DNA from: Tridacna crocea
Lineage: Eukaryota; Mollusca; Bivalvia; Cardiida; Cardiidae
Assembly (NCBI GenBank): GCA_943736015.1
Contig: OX031068.1
Location: forward strand, 26,048,296-26,112,295
Direction: 5' to 3'
DNA: 64,000 nt
The position numbers and the translations under genes were made by a program. Below the pieces are notes generated by a model that did not search any database, was not told the origin of the DNA, and saw only the letters and a program-made list of their open reading frames with translations. Shown here piece by piece: positions 1 through 64,000 of this stretch. Within the stretch, counting starts at the first letter, position 1; every line of letters begins with the position of its first letter.

Positions 1-1477
1 TTGGACTCAGCTGCATCCAATAATGGCAGATTTTCTGTAGTCATATGGTAGTATTAAGCAATTTCATTGTACATTCAATTGTAGGTGTGAAATGAAGACA
101 TTTATCATTGTAGAATGACAGTTGAGATATTTGTATAAGTACTTTTCTTTGTACAGAAGCCTTTGGGATAGCAGCAGAAAGAGCCTTTTCAGGCTTGTAG
201 CCGTACTGAAGCCTTGAGGCTTCAACATCTTCGGAAGCATCAGTATGAAAATCAACTTGTCTTTCAATATACTTTTGTAATGTTCACAGGTTAAAATAAT
301 ATTTTACAGAGATAACCTAATATGCATCGAGAGCACATCCATTAGGATACTGAGATAACCAAATACTAGTATGCATCGAGGGCACGTCCAACCTTGTCTC
401 ATAATATATGTATACTTTTTCAAGAAGAGAGAAGTAAACAAAAAGGTGGGATACATGGATGCTTAACCCAGACCTCAGTCATGGGTTTGTCTTTGCTACA
501 CTCTTATGACATATTGATAACTGATAAATGGCTCAGTTTATGCAATTTCTAAATATATCTACATAGACTGTAGTGTATTATTTCTTTAATTATCACATAT
601 CAGAAAGATAAAAAACTGTTCACAGACGTTCAATTCAAAATAATTAAAATGCAATATGGAGGCTGTGGAAAAATAGTTTGTGGCTGCTTTGAGACAGTTC
701 TGTGAATTTGCACATTTACACAAGTGCACAACGTTACATTTCCGCTTGCTCCTTCCTAGGCTGCCATATTTGTGATCACAAGTACCCTGATTCTGAGTGG
801 TGCTATCAGTCTGTGCCATCTTTGTTTTTTGAGTTGTGTCAAGAAGAACAAGATAATTGTTGAAATAAAAGAACAGCTTCATATGACCAATGCATATTTA
901 TCTCGAAAATATTGACCCATTACAAGCATGCTGCAGTGTCATTCTGTGCTTGCCATGGAATTGCAACGGGATGACTCCTGTCTATGGTTTTAATGGCATT
1001 GCACGGGCACCATGCAGCAACTTAACATTGCCATAGGGTAGACTTAAACAGTGTCAAAGAGGCTACAACACAAGTGCATAGATCTGTAAATGTATAGCTG
1101 CCTGCTGACTCTGTACTAAGGCCACATGGAAAAGTGGATATGGCCACCTTACCAGCACTAGCAGGCTAAATGTAACTAATTCATTGTCACTTATAATGTT
1201 AGGGGACAGTGGACATTTATAGGATCATCAGACATTACTTGTTTATTGATTCTGTCTTGGATGTTTGCTATTGTAGAATGTCATGGGTAAACACTTTTCC
1301 CTGTAATACAAGTAACGTTTGATGAAATGCAGCAATAATACTGAAAGCATTCTTGATAACTGCTACATGGCTGAAAAATGTCTCAGTTTTTGCAATTTCT
1401 ACATTCAAATTCATGTAAGTTCATTAAAATGAATACATGCAAGGATTAAGTCTGGGGATACTTTGGGGATACTTTGT
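1..1477. other. No gene seen; noncoding AT-rich sequence
   Basis: No splice-consistent open frame or recognisable element was found. A short imperfect direct repeat (GAGATAACC...ATGCATCGAG) occurs at about 309-345 and 352-388. A minus-strand frame at 586-882 has no supporting features. Confidence 0.5.
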
Positions 1478-1915
1478 TTAACTCTTTACCACACAATGCA
1501 GAGTTTAATGACCCTGAGAAAGGTTTTAGCTAGGAAAAAGGGAAAATGGTGGTAACCAGCATTTTCTGCTTTTCTCACAACGTTTTCTACCCTATAAAAG
1601 AAAAATTTCTGCATTTTAGCCACAGTAAAATTGTTGTTTGCACATGCTTTCAATTTGCACGAGGCTAAAATTTTTGTCACCTAATAAAGCTCTTTTATAA
1701 TGAAACAAAAGCTAGGACTTGTTTGAGTTTAAAGCAGTTGCATATGACAAAATTTTAATGTGTCTCATATCACAGAGTTTGCTTAAAAAAGGATGGAAGA
1801 CATTGTGGAAAAAAGGCTTAGCATGACTAACATTTTTCCTGCTTTCTGCAACATTTCAAAAAGCTCTTTCCTTCAGGGTCTTAGAAACCTGATCTTGTTT
1901 GGTGAAGGGTTCATT
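1478..1915 (+). mobile_element. Two degraded family A TTAA elements
   Basis: The first starts at TTAA 1478 with the short arm (ACCACACAATGC) and has a damaged hairpin near 1545-1590. Its right end has decayed to CACCTAATAAAG around 1690. A second, more decayed copy follows at about 1780-1915, ending TTTGGTGAAGGGTT. A left-end fragment TTAATCCTTTACCAAAC is at 2085. Confidence 0.6.
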
Positions 1916-2119
1916 ATCTTGGTAGCTAGAACAGTATTCTGTGGTCCTTTGTTTTGTTAGAGGACTGTGGACATCATTCCAATTTGTTTGATATTGATTT
2001 AGTCTTGGACACAGTTTTGATTGAAGAATGCCATGACATGTTACAATTAACACTTTTCCATCCTTAGGATTGGTTTAAACTTGAATTAATCCTTTACCAA
2101 ACAATCCCTGGTTTTTGGA

Positions 2120-3842
2120 AGGCAAGATTTTCATTCTCGCCTTCATTTGTCAACGCTCAGCAGCTTGCTGAAAATGCCTCTGAGCAGCATTATCAAAACG
2201 CCTTTCAAATAGTTCGATATTTCTCGAGTACATTAGAACAAAATAATGTCGAGACCATTGTAAATTTAATCAGAACAGCAAGAAGAATCTTCAAGTTTCT
2301 AGAAGGAATGAAATCGAATTCGTAAAAGGCATCGTTTTTGACAAATGCAAAATACTTTGGATCAGTTCATTGATACAATCATGTTGCTACAGCAACAAAT
2401 AAACCGTAGCTATATTATAAGCCAATCGAAAGCTACTAACATGACATCATTCACACCTACTTCAACTTCACAACGCATAAACAACTAACCAGTGTAATCG
2501 TATATGTAAATTTACGATCCCAGAGCTAACCAATCAGACGGCTTCTTTGAATGACGTATCGCTGATAGACCCCTTTCCTCTGTTGACAACCTTATTCTGT
2601 CTTTGTGAGAAGTAAAATTTCAATGAAATAAATTCCTTTGAATCATCAAATGTTTAAAGAAAATGTTCTCTTTCAAAGAAATATAATTTTCTTTTATCAA
2701 AGTTGTGCTTGACTTTATGATCAATGACTAGGTTATTGTTACGCATCGGCGTGGCCGAGTTTTGATTCGGAGACCCGTGAAAAGAAAAAGGTAAATCAGT
2801 TGAAATCACAATTCTGATCAGTACAATGTACAGAAGTATAGCCTGGGTTCCAGTCTGATCGCTTTTTTCCTTATATACGAGTATGATCGAATTTTACTGC
2901 GTCAAAAATGACAATAACATGATCTGTAACCGTTTTAACACGCAAAAAGTTTTAACGTCTTCTTTTGGTCGTCACATTGCTTAAAGTTCAGCAAGAATTC
3001 ATAAATATTTAACCCTTTCCCCATCACTTGAAACGACTCTGAAAATCAAGCTTTTAACAACATCGAGAGGAGAGGAGAAATTGCAACCGGAAACCGGCAC
3101 TGTTTTCAATTTACCTCAAATGTTTCTACCCTATCAAGAACAAATTTCGTCGCTAATTTGGGCCACCCTGAATTGTCATCTGCATGAATCAGTGCTTTCA
3201 ACTTAGTCTGGAATTTCTTTGTCAGGTAAAGAATAAACGCTTATCGCAATGAATTGTTATCATAATCACTTACCTACCATCTTTATGCTAAAATATCCCA
3301 TTTATTTTCCTCGAAAGAATTTCCTTCAACTATACACTTTTTTTCCAAAATTGAATAACACAATGATCTTGACACGGAGAATCCCACTGTCTTAGAGTGC
3401 ATCGGACGTGTTCATGATTTTCTAAGAACACGGAATAAGGGCCTGTATCTGTGTAACTGTACACGATATATTTTTGTCAAACAAAGGAATTGGGTGCATC
3501 TCAATATTGACGAGTTGACAGTCATTTTGCTTTTATGTTTGCCGACATGCTGGACGTACATTTCGGTAACGCGGGATTAATCAAAGACAGGCGTTAATGT
3601 CGATGAACCCTTAATTCGCTTATTACGCCTTTCTCTTTTGAAGACAAGGCTGATGATTCCATAGTCTACACAGAATATGCAATCTTATGTCTGATTATCT
3701 ATATTTTAATCAATGAGACATGTAAAGGTAAAAAAAAAAAACGTGAGACATGTAGAAATTTGTTACCAGCATTTTTTCCCTTTTCTTACAGTGTTATGAA
3801 AAGCCATTTTCAGAAGGATTGTTGATACTATAGATATTGTAA
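2120..3842. other. No gene seen; possible old promoter-like patch
   Basis: There is no supported coding region. At 2527-2560 a CCAATCAG motif and a TGACGTA motif lie close together, and 2745-2785 is locally richer in CpG. These could be remains of a promoter or first noncoding exon, but no ATG-led frame with a donor in the right phase was found. Confidence 0.3.
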
Positions 3843-4364
3843 TTAAATAGCAGAACAGAACAGAACATAATACAATCAAGTTGTAAACAACAATTCCCGA
3901 AAGTTTTTAAACAAAGAGCAATAGATTGTTTTATTCAAGATTGGCTGAGTACCGTACAAAATAGCGCAGCTTTAAAAGACTATTCATTAATTAAACACAC
4001 ATTTGGTTACGAACCATATTTAGATATTTTATCAAGAGATATGAGAATTTATTTTACAAGACTAAGATTTTCATCACTCAACTTGCGAATTGAAACTGGG
4101 AGATACAGCAACCCCCCTGTACCCCACTCTGAAAGATTTTGTCCTTGTTGTAACGCTACAGATATTGAAGACTCATATCACTTTTTATTTTTATGCTCAT
4201 GTTATAACGAAGTTAGACAGAGATTTTTTCCCTTTTGCCTGTATATTTTCGAAATCGCCCATCTGAAATTTACTGAACTGCTAAAACCCCAAGACAAAAA
4301 CATTATTATAAAAACCGCGGTCTACGTCAAATATGCGATCGAAAAACGACCCGAAATATTATAA
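3843..4364 (+). pseudogene. 5'-truncated LINE-type reverse transcriptase C-terminal remnant
   Basis: The frame is open from 3843 (TAA at 3840-3842 just before it) to TAA at 4362-4364. It reads through QDWLSTVQNSAALKDYSLIK and TRLRFSSLNLRIETGRYS, then a Cys/His cluster, ERFCPCCNATDIEDSYHFLF, followed by LCSCYNEVRQRFF. The pattern LRIETGRY...C-x2-C...EDsyHFLf-x-C...Y-x3-R is typical of the region after the reverse transcriptase core in animal non-LTR retrotransposons. The polymerase core and endonuclease are absent, so this is a truncated copy. CAGAACAGAACAGAAC precedes it and TCCTGTTCTGTAACAG follows at about 4478, which may mark its borders. Confidence 0.75.
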
Positions 4365-6200
4365 ATCTTAGATCTTAAATGTTCACTCTCTACTGTTTGT
4401 TTATTATTTATTTCTAATCATGATACTTTTCAATTTACTTTTTTCCTATGTGTCTTTTTTGTAATATAAAATTATGTCCTGTTCTGTAACAGCCCTGGGT
4501 GGAGTTGCGATAATTAAGCATTTTTCCCGAGATGTAAAATGCCATTTTCATCAATCCAGCGCTCTAGTATAAGGGTTAACAGATCCACAGATTACAAGAA
4601 TCGTATAAACGAAGAACACCTTTCGACGTTCCTTATAGGACCTAAGAAGTCAACCGTCAAATGATGTTGGTTGGTTATCCTTAATAGGATGGTAAACATT
4701 GCGTGAAACGGAGAAAATGTTCGTTGCCAGTATTTTCTCATGTTCCTGCATACTTTCAAAGTACCCTTCCCTTTCTAAAAAGCCCCATTCTTTAAGGTAA
4801 TTAAAACTCAGCACTTGACTGTGTATTGTAATCTAAAAGTTAAATCTCCGTTTTGAACATTGAAAGTCGTTTGTTTTGAAACTCTTTTTCAGTCTTGATA
4901 AAATATATTTCAAATAAAATGGTAAACAAATAAAAGAAGCCTTTTAAATGAATGACAAAATTTTGACAACCTCAAGGGAAAAAAAGTTTCAAAATACTTT
5001 TGGAAAAGGAGAAAACGCTAGTCGCCAGTATTTTCTCTTTTTACCTCTATGTTTTGTACTTTTTCCCAGCCAAACGACACATTTTCAGCTGCTCTTAACT
5101 TATTGTCTGCTAATTGCTTTAATGTAGACGGCCCTAATTTTTCGTTATTTTCTGAAGGGTTTTGTAAAAGGTTACTAAGATGGAAAACATTGTGGGAAAG
5201 TCAAACAAAAAGTTGATTATTATTATTTGCTACTTTTCCAACAATGCTTTGAAAAGCCTCTTCTTCAACATTGTTGAAAGTCAGTGGTGTGATCTAAAAG
5301 GCTGGATCTCAGTTTCTGTACTCTAAAATGTACCTTTCTAGAAAATCTTTGCTCTCTTAATAAAATTGTCCATGGAATAAAATGATAAAGACTTTCAAGA
5401 AATTAATCATCTCATTACAGAGTTACAGTTTTAGACCAAAATTGATTGCATTTTCAAGAAAAAACTATTCTTTAATCCTTTACCATACCCTATCAAGTAC
5501 AGTTTTAACAATCTTGAGAAAGAGGCCATTTAAAGACTAAATTTTGAACAGGAGAAACTTTCTTGACTCTTTACACGAAGAAAAAAAAAATCAGACTTTC
5601 CAAAATTGAATGCATTTTCGGGTAGCAACTTTTTGATCTAGCACCATTAATGGAACCTGTATGAAATAGGATGGAAGACATTTTAGGAAAAGGAAAAAAT
5701 GTCAATTTGCATCGTATTCTCCTTTTCAGACCAAAAGTTCTCAAGCCTTCTTCCTAGACCTTTTAAACACATTATTGGGGTAATAGAGGGTTACATCTAA
5801 GTTTCTATACAACGTAAAAACATACGGGTAACGGTAAATCAAAACTCTTTGCTATCACATAAAACTTTTCCTTCAAATGAAATGGAAAGGAGTTTCAGAA
5901 AAGTCCATTCGTTTTAATTTTTTTCAACTTATTTTCACAAGCCTTCTTCAAGGTCGTTAAAACTCAGGATGGTAAACTGGTCTTCATTGCACAGGAACAT
6001 TGCACAACTCTATAGACTTTGCTGTATCAGGAGAGGCGATTTAAGTACAGGAAAATGTATTTCAATATGTTATGCCTGTATTCTAAACTCGCCTTCCGAC
6101 AGTACTTTCAGTACTTTGATTACAACCCTGGAATACATTGACTGCTGTAAGCTTTCAAGAAAATGAGTTGCTTCTAAAAATGGTTTTGACCAATCAGATT
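4365..6200. repeat. LINE 3' flank plus a field of old, degraded TTAA elements
   Basis: About 4680-4800, 4985-5060, 5180-5250, 5660-5760 and nearby stretches show weak versions of the hairpin core (AAAGGAGAAAA...TATTTTCTC). The decay suggests an older layer of the element group. No gene is supported here. Confidence 0.5.
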
Positions 6201-6229
6201 TGCGCAGTATGTCAATTTTTCAGTGTAGT

Positions 6230-6769
6230 CATCTTTGCAAGCCAAGGATACTAAAGTAGTACTCTTGGCCGCTCCCCTCTTTGAAAATCGAAGCTCCCGC
6301 AGCGCCATTCCATTGGATGCGATCAAAACCCATCGCGTCCAATCAAACCATCCATAACAAGAAATCTTTCGCAAAACAGAAAACAATAATGGCAGCGCCC
6401 ATCAAAAACCAAAGTTGTCGTGTCTGTGACGAAAATTTGCTAAAAAAGAGTAGACTATCGGTATTTAATGATCTTTTTTGTATAGTTTACAATCAATTAT
6501 GTGAAGTATTAGGACGGGTTCACAGCCAAATGATTGCGAATTATCGTATTTCTGTTCGTCTTGTTTTTAATGTGATGAATCTGAAATTGCAGCCATATTT
6601 GATGCATAGCCCAACAGATTTTATTACGGGCATTCTGATTGGTCAGAAATAACATCAGCAAGGGTTACGCAACTCGTGATATTCGATAGGTGCTTAGATT
6701 TTTAAAGAGGCGAGCGGCCAAGGTACGTAACGAACAAAGTGGAGTTAGTATCCTTGGCTTGCGAAGATG
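6230..6769 (+). mobile_element. MULE-like non-autonomous element with exon-like cargo
   Basis: The element has 25 bp terminal inverted repeats (CATCTTTGCAAGCCAAGG... on the left; the right end is its complement with one change). Exact 9 bp direct repeats CAGTGTAGT flank it at 6221-6229 and 6770-6778. Nine-base duplications are typical of Mutator-type (MULE) transposons. Inside, an ATG in good context at 6389 opens MAAPIKNQSCRVCDENLLKK, then SRLSVFNDLFCIVYNQLCEV. The C-x2-C start looks like the first exon of a zinc-binding protein. CCAAT-type motifs lie upstream (about 6310-6350). Either this is the first exon of the parent transposase, or a captured host promoter and exon as in Pack-MULEs. 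No full transposase is present. Confidence 0.8.
6389..6535 (+). pseudogene. Exon-like ORF fragment inside the MULE-like element
   Basis: The frame starts at ATGGCAGCGCCC with an A at position -3. It reads a short basic leader and a CRVC pair followed by about 30 residues with regular hydrophobic spacing (LFCIVYNQLCEVLG). A weak donor (CGG|GTTCAC) could end it near 6518. The frame continues to 6652 with less coding-like sequence. I cannot assign it to a family; a transposase N-terminal zinc-finger segment and a captured cellular first exon are both possible. Confidence 0.4.
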
Positions 6770-6778
6770 CAGTGTAGT

Positions 6779-7327
6779 ATGAATATTTCAATTTGATGTT
6801 TTTTATAACTCTCCTAAACCTTTGCCAAATGACTATACTAGCCCAAGATAAAGTTTTTACAGAACAAAACAATATAACTTTGACTCAAATATAGAAATTC
6901 CCCATTGTAGGGGTAGAAAACATTCTTTTTCCCACAATGTTTTCACAAGGCCTGTTCAATCCTTAGTGTCGTTAAATTCGTTGGTTAGAAGCATATAATT
7001 ATGTTGCCATATATAGACTCTGGGTGGGAACTTAATTTTTTACATATTTTGCACTCAGGATTCAAAGAAGTTGATGAGGAAATACTTTTGCCCCTACTTT
7101 AATGACCTCTCTTTCATTTTCTAGTAGCCTTCTCATAACAACTCCATTTTTGGTGACTTTTTATCGGAAGAAGAATTTGTAAACATGATGACAACAGGAA
7201 AAAGTGTTTGAAAACAGCATTTTTCTTTTCCTATAATGGTTTAACATTTTTTAACAAGACAGATGGGAGCATGTTGCACCACATTTAAATTGTTATTAGA
7301 GAGTTCGAGCCTTTTTACAAAACTTGT
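6779..7327. other. Noncoding, with one element scrap
   Basis: A fragment of the TTAA-element arm lies at about 6905-6950 (GTAGAAAACATTC...CACAATGTTTTC). Nothing else is recognised. Confidence 0.4.
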
Positions 7328-7555
7328 ATAACCCTTTACTCCATAGATACTCATTTCTACGCATGGCTTGTAGGAGCCTTTGGAAAACATTGTGGCAAAA
7401 GGTGAAATTGCTCGTGACGAGCAATTTCACCTTTTGTCACAATGTTTTCTGTGCTTTCAAAAGGTGTCCTATACATATAAAAAACGGCTTCATCCTTGCT
7501 GTTATTTAGGGTCATTAGAAATACCTTAGAAATGCCTTATGGGGTAAAGGGATAA
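7328..7555 (+). mobile_element. Family B element flanked by ATAA instead of TTAA
   Basis: Left end CCCTTTACTCCATAGATAC and right end GCCTTATGGGGTAAAGGG are intact. The hairpin has the family B centre, TTGCTCGTGACGAGCAA. Both flanks are ATAA (7328-7331, 7552-7555), so the target site was probably ATAA rather than a mutated TTAA. Confidence 0.85.
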
Positions 7556-7808
7556 AGTAATAAAATATAATTTTTAGCAGTCTCATGATGGAAAGAAACT
7601 TGCAAAGGTTTTAATTCAATATGTACTTGAAATTAGTGGTTATTAAGTTTCACCAGTGATCAGGAAATCTGGAGATGAATTCCTACCAGGGACATGGGTC
7701 ATGTGTGTCCTTGGATAAAGCCCTGGCCTAGTACAGCTTTCAACTAGGAAAGTCATAAATGAGTGAGCTAGCTATCACCTTGATACCACTGCAATGTTGT
7801 TGGGAGCT

Positions 7809-8036
7809 TTAACTCTTTACCACACAATCCAGACTTTTAATGACCCCGGGAAATCAGCCTTCTGAAAACATTGTGGGAAAGGAGAAAATGCTGGTAACCA
7901 GCATTTTCTCCTTTTCCCACAATGTTTTCTTAGCATCTTAAAACAAATTTCAGTGCTTTTGTCACATTTATTTTGTTGTCTGCAAATGCTTTTAATTTGG
8001 ACCAGTCTATAATTTTGTTGTTTTGTGAAGAGTTAA
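7809..8036 (+). mobile_element. Family A TTAA element, full length
   Basis: TTAA flanks both ends, with ends CTCTTTACC and GTGAAGAG. The hairpin of about 33 bp per arm centres on GGTAACC near 7892. Confidence 0.9.
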
Positions 8037-8089
8037 GCCATTGCTAGAAAAGAAATTGGCCACCACAGCAATGGGTTGATTTGATTTGT

Positions 8090-8300
8090 TTGTTTGTAGC
8101 CGCTTTCAACATTATTCCAGTCATATCATGGGAACTCGTACATGTATTTCCTTGTTTTCACTAGTGCAAGGCAAAGGCTATGAGCTGTCTTGCCCAAGGA
8201 TACTCCTGTGAAAAGTCCAATGGAGCCATGAGGCTTTAGCCACAGGCCTCAAGGTCATGAGTCCTACACTTTACCACAGAGCCACTCAGGATCCCAGTGA
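8090..8300 (-). mobile_element. tRNA-derived SINE, minus strand
   Basis: Read on the minus strand, the start is GATCCTGAGTGGCTCTGTGG (A-box-like), with a B-box-like part near 8250 and the tail ATATGACTGGAATAATGTTG. The same tail occurs in the SINEs at 15425 and 50985-52690. Confidence 0.65.
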
Positions 8301-8711
8301 TGGTTTGATCTAAATCTTGTTACTTGAAAGTGAAGGCTATATGGTAACCTTTGTGTTTTGTATTGCTATAGAGCACTTGAAAGTTAGAACTTATCTTGAT
8401 GAACAGACATTGCACCCTTACGTATACTGACATATTAAATTTTAAACATTTTGTAATCGTCCTTTCACTTATGCTGATGATAAAAAATGAACAAGGCTTG
8501 AAACAGGATGATAGAGGTCGCTGGTTGGAATCCTCTATGAGCTCTGCTAGTTTCTTTAAAAAACAATTATGATTGTCAAAAGGATTTATTCCTTGCTCAC
8601 TGCAAATCATTGTTTTGACAATGTTTTTTGCAAGTTAGCCATAGGCATGGAAGGAATATTTCACAAAAGTACAGGTACAAGAAACTGCATTTTCAAATGT
8701 GGCTGATGTGT

Positions 8712-8948
8712 TTAACTCGATCTTTCCCAAATGACAAAATTCTAGACTTGTCCAAATTGAAAGCATTATCGTGCAGTTGGCAAAATAAACATGAATTAAG
8801 AAATAAAATTTGTTTTGGAAAGGGTAGAAAACATAGTGGGAAAAGGAGAACAGGCTGGTTACCAACAGCTCCGCCTTTTTCCTACAATGTTTCCAGAAGC
8901 TTCTTCCTCTGGGTCATAAAAACCAGGGATTGTTTGGTAAAAGGTTAA
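8712..8948 (-). mobile_element. Family A TTAA element
   Basis: The long arm is on the left (CAAATGACAAAATTCTAGAC). TTAA is present at both ends. The hairpin is partly decayed (GGCTGGTTACCAACAG). Confidence 0.85.
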
Positions 8949-8955
8949 AGATCTT

Positions 8956-9184
8956 TTAACCCTGTACCACACTATCCCAACTTTTCACGACCCTGAGAAA
9001 GAAGCCCTTTGAAAATATTGTGGGAAAAGGAGAAAATGCTGGTAACCAGCATTTTCTCCTTTTCTCACAATGTTTTCTGCCCTTCCAAAAACAAATTTCA
9101 AATTTCCAGTCCCATTTATTTTGTTGTCTGCAAATGCTTTGAATTGGGTTCAGTCTAAATTTTTTTCATTTGGTAAAGAGTTAA
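8956..9184 (+). mobile_element. Family A TTAA element, full length
   Basis: TTAA flanks both ends. The ends are CCCTGTACC and GGTAAAGAG. The hairpin is intact around GGTAACC near 9038. It starts 8 bases after the previous element ends. Confidence 0.9.
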
Positions 9185-9374
9185 GTTAAACTCTACAATA
9201 GGCATCTGCCGTTTGTGTTTTGCTTTTTCTGTCTGTATCTTTGTTTTTAAAGCATGTTGATTAAATTGCAACAGCTTTTGGTATAGTTATGGGCTTAAGG
9301 TGGCTGAAGTCTGTATCACACAAAGAAAATTTAAATCCAGCCATATAAAAAGTGTTTACAGACAATAGTTTACT

Positions 9375-9587
9375 TTAAACTTTTGCCATGTAATCTGGAG
9401 TTCTTATGATCCTTAGAAAAAAAAGCTTGTGTATAAATTTTGGGGAAGTATTTTCTCCTTTTTCCACAATGTTTTCTGCCATATCGGAGAACATTAGCTG
9501 AAAATCAGATCCATTTAGAAATTCTCACCTGAGGATGCTTTTAATTTAGAAGAGTGTAAAGTTCTGTTATGTGGTAAAGAGTTTTAA
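9375..9587 (+). mobile_element. Family A TTAA element with decayed left hairpin arm
   Basis: TTAA flanks both ends. The left hairpin arm is largely lost while the right arm (TTCTCCTTTTTCCACAATG) remains. Confidence 0.75.
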
Positions 9588-9599
9588 GTTTGCCTAAAA

Positions 9600-9987
9600 A
9601 GGGGATTTTGTCTTTTAAGAGGTAGAAAATAAGTGTCTGAATCTAAATAGAAAATACTGGTAACCAACATTTTTCTTCCACTATGCTTTTTTGAAATATC
9701 TATATTTCCTTATTAAATTCTGGATTGTGTTGTAAAGGGTAAAACAGGTAACTCATTTAATCATTTCAGAATCAATTGTTGATGTCACTCAAACCAATAT
9801 GAGTTTTATGTAGGCTGTTTGGTTTGATTCTTCTCCTGTTCAAATAGAAAGCTCTTTAAGTGACAAATCAAAGTTGGTTCATACCATGGGATTTGTAATT
9901 GAACAAGTAGAAAACTTTGTGAGAAAAGAGAAAATGCTAGTTTATAGCATTTACTCCTTTTCCCACGTTTGCTTAGATCGTCAAGTC
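9600..9987. repeat. Two degraded family A copies
   Basis: Fragments at about 9600-9745 and 9895-9985 keep parts of the hairpin (CTGGTAACCAACATTTTTC; GCTAGTTTATAGCATTTAC). Their ends are not recoverable. Confidence 0.5.
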
Positions 9988-10207
9988 TTAACTCATTACC
10001 AAATGACAAAATTTTTGGTTTGACCAGATCTAAAGCATTTGCAGACGACAAAATATAATGACTGAATATTTGAAATTTGTTTTGTGAAGAATAGAAAACA
10101 TTGGGAGAAAATGCTGGTAACCAGCATTTTCTCCTTTTTCCACAATGTTTTTTAAAGGCTTCTTTCTCAGGGTCTTCAAAAGTAGGGATTGTGTGGTAAT
10201 TGGTTCA
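9988..10207 (-). mobile_element. Family A TTAA element
   Basis: Long arm left, TTAA at 9988 and TTCA at 10204-10207 (one change). The central GGTAACC dyad is intact. Confidence 0.82.
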
Positions 10208-10209
10208 AC

Positions 10210-10422
10210 TTAACTCCTGACCTAACCAAAAATTCTAGACTTCCTGGAGTTGAAAGCATTGTACAGATGATGGAAATGACTTACCATATGAATCATGCTT
10301 GTGTTTTCAAGGGTAGAAAACAGCATTGAAAAAGGAGAAATTCCTACTCCACAATGTTTTCAAATCTTTACTTTTTTTTTTTTATAATTTTTTGAACTTA
10401 AGATTGAGTGGTAAAGGGTTAA
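10210..10422 (-). mobile_element. Family A TTAA element, decayed hairpin
   Basis: It begins 3 bases after the preceding element and ends GGTAAAGGGTTAA. The central hairpin is partly deleted. Confidence 0.7.
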
Positions 10423-12059
10423 ATATTGCATGGTTAGTTGTGCATGACAGATGAATTCAGCAGGCATTGGGTAACAGATGTTCAACAGGCAACAGCTTAC
10501 AAGGATAATGGCATTTATCTTCAATCTCAAATCTTCCCTTTTTGCATCATGCATGATTTGTTTCAGTCAGAACTCTCAGGTTATGGAATATATAGGGATA
10601 TTCTGGAGCTTATTTTGCAAAATAAGAAAAAGTCATTTGCAGATGTGTAGGATTTGACATAAGTTGGTATTTGAGATAATAATCTGTTATGCTCCCCGAA
10701 AGGGTGAGCATATAGTTGCCCCTTTGCCTGTCTCTCCATCCTTCCATCCCACTGTCTGTTCTGAGTTTTCTTATTTGATGCTGTCATGGAAAAAGGGGGT
10801 TTCTTGCGAAATCCCAATCTGTACTAATATTTCCCTCAATTATCATCAAAATTTTATTAATTTCCCATTTATATTGTTTATTAAACGTTTCACCATGTGC
10901 CATTGTTTTTTATCTATGCAAAACCATGTTACAGGCAAAGGGTGCTTGATGTTATAAGTTAATTGCCCGTTGTAAATTATAACTTTGGATTTTTGTCCGG
11001 ACATATCTTCAAAAGTATAGAAACTAAGTCAAACTTTACACAGATCGATCACATAATGGAGAAGTGAAGTACTTGAGAACCATAACTCTAGCCCAAGTAT
11101 TTTTAGGATTATTGCCTTTTGTAAATTTTTACTTTGATTTTTTTTTTTTTTTTTTATACCCCGCAAAACTAATGTTTTCAGGGGTATACTGGAATCAGCC
11201 TGTCTGTCCGTGTGTCCGTCCATCCAGGTGCCCGTCTGTCAGTGTGTCCGTCTGTGTACAAAATACCAGTTGACTGTTTACACACTATTATTAGCCAATC
11301 AGCACCAAACTTGGTCAAAACATATATGACTATAAGATCTTGAATGAATTCGATTATGGGTATTATTGGAATGGAACAACTAGAGTTATTTGCCCTTGAA
11401 TTAGAAAAATTGCTATATTTGACTTTGTTTATACTCTAGCATCTACATTTTAATAACCAATCTTCACCAAACTCTGACAAAATTATATGACCATAAGATC
11501 TCGAAAGAGAGTGATTATTGGTCTAATCGGACCAGAACAACTAGAGTTGTTTGCCCTTGAATTAGAAAAATTGCTATATTTGACTTTTTCACACTGTAGC
11601 ATCTACAAATATCAACCTATCAGCACCAAACTTGGTCAAAATATACATGATTATAACATCATGGATGTGTTTAATTATAGGTCTAACGGGACCCAAAGGA
11701 CATGAGTTATTTGCCCATGAATTAGAAAGTTTTGTAGACTAGTGCTTTAGTCAGAGCATAACTTTGTCATCTCCAGTGAAACTTGGCATTTATGTTTATT
11801 GCAATAATACAGAATGAAGTTTGAAAGGACCATTACTCTACCTCACACTGTCTATGAGTTACTACCCTGTGATCCTCCTTTTTACCATATTTTCTGCTTG
11901 TCTGCAATGTGACTTTGTCATCTCCAGCCTAAACATGTTGAAATTTGGTATGCATCACTGTTGAAGAATTACAGAGTGCAGTGCACAAGAACCATAACTC
12001 TTCCTAGCACAAATTTTGAATTATTCCCCTTTTCACCTTTATTTTATAGCATTTCTTGC

Positions 12060-13830
12060 TTGTCCTCATGGTGAGCTTTTATGATCGCCCAATGTCCGTC
12101 GTCTGTCTTCCGTCTACCGTCATCCATCATCCACAATTTCTTTAAACATCTTCTCCTCCTAAACCGCTGGGCCAATCTTGATGAAACTTGGCAGGGATGT
12201 TTCTTGGGTGAAGCTCTACCAAAGTTGTTTAAGAGATTGAATTCCACCCATAACTCTGGTTGCCATGGCAACCAAAAGGCAGAAAATAGCAAAATCTTTG
12301 AAAATTTTCTTCTCTGAAACTAGAAGGCATAGAGCTTTGATATTTGGTATGTAGCATCTCCTAGTGGACCTCTACCAAGATTGTTCATATGATGCCCCTG
12401 GGGTCAAAACTGACCCTGCCCGGGGGTCACAAGTTTGAAACATAGGAACAAAGAAGGAAAACTTCAAAATTCTTCTTCTCTGAGACTATAAGGTGCAGAG
12501 CTTTGATATTTGATATGTAGCATCTCCTATTAGACCTCTACCAAGATTGTTCATATGATGTCCCTCTGGTCAAAACTGGCCCCACCCTGGAGGTCACATG
12601 TTTGAAACATAGGAACAAATAAGGAAAACTTTAGAATTCTTCTTCTCTGAAACTAGAAGGTGCAGAGCTTTGATATTTGGTAAGTAGGATCTCCTAGTGG
12701 ACTTCTACCAAGATTTTTCATATGATGTCCCTGGGGTCAAAACTGGCCCCGCCCCAGGAATCACAAGTTTGAAACATAGGAACAAAGACAAATTTTAAAA
12801 TTGTTCTCTGAAACTAGAAGGTGCAGAGCTTTGATATGTGGTATGTAGCATTTCCTAGTGAACCTCTACCAAGATTGTTCATAATTATGATGCCCCTGGG
12901 GTCAAAACTGGCCCTGCCCTGGGGGTCACAAGTTTGAAACATAGGAACAAATAAGGAAAACTTTAAATTTCTTCTTCTCTGAGACTAGAAGATGTAGAGC
13001 TTTGATATTTGTTTAGTAGGATCTCCTGGTGGATTTCTACAATGTTTGCTCATATGATGTCCCTGGGGTCAAAACTTGCCCTGCCACGTGGGTCACAAGT
13101 TTGAAACATAGGAACAAAGAAAAATTTTAAAATTGTTCTCTGAAACTAGAAGGTGCAGAGCTTTGATATGTGGTATGTAGCATTTCCTAGTGAACCTCTA
13201 CCAAGATTGTTCATAATTATGATGCCCCTGGGGTCAAAACTGGCCCTGCCCTGGGGGTCACAAGTTTGAAACATAGGAACAAATAAGGAAAACTTTAAAT
13301 TTCTTTTTCTCTGAGACTAGAAGATGTAGAGCTTTGATATTTGTTTAGTAGGATCTCCTGGTGGATTTCTACAATGTTTGCTCATATGATGTCCCTGGGG
13401 TCAAAACTTGCCCTGCCACGTGGGTCACAAGTTCGAAACATAGGAACAAAGAAGGAAGACTTTAAAATTCTTCTTCTCTGAACCTAGAAGGTGTAGAGCT
13501 TTGATATTTGGGATGCAGCATCTCTTAATTGACTTCTACAAACTTTCGTCATACGATGCCCCTGGGGTCAAAACTTGCCCTGCCCCAGGTGTCACAAGTA
13601 CGAAACGTAGGAACAAAGAAGGAAAACTTTAAAATTCTACTTCTCTGAAACTAGAAGGTGTAGAGCTTTGATATTTTGTAAGTAGCATCTCCTTGTGGAC
13701 CTCGACCAAGTTTTTTCTTAGGATGCCCCTGGGGTCAAAACTGACCCTGCCCAGGGGTCACAAGTTTGGTTTTACTGCTTGGTACTCAGGTGAGCGATAT
13801 AGGACCATCATGGTCCTCTTGTTTGTTGCA
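12060..13830 (+). mobile_element. Inner pearl/HINE-like element with a ~165 bp tandem array
   Basis: It begins near GGTGAGCTTTTATGATCGCC and ends with CTCAGGTGAGCG, then a hairpin (GGACCATCATGGTCC) followed by TCTTG. The same type of 3' end occurs at about 22855-22890, 54376-54412 and 61492-61520. The body is a tandem array. A 3' hairpin just before the terminus with core tandem repeats is the layout described for bivalve 'pearl' and Helentron-associated elements. No Rep/helicase gene is present. Confidence 0.65.
12310..13780 (+). repeat. Tandem array, about nine units of 160-170 bp
   Basis: Each unit carries CTCTGAAACTAGAAGGTGCA, GAGCTTTGATATTTGG, CCCCTGGGGTCAAAACTG and GTCACAAGTTTGAAACATAG. 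Units begin near 12312, 12478, 12646, 12805, 12978, 13138, 13308, 13476 and 13643. Two adjacent units form a near-identical 332 bp dimer copied once (12801-13132 and 13133-13464), a recent higher-order duplication. Confidence 0.9.
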
Positions 13831-14344
13831 TTATTTGAAAGTGCTGTTCACAAGAATTGTAACTCTACCTCATATAGTCTTGGAGTTATTTCCCTTTGAA
13901 TGTCATTTTTACAGCACTTTGTGCTTGCCTGGAATATAACTTTGTCATCTCAAGTCAGAAGGACTTTAACCATGGTATGCATGTTTGATGCAATATTAAC
14001 GAGTACAGTGCACAAGAACAATAACTGTACCTAGCAATCATCAGTGTGACTACTAATACTAATACTACTAATTTTCTGTTTCTGTCAAACAGCTTGCGGG
14101 GGTATTAAGTCACATTCAGTGACAGCTCTAGTTTTTCCAGGGCATAACTTTTGGGGTATTTGCCCTTTGTAAATTTTAACTGAAAATTTGTGTGGGGCAT
14201 ACTTACTTCCAAAAGTAAAAAGCTAGTAACTTAAACTTAATACAGGCCACATTACCAAGAACTGCAGTGTACAAGAACCATTACTCTATACCTGGATTTT
14301 TCTTTGGTTATTGCCCTTTGTAAATCTAACTTTAAAACTAGCAA

Positions 14345-14480
14345 TATATGGAAAAACCAGCATTTTCTCCTTTTTCCACAATGTTTTCCATCCTGTCACA
14401 GAATTTCAGTTCATTTGTAACGGGTTCACACTAGTTGCCTACACATTCTCTCTGTTCGGAAGAGTTTAGAATTTGTTGGT
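14345..14480. repeat. Degraded family A right-arm fragment
   Basis: ACCAGCATTTTCTCC and CACAATGTTTTCCATCC are recognisable, followed by decayed long-arm sequence. Confidence 0.5.
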
Positions 14481-14645
14481 TGGGAAAATGATAAAAAGAT
14501 GTCCCATACATGTAAGCTTATCTCAAATATTCATCATATTTCCCTTTATAGCTGTTTTGGACAAAAAAGTCCTTTGTGCAAGTTGTTGTCAATCGACTTG
14601 AGGACAACTTTGGTACGTTAGGGAAAACTTTTATGGAAAGCATGA

Positions 14646-14873
14646 TTAACCCTTTACTCCATAGATACTCATTTCTACACATTGCTTGTAGGAGCCTTTG
14701 GAAAACATTGTGGCAAAAGGTGAAATTGCTCGTGATGAGCAATTTCACCTTTTGCCACAATGTTTTCTACACTACTAAAGGTGTCATATAAACATAAGAA
14801 ATGGCTTCATCCTTGCTGTTATTTAGGGTCAATTAGAGATACCATAGAAATGCCTCATGGGGTAAAGGGTTAA
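14646..14873 (+). mobile_element. Family B TTAA element, full length
   Basis: TTAA flanks both ends. The ends are CCCTTTACTCCATAG and CATGGGGTAAAGGG. The hairpin is centred on GCTCGTGATGAGC. It is close to the copy at 7328. Confidence 0.92.
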
Positions 14874-15197
14874 TGATTGTAATAGGCTATCAGTGTCATG
14901 GTGGGAACCTTTATAGGGAGGTGGTCAATAGTTTAGAGTAATTGCATGCAGTTAATGTCAATATGCAGCCAATAAGGAAAAGCAAATATTATCCACTAAG
15001 CTCAAATAAGCAATTCCTCTCCTTGTAATGTTTCAATAAGTTTTGAACTAATATGGCTAGAGAGATTTCAGAAACCATATTGTGATGAATTACTTGTACA
15101 GATCAGTTTTATCCATTTACCTCAATGTTTTTTTTTTTAACCAATAAGTCGGCCATTTGAAGCAAACCTTTCAAATTCACTGTACAAAATATGCAGT

Positions 15198-15395
15198 CTA
15201 GGTCTGTATTCATTAACAGTTCTTAAAACCATTCTTTGTCTTATTCTCCAAGATTTTCCAAGTATGAAAGTAACACAACTTCTGATTGGCTAAACCATTT
15301 GGTTTAGTCAATCAGTAATTATGTTTATTTCAAATTTGGAAAAAATTGAGAATAAGACTATCTAAAGCATGATTGGTGAAAACAAACTCTGATCT
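15198..15395. mobile_element. Foldback element, GGTCTGTATTCA type
   Basis: Sequence from TAGGTCTGTATTCATTAAC to GATTGGTGAAAACAAAC folds back on itself, with TTCTGATTGGCTAAACCA and TGGTTTAGTCAATCAG flanking the centre. It is homologous to 22635-22819. Confidence 0.65.
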
Positions 15396-15424
15396 TTAAT
15401 GTTCTAAGCTCTTTGGTTTACTAA

Positions 15425-15620
15425 GAGGGGTCCTGCATGGCTCAGTGGTAAAGTGTAGAACTGATGTCCTGGAGGTCCCGGGTTAGAGCCTTACTGGATC
15501 CAATGGGTCTTTTTGGGAGAGCCCTTGCGCAAAACAATCAAGAGCCCTAGCCTAGTACTATGAAGCATGGGAAATACATTGATATGTGAGCTTTTGCCAT
15601 GATATGACTGAAATAATGTT
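15425..15620 (+). mobile_element. tRNA-derived SINE
   Basis: A-box-like TGGCTCAGTGGTAAAGTG and B-box-like CCCGGGTTAGAGCC are followed by a body (CCCTTGCGCAAAACAATC) and a tail ATGACTGAAATAATGTT. A right-arm scrap of a TTAA element follows to 15757. Confidence 0.75.
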
Positions 15621-15815
15621 TTCAACAGGCTTTTTTCCCCATGTTCGTCAAGAGTCGGCATTGTAAATTTCAATTTTTGAAATATGTTTAATTTGTCGTC
15701 TGGAAGTGCTTTGAATTTGGACCTGTCTAAAATGTTGTCCTTTGGTAAGGAGTTAAACCAGTTGAGATGAATTTGCCATATTTTGGGGGTTTTACCAAGT
15801 GAAAGCTGAAAATAA

Positions 15816-16044
15816 TTAACCCTTTACTGCACGATAAAATTTTAGACTGGTCCAGATTGAAAGCACTTCCAGACAACAAAATAAACATAACTCAAAAATT
15901 GAAATTTGTTTCAAGCAGGGAAGAAAACATTGTGGGAAAAGGAGAAAATGCTGGTTACCAGCATTTTCTCCTTTTCCCACAATGTTTTCTAAAGGCTCTT
16001 ATCTCAGGGTCGTAAAAATTAGGGATTGTTTGGTAAAGGGTTAA
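15816..16044 (-). mobile_element. Family A TTAA element, full length
   Basis: TTAA flanks both ends. The ends CCCTTTACT and GGTAAAGGG are intact, and the hairpin is near perfect around GGTTACC. Confidence 0.93.
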
Positions 16045-16268
16045 TAACAATAGTGAAAGGGTGTTTTTTCAATCGTTAGTTTTTATGAAATAATCACAGT
16101 CAATTTATAAAGAAATATTTGGAAAAAACTAATCCTTTGAAAATTGGATAATTTCCTTTTATCAGTTGAATTCTCAAGATCAATTTGTGACCTCATAAAA
16201 GGCACAGTTTACTGATTCTTCAGTACAAGGCAAAACATTGAGACAAATGGATACAAGACAGTGCAGAT

Positions 16269-16467
16269 TGTTACGGGAGACCACTCCTTCCTGCATGGCA
16301 TTCTCCCGATTTAAATACAATACCTGGCTACTGCATCAGAGAGATATCTCTTTGGCTCAGTGGTTAAGGTATTGGCCTTGCGTCAGGGAGTTCCGGGGTT
16401 CGAATCCTGCTCGGTACCTTATTTCTGCCATGCATTTATTCATTTGTTTCTTTGTTACGGACTTTGT
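16269..16467 (+). repeat. 5' LTR (199 bp) of a miniature LTR element, containing a tRNA-like promoter
   Basis: It starts TGTTACGGGAGACCACTCC and matches 16592-16789 with about nine differences. Inside it, TGGCTCAGTGG (16353-16363) fits the Pol III A box and GGTTCGAATCC (16397-16407) fits the B box exactly, at a spacing normal for a tRNA gene. The tRNA-like block runs into GCTCGGTACC. Confidence 0.85.
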
Positions 16468-16475
16468 TCGTAAGA

Positions 16476-16493
16476 TGGGGGCTCGTCCGGGAT
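16476..16493 (+). promoter_or_regulatory. Primer-binding site, tRNA-Pro type
   Basis: TGGGGGCTCGTCCGGGAT begins with TGG, complementary to the tRNA 3' CCA, and is the standard tRNA-Pro-primed site for minus-strand DNA synthesis. Its position just inside the 5' LTR is what priming requires. Confidence 0.88.
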
Positions 16494-16580
16494 TGGCCAT
16501 TGAGCCATTAATCCCATTTGTTGTCCAAAATCGGACTTCCTGCCTAATAAGGCTTTGAGTCATCAATAAATGATGACTTT

Positions 16581-16589
16581 AAGAGGGGG
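16581..16589 (+). promoter_or_regulatory. Polypurine tract of the TRIM
   Basis: AAGAGGGGG lies directly upstream of the 3' LTR (two bases before TGTTACGG), where the plus-strand primer is made. Confidence 0.75.
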
Positions 16590-16591
16590 TG

Positions 16592-16789
16592 TGTTACGGG
16601 AGACCACTCCAATCTGCATGGCATTCTCCTGATTTAAATACAATACCTGGCTACTGCGTCAGAGAGATATCTCTTTGGCTCAGTGGTTAAGGTATGGCCT
16701 TGTGTCTGGGAGTTCCGGGGTTCGAATCCCGCTCGGTACCTTATTTCTGCCATGCATTTATTCATTTGTTTCTTTGTTACGGACTTTGT
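16592..16789 (+). repeat. 3' LTR of the TRIM, tRNA-like
   Basis: It is about 95% identical to 16269-16467, with A box 16676-16686 and B box 16719-16729 both conserved. One base in the A-B interval is deleted. Confidence 0.85.
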
Positions 16790-16819
16790 GTGATCATGTA
16801 CCTGCATTTTCTGATACTT

Positions 16820-17042
16820 TTAACCACCAAATAACAAAATTATGGACTCTTCCAATTTCAAAGAATCTGCTGATAACAATTTCAAAAGTGATATAAATAA
16901 ACCAAAATTCTTTGACAGGGTAGAAAACATGGGAAAATAAGAAAATGCTGGTTACCAGCATTTTTCTCCTTTTCCCATAATGCTTTCAAAAGTCTTTTCC
17001 AACAGGGACAGTAAAATCAGGGAATGTATTGTAATGGGTTAG
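16820..17042 (-). mobile_element. Family A TTAA element
   Basis: TTAA is on the left and TTAG on the right. The GGTTACC dyad is intact; the outer arms have diverged. Confidence 0.8.
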
Positions 17043-17422
17043 GGCACTTTCCAGCTTAAAATCACCTTGAATTTGCAATATTTTGATACTTTTCAGGAAC
17101 AAAACTGTCCAACTTGTTTATTTTGTATAGGGTGAAAAAAAAAAGAGGTTTCGATTTCCTGATCATGAGAACATGTTGCCACCTACAGAGATTTTTTTTA
17201 TTTTTTTTTTATGTTGCAGCAAATCAATTATCACTTTTTGAAATGTTGTGACTAATGGAGAATAACACATCATATTGAAATTTCCTTTTCGAGAGGAAAT
17301 AATCACATGCATTATAAATTATTACAAATATTTCATGTAAACGCTTTACTCAGTGACACCTTTTTAGAATTTTGCCAGCTGAAAGCATATGCAGACAACG
17401 AATAACATGTTGCAATTTATCC

Positions 17423-17651
17423 TTAAATCTTTACCACACAATCCCGACTTTTAAGGACCCTAAAGAAGAAGTCTTTGGAAAACACTGTGGGAAAAGGAGA
17501 AAGTGCTGGTAATCGGCATTTTCTCCTTTTCTCTCAGTGTTTTCTACTCTATCAAAGAGAGTAGTCATCATTTCATCAAAGTTTAATTTGTCGTCTGCAA
17601 ATGCTTTCAATTTGGTCACATCCCAAATTTTGTTATTTGGTAAAGGGTTAA
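17423..17651 (+). mobile_element. Family A TTAA element, full length
   Basis: TTAA flanks both ends. The hairpin centre has decayed to TGGTAATCGG. A scrap of another copy (17652-17700) follows. Confidence 0.88.
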
Positions 17652-17710
17652 AAGGGTAGAAAATATTAAGGGAAAAGCAGAAAATGCTGGTTACCAGCAT
17701 ACTGGGTCAT

Positions 17711-17937
17711 TTAACCCATTACCACACGACAAAATTTCAGACTGGTCCAAGTTGAAAGCATTTGCAGACGACAAAATAAAAATGACTGGAAAATTGAAAT
17801 TTGTTCTGTGAAGGGTAGAAAACACTGGGAAAAGGAGAAAATGCTGGTTACCAGCATTTTCTCCTTTTCCTACAGTGTTTTCAAAAGGCTTCTTTCTCAG
17901 GGGCGTCAAAAGTAGGGATTGGGTGGTAATGGGTTAA
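17711..17937 (-). mobile_element. Family A TTAA element, full length
   Basis: TTAA at both ends; ends CCCATTACC and GGTAATGGG; hairpin around GGTTACC. The CATTACC end variant defines a recurrent subtype. Confidence 0.92.
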
Positions 17938-18266
17938 ACTGAAGACTGGGTGGTAGAGGGTGAAGCATATTCGACAAAAAAAATTGTTTGAAGTGTTTGC
18001 TCCTTAATTATTGCAGGAAGTAATAGTTCATAAAAGAAATGTGAGAAATATTTCAAAAGTCTCAGTTTTAGTAAAAGTGTAAGGGGAAAGTGTCCTAGGA
18101 ATATTTAGTGATGATGGAAGAGATTTATGCATATACAACTGTTATATTAAGTGAGTTTTTCCTGTTTTATTTTGTATGGCCTTGGTAGTCGTTATCCAAT
18201 GTTGCTGTAGAAGTACATCTGTTTATATACAACTGTTGATTTCCTTTGAAAAGGCTGAGCAAGAAA

Positions 18267-18493
18267 TTAACTCTTTACCACACAAGAAAATTCTAGACTG
18301 GTCCAAATGGAAAGCATTTGCAGACAACAAAATAAAGGTGACTGAAATTGAAATTTGTTCTGGGAAGGGTAGAAAACACTGTGGGAAAAGGAAAAAATGC
18401 TGGTTACCAGCATTTTTTCCTTTTCCCACAGTGTTTTCAAAAGGCGTCTTTCTCAGGGGCGTCAAAAGTAGGGATTGTGTCGTAATGGGTTAA
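18267..18493 (-). mobile_element. Family A TTAA element, shares its right TTAA
   Basis: Full length, with a nearly perfect hairpin. Its right TTAA (18490-18493) is also the left TTAA of the next element. Confidence 0.92.
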
Positions 18494-18707
18494 CTCTTTA
18501 CCACAAAATCCCAAATGACCCTGAGAAAGAAAGTTTTTGAAAACATTGTGCGAAAAGGAGAAAATGCTGGTAACCAGCATTTTCTCCTTTTCCCACAATG
18601 TTTTCTACCCATTCCAAATGGAATTTCAATTTTTGAGTCACATTTGTTTTGTTGTTTACAAATGCTTTTAATTTGGACTAAAATTTTGTCGTTTGGTAAA
18701 GAGTTAA
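18490..18707 (+). mobile_element. Family A TTAA element, shares its left TTAA
   Basis: Full length apart from a small deletion in the left arm. The ends are CTCTTTACC and GGTAAAGAG. Confidence 0.9.
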
Positions 18708-18751
18708 GAGCGGAAAATTGGAAAAATTTGGTTTTAGATGAAAATATTGGA

Positions 18752-18979
18752 TTAACCCTTTCCCAAACAAGCCCTGGTTTTCACGTGTCTGCAGTAGAAG
18801 TCTTTTGAAAACACTGCGGGAAAAGGAGAAATTGCTCATAACGAGCAATTTCTCCTTTTCCCACAGTGTTTTCTACCCATTTCGAGAACTTTCTGCCATT
18901 TTCTCAAAATCTAAAATTGTCATCTGCAAACTTTTTCAGTTTGGAAGAGTCTAAGATTTGTCGTTTGGGAAAGGGTTAA
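18752..18979 (+). mobile_element. Family C TTAA element
   Basis: The ends are CCCTTTCCCAAAC and GTTTGGGAAAGGG. The hairpin centre is TTGCTCATAACGAGCAA rather than TGCTGGTAACCAGCA. TTAA flanks both ends. Confidence 0.9.
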
Positions 18980-19059
18980 CTCTAGTATCTCAAAAAAAGG
19001 AAACAGACGATCAACACTACCTTATTATCGAGTCCTAATGACTCTGAATAGGAGGCCTT

Positions 19060-19286
19060 TTAAACCTTTCCCAAACAATAAATTTTGGACCCATCCAAAT
19101 GGAAAGAGATTGCAGACAACAATTTTAGATTTGGAGAAAATGGCAGAAAGTTCTCAAAAAGGGTAGAAAACATTGTGGAAAAAGGAGAAATTGCTCATTA
19201 CGGGCAATTTCTCCTTTTGCAACAGTGTTTTCAAAAGACATTTACTTCAGATACGTAAAAACCAGGGCTTGTTTGGGAAAGGGTAA
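19060..19286 (-). mobile_element. Family C TTAA element
   Basis: Opposite orientation to 18752-18979, with hairpin centre GCTCATTACGGGC. TTAA is on the left and GTAA on the right. Confidence 0.85.
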
Positions 19287-19740
19287 AGCATTGCAGGAAA
19301 AAAAGAAAATGCCAATAACCAGCATTTTCACAGTCTCCCAAAATGATTTTCTACTCATTCACAAGCAAAAACTTACATTTAAGTAACATTTATTCAAGAC
19401 CAGTCCAAAATTTTGCTTTGTGGTAAGTCCTTTCGTAACTCTTTTCCAAGCGATAAAATTTTGGACTAGTCCAAATTGAAATCATTTGCAGATGACAAAA
19501 CCTGAATCAAAAATTGAAATTTTATTTGGAAAGGGTAGAAAACATTCAAAAAACTTCTTTCCCAAGGTCGTTAAAAGTCGTCATAGTGTGGTAAAGAGTT
19601 TAAAAAACCATTGGGAAGAAAGCTTTTGAAACATTTTTGGAAAAGGAGAAAATGTCGGTGACAGTGTTTTCTCCTTTTCCCATTGTTATCATAAGCCTTC
19701 TTCTTTTAGGTTGTTAAAAGAGAGAATTGTTTTGGAAAGG
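19287..19740. repeat. Three decayed TTAA-element copies before exon a
   Basis: About 19287-19435 is a decayed copy. 19436-19603 is a copy whose hairpin has been lost by a deletion joining GAAAACATTC to AAAAAACTTC. 19604-19740 retains GGAGAAAATGTCGGTGAC and a right arm. Confidence 0.65.
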
Positions 19741-19772
19741 TTTTACAAAAGATATGATCTTATTTTTCACAG

Positions 19773-19936
19773 ATACTGATGAAGTATTTGAGTCTACAGA
19801 AGAAGAAATGAACGGCCACATACATCGGGGTTTGCCTCCTACCCCCACCCACTCAGTTCACATGGACACTTCCAGACCACCACCATGTCCAAGAGAAATG
19901 TACTCGCAGGGGATGTATGCCAGTATAGATGATCAA
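19773..19936 (+). CDS. Internal coding exon of an unidentified proline-rich protein (exon a)
   Basis: Acceptor TTTTTCACAG ends at 19772 and donor GTAGGT begins at 19937. The exon enters in phase 1 (two bases AT complete a split codon) and leaves in phase 0. It encodes about 54 residues: an acidic start (TDEVFESTEEEMNG), then LPPTPTHSVHMDTSRPPPCP and a Met/Tyr/Ser tail ending SIDDQ. The acidic then Pro/Thr/Ser-rich make-up suggests a disordered linker. The phase-0 exit matches exon 25031-25105. Degraded TTAA elements lie directly upstream (19604-19740) and downstream (about 19960). I do not recognise the protein family. The exon call rests on splice sites, open frame and composition, so it is good but not certain. 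Confidence 0.75.
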
Positions 19937-19954
19937 GTAGGTTATAATTGAACA

Positions 19955-20040
19955 CATTTATTTTATACCATACAATCCTGACTGTCAATGACAGCTTTTA
20001 AAAAGATTGTGGAAAAAGGAGAAAATGAAGGCAACATTTT
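19955..20040 (+). repeat. Left-half fragment of a family A element
   Basis: TATACCATACAATCCTGAC and GTGGAAAAAGGAGAAAATG are present. The copy stops in the hairpin, where the following tandem-unit element begins. Confidence 0.6.
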
Positions 20041-20469
20041 TAGCATGAAACTCATGAAACTTTGTCAGAACATGATGATATCACAGACAGAACTGAAATT
20101 AGGTTATATTGGGTAAAAAAGTAGGTCACCTGGCTAAATCTTAGAAAATCTTGTATACATTTTCAAGGCCACATTTTCGGTCCGATAATCGCGAAAATTG
20201 GGCAGAATGTTTGTCTTGATTATATCTCGGACCAAATTCAAAACTAGGTCACAATGGGTCAGAAAGTAGGTCACAGGGCTACATCTTAGAAAAAGTTTGT
20301 GTGCACTCTATAAGCTGGATACTCATGAAACTTGGTCAGAATATTTGACTTGATTATTTCTGAGACAAGTGTGAAATGGGTTATGTTGGGTTGAAAAGTA
20401 GGTCTTAAGGTCAAATCTTAGAAAATCTTGGATGCACTCTAAAGGCCACATTTTAAGCCAGATATTTAT

Positions 20470-22028
20470 TATCCCCCGCCGTAGGCGGAGGGATATAGTT
20501 TTTATGTTGTCCGTCCTTCCGTCCGTCCGTCCGTCCGTGTGTCCGTCCCGGCAAATATCTCCAATACCATTGGACGGAATTTCGTGAAACTTTATATACA
20601 TATACAATGACCCATTCTCCCGAGATGCTTTTTTTGTTTTTTTGATTCGATGCAAAATGGTCGACTGAGAGCAATTTTAAGTTTCACTTAAGTTACACTT
20701 AAGTGCACTTTTAATGTTTGGAGTCTTCTCTTCAAAACTCGATTTCTCCACAACCCCTTGACCAAATTGGATAAAACTTCATATATGAACTCCTTGGGGT
20801 AAGGCGCCGACGTGTCTTTCCCGGATTTTCAATTTGACCCCATGTCATGGAAAAAAGGGGCTTAATGCAAAATTGCAATTTTTACCAATATCTCATTCAG
20901 TTTTTGTCAGAATATCATGAAACTTCATGGTTATATTGTTTATGGAAAGTTTTAGCATGTGCCCTTGCTATTTTTAATCTGGGCGTTTTTTAAGTTGACG
21001 TTCTGTCATGGAAAAAGGGGGTTTCTTGCAAAATTCCAATTTTTACTAATATTTCATTCAGTTTTGGTCAAAATTTCATTAAAGTTTCACCATGTGCTCT
21101 TGTTTCTTTATCTATGTGTTTTTCAATTTGACCCTCTGTCATGGAAAAAGGGGGTTTCTTGTATAATGACAAGGAAAAAGGGGCCCTAATGCAAAATTGC
21201 AATTTTTACTTATATCTTGTTCAGTTTTTGTCAAAATTTCATGAAATTTCATGGTTCCATCTTTTTCTTCAAGTTTCAACATGTGCCCTTTGTTTTTTTC
21301 AATCTATTAATTATTAATGCGCAAATATGTCTTTCCTGCTTTCTCAAATTGAGGCTGCATCACGGAAAAAGGCAACTTCATGGAAAAAATTGTTTTTCAC
21401 TAATATCTCCTTTATTGGTGCTCAAAACTTTGTTAAATTTCAAATCTGAACTTGTTGGAACGTTGCCCAGGTACCTCTCTTCCTGTTTCTCAATTTCAGG
21501 CTGCGTCTCGGGAAAAGGGGGCTTCATGTAAAAAATTGTTTTATGTAATATTTTCTACATGACTGCTCAAAATTTTATCAATTTTCGAATTTTGAATTAT
21601 TATTTAAAAATGCCACAAATCACACACCCGTTGTTTTTATTTCAATGATCCAATATTGTCTTATGGGAAAAGGGGGCTTAAAGGGGGCTTAAAGGGGGCT
21701 TATTGTCCTCTACAAGTTTGTGTTGGCTATCTCTAAGATAGTAATTGCCTTTTCACTTCAAATTTTGGGGGGCATGAACAGGTTCTTTTAGGATAAACGA
21801 AGTGAATTTTTATCAATTTCATATATTTTATGACAAGCACTCGTTCGGGGAGCATAACCTGTCTCTGACGGCTCTTGTTTTATCTAATGAAATCCTGTGT
21901 CATGGAACAAGGGAGCTTAATGTATAATTTCTTCATGGACCAATAACAAAAAGGCCACATGTACATGCAAAACAGAATACCTCCTATACGTTTGTATCAA
22001 AAAAGGTCTTTTTCGGCGGGGGATATCA
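20470..22028 (+). mobile_element. Nested element with ends TATCCCCCGCCG / CGGCGGGGGATA
   Basis: Twelve-base inverted ends bound it, with a run of GTCCGTCC near the left end (20510-20550) and a tandem series of roughly 130-190 bp units (CATGGAAAAAGGGG..., AAAATTGCAATTTTTAC...). Part of it (to 21890) ends TTCGGGGAGCATAA and GACGGCTCTTGTTTTATC, which points to a further fragment of the 10684-type element inside. GGGGGCTTAAA is repeated three times near 21668-21700. Confidence 0.6.
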
Positions 22029-22634
22029 TTTCAACAAAATTGCTTGTTCAACTTAGTCAGAATGTTTGTCTTGATTTTTATCTAAGACAATTTTAAAAAT
22101 GGGTCATGTGAGGTAAGCAGTAGGTCACTCGGCTATGTCTTAGCAAAACCTTCTGTGTAGTCAACCTGATACTCATTAAACTTGGTTGGAATATTTGGCT
22201 TGATGATTCCTTGGACAGATTTGAAATAAGGTCAGGTCCTACAAAAATTCTGAGAAAAACCTTGTTTATACTTGAGAGGCCACATTTTAAGCCTAACACT
22301 CAAAAAACTTGCAGATCGTTTCTGTTGATGATATTTTGAACATGTTTGAAATTTGGTTATGTTGTATCAAAAATAGGTTGCTGGTGCAAATCTAAGAAAA
22401 ACTGTGTGTGCAGTCTAAATGCCACATTTTCAGACTGATACTTATGAAACTAGGTTAGAGAGGTCATCTCTGCCAAGTTTGAATTTGGGTCATAATGGGT
22501 TTCATTTTAAGTCTGATAATCATGAAACATTATCAGAATGTACAAGTCTGGGTGATATCTTCTGACAAGTTTAAAAGTAGGTCAAGTTGGCCAAAAAGCA
22601 GGTGACTTAGAAGCATGTGTTTTTCATCATTAAA

Positions 22635-22819
22635 CCAGGGCCTGTATTCACCAACCATTCTTAAGAATGTCTTTGTCTTGTTCTTCAAGATTTTCTGACA
22701 GTGAAAGTAACAGAACTCCTGATTGGCTAAACTTTATGGTTTAGCCAGTCAGAAGTTCTGTTACTGTCACACTGAGGAAATTCTGAAGAATAAGAATGGT
22801 TGGTGAATATCGACCCTGG
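22635..22819. mobile_element. Foldback element with GGGCCTGTATTCACCAACC ends
   Basis: Left CCAGGGCCTGTATTCACC and right GGTGAATATCGACCCTGG are inverted copies, and the interior folds back (CTGATTGGCTAAAC / GTTTAGCCAGTCAG). It is a relative of 15198-15395. The superfamily is uncertain. Confidence 0.75.
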
Positions 22820-22947
22820 ATCTCTTCAACTTTATCAATCATAGATAAATTCTCTCAGGTGAGTGCTTAAGGGCCAATGGCCCTCTTGTTTCCTTTTGAC
22901 AGTTGTGTTTTCTAAAGCTGTCCTCTTAAGGTTGGTTTTATTTTGGG

Positions 22948-23146
22948 TTAACTCTTACCACATAATCCCAAGATTTAAAGACCCTGAGGAAGAGGTTTTT
23001 AACCCTGGTAAACAGGATTTTCCCTTTTACCGCAATGTTTTCTATCCTATCAAAGACAGAAATTATTTTAGCTACATTGAATATTTTGTCTGCCAATGCA
23101 TTGAATTTGGTCAAGTCCAGAATTTAGTCATTTGGTGAAGAGTTAA
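22948..23146 (+). mobile_element. Family A TTAA element with shortened hairpin
   Basis: TTAA flanks both ends. Part of the left hairpin arm is missing, giving 199 bp. Confidence 0.8.
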
Positions 23147-23171
23147 AATGTCTTGTCATCTTTGAAAACTG

Positions 23172-23400
23172 TTAAACTCTTTACCAATCAAACCAATTTT
23201 AGGCTTGTCCAAATTGAAAGAACTTGCTGACCACAAAATAAAGGTGACTGAAAAGTAAAAATTTGTTCTGGGAAGGGTTGAAAACACTGTGGGAAAAGGA
23301 GAAAATGCTGGTTACCAGCATTTTCTCCTTTTCCCACAGTGTTTTCAATAGGCTTCTTTCTCAGGGGTGTCAAAAGTAGGGATTGTGTGGTAATGGTTAA
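23172..23400 (-). mobile_element. Family A TTAA element, full length
   Basis: Near-perfect hairpin around GGTTACC. Its right TTAA (23397-23400) doubles as the left TTAA of the next copy. Confidence 0.92.
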
Positions 23401-23642
23401 ACTCTGTATTTATCAAAACAATTTTAGACTCCTCCAAATTGAAAGCACTTGCAGTCAACGTTAGCTCTTGCAGACAAAATAAAAGTAACTCAAGAATTGA
23501 AATTTGTCTCCAGCAGGGTAGAAAACTTTGTGGGAAAAGAAGAAAATACTGGTTACCAGCATATTCTGCTTTTCCCAAATTGCTTTCAAAAGGCCTCTAT
23601 CGCAGGGTCGTAAAAACCAAGGAATTGTTTGGTAAAGGGTAA
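23397..23642 (-). mobile_element. Family A element in tandem, with small insertion
   Basis: It shares TTAA 23397-23400. The left arm holds an extra GTTAGCTCTTGCAGAC-type stretch. The right flank is GTAA. Confidence 0.82.
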
Positions 23643-23811
23643 GCCTGATTTGACATTACTGAATTAGTTGAAATAGAAATAAGACAAGAATTAGATGATG
23701 TGTGAAAGGAGATGTCTCATTTCTGCATGACCCCTTCAAGTATGTCACATAATAGATAAACTTTGTACTTACAGTCCAGCAAATGCTCAGCCTCAGCCTC
23801 TGGATACTGGA

Positions 23812-24108
23812 TTAGCCCTTTACCAAACGACAAAGTTTTAGACTGGTCCAAATATTGAAAGCACTTGCAGACGTCGGAATTAACCCATTACCAAACAACA
23901 ATATTTTAGACTGGTCCAAATTGAAAGCATTTGCAGACGACAAAATAAAAGTGACTGAAAATTTGAAATTTGTTTTGCGAAGGGTAGAAAACGTTGTGGG
24001 AAAAGGAGAAAATGCTGGTAACCAGCATTTTCTCCTTTTCCCACAATGTTTTCTAAAGGCTTCTTTCTCAGGGGTGTCAGAAGTAGGGATTGTGTGGTAA
24101 TGGGTTGA
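23812..24108 (-). mobile_element. Truncated family A left end followed by a full-length copy
   Basis: 23812-23879 is a left end only. 23880-24108 is full length, with TTAA on the left and TTGA on the right and a perfect dyad around GGTAACC. The second copy may have inserted into the first. Confidence 0.88.
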
Positions 24109-24278
24109 AGTAATTCAGAAATTGAGAAATATTTTTCCTGTATGGTAGAAAACACTGTGGGAAAAGACCTTGGAGAAGTGTGTACAATTCCATTAAGAAT
24201 AACGATAGACCCTTCAAAAAGTCTTTGCATTCCAGATTTAACAACAGACCTTACAGAAAAAATTATATTATTCAAGAT

Positions 24279-24507
24279 TTAACTCATTACCAAACAACAA
24301 AATTTTAGGTTTGTCCAAATCGAAAGCATTTGCAGACGGCAAAATAAAAGTGACTGAAAATTTGAAATTTGTTTAGTTAACGGTAGAAAACATTGTGGGA
24401 AAAGGAGAAAATGCTGGTTACCAACATTTTGTCCCTTTCCTACAATGTTTTCTTAAGGCTTCTTTCACAGGGTCATGAAAACCGGGGATTGTTTGGTAAA
24501 GGGTTAA
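24279..24507 (-). mobile_element. Family A TTAA element, full length
   Basis: TTAA flanks both ends. The right hairpin arm carries several changes (CAACATTTTGTCCC). Confidence 0.9.
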
Positions 24508-24819
24508 AGATAGACCTTTACATCATTAAAGGTTCTGAGGTTTCTTGTTTCTAAATTGACAAATCAGTTTGATTCAGTGCTGTGGTCATGAATATACATG
24601 AATTACTGGTAGTTAGTTGGCTACATGTGTTTTTTGACAATAGGTCAGTATTTAAGCAGTAGATCGAGCAAAATTAATGTCAACTTGAAGAGTTGTATGA
24701 TTTGTTTTTTTATATTTGTGCAGGATACACAATCCCACAAGCCTTTTGTCCATCTGATTTTGACCACGTGGATTGACAATGTCTTTTATATATGATATAT
24801 ACAGACTAAATACTGAGCC
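24508..24819. other. Intron sequence, nothing recognised
   Basis: AT-rich sequence between a TTAA element and the 135 bp duplication. No exon or repeat ends are visible. Confidence 0.5.
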
Positions 24820-24954
24820 CTAATTGGCTAGTTGGTCTTATTATAGTTGTTACGTACGATACACACCAATATTAGTATACCATTATGTTTTGCAGGTCGA
24901 ACACAGAAAAGTAGCTCCACCCCCACCAAGAAGAAATCCAGAAACAAGCCTTAG
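24820..24954 (+). repeat. 135 bp tandem duplication, upstream copy, with a duplicated splice acceptor and truncated exon
   Basis: This stretch and 24955-25089 are near-identical direct copies; I see two differences (TACGTACG versus TATGTACG, and ACAAGCC versus ACACGCC). The unit covers the end of an intron, the acceptor TTTTGCAG ending at 24895, and the first about 60 bases of the exon. Splicing into this copy would read VEHRKVAPPPPRRNPETSLS and then TAA at 24956-24958 in frame. No donor follows before the stop. It is therefore a pseudo-exon or an alternative acceptor that gives a premature stop. Confidence 0.9.
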
Positions 24955-25030
24955 CTAATTGGCTAGTTGGTCTTATTATAGTTGTTATGTACGATACACA
25001 CCAATATTAGTATACCATTATGTTTTGCAG

Positions 25031-25105
25031 GTCGAACACAGAAAAGTAGCTCCACCCCCACCAAGAAGAAATCCAGAAACACGCCTTAGCACAGCATCTG
25101 TATCT
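25031..25105 (+). CDS. Internal coding exon, short basic/proline segment (exon b)
   Basis: Acceptor TTTTGCAG ends at 25030 and a consensus donor GTAAGT starts at 25106. The exon is 75 bp and enters and leaves in phase 0, encoding VEHRKVAPPPPRRNPET followed by RLSTASVS. The PPPPRR core resembles a proline-rich ligand for SH3 or profilin-type domains, which is inference from composition only. The left part lies inside the downstream copy of a 135 bp tandem duplication. A family A TTAA element begins only 15 bases after the donor (25120). Phase agrees with exons a and c. Confidence 0.8.
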
Positions 25106-25119
25106 GTAAGTAAATCCTA

Positions 25120-25353
25120 TTAAATCTGTACCAAACGACAAAATTTTAGACTCACCGGGTCCAAAGTTAAAGCATTTGCAGACGACACTTTAAAATCAGC
25201 TGAAATAATTATAATCATCTGTGTTAGTGTGGAAAACCTTGTGGGAAAAGGAGAAAATGCTGGTAACCAGCATTTTCTCCTTTTTCCATGAGGTTTTCAA
25301 AAGGCTATTTCCCCAGGGTCGTGAAAACTCGTGATCATGTGGTAAAGAGTTAA
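25120..25353 (-). mobile_element. Family A TTAA element 15 bases after an exon donor
   Basis: TTAA flanks both ends; the hairpin is centred on GGTAACC. Its left TTAA is at 25120, the donor GTAAGT at 25106. Confidence 0.9.
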
Positions 25354-25416
25354 AGTCAGTATCAATGCTGATGATGTTGATTGTGATGATAACACCTTAT
25401 GCTGATACATGGCACT

Positions 25417-25644
25417 TTAACTCTTTACCAAACGACAAATATTTGACTGGTCCAAATTGAAAGCACTTGCAGACGACAAAATAAACGTAACTCAAAAATC
25501 AAAAGTTGTTTCCAGCAGAGTAGAAAACATTGTGGGAAAAGGAGAAAATGCTGGTTACCAGCATTTTCTCCTTTTCCCTCAATGTTTTCAGAAGGCTTCT
25601 TTCTCAGGGTCGTTAAAAGTCGGGATTGTGTGGTAAAGAGTTAA
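25417..25644 (-). mobile_element. Family A TTAA element, full length
   Basis: TTAA flanks both ends. The hairpin is near perfect around GGTTACC. Confidence 0.92.
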
Positions 25645-25873
25645 TACATGTATAGTAAAATGATAATTCTAGAAGATGGATTTTTGACCAATGAAAATAC
25701 AAAACCTCTGAAAATCTGATACAAAATTTCATTGGTCATCCAAGTATTATGACCCTCTGATCAGAGAATATACAGAGTTCAGCTATAAAGGCTATACAGA
25801 TTGGATGTCAGTCTTCACTGTGGATCATTGCCACAACATTATGTAAGTGCCCACTAAGACCTGGCTAAACTAT

Positions 25874-26102
25874 TTAACCCATTACCACACAAGAAAAATT
25901 TAGACTGGTCCAAATTGAAAGCATTTGCAGACGACAAAATAAAGATGACTGAAAAATTGAAATTTGTTCTGGGAAAGGTAGAAAACACTGGGGGAAAAGG
26001 AGAAAATGCTAGTTACCAGCATTTTCTCCTTTTCCCACAGGGTTTTCAAAAGGCTTCTTTCCTAGGGGCGTCAAAAGTAAGGATTGTGTAGTAATGGGTT
26101 AA
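25874..26102 (-). mobile_element. Family A TTAA element, full length (CATTACC subtype)
   Basis: TTAA flanks both ends; CCCATTACC and GTAATGGG ends. The dyad has one mismatch (GCTAGTTACCAGC). Confidence 0.92.
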
Positions 26103-26253
26103 ATAAACACTAGAATCTTGAACAAGTATCAAAACAGGGGGACAAAAATATTGCAAGATTGGAAAATATGTTTATATGTTTTATGAATGAAGTTGAAAAA
26201 ATTATGAGAAAAGGAGTATTTTCTGCACTTTTGATAAAAGTGTTCTTTTTTTT

Positions 26254-26482
26254 TTAATCCTTTACCCAATAAGGCATTTCTATAGTACCTCTAAATGACC
26301 CTAGATAACAGCAAGGATGACGCCATTTCTTACGTGTATATGACACCTTTTGATAGCAAAGAAAGCATTGTGACAAAGGGTGAAATTGCTCGTCACGAGC
26401 AATTTCACCTTTTGCCACAATGTTTTCCAAAGGCTCCTATTCGTAATGCGTAGAAATGAGTATCTATGGAGTAAAGGGTTAA
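26254..26482 (-). mobile_element. Family B TTAA element
   Basis: Left end TCCTTTACCCAATAAGGC, right end GGAGTAAAGGG. The hairpin is GCTCGTCACGAGC. TTAA flanks both ends. Confidence 0.92.
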
Positions 26483-26525
26483 ACATAGGTTTTTGACTAG
26501 CTTTAATTTGGTCATCACTTCAGCA

Positions 26526-26745
26526 TTCAACCCTTACTAAACAGTCCAATATTTTGAAGACCTGGAGGAAAGTTGCGTTTAAAAAACACAATGGGAAAAG
26601 GAGGAAATACTGGAAACCAGCATAATTGCGTTTTTCCCAAATTTGTTTGCTGCCCTTTTAAAAATGAACAATATTTGATTTGTTGTCTGCAAAATTAATA
26701 CTGTCAATTTGGATGGATGTAGAATTTCGTTATCTGGTAAAAATC
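26526..26745 (+). mobile_element. Degraded family A element
   Basis: CCCTTACTAAACAGTCC on the left and TATCTGGTAAAAA on the right. The hairpin is damaged (CTGGAAACCAGCATAATTG). Confidence 0.7.
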
Positions 26746-26751
26746 TGTCAC

Positions 26752-26981
26752 CTTGACACATTACCACAAATCCCTACTTTTGACAACCCTAAGAAAGAAG
26801 CCTTTAGAAAACATTGTGGGAAAAGGAGAAAATGCTGGTAACCAACATTTTCTCATTTTCCCACAATGTTTTTCTACCCTTCATAAAACAATTTTCAAAT
26901 TTTCAGTCACTTTTATTTTGTCATCTGGAAATGCTTACGATTTGGACAAACCTAAAATTTTGTCATTTGGTAAAAAGTTAA
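26752..26981 (+). mobile_element. Family A TTAA element
   Basis: The left flank has decayed (TTGACACATTACC); TTAA on the right. The hairpin is intact around GGTAACC. Confidence 0.85.
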
Positions 26982-27046
26982 ACAGATTTGGTTTAGAAAA
27001 CTTTGAAAACTACCTTGCAAAAATGGATAATTAACCCTATATAATC

Positions 27047-27229
27047 TTGAACTCTTTACCAAATGTCAAATGTTAGAATTGTAAAAATTGAAAGCAGTTG
27101 CCAATGACAAAATTAATGTGACTCTAAATTTGAACCCAGGATATCAGCATTTTTCTACTGTTTCTACACATATCAATTTCTTTCTTTCTCGGGGTCATCA
27201 GAATTGTGGATTGTTGGATAAAATTTTAA
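27047..27229 (-). mobile_element. Family A element lacking most of its hairpin
   Basis: TTGA on the left and TTAA 27226-27229 on the right, the latter shared with the next copy. A deletion removed most of the centre. Confidence 0.7.
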
Positions 27230-27634
27230 CCCATTACCACACAATCCCTACTTTTGACGCCCCAGGAAAAGAAGTCTTTTGAAAACATTGTGGGAGAAAG
27301 AAGAAAATGCTGGAAACCAGCATTTTCCTACAATGTATTCTACCCTTCACAAAACAAATTTCAAATTTTCAGTCACTTTTATTATGTTGTCTGCAAAATT
27401 TAATGCTTTCAATTTCGATATGCCAAAAATTTTAGAACGGTCCAGATTGAAAGCACTTGCAGACATCAAAATAAAGGTAAATCAAAAATTAAAATTTGTT
27501 TCCAGCAGGGTAGAAAACATTGTTGGGAAAGGAGAAAATGCTGGTTACCAGCATTTTCCCCTTTTCCCACAATGTTTTCAAACAGCTTCACTCTCAGGGT
27601 CGTTAAAAGAAGGGACTGTGTGGTAATGGGCTAA
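27226..27634. mobile_element. Two family A elements fused back to back
   Basis: It starts as a + copy (CCCATTACCACACAATCC) and, at about 27425 inside the long-arm end, passes into a - copy (TTTTAGAACGGTCCAGATTG) that ends GGTAATGGGCTAA. The missing ends suggest recombination or deletion between neighbours. Confidence 0.75.
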
Positions 27635-27724
27635 TAGCTGAATATGTGAGAAACCTGGACAAAGTGGTTGGAGGATAGATTCATGATGTTGAGCAATTTC
27701 ATACATTTTAGCAGCATCTTATTA

Positions 27725-28037
27725 GTACTTTGCAAATGCTTTTAATATGAACAAGCCTAAAATTTTTATGTTTGGTAAAGACTTTATGTAAGAAAAATAT
27801 AGAATTTAGTTTTCTGGTAAAGAGTTACTCTTGCTAAACGACAAAATTTGAGACTTGTCCAAAATGGATACATTTGCAGATGACAATATAAATATTACAT
27901 TAGAATAAGAAATGGTTTTGGCCAGGGTAGAAAACATTGTGAGTAAAGGAGAAAATGTTGGTTACCAGCATTTTCTTCTTTTCCCACAATTTTTTTGAAA
28001 AACTTTTTCTTGAGGGGTCATTGAAAGTGGGGGTTAA
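27725..28037 (-). mobile_element. Right-end scrap and a decayed family A copy
   Basis: 27725-27790 is a right-end scrap. 27825-28037 has left TTAC, a partial hairpin around GGTTACC and right TTAA. Confidence 0.7.
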
Positions 28038-28349
28038 ATATAAGAAGACTAATAATTGGACATCAGATTCATGCCACTGCTTCTCTGTAAAAAGGAAAAT
28101 GAAAATTGATTTTTTAAAGAAAATAGGTCATTATCGGTTTTCAAGACCTTAATTGACGATCAATAAGATTTAAAAGTGGAGTAACATTAAACATGTGGAA
28201 AACGTGAACATAATTATGTAAGGACACTGTGTTTTAAAAATCCTTAACTTTATGTGGACAAATGATTTAGCTTTAAGATAGAAAACCTTCTGCCTAATAA
28301 AGAAATTTCTTTTAGCCACAGTTGTGATACATACCTGCAACAAACATTT

Positions 28350-28520
28350 TCAAGCTCTTTACCAAACAACAAGTACATGTATTTTGACTTGTCTAAATCA
28401 AATGTTTTTGCAGATGACTGTTGTTGCCAAAATGTTAGAGTTTGCTCTTGAAAGGACAGAAAATATTGTAGTTACCAGCATTTTCGTAATCAGAAGGTCT
28501 TTCACAAAAAAAACAAGCCT
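28350..28520 (-). repeat. Degraded family A copy upstream of exon c
   Basis: CTCTTTACCAAACAACAAG and GTAGTTACCAGCATTTTC are recognisable; the right end is lost. Confidence 0.55.
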
Positions 28521-28606
28521 TGCCCTTGTGGCCTACAATGCCATTCCCCATTGTTATAGTCATGAAGTAATGATACCAATTGCCAACATTTATTTTTTTT
28601 TTTCAG

Positions 28607-29720
28607 TCAAATTCATCAATTGGTAATTATGAAGAAGTTCATGTTGAGGAATCTGTTCACTACCATCAGCATCACCAGCAAGGATATCCATACTACCAAG
28701 GCCATGAAAATATGTCACCAAGACACACAGTGCATGGTTCCCCAACAATGGCTTCCAAGTTTAGCCATGAGCCACAGAGTCCTGGTCATACAGGACATAG
28801 GCCCTTTTCCTATGGAGCTCCTGTATTGCACTCGCCAAAACACAAAGTAGCGCCCTCTACTGGACAACAACAACATCATAATGGCCACTCTTACCCACAA
28901 GTTTTACCAAACTATCAGTATACAGAAATGCATACAGCAAGTCCAGCTACTTCCTATGGAAAACATGAATCTGTGTTTCATCCACAGCCTCACAGACCCC
29001 CACCTCATGGGCCTCCACCCCCGCCCCCTTCAGCAGGTCAGGGCCACAGGGGATCACCTTCCCCTCACCCACAGAGCCCCAGGTTACAGAGACATTCTAT
29101 TACACCACTGGATGGAAATCATCAAAGACAGCCTATGAGAAGCCCGGGTTCACCAAAGATGATCCCAAAGTTGTCACAGAGAAGCCATTCAGTGCCAAGT
29201 AGTAATGCAGTATTTGAACATGGATACCAGCCTGAGTCCACAGTCCCTGTGTCTCTGGGTGGAGACTACCTTACATTATACCAAGGCGATCGGGAACCAT
29301 CCCCGCCCTTACCTCCACCACCTCCAGAGATGTTGGAGTCATACACAGAACATAGCCCTTCCCCACCTCCCCCTGTCACCAATATGTCAAATGTGCCTCA
29401 TCATATGCAATACAATCCGCGTCTTCCAGCCCAGAATGTTGCCCCACCACAAAGTTCAATGTCGTATCAACAATCTCCACAGAGGTCAGAAGGACATGCT
29501 CCTCCCCCTCCACCACCCTTGTCAAATATTCCAACAAAGCAGAAGGTGTCATCTGACAGAAACTTTAACGTTCAAAAGGACAAAAGTGCAATACCATCCA
29601 ATGGTAAAATGGGAGCAATGAAGGGAGGACACTCTAGTAATCAAGGAACTTCAAGAGAGAGTTCCCCGGCTTTAGATGAACTACAGCAGAAGCTCAATCG
29701 AATACAACTCAGAAATGCAG
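28607..29720 (+). CDS. Large coding exon, His/Pro/Ser-rich disordered region with polyproline runs (exon c)
   Basis: A long T tract plus TTTCAG ends at 28606; donor GTAAAT begins at 29721 after GCAG. The exon is 1114 bp, enters in phase 0 and exits in phase 1, giving 371 full codons. The product begins SNSSIGNYEEVHVEESVHYH, continues with His/Gln/Tyr-rich and Ser-Pro-rich sequence, and has polyproline runs around residues 139-150 (PPPHGPPPPPPSAG), 244-252 (PPLPPPPPEM), about 263 (PSPPPPV) and about 314 (APPPPPPL). It ends in a charged, probably helical segment, LDELQQKLNRIQLRNAG. Repeated polyproline is typical of actin-regulatory or signalling scaffolds that bind profilin, SH3 or EVH1 domains, but no folded domain is visible and I assign no function. 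Without splicing, the frame runs past the donor to a stop at 29792-29794. This is the strongest coding call in the window. Confidence 0.92.
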
Positions 29721-29836
29721 GTAAATTATACAAATTTTTGGGAAAGACAGTTATATGTCTAGAAAGTGATATGATTATGTGGAATATAATTTAGCACATC
29801 TCAGCTACCCATGTGGCAAGCACAACACAACATTCC

Positions 29837-30069
29837 TTATCCCATTACCACACAATCCCTACTTTTGACGCCCCTGAGAAAGAAGCCTTTAGAAAACATT
29901 GTGGGTAAAGGAGAAAATGCTGGTAACCAGCATTTTCTCCTTTTCCCACAATGTTTTCTACCCTTCACAAAACAAATTTCAAATTTTCAGTCACTTTTAT
30001 TTTGTCGTCTGCAAATGCTTTCAATTTGGACCGGTCTAAAATATTGTCATTAATTTGGTAATGGGTTAT
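29837..30069 (+). mobile_element. Family A element flanked by TTAT
   Basis: The ends and hairpin are intact (CCCATTACC, GGTAATGGG, GGTAACC). The flanks are TTAT on both sides (29837-29840, 30066-30069), an apparent alternative target. Confidence 0.88.
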
Positions 30070-30406
30070 TACCCTTGGGTCATGAAATGAATGCGTATCC
30101 CTCACTGAAGAGGGCAAGACATCTAGTATTGTTGTCTGTTTGTCTTGCCCCTCCATCCAACCTGATTTATTCTTTATGCACAAAAGTATGTCACTTCGGT
30201 CGTGGATGATCCTGGCACAAGGATTATCTTCCTGAATTCTAAAACAAACATTTATGAGGCTATATAGGAAATTCCATCATAAATATGCCTTTTTGTAGCT
30301 AATTTCTTTATTTTTCTCTGATTATTTGTAAGCTATTGCCTGACTAAATTTGTTTATTGATCATATTTCAAGTTTGGTTAGGTTGTAAGAATCTAAATAG
30401 CTCCCT
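30070..30406. other. Intron sequence, nothing recognised
   Basis: AT-rich, with no element ends and no splice-supported frame. Confidence 0.5.
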
Positions 30407-30635
30407 TTAACTCATTACCAAACGACAATATTTTCGGCTTGTCCAATTCGAAAGCATTTGCAGACAAAAAAATAAAAGTCACTGAAAATTTGAAATTTGT
30501 TTTGTGAACGGTAGAAAACATTGTGGGAAAAGGAGAAAATGCTGGTTACAAGCATTTTCTCCTTTTCCCACAGTGTTTTCTAAAGGCCTCTTTCTCAGGG
30601 ACGTCAGAAGTAGGGATTGTGAGGTAATGGGTTAA
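30407..30635 (-). mobile_element. Family A TTAA element, shares right TTAA
   Basis: Full length. The hairpin centre is GCTGGTTACAAGC. Its right TTAA 30632-30635 is shared with the next copy. Confidence 0.92.
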
Positions 30636-30859
30636 ACCATTACCACACAATCCCGATTTTTAACGACCCTGAGGAAGAAGGCTTTTGAAACATTATGGGA
30701 AAAGGAGAAAATGCTGGTAACCAGCATTTTCTCCTTTTCCCACAATGTTTTTTACTGTTTCAAAATTAAATTTCAATTTTTTAAGTCACATTTATTTTGT
30801 TATCTGCAATGCTTTCTGTTTAGACCAGTCTAAAATTTTGTCATTTGGTAAAGAGTTAA
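30632..30859 (+). mobile_element. Family A TTAA element, shares left TTAA
   Basis: Full length, in opposite orientation to its neighbour. The hairpin is intact around GGTAACC. Confidence 0.92.
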
Positions 30860-30904
30860 ACACCAAACAAATTGAACTAACACAACAGTTCATTATGTGC
30901 AGTA

Positions 30905-31010
30905 TTATATGAGCCATGCTTTGTGAAAAGGGAGTTTAATGCATCTGCTAAAAGTATCAACCATGGTCAGCCTATGCAGTCTGTGCAGGCTGAACTGGGT
31001 AGAGAGTTGT
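30905..31010. repeat. Fragment of a GAGCCATGC...GCAGGCTGA foldback repeat
   Basis: GAGCCATGCTTTGTGAAAAG and CAGTCTGTGCAGGCTGA match the same repeat type as 33055-33250 and 44100-44338. Confidence 0.6.
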
Positions 31011-31061
31011 TGCTATTTGTATTTTACTAGAATACAGCTCCATTTAGTAATTTATCTTTTA

Positions 31062-31290
31062 TTAGCCCTTTACCCCATAAGGCATTTCTATGGTATCTGT
31101 AATTGACTCTAAATAACAGCAAGGATAAAGACATTTCATATGTGTATACGACACCTTTTGTTAACATAGAAAACATTGTGACAAAAGGAGAAATTGCTCG
31201 TCATGAGCAATTTCACCTTTTGCCACAATGTTTTCCAAAGGCTCCTACAAGCAATGTGTAGAAATGAGTATCTATGGAGTGAAGGGATAC
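31062..31290 (-). mobile_element. Family B element
   Basis: Left CCCTTTACCCCATAAGGC, hairpin GCTCGTCATGAGC. The flanks have decayed (TTAG, ATAC). Confidence 0.88.
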
Positions 31291-31604
31291 AAAAAGGATT
31301 TTATGGATCCATAATTATATGATGACTTGCATAGTATAGTGCATCATGCAGATTCATAGAGCCTCCAATTTTCAAAGCACGGCTTTTATGTATTGCAGCA
31401 TGTTTTTTTTTTTCCCCAGAAACATAATTAGCATTAGTTATCATAGAGAATACCAGAGGTCTGGCAGCTTTTGTCCCTGTGTAGATTAGGAGTTTTTGTT
31501 TACATAATAATCATTCTAGCAGATTGAAAATAATTACATTCAACACCAGGGGGAGATACTGCCATATCATTGGAACAAGACTTAACTGTTTACCTTTGTA
31601 CTGC

Positions 31605-31833
31605 TTAACCCATTACCACACAATCCCTACTTTTGACACCCCTGAGAAAGAAGCCTTTAGAAAACATTGTGGGAAAAGGAGAAAATGCTGGTAACCAGCA
31701 TTTTCTCCTTTTCCCACAATGTTTTCTACCCTTCACGAAACAAATTTCAAATTTGCAGTCACTTTTATTTTGTTGCCTGCAAATGCATTCAATTTCGACC
31801 AGGTTAAAATTTTGTTGTTTGGTAATGGGTTAA
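31605..31833 (+). mobile_element. Family A TTAA element, full length
   Basis: CCCATTACC and GGTAATGGG ends with TTAA at both sides. The hairpin is perfect around GGTAACC. Confidence 0.93.
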
Positions 31834-31902
31834 AATGTCTTGTCAGCTCAGATAAGGCTGCACAGGATCTTGAATATATACTTAACGATTGTATGTTAGC
31901 TA

Positions 31903-32136
31903 TTGAACTCTTTACCAAACGTCAGATTTTTTTGGACTGTACCAAAATCAAAGCATCGGCTGACAATAAATTGAATATTGTTAATATGATGATTTCTGAC
32001 TTTGATAGGGTAGAAAATACCGTTGAAAAGAGGGAGAAAATGCTGTTTACCAGCATTTTCTGCTTTTCCCACAATGTTTTTTATAGGCTTCTTTCCCATG
32101 GTCTTTGAAAGGCAGGATTTTGTGGCAAAGAGTTAA
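31903..32136 (-). mobile_element. Family A TTAA element, diverged
   Basis: TTGA on the left, TTAA on the right. The hairpin has mismatches (GCTGTTTACCAGC). Confidence 0.82.
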
Positions 32137-32329
32137 GCCAAAACATACTTAATATTAGAGTTTTCTCTTAGACAAAAAAATGTTCATTTTATGTAGTTTG
32201 AGTCATCAGCAAAGACCTGGAACAATTTTGAAGAAGATACCTATCAACATTCTCTTACAATATGAGGAAATCAACATGAACTAAGGCTAAGTCTTAAAGC
32301 TGCTAACTCCAAATAGTGGAATATGAGAT

Positions 32330-32475
32330 GAAGTTGTCTTATGAGAGAGAAAATAGTTGTATTGGGAAAAGGAGACAATGCTGTTTTTCAGCAATTTCTC
32401 CTCTTCCCACTGTTGCAAAAATCTCCTTCCTCTGGATGGCTAGAGTACAAGATTTTTTGGTACAGGGTCAAGTGT
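32330..32475. repeat. Degraded TTAA element core
   Basis: TTGGGAAAAGGAGACAATG and AGCAATTTCTCCTCTTCCC remain of the hairpin. Confidence 0.5.
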
Positions 32476-32522
32476 TGCATATTGCACCTATGATTTACAT
32501 ACTGGATAGTTGCAGTTATTTA

Positions 32523-32740
32523 GTGGTGTCCATGGTCGTGAGGTAGAGCGTCGGCCTCATAACCTAAAGATGCTGAGTTTGATACCCAGGAGCACATGTT
32601 TACTTTGGGATTTTTCATTGGCCCACACATTCGGCGCGAGTACTGGTGTAGTTCCCAGGAAGCATAATCGAGAGAGATTAGTATAAGTTATAAGAACTTG
32701 TTTCTCAATCGATGTAAAATAAATATGTTTAAACTAAACT
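32523..32740 (+). mobile_element. tRNA-derived SINE
   Basis: The A-box-like TGGTCGTGAGGTAGAGCG and B-box-like GAGTTTGATACCCAGG are followed by a body with CATTCGGCGCGAGTACTGG and a tail ending AAATAAATATGTTTAAAC. Confidence 0.75.
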
Positions 32741-33054
32741 AATTGCACTAATGCAGATGAATTGATCAAGATGCCTGCCAAAGGAAATAGAGTGGAGCCA
32801 AGTGCTAGCCCATTTACAGGGGTCAAACTACGACCAACTGGCGCACTTTGGAAGCTTTTAGGACACCAGGGTATAAATACCCATCAGATTTATTCTTAAG
32901 GGGTTTCTATTGGGAATGCCAGTGGTGTTTTGTTCTTTTCTCTAAGATCTGAGTCTCCCTTTGGGACAAGATCAGATGACTTTTCTTGACCTTTGGTTAT
33001 TTGAAAAGTGCTTCTTCTTCTGTAATCTATTACAATACTGTATGACCTGCCTGA

Positions 33055-33250
33055 TATGAAAAGGGGCGTTCAGACATTTTCATAAGTGTCCTTTTGGATC
33101 AGCTTGCACTGTCCATGCAGGCTAATCCAAAACGACACATTTCGTTGTTATGTAATCTTCTGTTTTGCCCAAGTCTACTGTAGCAAAAATTCTAATGCAT
33201 TCGTAAAGTGCTGTCTCGGATTAGCCTGCGCACACTGCCCCTTTTCACAT
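33055..33250. mobile_element. Foldback repeat AAAAGGGGCG...GCAGGCTAATC
   Basis: GAAAAGGGGCGTTC and TGCCCCTTTTCAC form the ends, with CATGCAGGCTAATCC and GGATTAGCCTGCGCAC inside. The same type occurs at 30905 and 44100. Confidence 0.65.
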
Positions 33251-33337
33251 GTTGCAAGCCATATAACAGTTACTCTTTGGGGTTTTTGCAGTGGTATCAC
33301 TGCTATAATTGTTGCCAAAAATCTCTTAGAAACAACT

Positions 33338-33641
33338 TTAACTCCTTCCCAAACGACAAAATTTTAGACTGGTTCAAGTTGAAAGCACTTGCAGGCGACA
33401 AAATAAAAGCAATTCAAGAATTGCGATTTGTTTCCAGCAGGGCAGAAAACATTGTGGGAAAAAGAGACAATGCTGGTTACAAGCATTTTCTCCTTTTCTC
33501 ACACAGTTTCCAAAGGCTTCTTTCTCAGAGGTGTTAAAAGTCAGGATTGTGTGACCAGTATTGTCTTCTTTTCCTACAATGTTTTCAAGAGGCTTCTATC
33601 TCAGGATCATAAAAACCAGGGATTGTTTGGTAAAGGCTTAA
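33338..33641 (-). mobile_element. Family A element with a second right half joined
   Basis: It starts at TTAA 33338. After the right arm (AGTCAGGATTGTGTG) a second hairpin right arm (TTCCTACAATGTTTTC) and right end follow to TTAA 33638-33641. Confidence 0.75.
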
Positions 33642-33867
33642 TTTGGATTTAACGCAGGAATGAATATGAAAATATGCTGGTAAAAGGAAAAACTGCTCGT
33701 CCTTTAGGTTATATTTTGTTTAGTGTTCGAAAGACTAAATTAGTGTAAGAAACTTGAGATCCGTACCTATATTTGGGGTTTTGGGGGAGTATTTGTTGGG
33801 TTGTAAGTTCTGGGTAAGTGCAGTTTGATGTCCTTCTAATCATAAGCAGGGAAATCATTTGGTTAAA

Positions 33868-34094
33868 TTATCTCTTTACTGCACAATCACAAATTTTAAC
33901 GACCTTAAAGAAAAAGCCTATTGAAAACAACGAGGGACAGGGAGAAAATGCTCATAACCAGCATTTTCTCCTTTTCCTGCAAGGTTTTCTTAATCAGACC
34001 AACTTTCAACTTGTCAGGCATGTTTATTTTTATCATATGCAAATGCTTTGAATTTGGTAGAGTCCAAAATATCGCCATTCAGTTAAAAGTTTAA
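33868..34094 (+). mobile_element. Family A element, diverged
   Basis: Left TTAT, right TTAA. The hairpin is partly preserved (GCTCATAACCAGC). Confidence 0.78.
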
Positions 34095-34121
34095 GTTTAC
34101 AAAGTAGCTAAAAAACATGAA

Positions 34122-34139
34122 CCCCCCCCCCCCCCCCCC
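34122..34139 (+). repeat. Homopolymer C tract, (C)18
   Basis: Eighteen consecutive cytosines in AT-rich intron sequence. Its length in any assembly is error-prone. Confidence 0.95.
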
Positions 34140-34379
34140 TTCTCTCACAACTTATTGTACTTTCTTTTCACGTAACTTTCATTGTGGTCGTTGGTGTATG
34201 TACATTTTGTTCATAGTTGTTTCAATGTTAGCTAGCCAGCAAATCTTTTTCGATCTTCTTGATTTATTTACGTTCCACTCAGCTGTTGGGCTCTAACTTT
34301 AAAATCTCTGAGGGCAGCTGCTGGAAATGGTATAAGAAAATGAGCTAATTCTCAAAACAATTACAATAGAGATAGACAA

Positions 34380-34580
34380 CCAAATTTCATGACACATCCA
34401 AATCGAAAGCAATTGCATACAACAATCAGTGCAGCTGAAATTTTTGGGATTTGTCTTTGCAAGGTAGAACACATTGTTGGAAAAGAGAAATTTTGCCACC
34501 ATTGTTTCTTTTCTCCACAATGTTTCAAAAGGTTCTTGCAGAAGGGTTTTGGAGTCACAGAGTTGTTTCGTAAAGGGAAA
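34380..34580 (-). repeat. Degraded family A/C-like copy
   Basis: CATCCAAATCGAAAGCAATTG and a right end TTTCGTAAAGGG remain. Confidence 0.5.
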
Positions 34581-34645
34581 ATTTTCATAACATGCTTATG
34601 CCCCTTGTTTCTATACTATTTGTGCTCTCTGTAATTATGTCTTTG

Positions 34646-34857
34646 AAATGATACCACAAGGCAAAATTTTAGACTGGGTCAAATTGAAAGCAATTTCAAC
34701 TTGGCTCAAATTTTGCAATTTTTCTTTTATAGGGTTGAAAACATTGTAGGAAAAGGAGAAAATGCTGATTATCAGCATTTTCTCCTTTTCGTACAATGTT
34801 TCTAAAGGCTTCTTTCTCAGAGGTGTTAAAAGTCAGGATTGTGTGGTAAAGGGTTAA
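34646..34857 (-). mobile_element. Family A element with decayed left end
   Basis: The hairpin is intact around CTGATTATCAG, and the right end GGTAAAGGGTTAA is intact. Confidence 0.82.
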
Positions 34858-35004
34858 GAGGAATTCCAAAGTCCTTTGCAATAGTAACAGAAACAGAAAT
34901 TAAATTTATATGTTATTTTGTAAATTATGTTTTGTTTCCTCATTAACTGGTGAAAGTCTGTAGACTTTATGTTGAGCTTCTATTAACAGAAAGGCTATTG
35001 TGTT

Positions 35005-35275
35005 TCATCCTTTACTTCATGGCCAGACTTTAGACTGGTCCAAATTCAAAGTACCTATTTGTAGACAACAAATTTGAAATTGCTTAAATGGTCATCAATA
35101 TACTTGACTTGTCCAAATTGAAAGGATTTGCTGGCAAACTTGACTAATATGATGAAGTTTGACTAGGAAGGTGAAGAAAACATGTAGGAACAGAATAAAA
35201 TGCTGTTCATCAGCACTTTATTCTGTTCCACAATGTTTCTAAAAGGATTGTTTTGTAGAGGGTTATAGTAGTTAC
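35005..35275 (-). repeat. Degraded TTAA-element copies
   Basis: CCTTTACTTCATGG, AGACTGGTCCAAATTC and a diverged hairpin (GCTGTTCATCAGC) are visible. Boundaries are unclear. Confidence 0.55.
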
Positions 35276-35564
35276 AAAGATGTTTTTTTTTCTTTGTTTG
35301 AATTGGTAGATACACAAAATATTTTTACCAGTGCCAAAAAGGTTTTTTTCCTTTTTAAGGGAGATAAGCACATGAATGATACATGAAAGTGATGGAGTTG
35401 TCTCCCTTTACTTTTTTTTTTCTAACTATAATCATACTGTGCAGTAGTTTTTGTAAGCCTAGACTGCTTGGAAAAGAAATTGAGGATTTAACAGATTGTA
35501 AAATTTTAGACTTCTATATTTTCAGATGACTGATTAAATGTAGCACACATCATTTGATATATTG

Positions 35565-35637
35565 TCGGTGTACTTCCAAAACCTCATAACTACATCTTGT
35601 TACAAGCTGTTGTTACGAGGTTTTGGAAGTACACCGA
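35565..35637. mobile_element. 73 bp palindromic element
   Basis: A 26-base left arm (TCGGTGTACTTCCAAAACC...) and right arm (...GGTTTTGGAAGTACACCGA) differ at one position, separated by 21 bases. It is unrelated to the TTAA families. Confidence 0.85.
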
Positions 35638-35832
35638 AGATATACTGTTTTGTTTGGTTGAAAATATTCTTCAAAACAATGCTGGTTACAAGTATCTTTT
35701 CATGTCATGAAAGTATGTGAAATCTTTAATCATACAGATTGTGAAAATACTGGATTGATTGGTAAGGGGTAAATTGCAGGTCAATGACAAAATTGCAAGT
35801 TTTGGTGTTGTCGTATCATGATCTGCATTATC

Positions 35833-36097
35833 ATAACCCTTTGCCTCACAATCTTGACTTTCAACAACCATGAGAAAGATGCCTCTTCGGAAAATTGTAG
35901 TAAAAGGAGAAAGTGCTGGTAACCACATGTTTTCAATCCTTTCAAGTACAACATTTAGTTTCAGAGTCATAATCATTTTACTGTCTTGAAAAAAAAAATG
36001 CTTTCAAATTTCAATTTTTGAGTTACATCTATTTTGTCCTCTACAAGTGCTTTTGATTTGGACCAGTCTAAAACTTTGCCATTTGATAAAGGGCTAA
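35833..36097 (+). mobile_element. Family A element with broken hairpin
   Basis: Left CCCTTTGCCTCACAATC; a deletion removes the right part of the hairpin. Right flank CTAA 36094-36097 is shared with the next copy. Confidence 0.75.
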
Positions 36098-36329
36098 CCC
36101 TTTCCCAAACAGCAAAATTTTAGACTGGGCCAAATTGAAAGCACTTGCAGTTAACAGTGCAGTTAACAGTTAAAAGTAAATGAAAAACTAAAATTTGTTT
36201 TCAGCAGGGTAGAAAACATTGTGGGAAAAGGAGAAAATGTTACCAGCATTTTCTCCTTTTCCCACAATGTTTTCAAAAGGCTTCTATATCATGGTCATAA
36301 AAACCAGGGATTGTTTGGTAAAGGGTTAA
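36094..36329 (-). mobile_element. Family A element
   Basis: Left CCCTTTCCCAAAC-type end, right GGTAAAGGGTTAA. The hairpin loses four bases at its centre (AAAATGTTACCAGC). Confidence 0.85.
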
Positions 36330-36430
36330 AGCACTATGTAGTGCCTATAATATGATAAAAGAGATAAGAGTGGTGCATGTATTTTTGAAACCCTAGGAAA
36401 TTTGTGAATGACTCATAATTTCTGCAGTTT

Positions 36431-36648
36431 GTAAGCCCTTTACAAAATATTCCTAAGTTCTAATGACCCTGAAAAAGAAGGCTTTTAACTGCATTGTGGG
36501 AAAAGAAGATAGTACTGGAAACCAGCATTTTCTCCTTTCCAACATTTTTTTCCCTCCCTTTTGAAGACCATTTCTCTGATTTGATTCACATTTTGTCTTT
36601 TAAAAATTTGGACGTCTAAAATTTTGTTGATTTTGTAAAGAGAGTTAA
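36431..36648 (+). mobile_element. Family A element ending 23 bases before the exon d acceptor
   Basis: Left GTAA and CCCTTTAC; right TTAA at 36645-36648. The hairpin is partly decayed around GGAAACC. Confidence 0.82.
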
Positions 36649-36671
36649 TTTTGAGTCTCATTCTTTTTCAG

Positions 36672-36839
36672 AACTAGAGTGTACCACAGAACAGACCAAA
36701 GAGGTTAGCCCTCCACCCCCTGCCCCAATAGAGACCCCCTCACCAGAGATCCCAAAAGAACCAGCAAAGTCTCTGTCCCCGTCTGAAGACATGTTTGAAA
36801 AAAGGCTAGAAATAATTCAGAATAAAATCAAAAGTAGTG
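36672..36839 (+). CDS. Internal coding exon, Pro/Glu-rich then amphipathic helix (exon d)
   Basis: Acceptor TCTTTTTCAG ends at 36671 and consensus donor GTAAGT starts at 36840. The 168 bp exon is phase 1 in and phase 1 out and continues exactly from 28607-29720. It reads ELECTTEQTKEVSPPPPAP, then IETPSPEIPKEPAKSLSPSE, then DMFEKRLEIIQNKIKSS. The last segment resembles the end of the previous exon in spacing of Leu, Ile and charged residues, so a short repeated helical motif is possible. Being 168 bp and phase-symmetric, it could be skipped without frameshift. A family A element ends 23 bases before the acceptor, so the branch-point region must be very short or lie inside that element. Confidence 0.85.
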
Positions 36840-36899
36840 GTAAGTAGCTCAAATATCAGTTATTGAAACCATTGCAAAATTTATTCAGATTTTTTTTTT

Positions 36900-37120
36900 C
36901 TCAACCCTGACAAAGATAACTTTTGAAACATTGTAGGAAAAGTAGAAATGCTGGTCACCGGCATTTCCTCCTTGTCAAACAATGTTTTCGCCACACTTAT
37001 CATGTACAAATGACAAAGATAACTTTTGAAACATTGTAGGAGAAGTAGAAATGCTGGTCACCGGCATTTCCTCCTTGTCAAACAATGTTTTCGCAACACT
37101 TATCATGTACAAATGTTTTC
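36900..37120. repeat. Tandem duplication (103 bp) of a TTAA-element core
   Basis: TGACAAAGATAACTTTTG starts at 36908 and again at 37011. Each copy has the hairpin centre GCTGGTCACCGGC. A few base differences separate the copies. Confidence 0.88.
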
Positions 37121-37149
37121 AAAATGTACAGGTATAAATCTTACCTTTG

Positions 37150-37990
37150 TAGATTACCTGAGCTTAAAGTGCTCAAGGTGAAGTGATGTGTCTAGTGTTC
37201 ATCATTCCATCATCAATATTTACCTTGTGTGCACTCTGGAGGCCAGATTTTCAGTCAGATGCTCTTGAAACTTACTAAGAATGTATAAAGTCTCAGACAT
37301 GTTCAAAATTGAGTCATGTGGGATCAAAAAGGTCACTGGACTAGATTGTAGAAAAAGCTTATGTACAATCTAGAAACCATATTTTCTGCCTGATGCTCAT
37401 GAAACTCGGTCACAGTGTTCCTCTTGATAATATCTCAGACAAGGACAAAGTAGGTCACTTGGCCAAATCTTTGAAAAACAATGTGTGCAGTAAAGAGGCC
37501 ACATTTTCAGCTAGATAATCTTGGAATTTGGTCTAAATGTTGGTTTGTTGATGTCTCAGACATACTTGAAATTGGGTCATGGCATGCGAAAAGTAGGTCA
37601 CTGGGCCAGATCATAGGAAAACCTTGTATTTACTCTAGAGGCCATATTTTCAGCCATATACTCATGAGAGTCCGAGTCAAGTCAGAGTAGTTGACTTGAT
37701 GATATCTTGGATATGATTGAAACTTGGTCATGTCAGATCGAAAAGAAGGTCACTGGGCTAAATCTTCTAAAAACCTTGTGTACAGTCTAGAGGCCTCATA
37801 TTCAACCTGATTCTCTTGAAATTTAGCCAAAATGTTTGTCTTGTTGATATCTTGGACAAATTTAGAATTGGGTCATGTTGGGTTAAAAAGTAGGTCACTT
37901 ACACTAAGTATTTTACATCATTAAAATCAGGATCTTGTCAGCTTTATAAATACTAGATGACTTCACTAAGGTAAGTGCTTTACAGCCTAC
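37150..37990 (+). mobile_element. Pearl/HINE-like element, 3'-truncated
   Basis: It starts TACCTGAGCTTAAAGTGCTC and contains about five 150 bp units (CTCATGAAACTCGGTCA, GGTCACTGGGC, CTCAGACA). It ends near ACTAAGGTAAGTGC without the usual terminal hairpin. Confidence 0.65.
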
Positions 37991-38074
37991 CTTGAAATAC
38001 ATTCAGTCAAAAGTAATTTATTTCCGTATAAATTGTATAATATGGAGAAAATGATTCTCCTTTTGCCGTCTTTT

Positions 38075-38294
38075 TTCAACTCTTTACCTTCAAATTTTAG
38101 ACTTTTTCAATTCGAAGGTATTGGCAGACAATAAATTTGTTTCAAAATGTGAAATTTGTAATGTGAAGGGTAGCAAACATTGTGGGAAAGGGAGGAAATG
38201 TAGACTACTGGTATTTTGTCCTTTTCTCAAAAGGTTTTCAAAAGTTTTCATTCTTAGGGCTATTAAAAATTTGGATTGTGTGGTAAACAGTTAA
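38075..38294 (-). mobile_element. Family A element, diverged
   Basis: TTCA on the left, TTAA on the right; hairpin decayed. Confidence 0.72.
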
Positions 38295-38386
38295 TCCAAA
38301 TGCGAAACTGAGCCACTTTTAAACTGACATGTCCGCAAGCACAATTATTATTGACATGTATATTAAATTTGTTGTCTGGTAAACAG

Positions 38387-38613
38387 TTAACTCTGTACCA
38401 GATGAGGTAATTTTGGTCTGCTGAAATTGAAAGAATTTGCAGACAACAAATTCAGAGTGGCCAAAATGGTTGTATTTTTATCTGTAAGGGAAGAAAACAC
38501 AGTGGAAAATGGAGAAAATGCTCATTATGAGCATTTTCTACTTTTTCCACCATGTTTTGAAAAGCCTCAAATGTATGAGTCGTGAAAACCAGGGCTTACC
38601 TGGGAAGGATTAA
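38387..38613 (-). mobile_element. Family C-like TTAA element
   Basis: TTAA flanks both ends. The hairpin centre is AATGCTCATTATGAGCATT. Confidence 0.82.
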
Positions 38614-38799
38614 CCCATCTCCATTGATAATCAAACAAATTTTGTTTCTGCCATCAATAAATATGCTTGGAAAAAATTGCGGAAAAAGAAGCAATCTGTA
38701 TTACTGTTTACACTAAAATGATAAGATTTTTGCAATGTAGTGTTTTCCATACAGCATTTAGTTTCTTATATAGGTTCTCCTTGTCAAATAAAAGTGAAA

Positions 38800-39038
38800 A
38801 GTATGATAATTTTTATGGCATATATACCTGGGATTTCTCTTCTGCGAATGTAACTGGCCAATTTTGTCCAAATTACAAGCATTTGTAGACCACTTCTGGT
38901 TTTTGGAATGACTGAATTTCTCTTTGTAAGGGAATAAAACATTGTGGGCATTTTCTGTTTTACCCTCAATTCCTTTCTTTTTTGAAAGAGCCCTCTTCAT
39001 AAGGTGATTAAATTTTGGATTGTTTGGTAAAGAGTTAA
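38800..39038 (-). repeat. Degraded TTAA element
   Basis: CTGGCCAATTTTGTCCAAAT on the left and GGTAAAGAGTTAA on the right; the hairpin is mostly deleted. Confidence 0.6.
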
Positions 39039-39154
39039 AAAGCTTCACTGGAAACAGTTAAACTTTTAACAGTTGAAATGATCCAGTTTTAATGACTGCC
39101 AGGCATTGGTGAAATTTTTCTACAATGTCTAATCATTATTCTAGCCTATAGATT

Positions 39155-39235
39155 TTGGACCTTTGGGGTAGTGAAGTGGATAGAGCAAAATGCCTTAGAG
39201 GTTGTGGGTTAGAATCCTTGCTGAGATAATATTTG
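39155..39235 (+). repeat. SINE head fragment (tRNA-like)
   Basis: GGGTAGTGAAGTGGATAGAGC and GTGGGTTAGAATCC resemble A and B boxes. It is cut short by the next TTAA-element fragment. Confidence 0.5.
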
Positions 39236-39431
39236 AACCAAACCGAAAGCATTTACAGAAGACAAAATAAAAGTGACTGAAAATTTGAAATTAGTTTTAT
39301 GAAAGGTAAAAAAAAATTGTTGGAATCGGAGAAAATGCTGGTTACCAGCATTTTCTCCCTTTCCCACAATGTTTTCTAAAGGCTTCCTTCTCAGGGTCGA
39401 TAAAAGTAGGGATTGTGTGGTAATGAGTTAA
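39236..39431 (-). mobile_element. Family A element, left end missing
   Basis: It starts inside the long arm (CCAAACCGAAAGC); the hairpin is intact around GGTTACC; right TTAA 39428-39431. Confidence 0.8.
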
Positions 39432-39504
39432 TGTACCTATGTGATACATTATACCAAGTCAGTCATCACACAATTACACAGTCTTAAAAGCCATAAAATT
39501 TGGT

Positions 39505-39683
39505 TTAACCCATTAACACACAATCCCTTTTTCTGAAGAACCTGAGAAAGGATTCTTTACAAAGCATTGTGGGAAAAGGAGAAAATGCTGGTTACTAGCA
39601 TTTTCTCTTTTTCCCCACAATGTTTTCTGAAGGCTTCTTTCCCAGGGGTCGTCAAAACTAGGGATTGTGTGGTTATGGGTTAA
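39505..39683. mobile_element. Fully palindromic TTAA element (two short arms)
   Basis: Both halves are the short arm: CCCATTAACACACAATCCC on the left and GGGATTGTGTGGTTATGGG on the right, with TTAA at both ends and the hairpin at the centre. The long arm is absent, so nearly all of the 179 bp is one inverted repeat. Confidence 0.88.
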
Positions 39684-39733
39684 GATGATGTCCTCTTCGA
39701 TATACCAACAGGCCTCTGTTGTATAGAGGTGGT

Positions 39734-40035
39734 TTAACCCTTTACTACACAATTCCATCTTTTTATGCCTACGATAAAGAAAGCTTCTTCAAACATCATG
39801 GCAAAAGAAGAAAATGCTGGGAACCAGCATTTTCTACTTTTTCCACAATTTTTTGTTCGTTTCCCAAAATAAATGCTAATTTTTGAGTCACATTCATTTT
39901 CTCATCTGCAAATGCTTTGAAGTTTCGATTTGGACTTGTCTGAAATTTTGCAGTTTGGTAGAGATAAGAGCGTGTTTCTGAAGTTAACTCAGAGGATGTG
40001 GGTTTGATTCCTTGCTAAGTCGTGTCAATAGTTAC
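39734..40035 (+). mobile_element. Family A element and a SINE scrap
   Basis: 39734-39967 is a TTAA element (left TTAA, right ATAA) with a hairpin of GCTGGGAACCAGC. 39975-40035 contains a B-box-like GTGGGTTTGATTCC. Confidence 0.78.
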
Positions 40036-40039
40036 ATTC

Positions 40040-40263
40040 TTAACCCTGTACCACACAATGACGACTTTTAACGACCTTGATAAAGAAGCCTTTTGAAAAC
40101 ATTGTGGAAAAGGAGAAAATGCTGTAACCAGCATTTTCTTTTCTTCCCACGTTTTCTACTCTTCCCAGACCAAACTTCAAATTTTCAGTTACTTTTATTT
40201 TGTCATCTGCAAATGCTTTTAATCGGGACCAGTCTGACATTTTGTCGCTTGGAAAAGAGTTAT
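40040..40263 (+). mobile_element. Family A element
   Basis: TTAA on the left and TTAT on the right. The hairpin has one base missing on its left side (GCTGTAACCAGC). Confidence 0.85.
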
Positions 40264-40525
40264 ATAGCCATTGTGAGGATGCATATCAGCACTGTAAACT
40301 GTATAAATAAAAAATTAGGTTGCATATTCCAAGGTATAAACTCATTTTGTTTTAGAACTTGAAAACTGATATGTCAATCCTTCAGGTTTTTGCAACCATC
40401 GAGTCTGTCAAGATTATTTAGTCTCATTGCAGAATTCTTGTATGTTCTGGATTTTTGGCAATAGATATGGGAATTCCTTGGTATTTATAGAACTCAAAAG
40501 AAGTCTGTGATCTTGCTGTCACCCT

Positions 40526-40754
40526 TTATACCATTACCACACGAGAAAAATTTAGACTGGTCCCAATTGAAAGCATTTGCAGACGACAAAATAAAGGTGA
40601 CTGAAAAATTGAAATTTGTTCTGGGAAGGGTAGAAAACACTGTGGGAAAAGGGGAAAATGCTGGTTACCAGCATTTTCTCCTTTTCCCATAGTGTTTTCA
40701 AAAGGCTTCTTTCTCAGGGGCGTCAAAAGTAGGGATTGTGTGGTAATGGGTTAT
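40526..40754 (-). mobile_element. Family A element flanked by TTAT
   Basis: TTAT at 40526-40529 and 40751-40754. The body is otherwise almost the consensus, with a near-perfect hairpin. Confidence 0.9.
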
Positions 40755-40797
40755 ACCATTTGTGTTTGTAGCTTTAACCTTTGTGCAGAATTCTGAC

Positions 40798-41024
40798 TTA
40801 ACTCATTACCACATAATGACGACTTTTAACAACCCTGAGAAAAAAGCGTTTTGAAAAAATTGCGGGAAAAGGAAAAAATGCTGGTAACCAGCATTTTCTC
40901 CTTTTCCCACAATATTTTCAATGCTTCCTAATACAAATTTCAGTATTTGAGACAAGTTTGTTTTGTCGTCCAAAAGTTTTGAATTTGCACCAGCCAAAAT
41001 GTTTGTGGTTTGGTAAAGTGTTAA
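40798..41024 (+). mobile_element. Family A TTAA element, first of a chain of three
   Basis: Full length. Its right TTAA (41021-41024) is shared with the next element. Confidence 0.92.
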
Positions 41025-41249
41025 CCCTTTACCCAACGACAAAAATTTAGACATGTCCAAATTGAAAGCACTTGCAGATGACAAAATAAATGTGGATCAA
41101 AAATTAAAATTTGTTTTGAGAAGGAAAGAAAACATTGTGGGAAAAGGAGAAAATGCTGGTTACCAGCATTTTCTCCTTTTCCTACAATTTTTTCAAAAGG
41201 CTTCTTTCTCAGGGTCGTTAAAAGTCGGGATTGTGTGGTAAAGAGTTAA
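41021..41249 (-). mobile_element. Family A TTAA element, second of the chain
   Basis: Full length with a perfect dyad around GGTTACC. It shares TTAA on both sides. Confidence 0.92.
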
Positions 41250-41444
41250 ACAACCATTGTGAAAAGCCTTTTAGAAGTATTGTTGGAAAAAGAGAAAATG
41301 CTGGTAACCAGCATTTTCTCCTTTGCCACAATGTTTCCCTCCTATCAAGGACATGTTCCACCATTTGAGCCATATTTGAGATGTTGACTGCAGATGGTTT
41401 CAATTTTCACAAGTTAACATTTTTGTCATGTGGTACAGAGGTAA
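41246..41444 (+). mobile_element. Family A element, third of the chain
   Basis: It starts at TTAA 41246 but lacks part of the short arm. The hairpin is intact around GGTAACC; the right flank has decayed to GTAA. Confidence 0.82.
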
Positions 41445-41897
41445 TGTAGGCCCGAGCACAAAGTACTGAATTCGGAGTTTAGTGAATGCAAATTCATCAC
41501 CGGTTAATATATTTCTTTTACAGTAACTTTTGGATTTCAAGCCATCTGATTCCCTTTAATTTGGTAGGATATTTTTCTCTTAATAGTACCATAATAATCT
41601 TGACATTCCTAAGTCTTGAAATTTAGGGAAAATTCAAATTTGCTTTTGGGGTCACAGTTTTAATCTAGTTGTCATGTTTGTTTGTCAGGGCCTTCAGATC
41701 TAGGCCTGGTAGGAGAATGGGGTGAAGTTTTACATTTTTACATTATTAAAACTCTGTCTGTGGATAGAATAGTCTAGATTATAGAGGCCTGAGTTTTCTT
41801 AAACTTTGTCAGAGTTTTTTTTTTAATTTTGATATTTAGATAGAAGACTCATTTTCAAAAAATATTGGCAGATGCTTTGATTTTGTCAAAATTAAGT
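41445..41897. other. Intron sequence, nothing recognised
   Basis: No element ends and no splice-consistent frame. Confidence 0.5.
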
Positions 41898-42128
41898 TAA
41901 CCCTTTACCCCATACAGCATTTCTAATTGGTATCACTAATTGACCCTAAATTACAGCAAGGATGACGCCATTTCTTTTGTGTATATGACATCTTTTGATA
42001 GTGTAGAAAACATTGTGCCAAAAGGTGAAATTGCTTGTCACGAGCAATTTCACCTTTTGCCACCATGTTTTTCCAAAGGCTCCTACAAGCAATGCATAGA
42101 AATGAGTATCTATGGAGTAAAGGGTTAA
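41898..42128 (-). mobile_element. Family B TTAA element
   Basis: CCCTTTACCCCATACAGC on the left and GGAGTAAAGGG on the right. The hairpin is GCTTGTCACGAGC. It lies 126 bases before candidate terminal exon 1. Confidence 0.9.
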
Positions 42129-42254
42129 GCATATTATTCTATATCATAAAAGACTTTTTTTGTACATGTACTAAAATTGTGCCTTGACTGGTTTAACTGA
42201 AGTACATTGTATTGTCTAATTTTCGCAAAATGGTTTTTAAAAAATCTTTTGCAG

Positions 42255-42319
42255 TGTCCAGTGCCAAAAAACTGGAAAACCGTCTAAAAGGGGAGCAGTT
42301 TTACATACTGGTTCACTAG
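42255..42319 (+). CDS. Candidate terminal exon 1 of the proline-rich gene
   Basis: TCTTTTGCAG ends at 42254. Entering in phase 1, as required after exon 36672-36839, the frame reads VSSAKKLENRLKGEQFYILVH and stops at TAG 42317-42319. The Lys/Glu/Leu content fits a continuing helix. AATAAA lies at 42353-42358 and a GT-rich stretch near 42392, so a polyadenylation site is plausible. The stop codon and the poly(A) signal lie inside a dispersed repeat also found at 50121. A short phase-compatible frame can arise by chance; transcript data are needed to settle it. Confidence 0.45.
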
Positions 42320-42530
42320 CCTGGCATTCAGGCCCTGCATTTAAGTCATTCTAATAAACAAGGTACACAACTACAGCAAAGTCAAAGAAATATGTGTTGT
42401 TACTTGCCCTTCTTCTGAAATACAGACATTTAGAACATTGAGAGCACAGAGTTTTTGTTTTGCAGTTTTACTTGATGATTTTCTTTAATGAAAAGGCTCT
42501 ATTTAACTGACTGACACCAGTCTAACTGGT
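42315..42530 (+). repeat. Dispersed repeat R1, copy 1 (carries a poly(A) signal)
   Basis: CTAGCCTGGCATTCAGGCCC through GACACCAGTCTAACTGG matches 50122-50335 closely. It includes AATAAA and GTGTTGTTACTTGCCC. It supplies the stop codon of candidate terminal exon 1. Confidence 0.88.
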
Positions 42531-43784
42531 TCACAAGTGAATACTTACCAAGCCTATGGAAGCTTTCTTCAGGTAGCATAACATGCTGAGAGAAAATGAA
42601 TCCAAGCATCCTTCCCTGCATTACTGCCAGGTGTGAGTGTCTACATGTATACACTTGGGGAACATTTACTTGCCTTCTTTGTGATACTCTCTATCAGTTC
42701 ACAGTGTATAAACTCCCAAGTCTTTGCAACCATACAATCCACAGAAACCTAGGAAAAAATCTCATCTCAGTAGGATCAACTTAACAAGTAGACAATACAG
42801 ATCCAAGATCAGATCATAGATCATATGTTATGTGCAGTCTAAGCTAAATCAGTGTTGTCTGCCTAAGCTCCTATTCTAACCTATGGTAGGGAAAAGGTTT
42901 ACACTTATCATGGTTTGATAATGTTAGGTCTGTATACAGATCAAGATCAGACATCATAGAAACTGCAGGTTGATTATTGATCTACACTCTCCAGTACTTG
43001 AAAGATATGTTTCTTGTCAAGGTGTTCCTGAAAAATGCAACATGCAGGTTTTGTTTAGTGGTATAGAAATTGTGTTTCATTTTTCTAGCTTAGGTCTAAG
43101 AGTAAAGGCTATATTCACAGTGCTGTTATGTAGAAGAAAGTTCAGTGCACAGGGTATTATACAGTGAGTTCTGGATAGGAATAGTTGCATTTCCAACAAA
43201 GATTTGTTACTGGAAGTAAAAAGACTTCTTTTAGGAATTAATTGTATCTCAGGTTATTTATTTCTCAGAATTTGATGAAAAAAAGATAATATAAAGAGTG
43301 CTTGATTGAGTAGTTTTGCAAAGTGAAAAATTGAGATTTTGTTTTCGTATTCATTGTGTATAATTTTAAAATTATGTATATAAATCTATTCTGATAGAGG
43401 AATGTTGAGAGTTTCTTGTTAATCAGTTGAGCTGTGGGAAAAATGTACATACCTCATTGAGGAAGTTCAGAAATTGTTAGTATTCAGTAAACTGGAAGAA
43501 TTACTTGTGTCAGCTTTTACAGTTTAGTTTTTCGGAACACCTGAAAGTCTGTGATTTCTTTTATGCTGTGTGAGGAGGACTGTGATTGAAAGGTTAGATA
43601 GTCGATTTTTGTTTTTTAGCTCACATTCAGAGGAATAATTTGCATGTATTTTATGTTAGGCTGCTAAGCGCAGATCACTGACCTTATGTGAACAGTAGTG
43701 ATCAAGTTCAGAAATGAGAAAAAAAAAAAGAATTCCATTAACTTTTTTCTACACTTTGATGCATGTAAAAGGGATGACTGTATA
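42531..43784. other. No gene or element recognised
   Basis: Noncoding AT-rich sequence. Short ORFs have no splice or composition support. Confidence 0.45.
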
Positions 43785-44012
43785 TTAACCCTTTACCACA
43801 CAATCCCTGGTTTTTACGACCCTGAGATAGAAGCCTTTTTGAAAACATTGTGTGAAAAGGAGAAAATGCTGGTAACCAGCATTTTCTCCTTTTCTTACAA
43901 TGTTTTCTACCCTGCTGGAAATAAATTTCAATTTTTGAGTTAAGTTTATTGTCATCTGCAAGTGCTTCCAATTTGGACCAGTCTAAAATTTTGTTGTTTG
44001 GTAAAGGGTTAA
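43785..44012 (+). mobile_element. Family A TTAA element, full length
   Basis: CCCTTTACC and GGTAAAGGG ends with TTAA flanks. The hairpin is near perfect around GGTAACC. Confidence 0.93.
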
Positions 44013-44099
44013 TTAAAAACATAATTGTGCATTTCGCAGCGCTATAGACATTACCAATAAGAGCAAACAAAGTCATTTAATTATGTAATCCTCTTTCTC

Positions 44100-44338
44100 A
44101 AATACACGTATTAGGCATGTTCTGTAAAAAGGGGCCTCTACGAAATGTTTTAACCCAGGTCAGCCTCCATAATCTGCCCAGGCTGACTTGGGCTGAAACT
44201 TTTCTTTATTAGTCAATTTTCTTTATGTGTCTCATGATTGAGTCCATTGCTTAAAAAAGGGATATTACGGATCTTGTTTGTTACCGTGGATAACAGAGAT
44301 GCATTAGGCCCCTTTTTGTTGGAGCATGGCTCTTATTT
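44100..44338. mobile_element. Foldback repeat GTAAAAAGGGGCC...GGCCCCTTTTTG
   Basis: GGCATGTTCTGTAAAAAGGGG and CCCCTTTTTGTTGGAGCATG are inverted ends, with CCAGGTCAGCC and GGCTGACTTGG inside. It is related to 30905 and 33055. Confidence 0.68.
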
Positions 44339-44341
44339 TTT

Positions 44342-44566
44342 TTAACCCTTTCTCACATAATCATGACTTTTAAAGACCCTTGAGAAATTGAACATTTGAA
44401 AAAATTGCGCGAAAAGGAGAAAATGCTGGTGACAAGCATTTTCTCCTTGTCCAACAATGTTTTTAACCTTTCAGAATCTAAGTCAATCATTTGGGTCACA
44501 CTGAATTTGTTGTCTGTAAATGCTTTCAATTTGGACTAGTTTAAAATATGTGTGGGTTAGGGTTAA
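44342..44566 (+). mobile_element. Family A TTAA element
   Basis: TTAA flanks both ends. The hairpin is GCTGGTGACAAGC; the right end has decayed (GGGTTAGGG). Confidence 0.82.
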
Positions 44567-44861
44567 ATATCCATGACTAAACTCTGATATACTAAGTCTT
44601 TGAATGACTTTTTTCAAGAAAGAATTCTGCAAAAAATTCTACGTATGCATTGCATGTCAGCTGCTGTCAGAATTAGGGTCTTATCATTACGTAAATTAAC
44701 CACTCTTGTCAGTAACAAACATCTGTTTTGAATTGGTATCCTATGATTCCACTCATGAACATTCTGTCATGAACTTGGAAATGAAGTGATTATTACTGTA
44801 ACTCATAGAATGTTGGGAACAGTATTCTAGGATTTTGCGGACAGTTTAAGTTGAGCTCAGA

Positions 44862-45180
44862 CTGGACCAGTGCAGATAACTGCCCCCAAAAGCGATGTTA
44901 CTTTTTCATTGGTCGCCTCTTGGTACAGAAATAATAAAGACGAAATCATTTGAAAGCTTCATACAGGTTTTGTGAAGTTTGAACTCTCATAATTTCACAA
45001 ATAGAGCACAAAACTAGGATTTGAACATATCTGTTATTCAATAATGTTTTGTTTGAAATATAAATATTTTCAATTAAAACACAGAACATAGGAAAGAATA
45101 GTTCAATTTACTTGGTTGTTCCTGTTCTGGAAAACACACAAAATGGCTGCCACAAGGGATTGATTTTGTCAGGTCTGTTT
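44862..45180 (+). repeat. Dispersed repeat R2, copy 1
   Basis: GTGCAGATAACTGCCCCC, ATAGAGCACAAAACTAGGAT and ACAAAATGGCTGCCA match 53200-53520 in the same order. It ends with a YY1-like motif (AAAATGGCTGCC). Confidence 0.8.
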
Positions 45181-45199
45181 TTCATGATTTTTGTCTTTG

Positions 45200-45340
45200 A
45201 TAGGAAAGAAGATGTTGTAATGAAAATGGAGAAAATGGTGGTGACCACTGCATAATTGAGCCTATTCCCCTATTCACACAGTGTTTTCAAAATTGAAGAG
45301 TCGGTAAAACATCAGATTGTTTGGTGAAATGTGAAAGTGC
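45200..45340. repeat. Degraded TTAA element
   Basis: AATGGAGAAAATGGTGGTG is followed by a decayed right arm. Confidence 0.45.
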
Positions 45341-45470
45341 TGAATATAACTCAGTATGCATTTGTGAAACAGATCAGGATCAGACTACACAATACCTTGC
45401 AGTCTCTTCGAAGGTGACTTTTCTGTAGGAAAACACTGTTATATTGGGGCTGTACCAATGGTTCAGAATC

Positions 45471-45559
45471 ATAATTTTATAGGTGAGTGCAACACTATTC
45501 TAAGTGCCTGTACAATGTACAGGCACTTAGAATAGTGTTGCACTTACCTATCGAATTAT
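45471..45559. other. Near-perfect 43 bp hairpin with 3-base loop
   Basis: Arms 45471-45513 and 45517-45559 pair at 40 of 43 positions; the inner 33 pairs have one mismatch. The loop is AAT between GTGCCTGTAC and GTACAGGCAC. It matches none of the repeat families here. It could be a tiny palindromic element or a transcribed hairpin. Confidence 0.9.
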
Positions 45560-46181
45560 GCTCTCCAAATAAAGAGTGGTATTAATCTTACCCTTTTGGT
45601 ACTCAGCATTACGCAGTGCTCTTTTTGTGGACAGTGTAAATCAAGATCAGACTGTACCAAACATACACTCTGATCTTTATCTACCATTCCCAATACAATG
45701 AGAATATACATCAAGAGGAGATAGGATGAAATTGCTATACTTGGCTTTTTAACTTTGACAAGATTAGTTTTTAAGATGAAGTTATACTATAGAGTGAATT
45801 AGATTGTTTTGCTGTTCCTGTTTTTCCTATATTACACACTTTCTTATTGTGTGTGTAGGACACTACACCTATATAATATCACAATAATTTTTCCTCATTG
45901 TGAGCTGCGAAATTATGGACAAAGATTAATTACAAATATCAGGCTCCTCTTAATTGACCTTTATGTAAACGCGAGTTTGGCATGCCCCCACCTACTAACA
46001 CGCTATATTGGTTGTCCAGCCTGACAAGCTATGCAGACTTTTTTGTTTATGTGAAGCCCAAAGCTACATTTTCATTGGACAATAAGACATTAGTAGACCT
46101 GTCAATCAAAATCAGCAGAAAGGTTCATTGAAAGCATTTGCAGACAAGTTTGAAAATGATATAAATGAACTTAAGTTCTCT

Positions 46182-46400
46182 GATACCACACAATCCCTAA
46201 TTTTGATGCTCCTGGAAAAGAAGCCTTTTGAAAACATTGTGGGAAAAGGAGAAAATGCTGGTATGCAGCATTTTCTCCTTTTCCAACAATGTTTTCTACC
46301 CTTCACAAAATAAATTACAAATTTTCAGTCACTTTTATTTTGTCGTCTGCAATTATTGCTTTCGAATTGGACAAGCCTAAGATATTTCCATTTGGTAATT
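46182..46400 (+). mobile_element. Family A element with decayed flanks
   Basis: ACCACACAATCCCTAATTTT on the left; the hairpin centre is GCTGGTATGCAGC. A long-arm scrap precedes it at 46125-46160. Confidence 0.8.
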
Positions 46401-46771
46401 TGAGATAAGGTAGAAAACATTGTGGTGAATTGTGAAAAAGCTTACTTCTGCAGCATGGTTAGAAGAAGATATTGTTAGGTAAAGGATTAAAGCAGAAAAA
46501 TCTATTTGTATCCATTTAACAGCTGTTTTAAGCAGGCCACATAGTTACCCAGTAGTGTGGATGCAAGATCAGACAATATCTGCAGATCCCCACTGTCACC
46601 TAAACCACCTGAGTATCTCAGGGAGACATTACATTATCATTTGGCCATAGAGAAACCATGATAGAATGTACAAGTTTATATGCAGAAAGTATAGTGTAGA
46701 CATGAAACATGCATCTGGAATGCAGGAGAGAATACAGGAGAGTTACTTCACTACGTCACCACACCTGTGTA
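46401..46771. other. Noncoding, one element scrap
   Basis: A piece of long arm (GGTAGAAAACATTGTGG) near 46410 and a right end (GGTAAAGGATTAA) near 46490. Confidence 0.45.
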
Positions 46772-47000
46772 TTAACCCTTTACCCCATAAGGCATTTCTA
46801 TGGTATCTCTAATTGACCCTAAATAACAGAAAGGATGGAGCCATTTCTTATGTGTATGTGACCACTTTTGATAGCATTGAAAACATTGTGGCAAAAGGTG
46901 AAATTGCTCGTCACGAGCAATTTCACCTTTTGCTACTATGTTTTCCAAAGGCTCCTACAAACAATGCGTAGAAATGAGTATCTATGGAGTAAAGGGTTAA
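46772..47000 (-). mobile_element. Family B TTAA element, full length
   Basis: CCCTTTACCCCATAAGGC and GGAGTAAAGGG, with TTAA on both sides. The hairpin is GCTCGTCACGAGC. Confidence 0.93.
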
Positions 47001-47116
47001 GAAAGTACCAGCATTACCAAACCTTGGAGTTTGCTGCTGGTTTGGTGTTTATTTCTGTCAGACATCACAATTTAGGACTGGTCAAGATCTAAGTTGATAG
47101 TATTAGCAGAGGACAA

Positions 47117-47343
47117 ATAAACCCTTCATCAAGCATCAAAATTTTAGACTGGTCCAAATTGAAGGCATTTGCAGACAACAAATTAAGGGTGACCCAACTG
47201 ACAAAGTGTCTGGTTGATAGAGTAGAAAATGTTGTGGGGAAAAAGAGCTAATGCTGGGTACCAGCATTTTCTTCTTTTCCCCACAATAAAAAGCCTTTTA
47301 CTCAGGGTTGTTAAAAAGTTGGAATTGTTTTGTAAAGGATTAA
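47117..47343 (-). mobile_element. Family A element
   Basis: ATAA on the left, TTAA on the right. The right hairpin arm is shortened (CCCCACAATAAAAAGCC). Confidence 0.78.
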
Positions 47344-47654
47344 CAATTTGCCCAAATGATATGATTTGTCATAGACAGGGTTGTAAAACACTGGTGAAAA
47401 AATCAGAAATACTGATGAAAGCAGTTTTTGCTTTCTCCATAATATTCACTTCCTTTATTCTCCCTTATTGCTATAACATTGGATTACTTGGGAAAATGTG
47501 AACAAAAAAAACACACTGAATTGTTAAATCCAGAAGGAAGACACTAAGTGATGGAATATCAAGGTTGACAAATTCAAAGATCAAGATCACTCTGAGGTCT
47601 GATAACAACATCATTAAAATCACCATATTATGGACAAAACACAGACTATTCTAT

Positions 47655-48192
47655 GAAAAAGTTTGGTTGAGGGTAATGCAATGCATCCTCGGATACCCCG
47701 GGGTCTCCCTATTTGCTACGCTACATCGACCCTGGGACAATTGACTAATAAAACTTTGAATCAGCCGCCGAAAATCGATACGAAACGTCATAGCGTACAG
47801 TCCACTCGCCCATCACAAAATGATGATGGAACCAATGAAAAGCCAGCATTCGGCTAGCGGTAAAGCGAGGGAAATTCAATAAATTGTCCCAGGGGTCGAT
47901 GTAGCGTAGCAAATAGGGAGACCCCGGGGTATCCGAGGATGAATGCAATGGTAATATGCTGGACTATCAATCCTGAGGTTTGATTCCTGGCCTGACCAGG
48001 ACTTTTCTGAGACACTTCTTGTTTCTCAGCCAACTGGAGGTGAACTGGTTTGAAAAAAAATGGGTGATGAATAATGCAATGGTTAAATGCTGGACCATCA
48101 GTTCTGAGGTCTGAGGTTTGATACCCAGCCTGACCAGGACTTTTCTGAAACACTTCTTGTTTCTCAGCCAACTAGAGGTGAACTGATTTGAA
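47655..48192 (+). repeat. Tandem tRNA-like SINE pair, first unit interrupted
   Basis: Unit 1 (47655-47683 and 47951-48054) and unit 2 (48060-48192) share AATGCAATGG, GAGGTTTGATTCCTGGC or GAGGTTTGATACCCAGC (B-box-like), CTGACCAGGACTTTTCTGA and CACTTCTTGTTTCTCAGCC. Unit 2 shows the uninterrupted form of the insertion site in unit 1. Confidence 0.78.
47684..47941. mobile_element. MULE-like MITE with ~58 bp inverted repeats
   Basis: CATCCTCGGATACCCCGGGG on the left and its complement on the right extend for about 58 bp with very few mismatches. Direct 9 bp repeats AATGCAATG flank it (47675-47683, 47942-47950). Like the element at 6230 it starts CATC and has a 9 bp duplication. It interrupts the first unit of a tandem SINE-like pair. 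Confidence 0.9.
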
Positions 48193-48473
48193 ATCCAGAG
48201 GAAGGCTCACATGTACTGGTGCTTAATGCTGGGCATGTTAAAGAACCAGGGTCTCTTCAAAGAAGAACTTCAGGGGCTTGTACCCTGATCTTCTTGAATC
48301 CAATTCTTACTCTCTAATGGTCCATACCATATATGTCTGGAGCATGGAAGGACCTTAATCATACAAAGCCATCATTCTGTGAATAAAATGTTGTACACGT
48401 TTGGAACTGAAAAGGCCTAGATTCTAGACAATAGTTGGTGAACTATCTCTGCATCAGTATTTTTGTTTTTCAG

Positions 48474-48517
48474 AGGAGAAAAAAGTCAGGGCATTAAAGA
48501 AGCAAGAAAAAGGATAA
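48474..48517 (+). CDS. Candidate terminal exon 2 of the proline-rich gene
   Basis: Acceptor TTTGTTTTTCAG ends at 48473. In the required phase 1 the frame gives EEKKVRALKKQEKG and then TAA at 48515-48517. The strongly charged tail would extend the helical segment of exon 36672-36839. The polypyrimidine tract is good, but I see no AATAAA soon after the stop. It may be an alternative last exon to 42255-42319 or a chance match. Confidence 0.38.
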
Positions 48518-48519
48518 AT

Positions 48520-50120
48520 TGTTTTTGCTTTGTTGTTGTTTGCATTTTTGACGTCGGAATAATTGTGGTGTGGAATGCATCCTTGGCACTTAATCTGTAG
48601 TCATTCTCAGAGTAACTCTGCGCTATGCGCTGTTCTTGAATGAGCTTTAACATCTATAGTTGCCTTTGTGGCAATTGTAGATCAAGCTCAGAGTGTACAA
48701 GTGTGCAGCGTGATATTTGATCTAGTCTGTCAGCGTTGATGAGAAATTCTGGACAAGAACAACCTTAAAATTGTAATTTGGTGGGTCTTATTTCTATGGC
48801 ATTCTTAGGATTAATAAAAAGAGGATACTTTCAGTGGTATATTGAAACTTATTTCATCTAGTGAACATCATAATACTTTCACAATTGGCTACATAATTTC
48901 AATCTTTCATGGGAAAAAACAAAAATTCTAAATATTTCAGGCAACTAACCCCATTTTTTGTTGCAAGTTGCATCAAAATCCAGTACTGTTGTGTTTGGTT
49001 ATTTTCCAGTTGCTCTGCCCAACATTAGAATACATTACAGTTTTACATTAAGTCCAAAAAATGTAAGGTAAATGCTCATAAATTGCATAATATTTCCCTC
49101 TGGTTGAATGGCAAGGACTATCTACCTAGGTGACTAGTGCAAGGAAAATACGGTTTCCACTGCCATTGAAAGAGCTATGGAAATACTAATACTTGTGAAA
49201 ATTCATAAAGTAATGAAAATTTAGTGAGACAGAAGTGCAAACTTCGTCAATCTGAATGTACAGAGTTTTGAAAATTTTTGCACGAAAGCTTGTGAATTGT
49301 TAGTCACACATTACCCCAGAGGTTTCTGCATTATAATTTTGTACTCTTTGTTATGAAATCAGATAATTTCACTTATAACCATGAATGACCCAAGCCTGTA
49401 ATTTGAGAGGTCATCAGACCTCTCCAACAGTGGTGAGTTTAGAAGGCAGACTGCCACAGAATTTGCTGTCTAATTCTATTTCTTCAAGCCCAATTATTGT
49501 TCTGATACACAGTCTGTTTCGTCATGGTTTTGTATATAAAGCGAAACAAAAAAAAACAAAACGGGAAATAGACATACAGTAGTTTATTCATATAAATGAC
49601 GAATTTTAGAAAAGATTTAGTAATTTGCCATGGCTGCAAATAACATCCATAATAGTTATAGTTTTTTTTATTAAGCAAATATTCCAAGCAGAAGAAAAAA
49701 TAAGAAGAATTTCGTTAAAAAAGAGAAAGAAGACTGCTGGAGAAGAACATGGAATTTGAAAATGCAAGAAGGTCAAATTGCCGTCATGTAAAGCATAATG
49801 AGGTTTCTACGCGACTTTTTTACTTTTTTGTTTACATGTACCAGAATATATTGAAATTGAAAGCCAATAAACTATTTGAAAACATTGATGCTGACCTCTC
49901 CTGGCTTCTTTTTTAAAGAAGCCAACTTGCCCTCTATTATTTCACAATAAATTGCAGAAAAGCATGAGCTAAAAGGTATTAAGAGGTGAACTGTTCTGAA
50001 GATGTTGGTTATCATGTTAATAGTGATTAATGAAAGGAATGTGCCTTCAATTTTGTTGATCAGTAAATCCATATTCACTCTGAAATATGAACTGTCCTTG
50101 AACAGCAGTGCATTAAAGTA
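48520..50120. other. No gene or element recognised
   Basis: AT-rich noncoding sequence. A small inverted pair AGGAGAGGTCAG-like near 49895-49925 is too short to call. Confidence 0.4.
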
Positions 50121-50121
50121 C

Positions 50122-50335
50122 CTAGCCTGGCATTCAGGCCCTGTATTTAAGTCATTCTAATAAACAAAGTACACAACTACAGCAAAGTCACAGACATATG
50201 TGTTGTTACTTGCCCTTCTTCTGAAATACAGACATTCAGAAGAGTTGGAACACAGAGTTTTCATTTTTCAGTTTTACTTGATGATTTTGTTTTAATAAAA
50301 ACGCTCTATTTTTCGGACTGACACCAGTCTATAAG
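50122..50335 (+). repeat. Dispersed repeat R1, copy 2
   Basis: It matches 42315-42530 with scattered differences, including AATAAA (50159-50164) and GTGTTGTTACTTGCCC. Confidence 0.88.
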
Positions 50336-50371
50336 GTACTATGTGACCTATTTCTTTGTTGTTGTTTCCAG

Positions 50372-50409
50372 AGAATGATGAAGAATGTTTAGTTTTTATC
50401 AATCAGTGA
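50372..50409 (+). CDS. Candidate terminal exon 3 of the proline-rich gene (weak)
   Basis: TTGTTTCCAG ends at 50371. In phase 1 the frame reads ENDEECLVFINQ and then TGA at 50407-50409. It follows the second copy of the 42315-type repeat by about 35 bases. With only 12 codons it is the weakest of the three candidates. Confidence 0.22.
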
Positions 50410-50549
50410 ATCTTGTTATCTCTGGAATGTAACTTTATGCCATAGACTGTTCTAGAAACTGTGATGTGTAAGATGTACCATGTTACCTATACAAAATACT
50501 CATTATGTACTTATGATAATCTTTTGCTCTATGATGTAGGAATATTCTG

Positions 50550-50775
50550 TTGAACCCTTTACTACACAAAGACAACTTTTGATGACTCTGAGAAAGAAGC
50601 CTTTTGAAATCATTGAGGGAAAAGGAGAAATGCTGGTAACCAGCATTTTCTCCTTTTCTCATAATGTTCTCTCCTCTTGGATACAAATTGCAAATTTTCT
50701 GTCACTCTTATCTGACATCTGCAGATGCTTTCTATTTGGACCAGTCTATAAATTTGTTGTTTGGTAAAGAGTTAA
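50550..50775 (+). mobile_element. Family A element, shares right TTAA
   Basis: TTGA on the left, TTAA 50772-50775 on the right. The hairpin is intact around GGTAACC. Confidence 0.88.
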
Positions 50776-50973
50776 CTCTTTACCAAACAACAAAATTTTG
50801 GACTGGTCCAAAATGAAAGAATTTGCAGGTAAAATAAATATGACTTAAAAATTAGAATTTAATTTTTGAAGGGTAGAAACATTGTGAAAAAGAAGAAAAT
50901 GCTGGTTCTCTTTCTTCCACAATTTTTTCTATAGGATTCTTTCTCAGGGTCATTAAAAGTCAGGATTGTGTAT
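50772..50973 (-). mobile_element. Family A element, right end missing
   Basis: It shares the left TTAA. The right half of the hairpin is reduced, and the right end is replaced by SINE sequence. Confidence 0.8.
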
Positions 50974-51009
50974 TTCTTTACCAAGGATCCTATATGGCTC
51001 AGTGATGGA

Positions 51010-52476
51010 TAGGGCTCCGTATCGGTCAGTTTGATCGATACGATATTTGTATCGATACAAAATGATCGATATTTGATATATCATATGATATTTCAATTTT
51101 CAAGAAAAGACAGAAAAAAATGCGAAAATTGTGTTTGTTCTTTTTTCAGCATACCTGAAAAACAAAATACCGCAAATTTAACACTTCTAGATTGTATTGA
51201 AATTTCATAATTATGTAGGCCTAAATTAATATGAATTCTAACTAGATCTACATTTACTACTCATTAAAAAGCTGAAAAGACAGTCTAAGAGGACTCTGAT
51301 CGGACAATGTCAAGGAGACATTTTGTTGTGTCATGGGTTTCTGTGTTTTTTTTTTTCACCGAACAATTTTTCATGCATGTTAATTTCTGGATAGGTATGT
51401 TCGCATGATTCGACATAGATTTCTCAATAAGGATTAGAACTAGCATCAAAACCTGTTATTTTACTCACGATAAACAGATAATGGCCTTTTTTGTCCATGT
51501 TTTTTCTTACGTGAGGTCTCGCGTGTGATTAACATTTGTAATGCAAATTTCAAGTCTATAAAATGATTTACACAATAATTTACGCGAGTCGGAACACTGA
51601 TTTCAGATAATCTAATGGAAAAAGAGATTTGATTTTCGAGCCACATTTTTCGGCAATATTAAAAGATCGACCAAATAAAATCTTAGGAAGATTGAAAGGT
51701 CACGGCTTCAATTATTTCCATCGCTACCTCTCGATCACATCATGAGATGTTCATTACCTTTCTTTAATCAACTATATTGACCAATTATCAGCGTAAATTT
51801 GTCTGCAATCTGCTGATTGATGCATAATTAGCAGATTTCAAACAACATGACGGGGGAATGAGAATAGGGGTATTAGCTAATTGTCATCCATTGTGTAACG
51901 GGTACAGGGCAAGTAATAAAGAATGACGCATTTCGATGGTTGTAAGTTTCCCAGGTAGCCACACCTACCTCTACGACTACTCGACTTTAGAGAATACCTA
52001 ACCACGGCGGGGAATCACGTGACACAACAACAACAACTATGACCGATATTTGAAAACAATTTTTTTACCCTGGATAATTTGTTTGCTCGTCAATAACTTT
52101 TTTATCAGGTGTTGTTTAAAAAATCTAACATATCAAGCAAATCCCTGGAGTCCTTCCGCCTTCTCTGCTTCAAACCAAATTCCAATCGGTCATGTATTAA
52201 CGGAATTATTGAAGATTTTCTTACCTGAAGTCGGAGAATTTTTTCAAATATCGGTCATTGTTGTTGTTGTTGTGTTACGTGATTCCCCGCCGTGCTAACG
52301 TAAACTCGTAATGAATTTCGCCGTTAAAAACAACTAAACTGGGTATTTATATGCTTTACTTTTATTTTCTTTTGATGATCGATATTTTGTTCGATACAGA
52401 AACGTTCGATCCGATATATCTATCGAACGTAAAATACCGGTTTTTGATATATATCGAGTACCGGTACGGAGCCCTA
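51010..52476. mobile_element. hAT-like non-autonomous element
   Basis: Inverted ends TAGGGCTCCGTATCGG and CCGGTACGGAGCCCTA (one mismatch) are flanked by exact 8 bp repeats GTGATGGA (51002-51009, 52477-52484). An 8 bp duplication with TAGGG-type ends points to hAT. Subterminal regions are rich in ATCGATA motifs. I see no transposase frame. A smaller element sits at 52003-52294. Confidence 0.85.
52003..52294 (+). mobile_element. 292 bp element with CACGGCGGGGAATCACGT ends
   Basis: Inverted ends of about 50 bp (CACGGCGGGGAATCACGTGA, ACAACAACAACAA) bound it, and CTAAC is repeated on both sides (51998-52002, 52295-52299). It lies inside the hAT-like element. A rearranged relative is at 53973-54341. 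The superfamily is unknown. Confidence 0.82.
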
Positions 52477-52729
52477 GTGATGGAGTGTGAGACTTTTAAC
52501 CTTGAGGCCCTGGTTTGAGCAACACTTGATTCACTGTTGTCTTTTGGGGGGAATGTCCTTGGGCAAGACACCTCACACCCCTAGCCTGGTACTTGTGAGA
52601 CCTATGAAATACTTATGTAATTTATGTAAATTTATCCCCAGGATATGACTGAAATGATGTTGAAAGCAGTGTACAAAACACCATTCTGTCAATCAATCAT
52701 AACTCTAAATATCAACCAATACCCTATAT

Positions 52730-53110
52730 TAAGTAAGGACTTTGAAGGAAAAGGCCTTTGAAAACTTTGTAGGAAAAGCAGAAAATGATGGTAATAAGCA
52801 TTTTCTACTTTTCCAACAATGTTTTCTACTCTCTCAGGAATGAATGTCACAGTCTGAACTACATTTTGTTAAACCTTTCAATTTCAAACCGATCAAAAAT
52901 TTTATGGTTTCAAGGAGTTAACTCTTTATCACATAATACCAAGTTTCAAGAACTTTGAGATCATAAAAGCCGAAAACCTTGTTGAGGGTAAAGGCTGAGA
53001 ACCATGTGGGAAAAGAAGATGATGGCATTTTCACCTTTCCCTACAATGTTTTCTACTTACCAAAAGGCAAAGTTCAGTTTTAGAAACTGTGGCTTTGAAA
53101 TAAACATTAC
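52730..53110. repeat. Two degraded TTAA elements
   Basis: 52730-52921 and 52918-53110 share TTAA 52918-52921. Hairpins are decayed (GATGGTAATAAGC). Confidence 0.6.
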
Positions 53111-53199
53111 AGAGCTCTGGATGTGATGATAATTCAAAAACATTATTATATTTCTCCAAACCCCATGTTGTGGGTACACATTAGAATCATCTCAATGAG

Positions 53200-53525
53200 A
53201 CTTAGTACAGATAACTGTCCCCAAAGGTGTTATTATTTTTTGACTGGTCGCCTTTGGGTACAGAGACAATCCGGACAAAGTCAGTTGAAAGTTCCGCACA
53301 GATTTTGGGCACAAGTTTGAACTCTTATAATTTCGCAAATAGAGCACAAAACTAGGATTTAAACATACCTGTTGCTTGTGTATTCAATTTCCTTCGTTTG
53401 AAATACAAATACTTTCAATTTAAACGCTGAACGTGAGAAAAAAGGTGTATATCATCAGTTACTCGAGTTGTTTAATTTCCCGAAAACATACAAAATGGCC
53501 GCCATGCACTACAAATTTCGTCAGT
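53200..53525 (+). repeat. Dispersed repeat R2, copy 2
   Basis: GTACAGATAACTGTCCCC, ATAGAGCACAAAACTAGGAT and ACAAAATGGCCGCCATG match 44862-45180. The YY1-like AAAATGGCCGCC is a better match here. Confidence 0.8.
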
Positions 53526-53823
53526 GATTTTTCTGAGATAAACATGTTATAAACGACTTCTACAAGCTTTTTATGTAAAGAATGGTTTAACAATTTATTT
53601 TTGGTCATGTTTATTACTAAAAGTTAATTGCATTTCGCTGCAATACAGATAAAACTGAAGAAACAGAAAGTCAGTATAGTGCTCTATATTTGCTACCGAA
53701 AAATTTACGATGGACTTAAGATGGTATGGTGTACAGTAAATGTCCAAATATGAAAAAGATCACCGCAGCATCTCATTATTGAGACTAAATAAGACTGTTC
53801 TAATGAATAACTATAACATAAAT

Positions 53824-53908
53824 ATGGTGTAGTGGACAATAATTAATATTTTCAATTTTGAAATCAATGTAGTGGAGAACAATTAATATTTTCAATTTTG
53901 AAATCAAA
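53824..53908 (+). repeat. Two-copy tandem repeat of about 41 bp
   Basis: TTAATATTTTCAATTTTGAA follows a GTAGTGGA-type start twice in succession. Confidence 0.85.
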
Positions 53909-53972
53909 ATCCATCCCTATATCTGGAACTGAGTCTTAACATAAATGATTGACTTGAAATGCTCTCTTTCTT

Positions 53973-54341
53973 CACGGCGGGGAATCACGTGACACAACAA
54001 CAACAACAATGACTGTTATTTGAAAAAAATCCCAAACTTCAGGTAAGAAAATCTTCAATAATTCCGTTAATACGTGACCAATTGGAATTTGGTTTGCAGC
54101 AGAGAAGGCGGAAGGACTCCGGGGATTTGCTTGATGTGTTAGATTTTTTAAACAACACCTGATAAAAAAGTTATTGACGAGCAAACAAATTATCCAGGGT
54201 AAAAAATATTTTTGCTCGTCAATAACTTTTTTATCATGTGTTGTTTAAAAAATCTAACGCATCAAGCAAATCCCTGGAGTCCTTCCGCCTTCTCTGCTGC
54301 AAACCAAATTCCAATCGGTCACGTATTAACGGAATTATTGA
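53973..54341. mobile_element. Rearranged foldback relative of 52003-52294
   Basis: It starts with the same CACGGCGGGG end. Arms 54055-54185 and 54211-54341 are inverted copies of each other (131 bases each, few mismatches) around a 25-base spacer. The second outer end is missing and is replaced by a TTAA-element right end (GGTAAAGGGTTAA near 54372). Confidence 0.85.
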
Positions 54342-54373
54342 TAATTACTGAATTTGTGTGGTAAAGGGTTAAA

Positions 54374-54412
54374 AAGCCAGTGGAGCGATACAGGGCCATC
54401 ATGGCCCTCTTG
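54374..54412 (+). repeat. 3' end fragment of a pearl/HINE-like element
   Basis: GGAGCGATACAGGGCCATCA and then TGGCCCTCTTG match the terminal hairpin at 13795-13822. Confidence 0.7.
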
Positions 54413-54559
54413 CTTTTTCATACATTTCTGTATCCTGTTTTTGGTGATACCGGTAGAGTAGATTTACAAACTTAGTTTTTACTTCCTGTCGGAGATGAAA
54501 AGTTATCTACAACTGCAGGCACCAAATTATCAAGTCACTTTCCTGCTTCAATCTTAGAT

Positions 54560-54830
54560 TTTAAAGGGTTAAAGTAAATGTATATCTTTCACTTTGATAG
54601 AGAGCAACATTTTCATTTGGGGAGGTCTACCTCATATTAAATTTGTGCCATTTTGGGAAAATTGTATCTACAAAAGAATATTTGAGTAATTTGAAATTTT
54701 TGTGAAGGGTACAGAACATTGTGGGAAAAGAAGAAAATTCTGGTTACTAGCATTTTCTCTTTTTCCCACAATGTTTTCTCTCAGGCTTCTTTCTCAGGGT
54801 CATCAAGAGGAGGGATTGTGTGGTCATATG
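54560..54830 (-). mobile_element. Degraded family A element
   Basis: The hairpin is well kept (TTGTGGGAAAAGAAG..., GGTTACTAGC) and the right end reads AGGGATTGTGTGG; the outer ends are lost. Confidence 0.68.
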
Positions 54831-54839
54831 AGAGGAATG

Positions 54840-55170
54840 TAGTGAAGAGTTATACTGGAAGCACCACGGCTATCTGTCCGTCCATCCATCTGACTCGTGT
54901 GTCTGTATAGACACAAATTCGTCCAGAGCAATACTCCAACAATTTTTCACGTACTGAACTCAAATTTACACACAGGGTTCCTATATATATAAAGTTGTGT
55001 ATGTGCAATGTTCATGACCCTGCTGCGATTTGTTGTGGTATTATCTCCCCTTGAACTTTTTTCACCTCTAACTTTTGTGCTAAACCATTCTGCATTCTGT
55101 GACAAAGATATGTTTTTGTGACAAGGAGCTGGTGGGGGTAATCACATTTAGTGATAGCTCTTTGGCTGTC
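54840..55170 (+). mobile_element. Short tandem-unit element related to 11156-14111
   Basis: It has a GTTATACTGGAAGCACCACG start, a GTCCGTCCATCC stretch and an end GGTGGGGGTAATCACATTTA followed by GTGATAGCTCT, resembling the right end near 14095. Confidence 0.55.
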
Positions 55171-55515
55171 AGGTGGTAAAATGGTCAAATAGATTGCTAA
55201 TCAAGAAAAATCTGGATGAGTTTCAATCATTTAAATTGGTCTCTTCTAGATCCTGAAAGAACTCCATAGATCATGATTGCAGTGGAAGCCCTCATTTGAT
55301 AGCCTTGATCATGTGATTGTTGTAGATTGTAATGTGCGTAGTAATTCAAATAAACATTTCAAACTTTTTTTTGTAGAAGAAGTATTTGGAAGAAGTATTT
55401 GGAACAGCATTTACTCATGCAAAACAGAGAAAAATTAAGATCAAACTGCAAATTTATCTTAATGAGCTAACATTATCTTCTACTTTACAGGTGATTTCAA
55501 TGCCAAAAAAAGTCT
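55171..55515. other. No gene or element recognised
   Basis: AT-rich noncoding sequence. Confidence 0.45.
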
Positions 55516-55730
55516 TTAACTCTTTACTAAATGACAAAATTTTAGACTTGTCCATATCAAAAGCATTTGCACTGATGATAAAATAAATGTGACTCAAAAA
55601 TTGAAACTTGACTTTAGAAGAATAGAAAACATTGTTGGAAAAAGAGACTACCATTTTCTCCTTTCCTCACTTTTCAGAGGGCTTCCTCCTCTGAGTCCTA
55701 AAAATGAGGGATTGTTTGGTAAAGGGTTAT
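55516..55730 (-). mobile_element. Family A element with reduced hairpin
   Basis: TTAA on the left, TTAT on the right. The centre of the hairpin is deleted (GAGACTACCATTTTC). Confidence 0.82.
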
Positions 55731-56069
55731 ATTGCAATATATGGGCATTTATTCAGTTTCATAATGTACTTTATTGTAAGGGTTGAAATTCTACATAATT
55801 ATGCTGGAGTCTCTTGTTATACATGTGAAATTACCCTGGCAACCAGACTGATATTTTAGAACCTCCAGATTATAGTGATACAAAAGCTGTGATAACACTT
55901 AAATGAAGCTTTATAAGACCTGAATCTGTTCAATACCTGCAATGCAGCCGCTTTTGTAGTTTATAGGAAGGGAGGTAAGATCCTTAAAGGCATTATATTA
56001 TTACTTCATTTAGATAAAATTGACCCTTTACCAAAGAATACCTTATTTAAATAAGTTAACTGTATATAA

Positions 56070-56297
56070 CTGAACTCTTTATCAAACGACAAAATTTTAG
56101 ACTGGTCTAAATTGAGAACATTTGCAGACGACAAAATCAATGCGACTCAAAAATTGAAAATTGTTCAGGGAGGGCAGAAAACAGGAGAAAAAAAGGAGAA
56201 AATGCTGGTTACCAGCATTTTATCCTTTTCCCACGATGTCTTGAAAATATTCTTTTTCAGGGTGGTGAAAATCAGGGATTGTTTGGGAAAGGTTTAA
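56070..56297 (-). mobile_element. Family A element, shares right TTAA
   Basis: Left CTGA, right TTAA 56294-56297. The hairpin is intact around GGTTACC. Confidence 0.85.
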
Positions 56298-56499
56298 AAG
56301 CAAGATGGCTTTTGAACACATTGAGGGAAAAGGAAAAAAATGCTGGCAACCAGCATTTTCTCCTTTTCCCACATTTTTTTCAGTTCTATAACAGGCAGAT
56401 CCAACCATTAGAGCCACATTATAGTAGTGGTATTGTCTGCAAATGCTTTCAGTTATAAATTGGATGGGTCAAAAATTTTCTCATTTGATAAAAGTTTAA
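56294..56499 (+). mobile_element. Family A element, shares left TTAA
   Basis: The left arm is shortened. The hairpin is GCTGGCAACCAGC. TTAA on both sides. Confidence 0.82.
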
Positions 56500-56694
56500 C
56501 CTTGAGTGCACTAAGTACAATGTCTACTGCTTTCGCAGACATTGAGGATTACAATCAGATACTGCACAGAAAGTGTCCTGTGATCTTGGATCTACACTGG
56601 CTGCAACTTTATTTGTAAAATATTCTGATAAACAAACTTGAGACTAGAATATTCCAGCTCATTTTCTGATCTGAAAAATGGCCTATTTCATTAC

Positions 56695-56923
56695 TTAAAC
56701 CTTTACCATACAATCCCGACTTTTGACGACCATGAAAAAGAAGCTTTTAGGAAACATTGTGACAAAAGGAGAAAATGCTGGTAACTAGCATTTTCTCCTT
56801 TTCCCACAATGTTTTCTACTCTTCACAAAACATATTTCATATTTTCAGTCTCTTTTATTCTGTTATCTGTAAACGCTTTTGATTTGGACAAACCTAAAGT
56901 ACTGTTGTTTGGTAATGAGTTAA
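56695..56923 (+). mobile_element. Family A TTAA element, full length
   Basis: TTAA flanks both ends. The hairpin is GCTGGTAACTAGC. Confidence 0.92.
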
Positions 56924-56927
56924 GGCA

Positions 56928-57103
56928 TTAACCCATTACCACACAATCCCTACTTTTGACGCCCCTGAGAAAGAAGCCTTTTGAAAACACTGTGGGAAAA
57001 GGAGAAAATGCTGGTAAACAGCATTTTCTCCTTTTCCCACGGTGTTTTCTACCCTTCCCAGAACAAATTTCAATTTTTCAGTTGCTTTTATTTTGTCGTC
57101 AGA
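56928..57103 (+). mobile_element. Family A element, right end missing
   Basis: Left TTAACCCATTACC; the hairpin is GCTGGTAAACAGC; the copy stops at TTTTGTCGTC. Confidence 0.85.
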
Positions 57104-57479
57104 AGAAAATATCCATGTAATATGAAGCAGAAATGATATGAAATATCAACATTTTTGTACATGAATGGAGTTCATACAACCCTCGTATAAGTAGGTACAT
57201 ATACATCCCGCATTATATGAAGATACATATACATCCCACATTATCAGGCTTATGTAATTAAACTTGAAACTTGCTGTACATGAGAAATGAAAATGGTTTC
57301 TTTTCAGTATCATAAATGCCAGTACATTGTTCTGTAAGATTCACATTGTAAGTATAGTTATATATGTAATTTGGATTAATTTCCAGCAAATGTTATGGGA
57401 GTTATGGCCCTTTTTCAGGTTCTTGTTTTCGATCAGTTGGTTTCTGTTTCTTATTGTATGATAATATTTTTTTATTTGA

Positions 57480-57695
57480 TTAACTTTTTACAACAACTTT
57501 TAAAAACCTTGAGAAAGTCTTTGAAAACATGGTGGGAAAAGGAGAAAATGCTGGTAACCAGTATTTTCTCCATTTCTCACAATATTTTTTTCACTGTCCA
57601 AATCAGATTTCAACATTTTATTCACATTTATATTGTCATCTGCAAATGCTTTCAATTTGGAGTGGTCCAAAATTTGTTGTGTAGTAAAGAGTTAG
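57480..57695 (+). mobile_element. Family A element, diverged
   Basis: TTAA on the left, TTAG on the right. The hairpin is GCTGGTAACCAGT. Confidence 0.8.
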
Positions 57696-58067
57696 TATTT
57701 TATACAAAGTTATGGAGTTTGATATTGGATAAAATCGCCTGATTACTATGGGAGTTGTCGCCCTTCACCAACTTCAGCATTTGTAGAGCAATAGTTTCCA
57801 TTAGTGTGAAAATACTGTTGTGTTAGTTTTCATTTCTTTTTTCACAGGTAATTGATAAATCATCAAATGTAGACCATTGTTTTGAGTTGAAATAATGGGT
57901 CTTTTCATTCTGATTAAGTAACATTTGTTCAAAATGTAGCATACAGGGCTCCAGACTAGTAGACTGCTGGCTTGAACCATAATGGCAGCCAATTTCTTTC
58001 CAAGAAGTGATGATAGTCATTGCGGCAAAATGTCGTTTGTATAAAACAAGTAATGGCATTTAACTTT

Positions 58068-58304
58068 TTAAACTCTTAACCAAAGACTAAATTTTTAGGC
58101 TTGTCCAAATTGAAAGCATTTGCAGACAACAAATAATTAATATGTGGCTCAGATGGTAGAAATGAAAATGTCTTTGGTAGCATAGAAAACATCGTGGGAA
58201 AGGAGAATATGCTGATTACCAGCATTTCCTCCATTTCTCACACTGTTTTCAAAGAGCTTCTTCCTCTTGCTTGATAAACTTGTGATTTTGTGGTAATGGA
58301 TTAT
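58068..58304 (-). mobile_element. Family A element, diverged
   Basis: TTAA on the left, TTAT on the right. The hairpin is GCTGATTACCAGC. Confidence 0.8.
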
Positions 58305-58346
58305 AATGAAATTGCTCTTTTTCCTATGATAATTAAAAGCTATCAA

Positions 58347-58574
58347 TTAACCCATTACCAACAATCCCTACTTTTGATGACCCTGAGAAAGAAACTTTTA
58401 GAAAACATTGTGGGAAAAGGAGAAAATGCTGGAAACCAGCGTTTTCTCCTTTTCCCACAATGTTTTCTACCATTCACAAAACAAATTTCAAATTTTCGGT
58501 CACTTTTATTTTATTGTCTGCAAATGCTTTTGATTTCGACACGCCTAAACTACTGTCATTTGGCAATGAGTTAA
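58347..58574 (+). mobile_element. Family A TTAA element, full length
   Basis: TTAA flanks both ends. The hairpin is GCTGGAAACCAGC. Confidence 0.92.
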
Positions 58575-59340
58575 GAGACATAAAAATTTGTATCAATTTC
58601 ATAATGGGTAAAAAAAATGTATGAATCCCAATGAATGAAAACCAAAATGAAAGAACGGACCTGTCATATTTCTCAGATAAAAGAAGATTGAAGATGCCTA
58701 TCAATAATGTAATCATTTGGGTGAGAAAAGAAGGCCAACAGGTATATCCAAATTGTTGAGAAAATATGCCATACCGTTGTTTAATTTTGTAGAATTTTTG
58801 CCAACTTTCTTTCGCAGAATTGGGTCATGAAAGATATCTATCTTTTTGAAAAACTTTTCAGTGAAAAATAATGATTCATACTCCTGTTCATAAGGAGTAT
58901 AATTATAAAAAACCATAAAACTTCATACTATATACCCCATGTTCATGTTGCCTTCAGTTGAGTCTCAGACGAATCCTTTAACCCTTTTCCTTATGGTTGT
59001 CTGTGCATGTCATATTCTTTGAAGATTCGACTGTCTTATATGACGCATCACTACTAGCCCCGAAAGCGGTCTGACTGTAATATTACACTCTATAAAGTAG
59101 CAATGTTGAAAATAGCTTTTGTGTATCAGTACGTATGAGGAGAAATGAGACCTGCTTTAGCAACAGATTTCTCTAAACTGGTGATCATAGTTGAGTGAAT
59201 TGCACAAGGTAGCGTTTTATTGGGTAAACCTTTTTTTGTTTTAAATTCAAAGAAACGGTTGTTGCGTAGGAAAGTGGTTCGGTTCTGTACCCAGGATGCC
59301 CATATAGATAGATGAGTATTTATAGAATGCCATCTAGCGG
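58575..59340. other. No gene or element recognised
   Basis: AT-rich noncoding sequence with short unsupported ORFs. Confidence 0.45.
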
Positions 59341-59357
59341 GAGATAATGTTTTCCTT

Positions 59358-59567
59358 ATGACAAAATTTTAGACTGGTCCAAATTGAAATTACTTGCAGG
59401 TGACAAAATAAATGTAAGTCATTAATTAAAATTTGTTTCCAACAGGGTAGAAAACATTGTGGAAAAAGGAGAAAATGCTGGTTACCAGCATTTTCTCCTT
59501 TTCCCACAATGTTTTCAAGAAGCTTCTATCTCAGGGTCGTAAAAACCAGGGCTTGTTTGATAAAGGT
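59358..59567 (-). mobile_element. Family A element lacking its left end
   Basis: It begins inside the long arm (GACAAAATTTTAGACTGG). The hairpin is near perfect around GGTTACC. Confidence 0.82.
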
Positions 59568-59771
59568 ACACTTCTGAGTGTTAATAACCTTTATGGAAAG
59601 GACTTTGTGGGAAAAGGGGGAAAAGCTAGTAGGCAGCATCTTTTAGCTCACCTCACCTGAGTATGAAGTGCTCAAGGTGAGATTTTGTGATCATGCTGCA
59701 CTCTGTGTGCATTGTGTGGTCTTTAACATTTACCTTGTATGCACTCAAGAGACCACATTTTCAGGTACCCA

Positions 59772-60319
59772 TTAAAGGTGGGTATTTAGAACTTTTACAT
59801 CTCACCAAATTAAAAAAATATATATATCACTGAAATTCATATGAAAAAATAATACAAATCATCAATAATTAAGATTCATAAAATTACAAAAAAAATATTT
59901 TTTATGGTATTCCCTTAAAAGGCTACGTAGCCTCTTAAGCTATTTTTAGATTTTGCGCCAAAAATCAATAAAGCATTTTGGGAATGTCAAGTGACTGGCA
60001 CCTGACTCATAACACTTAAATTCCCTATCATAACAAACATGTAATAATTTTTTTCCATAATGTCTTCTTCGGACGCTATGTTTGAAGCTTCTTCTGTGTA
60101 TTCCTGTAAGTAAATGAGCGAATTGATCATCTAAAAATAGAATGTGTCTCCCGTTGGTGTCAACCTGGGCCGTAGTAAATCTCTACTTTCTCGTGTTGTC
60201 GGACGGATTTCGACTACTGGGGTTTCATGAATGAAAAATAAAAGGCTTTGGGAGTATAAGAATAACTTTTTTGCACTTTTGTAAAATATTCGTCCCAAAA
60301 TCTGAAGGGCCACCTTTAA
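59772..60319. mobile_element. TTAA-flanked element with AGGTGG ends (tentative)
   Basis: TTAAAGGTGG on the left and CCACCTTTAA on the right (right TTAA shared with the next element) bracket 540 bp unrelated to families A-C. The inverted ends are short, so the assignment is tentative. Confidence 0.5.
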
Positions 60320-60544
60320 CTCTTTACCACACGACAAAATTTTAGACTGGTTCAAATTGAAAGCATTTGCAGACAACAAAATAAAAATGAATGAAAAATT
60401 GAAATTTGTTCTGGGAAGGGTAGAAAACACTGGGGGAAAAGGAGAAAATGCTGGTTACCAGCATTTTCTCCTTTTCCCTCAGTGTTTTCAAAAGGCTTCG
60501 TTCTCAGGGGCGTCAAAAGTAGGGATTTTGTGGTAATAGGTTAA
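60316..60544 (-). mobile_element. Family A TTAA element, full length
   Basis: TTAA flanks both ends; the hairpin is near perfect around GGTTACC. It lies inside the pearl-like element. Confidence 0.92.
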
Positions 60545-61224
60545 ACTTGGTCAGAATGATTGTCTTGATGAAATCTTGGACATGTTCAGAATTGAGTCAT
60601 GTGGGGTCAAAAAGGAGGTCATTGGGCCAAATTTTACTAAATACTTGCATCCACTCGAGAAGACACATTTTCAGCTTGATACTCTGGAAGCTTGATTAGA
60701 ATGTTTGACTTGATCATATTTTGGGAAACATCCAAATAAGGTTATAATAATGAGGTCAAAAAATAGATTACTGGGCCAAATCGTATGAAAAACTTTTGTG
60801 CACTTTAGAGGCCACATTTCCAGCCATATTCCTATGGAACTTAGTCAGGATAGTTATCTTGATAAAATCTGAGATATGTTGGAAATTAGGTTATGTTGGG
60901 TTAAAAAGGTCACTGGGCCAAATCTTACAAAGTCTTGTGTGCACTGTTGAGGCTATATTTTCAGCCTGATTCTAATGAAACTAGGTCAGAGTCTTTGTCT
61001 TGATGATATCTCGGACACATTTTAAAGTTGGTCATATTTGACCAAAAACATAAGTCACTGTGCCGATTGGATGAAGAACCTAGTGTGCAGTCTAGAGTCC
61101 ACATTCATCCTGATACTTTTGAAACTTGGTCAGAATGTTTATCTTGTAGATGTCTTATAGAAGTTAGAAATTGGTTCAAGTCTTATCAAAGTGTAGGTCT
61201 TTTACACTCATATGTTTTACATCA

Positions 61225-61451
61225 TTAACTCTTTACCACACAAGAAAATTTTAGACCGGTCCAAACTGAAAGCATTTGCAGACGACAAAATAAAGGTAAC
61301 TGAAAAATTGAAATTTGTTCTGGGAAGGGTAGAAAACACTGTGGGAAAAGGAGAAAGTGCTGGTTACCAGCATTTTCTTTTTCCCACTGTGTTTTCAAAA
61401 GGCTTCTTTCTCAGGGGTGTCAAAAGTAGGGATTGTGTAGTAATGGGTTAA
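61225..61451 (-). mobile_element. Family A TTAA element, full length
   Basis: TTAA flanks both ends. The right hairpin arm has a small deletion. It lies inside the pearl-like element, so it inserted later. Confidence 0.92.
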
Positions 61452-61524
61452 AATCTGGACCTCCTCAGCTTTATTAATCCTAGTTGACATTACTCAGGTT
61501 AGGGTTTTAGGGCCCTCTTGTACC

Positions 61525-61667
61525 CTTTTCCCATAATATTTTCTATCTAGTCATGAACAAATAGCTTATCTTGAGCGAAATATACATTGTAATTAATTTT
61601 ATGGTCTGCAAAATTAATTATTTGAGCTTGAACAAGTCCAACATGTTGTTGTTTGGTGAAGACTTAA
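61525..61667 (+). repeat. Right half of a family A element
   Basis: It begins at the hairpin right arm (CCCTTTTCCCATAATATTTT) exactly where the pearl-like element ends. TTAA 61664-61667 is shared with the next copy. Confidence 0.72.
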
Positions 61668-61880
61668 CTCTTTACCATACAACAATTTGCTAGAGTGGTC
61701 CAAACGGAAAGCATTTGCAGACGACAATTTTAATGTGGCTCCAATGGAAACAGTTGTCATAGAAAGAAGAAAATATTGTGGGAAAAGGGGAAACTGCTGG
61801 TTACCAGCATTTTTTTCCTTTTCCTACAATGTTTTCAAAAGGCTTTCTTCTTTAGGGAATTGTGTGGTAAAGAGTTTTAA
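61664..61880 (-). mobile_element. TTAA element, family A variant
   Basis: TTAA flanks both ends. The hairpin is intact around GGTTACC; the right arm has a short deletion. Confidence 0.85.
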
Positions 61881-62041
61881 ATGTTGTGTTATTGAAAGAT
61901 AAGTAAATACTGTCAAAAGTAAATGGGCTAAAGTTAAATCTCTGCTACTGAGTGGAATTGTGGGTTGAAGTTGATCAAGAAAAATGCTGTATAAGTGGAA
62001 ACTTTTGTGATGTGCAAATTTTTGCAATTTTAAAAATTACA

Positions 62042-62270
62042 TTAACCCTTTACCCTATAAGGCAATTCTATGGTATCTCTAATTGACCCTTAATAACAGC
62101 AAGAATGAAGCTGTTTCTTATGTGCATATGACACCTTTTGATAGCATAGAAAACATTGTGGCAAATGGTGAAATTGCTCGTCATGAGCAATTTCACCTTT
62201 TGCCACAATGTTTTCCAAAGGCTCCAACAAGCAATGCATAGAAATGAGTATCTGTGGAGTAAAGGGTTAA
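62042..62270 (-). mobile_element. Family B TTAA element, full length
   Basis: CCCTTTACCCTATAAGGC and GGAGTAAAGGG, TTAA on both sides. The hairpin is GCTCGTCATGAGC. Confidence 0.93.
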
Positions 62271-62753
62271 ATAATTCACAAATTAAAGTTTCTGTTGGCA
62301 TGCTTTACTACAGGTATACCAACAAATAATGTGAGTCTTGAATTCGCAAACATTTACTTAACGCCAAATATCCATGACAGATGATTCGCAAAATTTTGGA
62401 CATGCATACAAATATATCCACTTATTATACAGTAGGTGAAAGTTTAATTCTCTTCTCCAGTTGTGGAATTATTTTGGCAATTTGTTTACAATGTCTATAT
62501 TTCTAAATGTCTGATAAGTTGGTCTGGAGTACCTGCCACATCTGGTAGATATTTATATACTGGGAACATCTGTATTGTTTATATATATGAATAACGCCCA
62601 TTGGAATCCGGGAGAGGGAGAAGAATATGTGGCTTGGTTACTAAAATCCTCTACTTTTAATAAAATACCGAACACACTTCCTTAGGCTTGAGATAGAAGA
62701 AGAATGATACTTGGCAAATTGTTTGGTTGACATTTTATTTGTAATTTTACTGT
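62271..62753. other. No gene or element recognised
   Basis: AT-rich noncoding sequence. Confidence 0.45.
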
Positions 62754-62984
62754 TTAACTCTTTACCACACAATCCCGACTTTTAACACCCCTGTAAAACA
62801 AGCCATTTGAAAATATTGTGGGAAAAGGAGAAAATGCTGGTAACCAGCATTTTCTCCTATTCCCACAATGTTTTCTTCCCTTCCTAAAACAAATTCAATT
62901 CTTTAATCACATTTATTTTGTCGTCTGCAAAAGCTTTCAATTTGGACCAGTCTCAAATTTTGTCGTTAATTAGTAAAGAGTTAA
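62754..62984 (+). mobile_element. Family A TTAA element, shares right TTAA
   Basis: Full length, hairpin intact around GGTAACC. TTAA 62981-62984 is shared with the next copy. Confidence 0.92.
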
Positions 62985-63133
62985 ACCACACAATCAGATC
63001 CCAACTTTTAAAGACCCTGAGAGCTAGGCCTTCTGAAAGCATTGTGGGAAAGGAGAAGTCACATTTATTTTATTATTGGAAAATGCTTCTTATTTGGTCT
63101 GGTCCAAAATTTTGTCGTTTGTTGAAGAGTTAA
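62981..63133 (+). mobile_element. Family A element lacking its hairpin
   Basis: The left arm runs to GGGAAAGGAGAAG and then jumps into the long arm (TCACATTTATTTT), so the palindrome centre and right stem are deleted. TTAA flanks both ends. Confidence 0.85.
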
Positions 63134-64000
63134 AGTTTTGGCTTAATTGGAAAAGAATAGGGGCCTGATCCTTGAGTCTGTAAGCTTTCAAACAATTCCA
63201 AAATTATTATTATAAAGGGGACCCTGAGAATGGATTTAGATATGAGAGATAGCAAGAAATCATGATCAGTGGGTGTGGGCGATTATCACTTTTAGCTCAG
63301 TTATTTTCACTTTTCATACATCAAAACTCTATTCTTGATAACTATGTAATGTGTATCACTGCATCTAATGAAAGTTTGCAGTTTACTCTCTGGAAATAAT
63401 TTCCTTCTAATTTCTTTTAACATTTTTATTCTTTTCTCTAAGATGTTTTCAAAAGCATATACTTATCTTTAGTGTGTAAATGCTTAATGATAAGCTCTTT
63501 GGCACTGGCCACAAACTGAAATCATTCCATTTGTCATATTTTTTTCTCACATATTTAGCTTTTTATCCTTTACCACATTATCCTAGGCTTTAAGGACTTT
63601 GAAAAAGAGGACTCATGAAAACATTGTATGAAAAGGATAAAATGATAACCAGCAGTTTTTCCCTCTCCACCAATATTTTGCTCCCCTAAAAAAAAAAATC
63701 ATTTTGGAGTAAGCTTGCATATGAATAAGCTGATCTTTTTTTGTTATTTCATTGAGATTAAGTAAAATTCTCAGAATTAATAAGAAATTTCACTATGTCT
63801 TTGAGGAGCATCAGGAAAAAAGGGCTCATCTTCTAATACAGATAATTAGATAATCAGAACTAAATGCTAACTCATGTGGCTGATGCTATATACATGGCTT
63901 ATAAGCAAATTACTGGGTGATGATAGATCCTTTGGGTGTCTGGAGTGAAGTGATATGTTATTTATTATGCATTAGCCAATCACTTAATCCATTTACTAAT
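63134..64000. other. No gene; one degraded TTAA element at 63562-63700
   Basis: CCTTTACCACATTATCC and a weak hairpin remain near 63562-63680. The rest is AT-rich noncoding sequence. Confidence 0.45.

Follow-up and report, generated by a model that had tools for sequence, protein, structure and literature searches.

Structure of the element

The 64-kb window (the whole stretch of DNA analysed here) carries on its forward strand, at 16269 to 16789, what is likely a TRIM of the Helenus type, an LTR retrotransposon about 530 bp long that codes for no protein and has a tRNA-like A/B-box module in the LTR as its promoter. Its parts are listed in Table 1. The two direct repeats, 16269-16467 and 16592-16789, are 95.5% identical over 199 columns. 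The first-pass annotation, made from the sequence alone, had described them as two repeats of about 199 bp and about 95% identity, and had put the boxes, the tRNA-Pro primer sequence and the purine tract at the places where we also find them, with the same box spacings of 44 and 43 bases.

The boundaries of the LTR had to be moved. Other copies run eight bases past the LTR end given earlier, to ...TTCGTAAGA (16475 in the window), and an exact 4-bp target duplication starts there. The LTR is therefore 207 bp long, the primer site begins at 16476 and the interior measures 116 bp. In the window copy the right-hand target duplication is absent and the 3′ LTR stops 8 bp short. The primer site had been placed 8 bases after the LTR, where the true offset is 0, and the interior had been given as 124 bp. 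The interior has no protein domain: the sole open frame of at least 90 residues over the window copy, a 119-residue frame at 16199-16555 spanning LTR and interior, matched no Pfam family at E up to 0.1.

Table 1. Features of the TRIM copy in the window and the basis on which each was placed
Feature	Position	Second copy	Strand	Basis or remark
Whole TRIM copy	16269..16789		+	42 genome matches; blast anatomy of 90 loci; 3′ end 8 bp shorter than in other copies
5′ LTR, 207 bp, TGTTACG...CGTAAGA	16269..16475		+	Ends placed where flanks and 4-bp duplications begin in other copies
TATA-like TTTAAATA, 5′ LTR	16310..16317	16633-16640	+	Sequence; putative role
A box TGGCTCAGTGG, 5′ LTR	16353..16363	16676-16686	+	11/12 of strict consensus
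B box GGTTCGAATCC, 5′ LTR	16397..16407	16719-16729	+	Sequence
tRNA-Pro primer-binding site, adjoining the LTR	16476..16493		+	18/18 complementary to tRNA-Pro 3′ end with CCA
Interior, 116 bp, without protein domain	16476..16591		+	Blast anatomy; Pfam search
Hairpin TCATCAATAAATGATGA, holding an AATAAA, immediately 5′ of the purine tract	16560..16576		+	Minimum-energy fold
Purine-rich tract AAGAGGGGGTG	16581..16591		+	Same position in other copies
3′ LTR, last 8 bp absent	16592..16789		+	Aligns to LTR positions 1-199 only

Three further features of the window were noted. A MITE-like palindrome, whose hairpin core of about 68 bp is almost perfect, is extremely dense, with 82 merged matches in the 64 kb (15922-15990, for example), and resembles Rfam miRNA-precursor models only below their gathering scores. 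A second tRNA-like stretch at 15434-15510, about 0.8 kb upstream of the TRIM, has an A-box-like TGGCTCAGTGG and a degraded B box, GGTTAGAGCC; it is 73-76% similar to the TRIM box region over 51 bases and is perhaps the head of a SINE. The open frame at 28574-29794 encodes 406 residues rich in proline and histidine, without a Pfam match up to E 0.1, and is perhaps an exon of a host gene.

Copies in the host genome

The 521-bp unit was searched against its own genome (1.049 Gb), with scoring restricted to the best among 3,255 first-look candidates. This gave 42 matches including the unit itself; among these best candidates the remaining matches were 95-97% identical to it, and some overlapped within tandem arrays. 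An exact 23-nt pattern spanning the junction of LTR and primer-binding site occurs 1,889 times in the genome, and the exact 18-nt LTR 5′ end 3,905 times; the reversed pattern was found 0 times in either case. Chance is therefore excluded as an explanation of the arrangement in the window. Complete two-LTR copies are mostly 528-532 bp long, and among the copies in the 90 loci examined by blast anatomy the primer site and purine tract hold fixed positions. The idea of a very small LTR element whose LTRs hold a tRNA-like promoter module has thus stood up. In IMG/VR, from which records near the window's genome may be excluded, an exact 19-nt A-box pattern found no relatives.

Target duplications were scored in 60 loci, of which L001-L030 were the copies most like the query and L031-L060 were taken in order of location. 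They comprise 56 insertions distinct by their flanks, 45 with complete ends. An exact 4-bp duplication flanks 39 of the 45. Among the other six, one has a match of 3 bp only and five have none of 3-6 bp; a 5- or 6-bp match was seen in no case. In the location-ordered half, 22 of 23 insertions have the 4-bp duplication. The prediction of many copies and solo LTRs was accordingly correct, and that of 5-bp duplications was not.

Solo LTRs were sought among the first 100 exact LTR starts listed, all on contig C1, which fall into 68 clusters, 40 of them single. No exact primer site lies within 400 bp of 34 of these 40 single LTRs. Ten of the 34 were inspected: three (L092, L095 and L096) are solo LTRs flanked by exact 4-bp duplications, three have a purine tract upstream and resemble remnants of 3′ LTRs (L094, L097 and L099), one reaches the LTR end with a single base of flank (L098), and in three a matching end was not seen (L093, L100 and L101).

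Arrays of at least three LTRs account for 6 of the 45 complete insertions, and in five of the six a single 4-bp duplication surrounds the whole array. Head-to-tail arrays and a tRNA-like box module could also come from a tandem pair of tRNA-derived SINEs, or from a satellite, that mimics an LTR element. That reading fails because LTR-interior-LTR units are bounded by 4-bp duplications, and the fixed positions of primer site and purine tract and the existence of solo LTRs also tell against it; we give it a negligible probability. The arrangement is thus neither confined to one locus nor a plain tandem SINE, the two outcomes that the first-pass annotation had named as fatal to its proposal.

The family is well formed and has been recently active. 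The location-ordered sample contains 27 distinct elements, 23 of them complete for both LTRs, and in 12 of these 23 the two LTRs are identical; the mean divergence of the pairs is 0.9%, in a sample picked by exact junction and so biased toward young copies.

At five places on different contigs (L004, L005, L006, L018 and L020, on C14, C9, C11, C13 and C10 respectively) one and the same TRIM copy, with an identical 4-bp duplication, sits in shared flanks, which on either side are 98.3-99.9% identical for at least 0.77-1.5 kb. The TRIM appears, from these flanks, to be carried there by a longer dispersed repeat. At L004 this repeat has five open frames of at least 80 residues, several of which belong to the TRIM.

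The tRNA-Pro primer and a candidate Gypsy partner

A pattern search of the genome for tRNA-Pro genes found four, identical to one another, with the anticodon AGG as read from the sequence. Their 3′ end with CCA added is complementary to the primer site at 18 of 18 positions. The exact 18-nt site occurs 2,790 times in the genome. Among the first 100 sites listed, 68 join a TRIM LTR and 21 join the LTR of one Gypsy family. The other 11 include four TRIM copies (L064, L071, L081 and L083), one copy of the Gypsy (L080), and two sites, at 7484122 and 14769178, for which an exact TRIM LTR start is found at a distance of 207 and 204 bases. This brings the totals to 74 for the TRIM and 22 for the one Gypsy family, 96 for the two families together, with four sites assigned to neither.

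In the Gypsy copy that was studied (L061/L091) each LTR is 562 bp long, and the two share 99.3% identity. Its domains are arranged in three open pieces: SCAN with the integrase zinc-binding domain, then the integrase core, then reverse transcriptase with RNase H. A stop codon separates the first two pieces and the frame changes before the third. Integrase thus lies upstream of reverse transcriptase (rve at L091:2629-3267, RVT_1 at L091:3201-5027). In this the element is like Gmr1-type Gypsy elements, whose clade is marked by integrase before reverse transcriptase (PMC6238403, in the part used here), and its SCAN domain in the Gag part recalls the frog Gmr elements, more than half of which have SCAN according to the portion of PMC4131045 used; the likeness is one of domain order and content. 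The stop codon and the frame change distinguish the one interior studied from Gmr1-type Gypsy. At G000:C1:12449279-12460571 the exact 3′ end of the Gypsy LTR recurs three times at intervals of 5,637 bases, which suggests a putative tandem LTR-interior-LTR-interior-LTR array of the same family.

An integrase acts on the LTR tips and determines the length of the target duplication. The Gypsy LTR starts with TGTTATG and the TRIM LTR with TGTTACG, and the ends read TCGTAACA and TCGTAAGA respectively. Target duplications of the Gypsy are 4 bp in six of six copies and 5 bp in none, and its exact LTR 3′ end occurs 1,449 times in the genome. The first-pass annotation had suggested looking for a coding LTR element with the same ends; this one has similar tips and the same primer site. 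Given what integrase does, this abundant, Gmr1-like SCAN-Gag Gypsy is the best candidate source of enzymes for the TRIM, on circumstantial grounds, and it may be what mobilises the family.

Outside the tips, the two elements have little in common. An exact 21-nt match covers the primer site and 3 further nucleotides, other matches are at chance level, and comparison of the TRIM LTR with the Gypsy LTR gave no match at E up to 1. Extended similarity of the two elements was accordingly rejected, only the 21 nt at the primer site standing out. With so little common sequence, a Helenus-type TRIM might be mobilised by some other Gypsy family, the more so as the survey took in exact 18-nt primer sites only and assigned 4 of the 100 listed to neither family. 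We regard a different helper as rather unlikely, since one Gypsy family predominates among the surveyed sites, with a nearly identical LTR pair, uniform 4-bp duplications and well over a thousand exact LTR ends.

Promoter boxes and the absence of T4 runs

Measured from start to start, the A and B boxes are 44 bases apart in the 5′ LTR (16353/16397) and 43 bases apart in the 3′ LTR (16676/16719), and 43 bases separate the start of TTTAAATA from that of the A box downstream. The A box, TGGCTCAGTGG, had been called consensus-matching. This was slightly too strong: it fits 11 of the 12 positions of the strict consensus form TRGCNNAGYNGG, and a scan of the window for the strict form gave no site.

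Box conservation was assessed in 121 LTR copies (113 young, 8 old), distinct by letters and flanks, with both LTRs of an element counted. The first base of the B box is A instead of G (AGTTC) in 48 of them. When the 11-base windows of the LTR were ranked by variation, the A and B boxes fell at 15% and 63% in the 121 copies and at 21% and 12% in the eight old ones. This is not significant, and conservation of the boxes was rejected as proof of Pol III use. Nor does the LTR hold a functional tRNA, which we rejected on the results of two programs: ARAGORN reported none in the window, and Rfam gave no tRNA match up to E 5 in 14500-18000.

These results would suit an ordinary TRIM transcribed by Pol II from the TATA-like TTTAAATA, with A and B boxes left over from a SINE that had entered an ancestral LTR. 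Such an element would explain why TTTAAATA lies 43 bases 5′ of the A box, why the boxes are not significantly better conserved than other LTR stretches, and why neither program recognises the module as a tRNA. We nevertheless hold it to be unlikely, in view of the distribution of T4 runs and of AATAAA signals.

T4 is a stop for Pol III. In the 323-bp unit of LTR plus interior there are no T4 runs on the sense strand, compared with 3.2 expected, and only 0.9% of 5,000 shuffles were this low. A4 is not depleted in the same unit (1 versus 0.6 expected), so the depletion concerns the sense strand only. T4 is absent from 22 of 23 complete elements; it is present in none of the 113 young LTR copies, as against four of the eight old ones, and the one Gypsy LTR examined has seven in 562 bp by an unshuffled count. 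The window LTR also contains no AATAAA signal, the sole one being in the interior. Depletion of T4 is an indirect sign that the TRIM may be transcribed by Pol III.

A possible replication cycle

The cycle that we propose takes as its basis the observed anatomy, primer match, duplication length, copy number and near-identical LTR pairs of the TRIM, and the abundant Gypsy with like features. Pol III would start in the 5′ LTR slightly upstream of the A box, at a predicted position of about 16335-16343, and with no T4 stop its transcript would cross the whole element. Transcripts of SINEs run into the flank. The TRIM transcript would do the same, passing the 3′ LTR, because the 3′ LTR has no T4. 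Host tRNA-Pro would prime minus-strand DNA at the adjoining 18-nt site, and the strong-stop DNA would transfer to the 3′ LTR. This transfer could still work despite read-through into the flank, because the strong-stop DNA may pair inside the 3′ LTR. The purine tract would prime the plus strand, and Gypsy integrase, supplied in trans, would insert the product with a 4-bp duplication.

In full, the TRIM would be a Pol III-transcribed LTR parasite, purged of T4 over its whole length and living off one abundant Gmr1-like Gypsy with which it has only the primer site and LTR tips in common; the two would form a parasite and helper pair for animal Helenus, and their host lineage would be one that the published species list does not include. 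We offer this combined reading tentatively, rating its chances slightly below even.

About two thousand exact junctions in one genome, together with many identical LTR pairs, show the success in animals of LTR elements whose promoters are SINE-like, and the TRIM now has a candidate partner that can be tested. Should the Gypsy prove to mobilise the TRIM, a primer site, a purine tract and LTR tips would be all the sequence that mobilisation in trans requires, and the two elements would illustrate how an LTR-type cycle can draw on a Pol III transcript.

Comparison with known elements

Small-RNA-gene promoters in the LTRs of TRIMs are also found in Cassandra and Ajax, which have 5S rRNA sequence there (PMC10886601, in the part used). 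The present element differs from them in that the 69 Rfam matches obtained for 14500-18000 at E up to 5 include no 5S rRNA family.

The biv-TRIM elements of bivalves, as described in the part of PMC6934838 used here, resemble the window TRIM: their LTRs measure about 200 bp, and they also occur as solo LTRs and in tandem arrays. Their interior differs. It is 77-80 bp long, contains the conserved motif TGATCCCAAAGGAC and has no evident primer site, whereas the window TRIM has one for tRNA-Pro. With up to 3 mismatches allowed, the motif does not occur inside 16269-16789, and its 9 occurrences in the window compare with 6.7 expected.

The closest likeness is to Helenus, the TRIMs with tRNA-derived LTR sequence described by Kojima in 2024 (PMC10886601) and mentioned, in the portion available, in a meeting report. 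Among titles and abstract openings in the literature we recognised no other tRNA-promoter TRIM. According to the parts of Kojima's description used here, Helenus occurs in six animal phyla, fungi and one plant, so the first-pass statement that no animal case was known to have been described does not hold. Its members are 311-1263 bp long, from a screen under 1000 bp. Those of animals make 4-bp duplications, with Gypsy as the proposed partner; those of bivalves have tRNA-Pro among their primers. One Helenus family forms tandem arrays. In most families the tRNA-like part is not a functional tRNA, and Pol III transcription is put forward there too as an inference. The window TRIM is likewise a short two-LTR element without protein, with tRNA-derived A and B boxes in the LTR, a primer site for a tRNA 3′ end adjoining the 5′ LTR, a purine tract before the 3′ LTR, 4-bp duplications, solo LTRs, tandem arrays and no functional tRNA.

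The family is thus a further Helenus-type TRIM, of a kind already described in 2024 and so not new in kind. The likeness rests on described features rather than on published consensus sequences, and the exact family may already be listed. Its junction count exceeds those of the animal families counted by Kojima except the zebrafish one, the counting methods being different. The parts of that description used here contain neither a candidate partner clade nor a depletion of T4, and the present host is probably a mollusc outside its species list, whose species do not fit in genome size and karyotype. One muscle-myosin exon of the host scores 151.8-157.5 bits with its eight best chains, from squid and scallop, and 128.9 with the next, from a tarantula; the collection compared is not known to include an annelid muscle myosin, and two other myosin exons were uninformative. 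Sixteen contigs of the genome measure 40-77 Mb, and with C6 and C16 the chromosomes would number about 18. What the family adds to the known picture is therefore a candidate Gypsy partner, the missing T4 runs and, probably, an extended host range.
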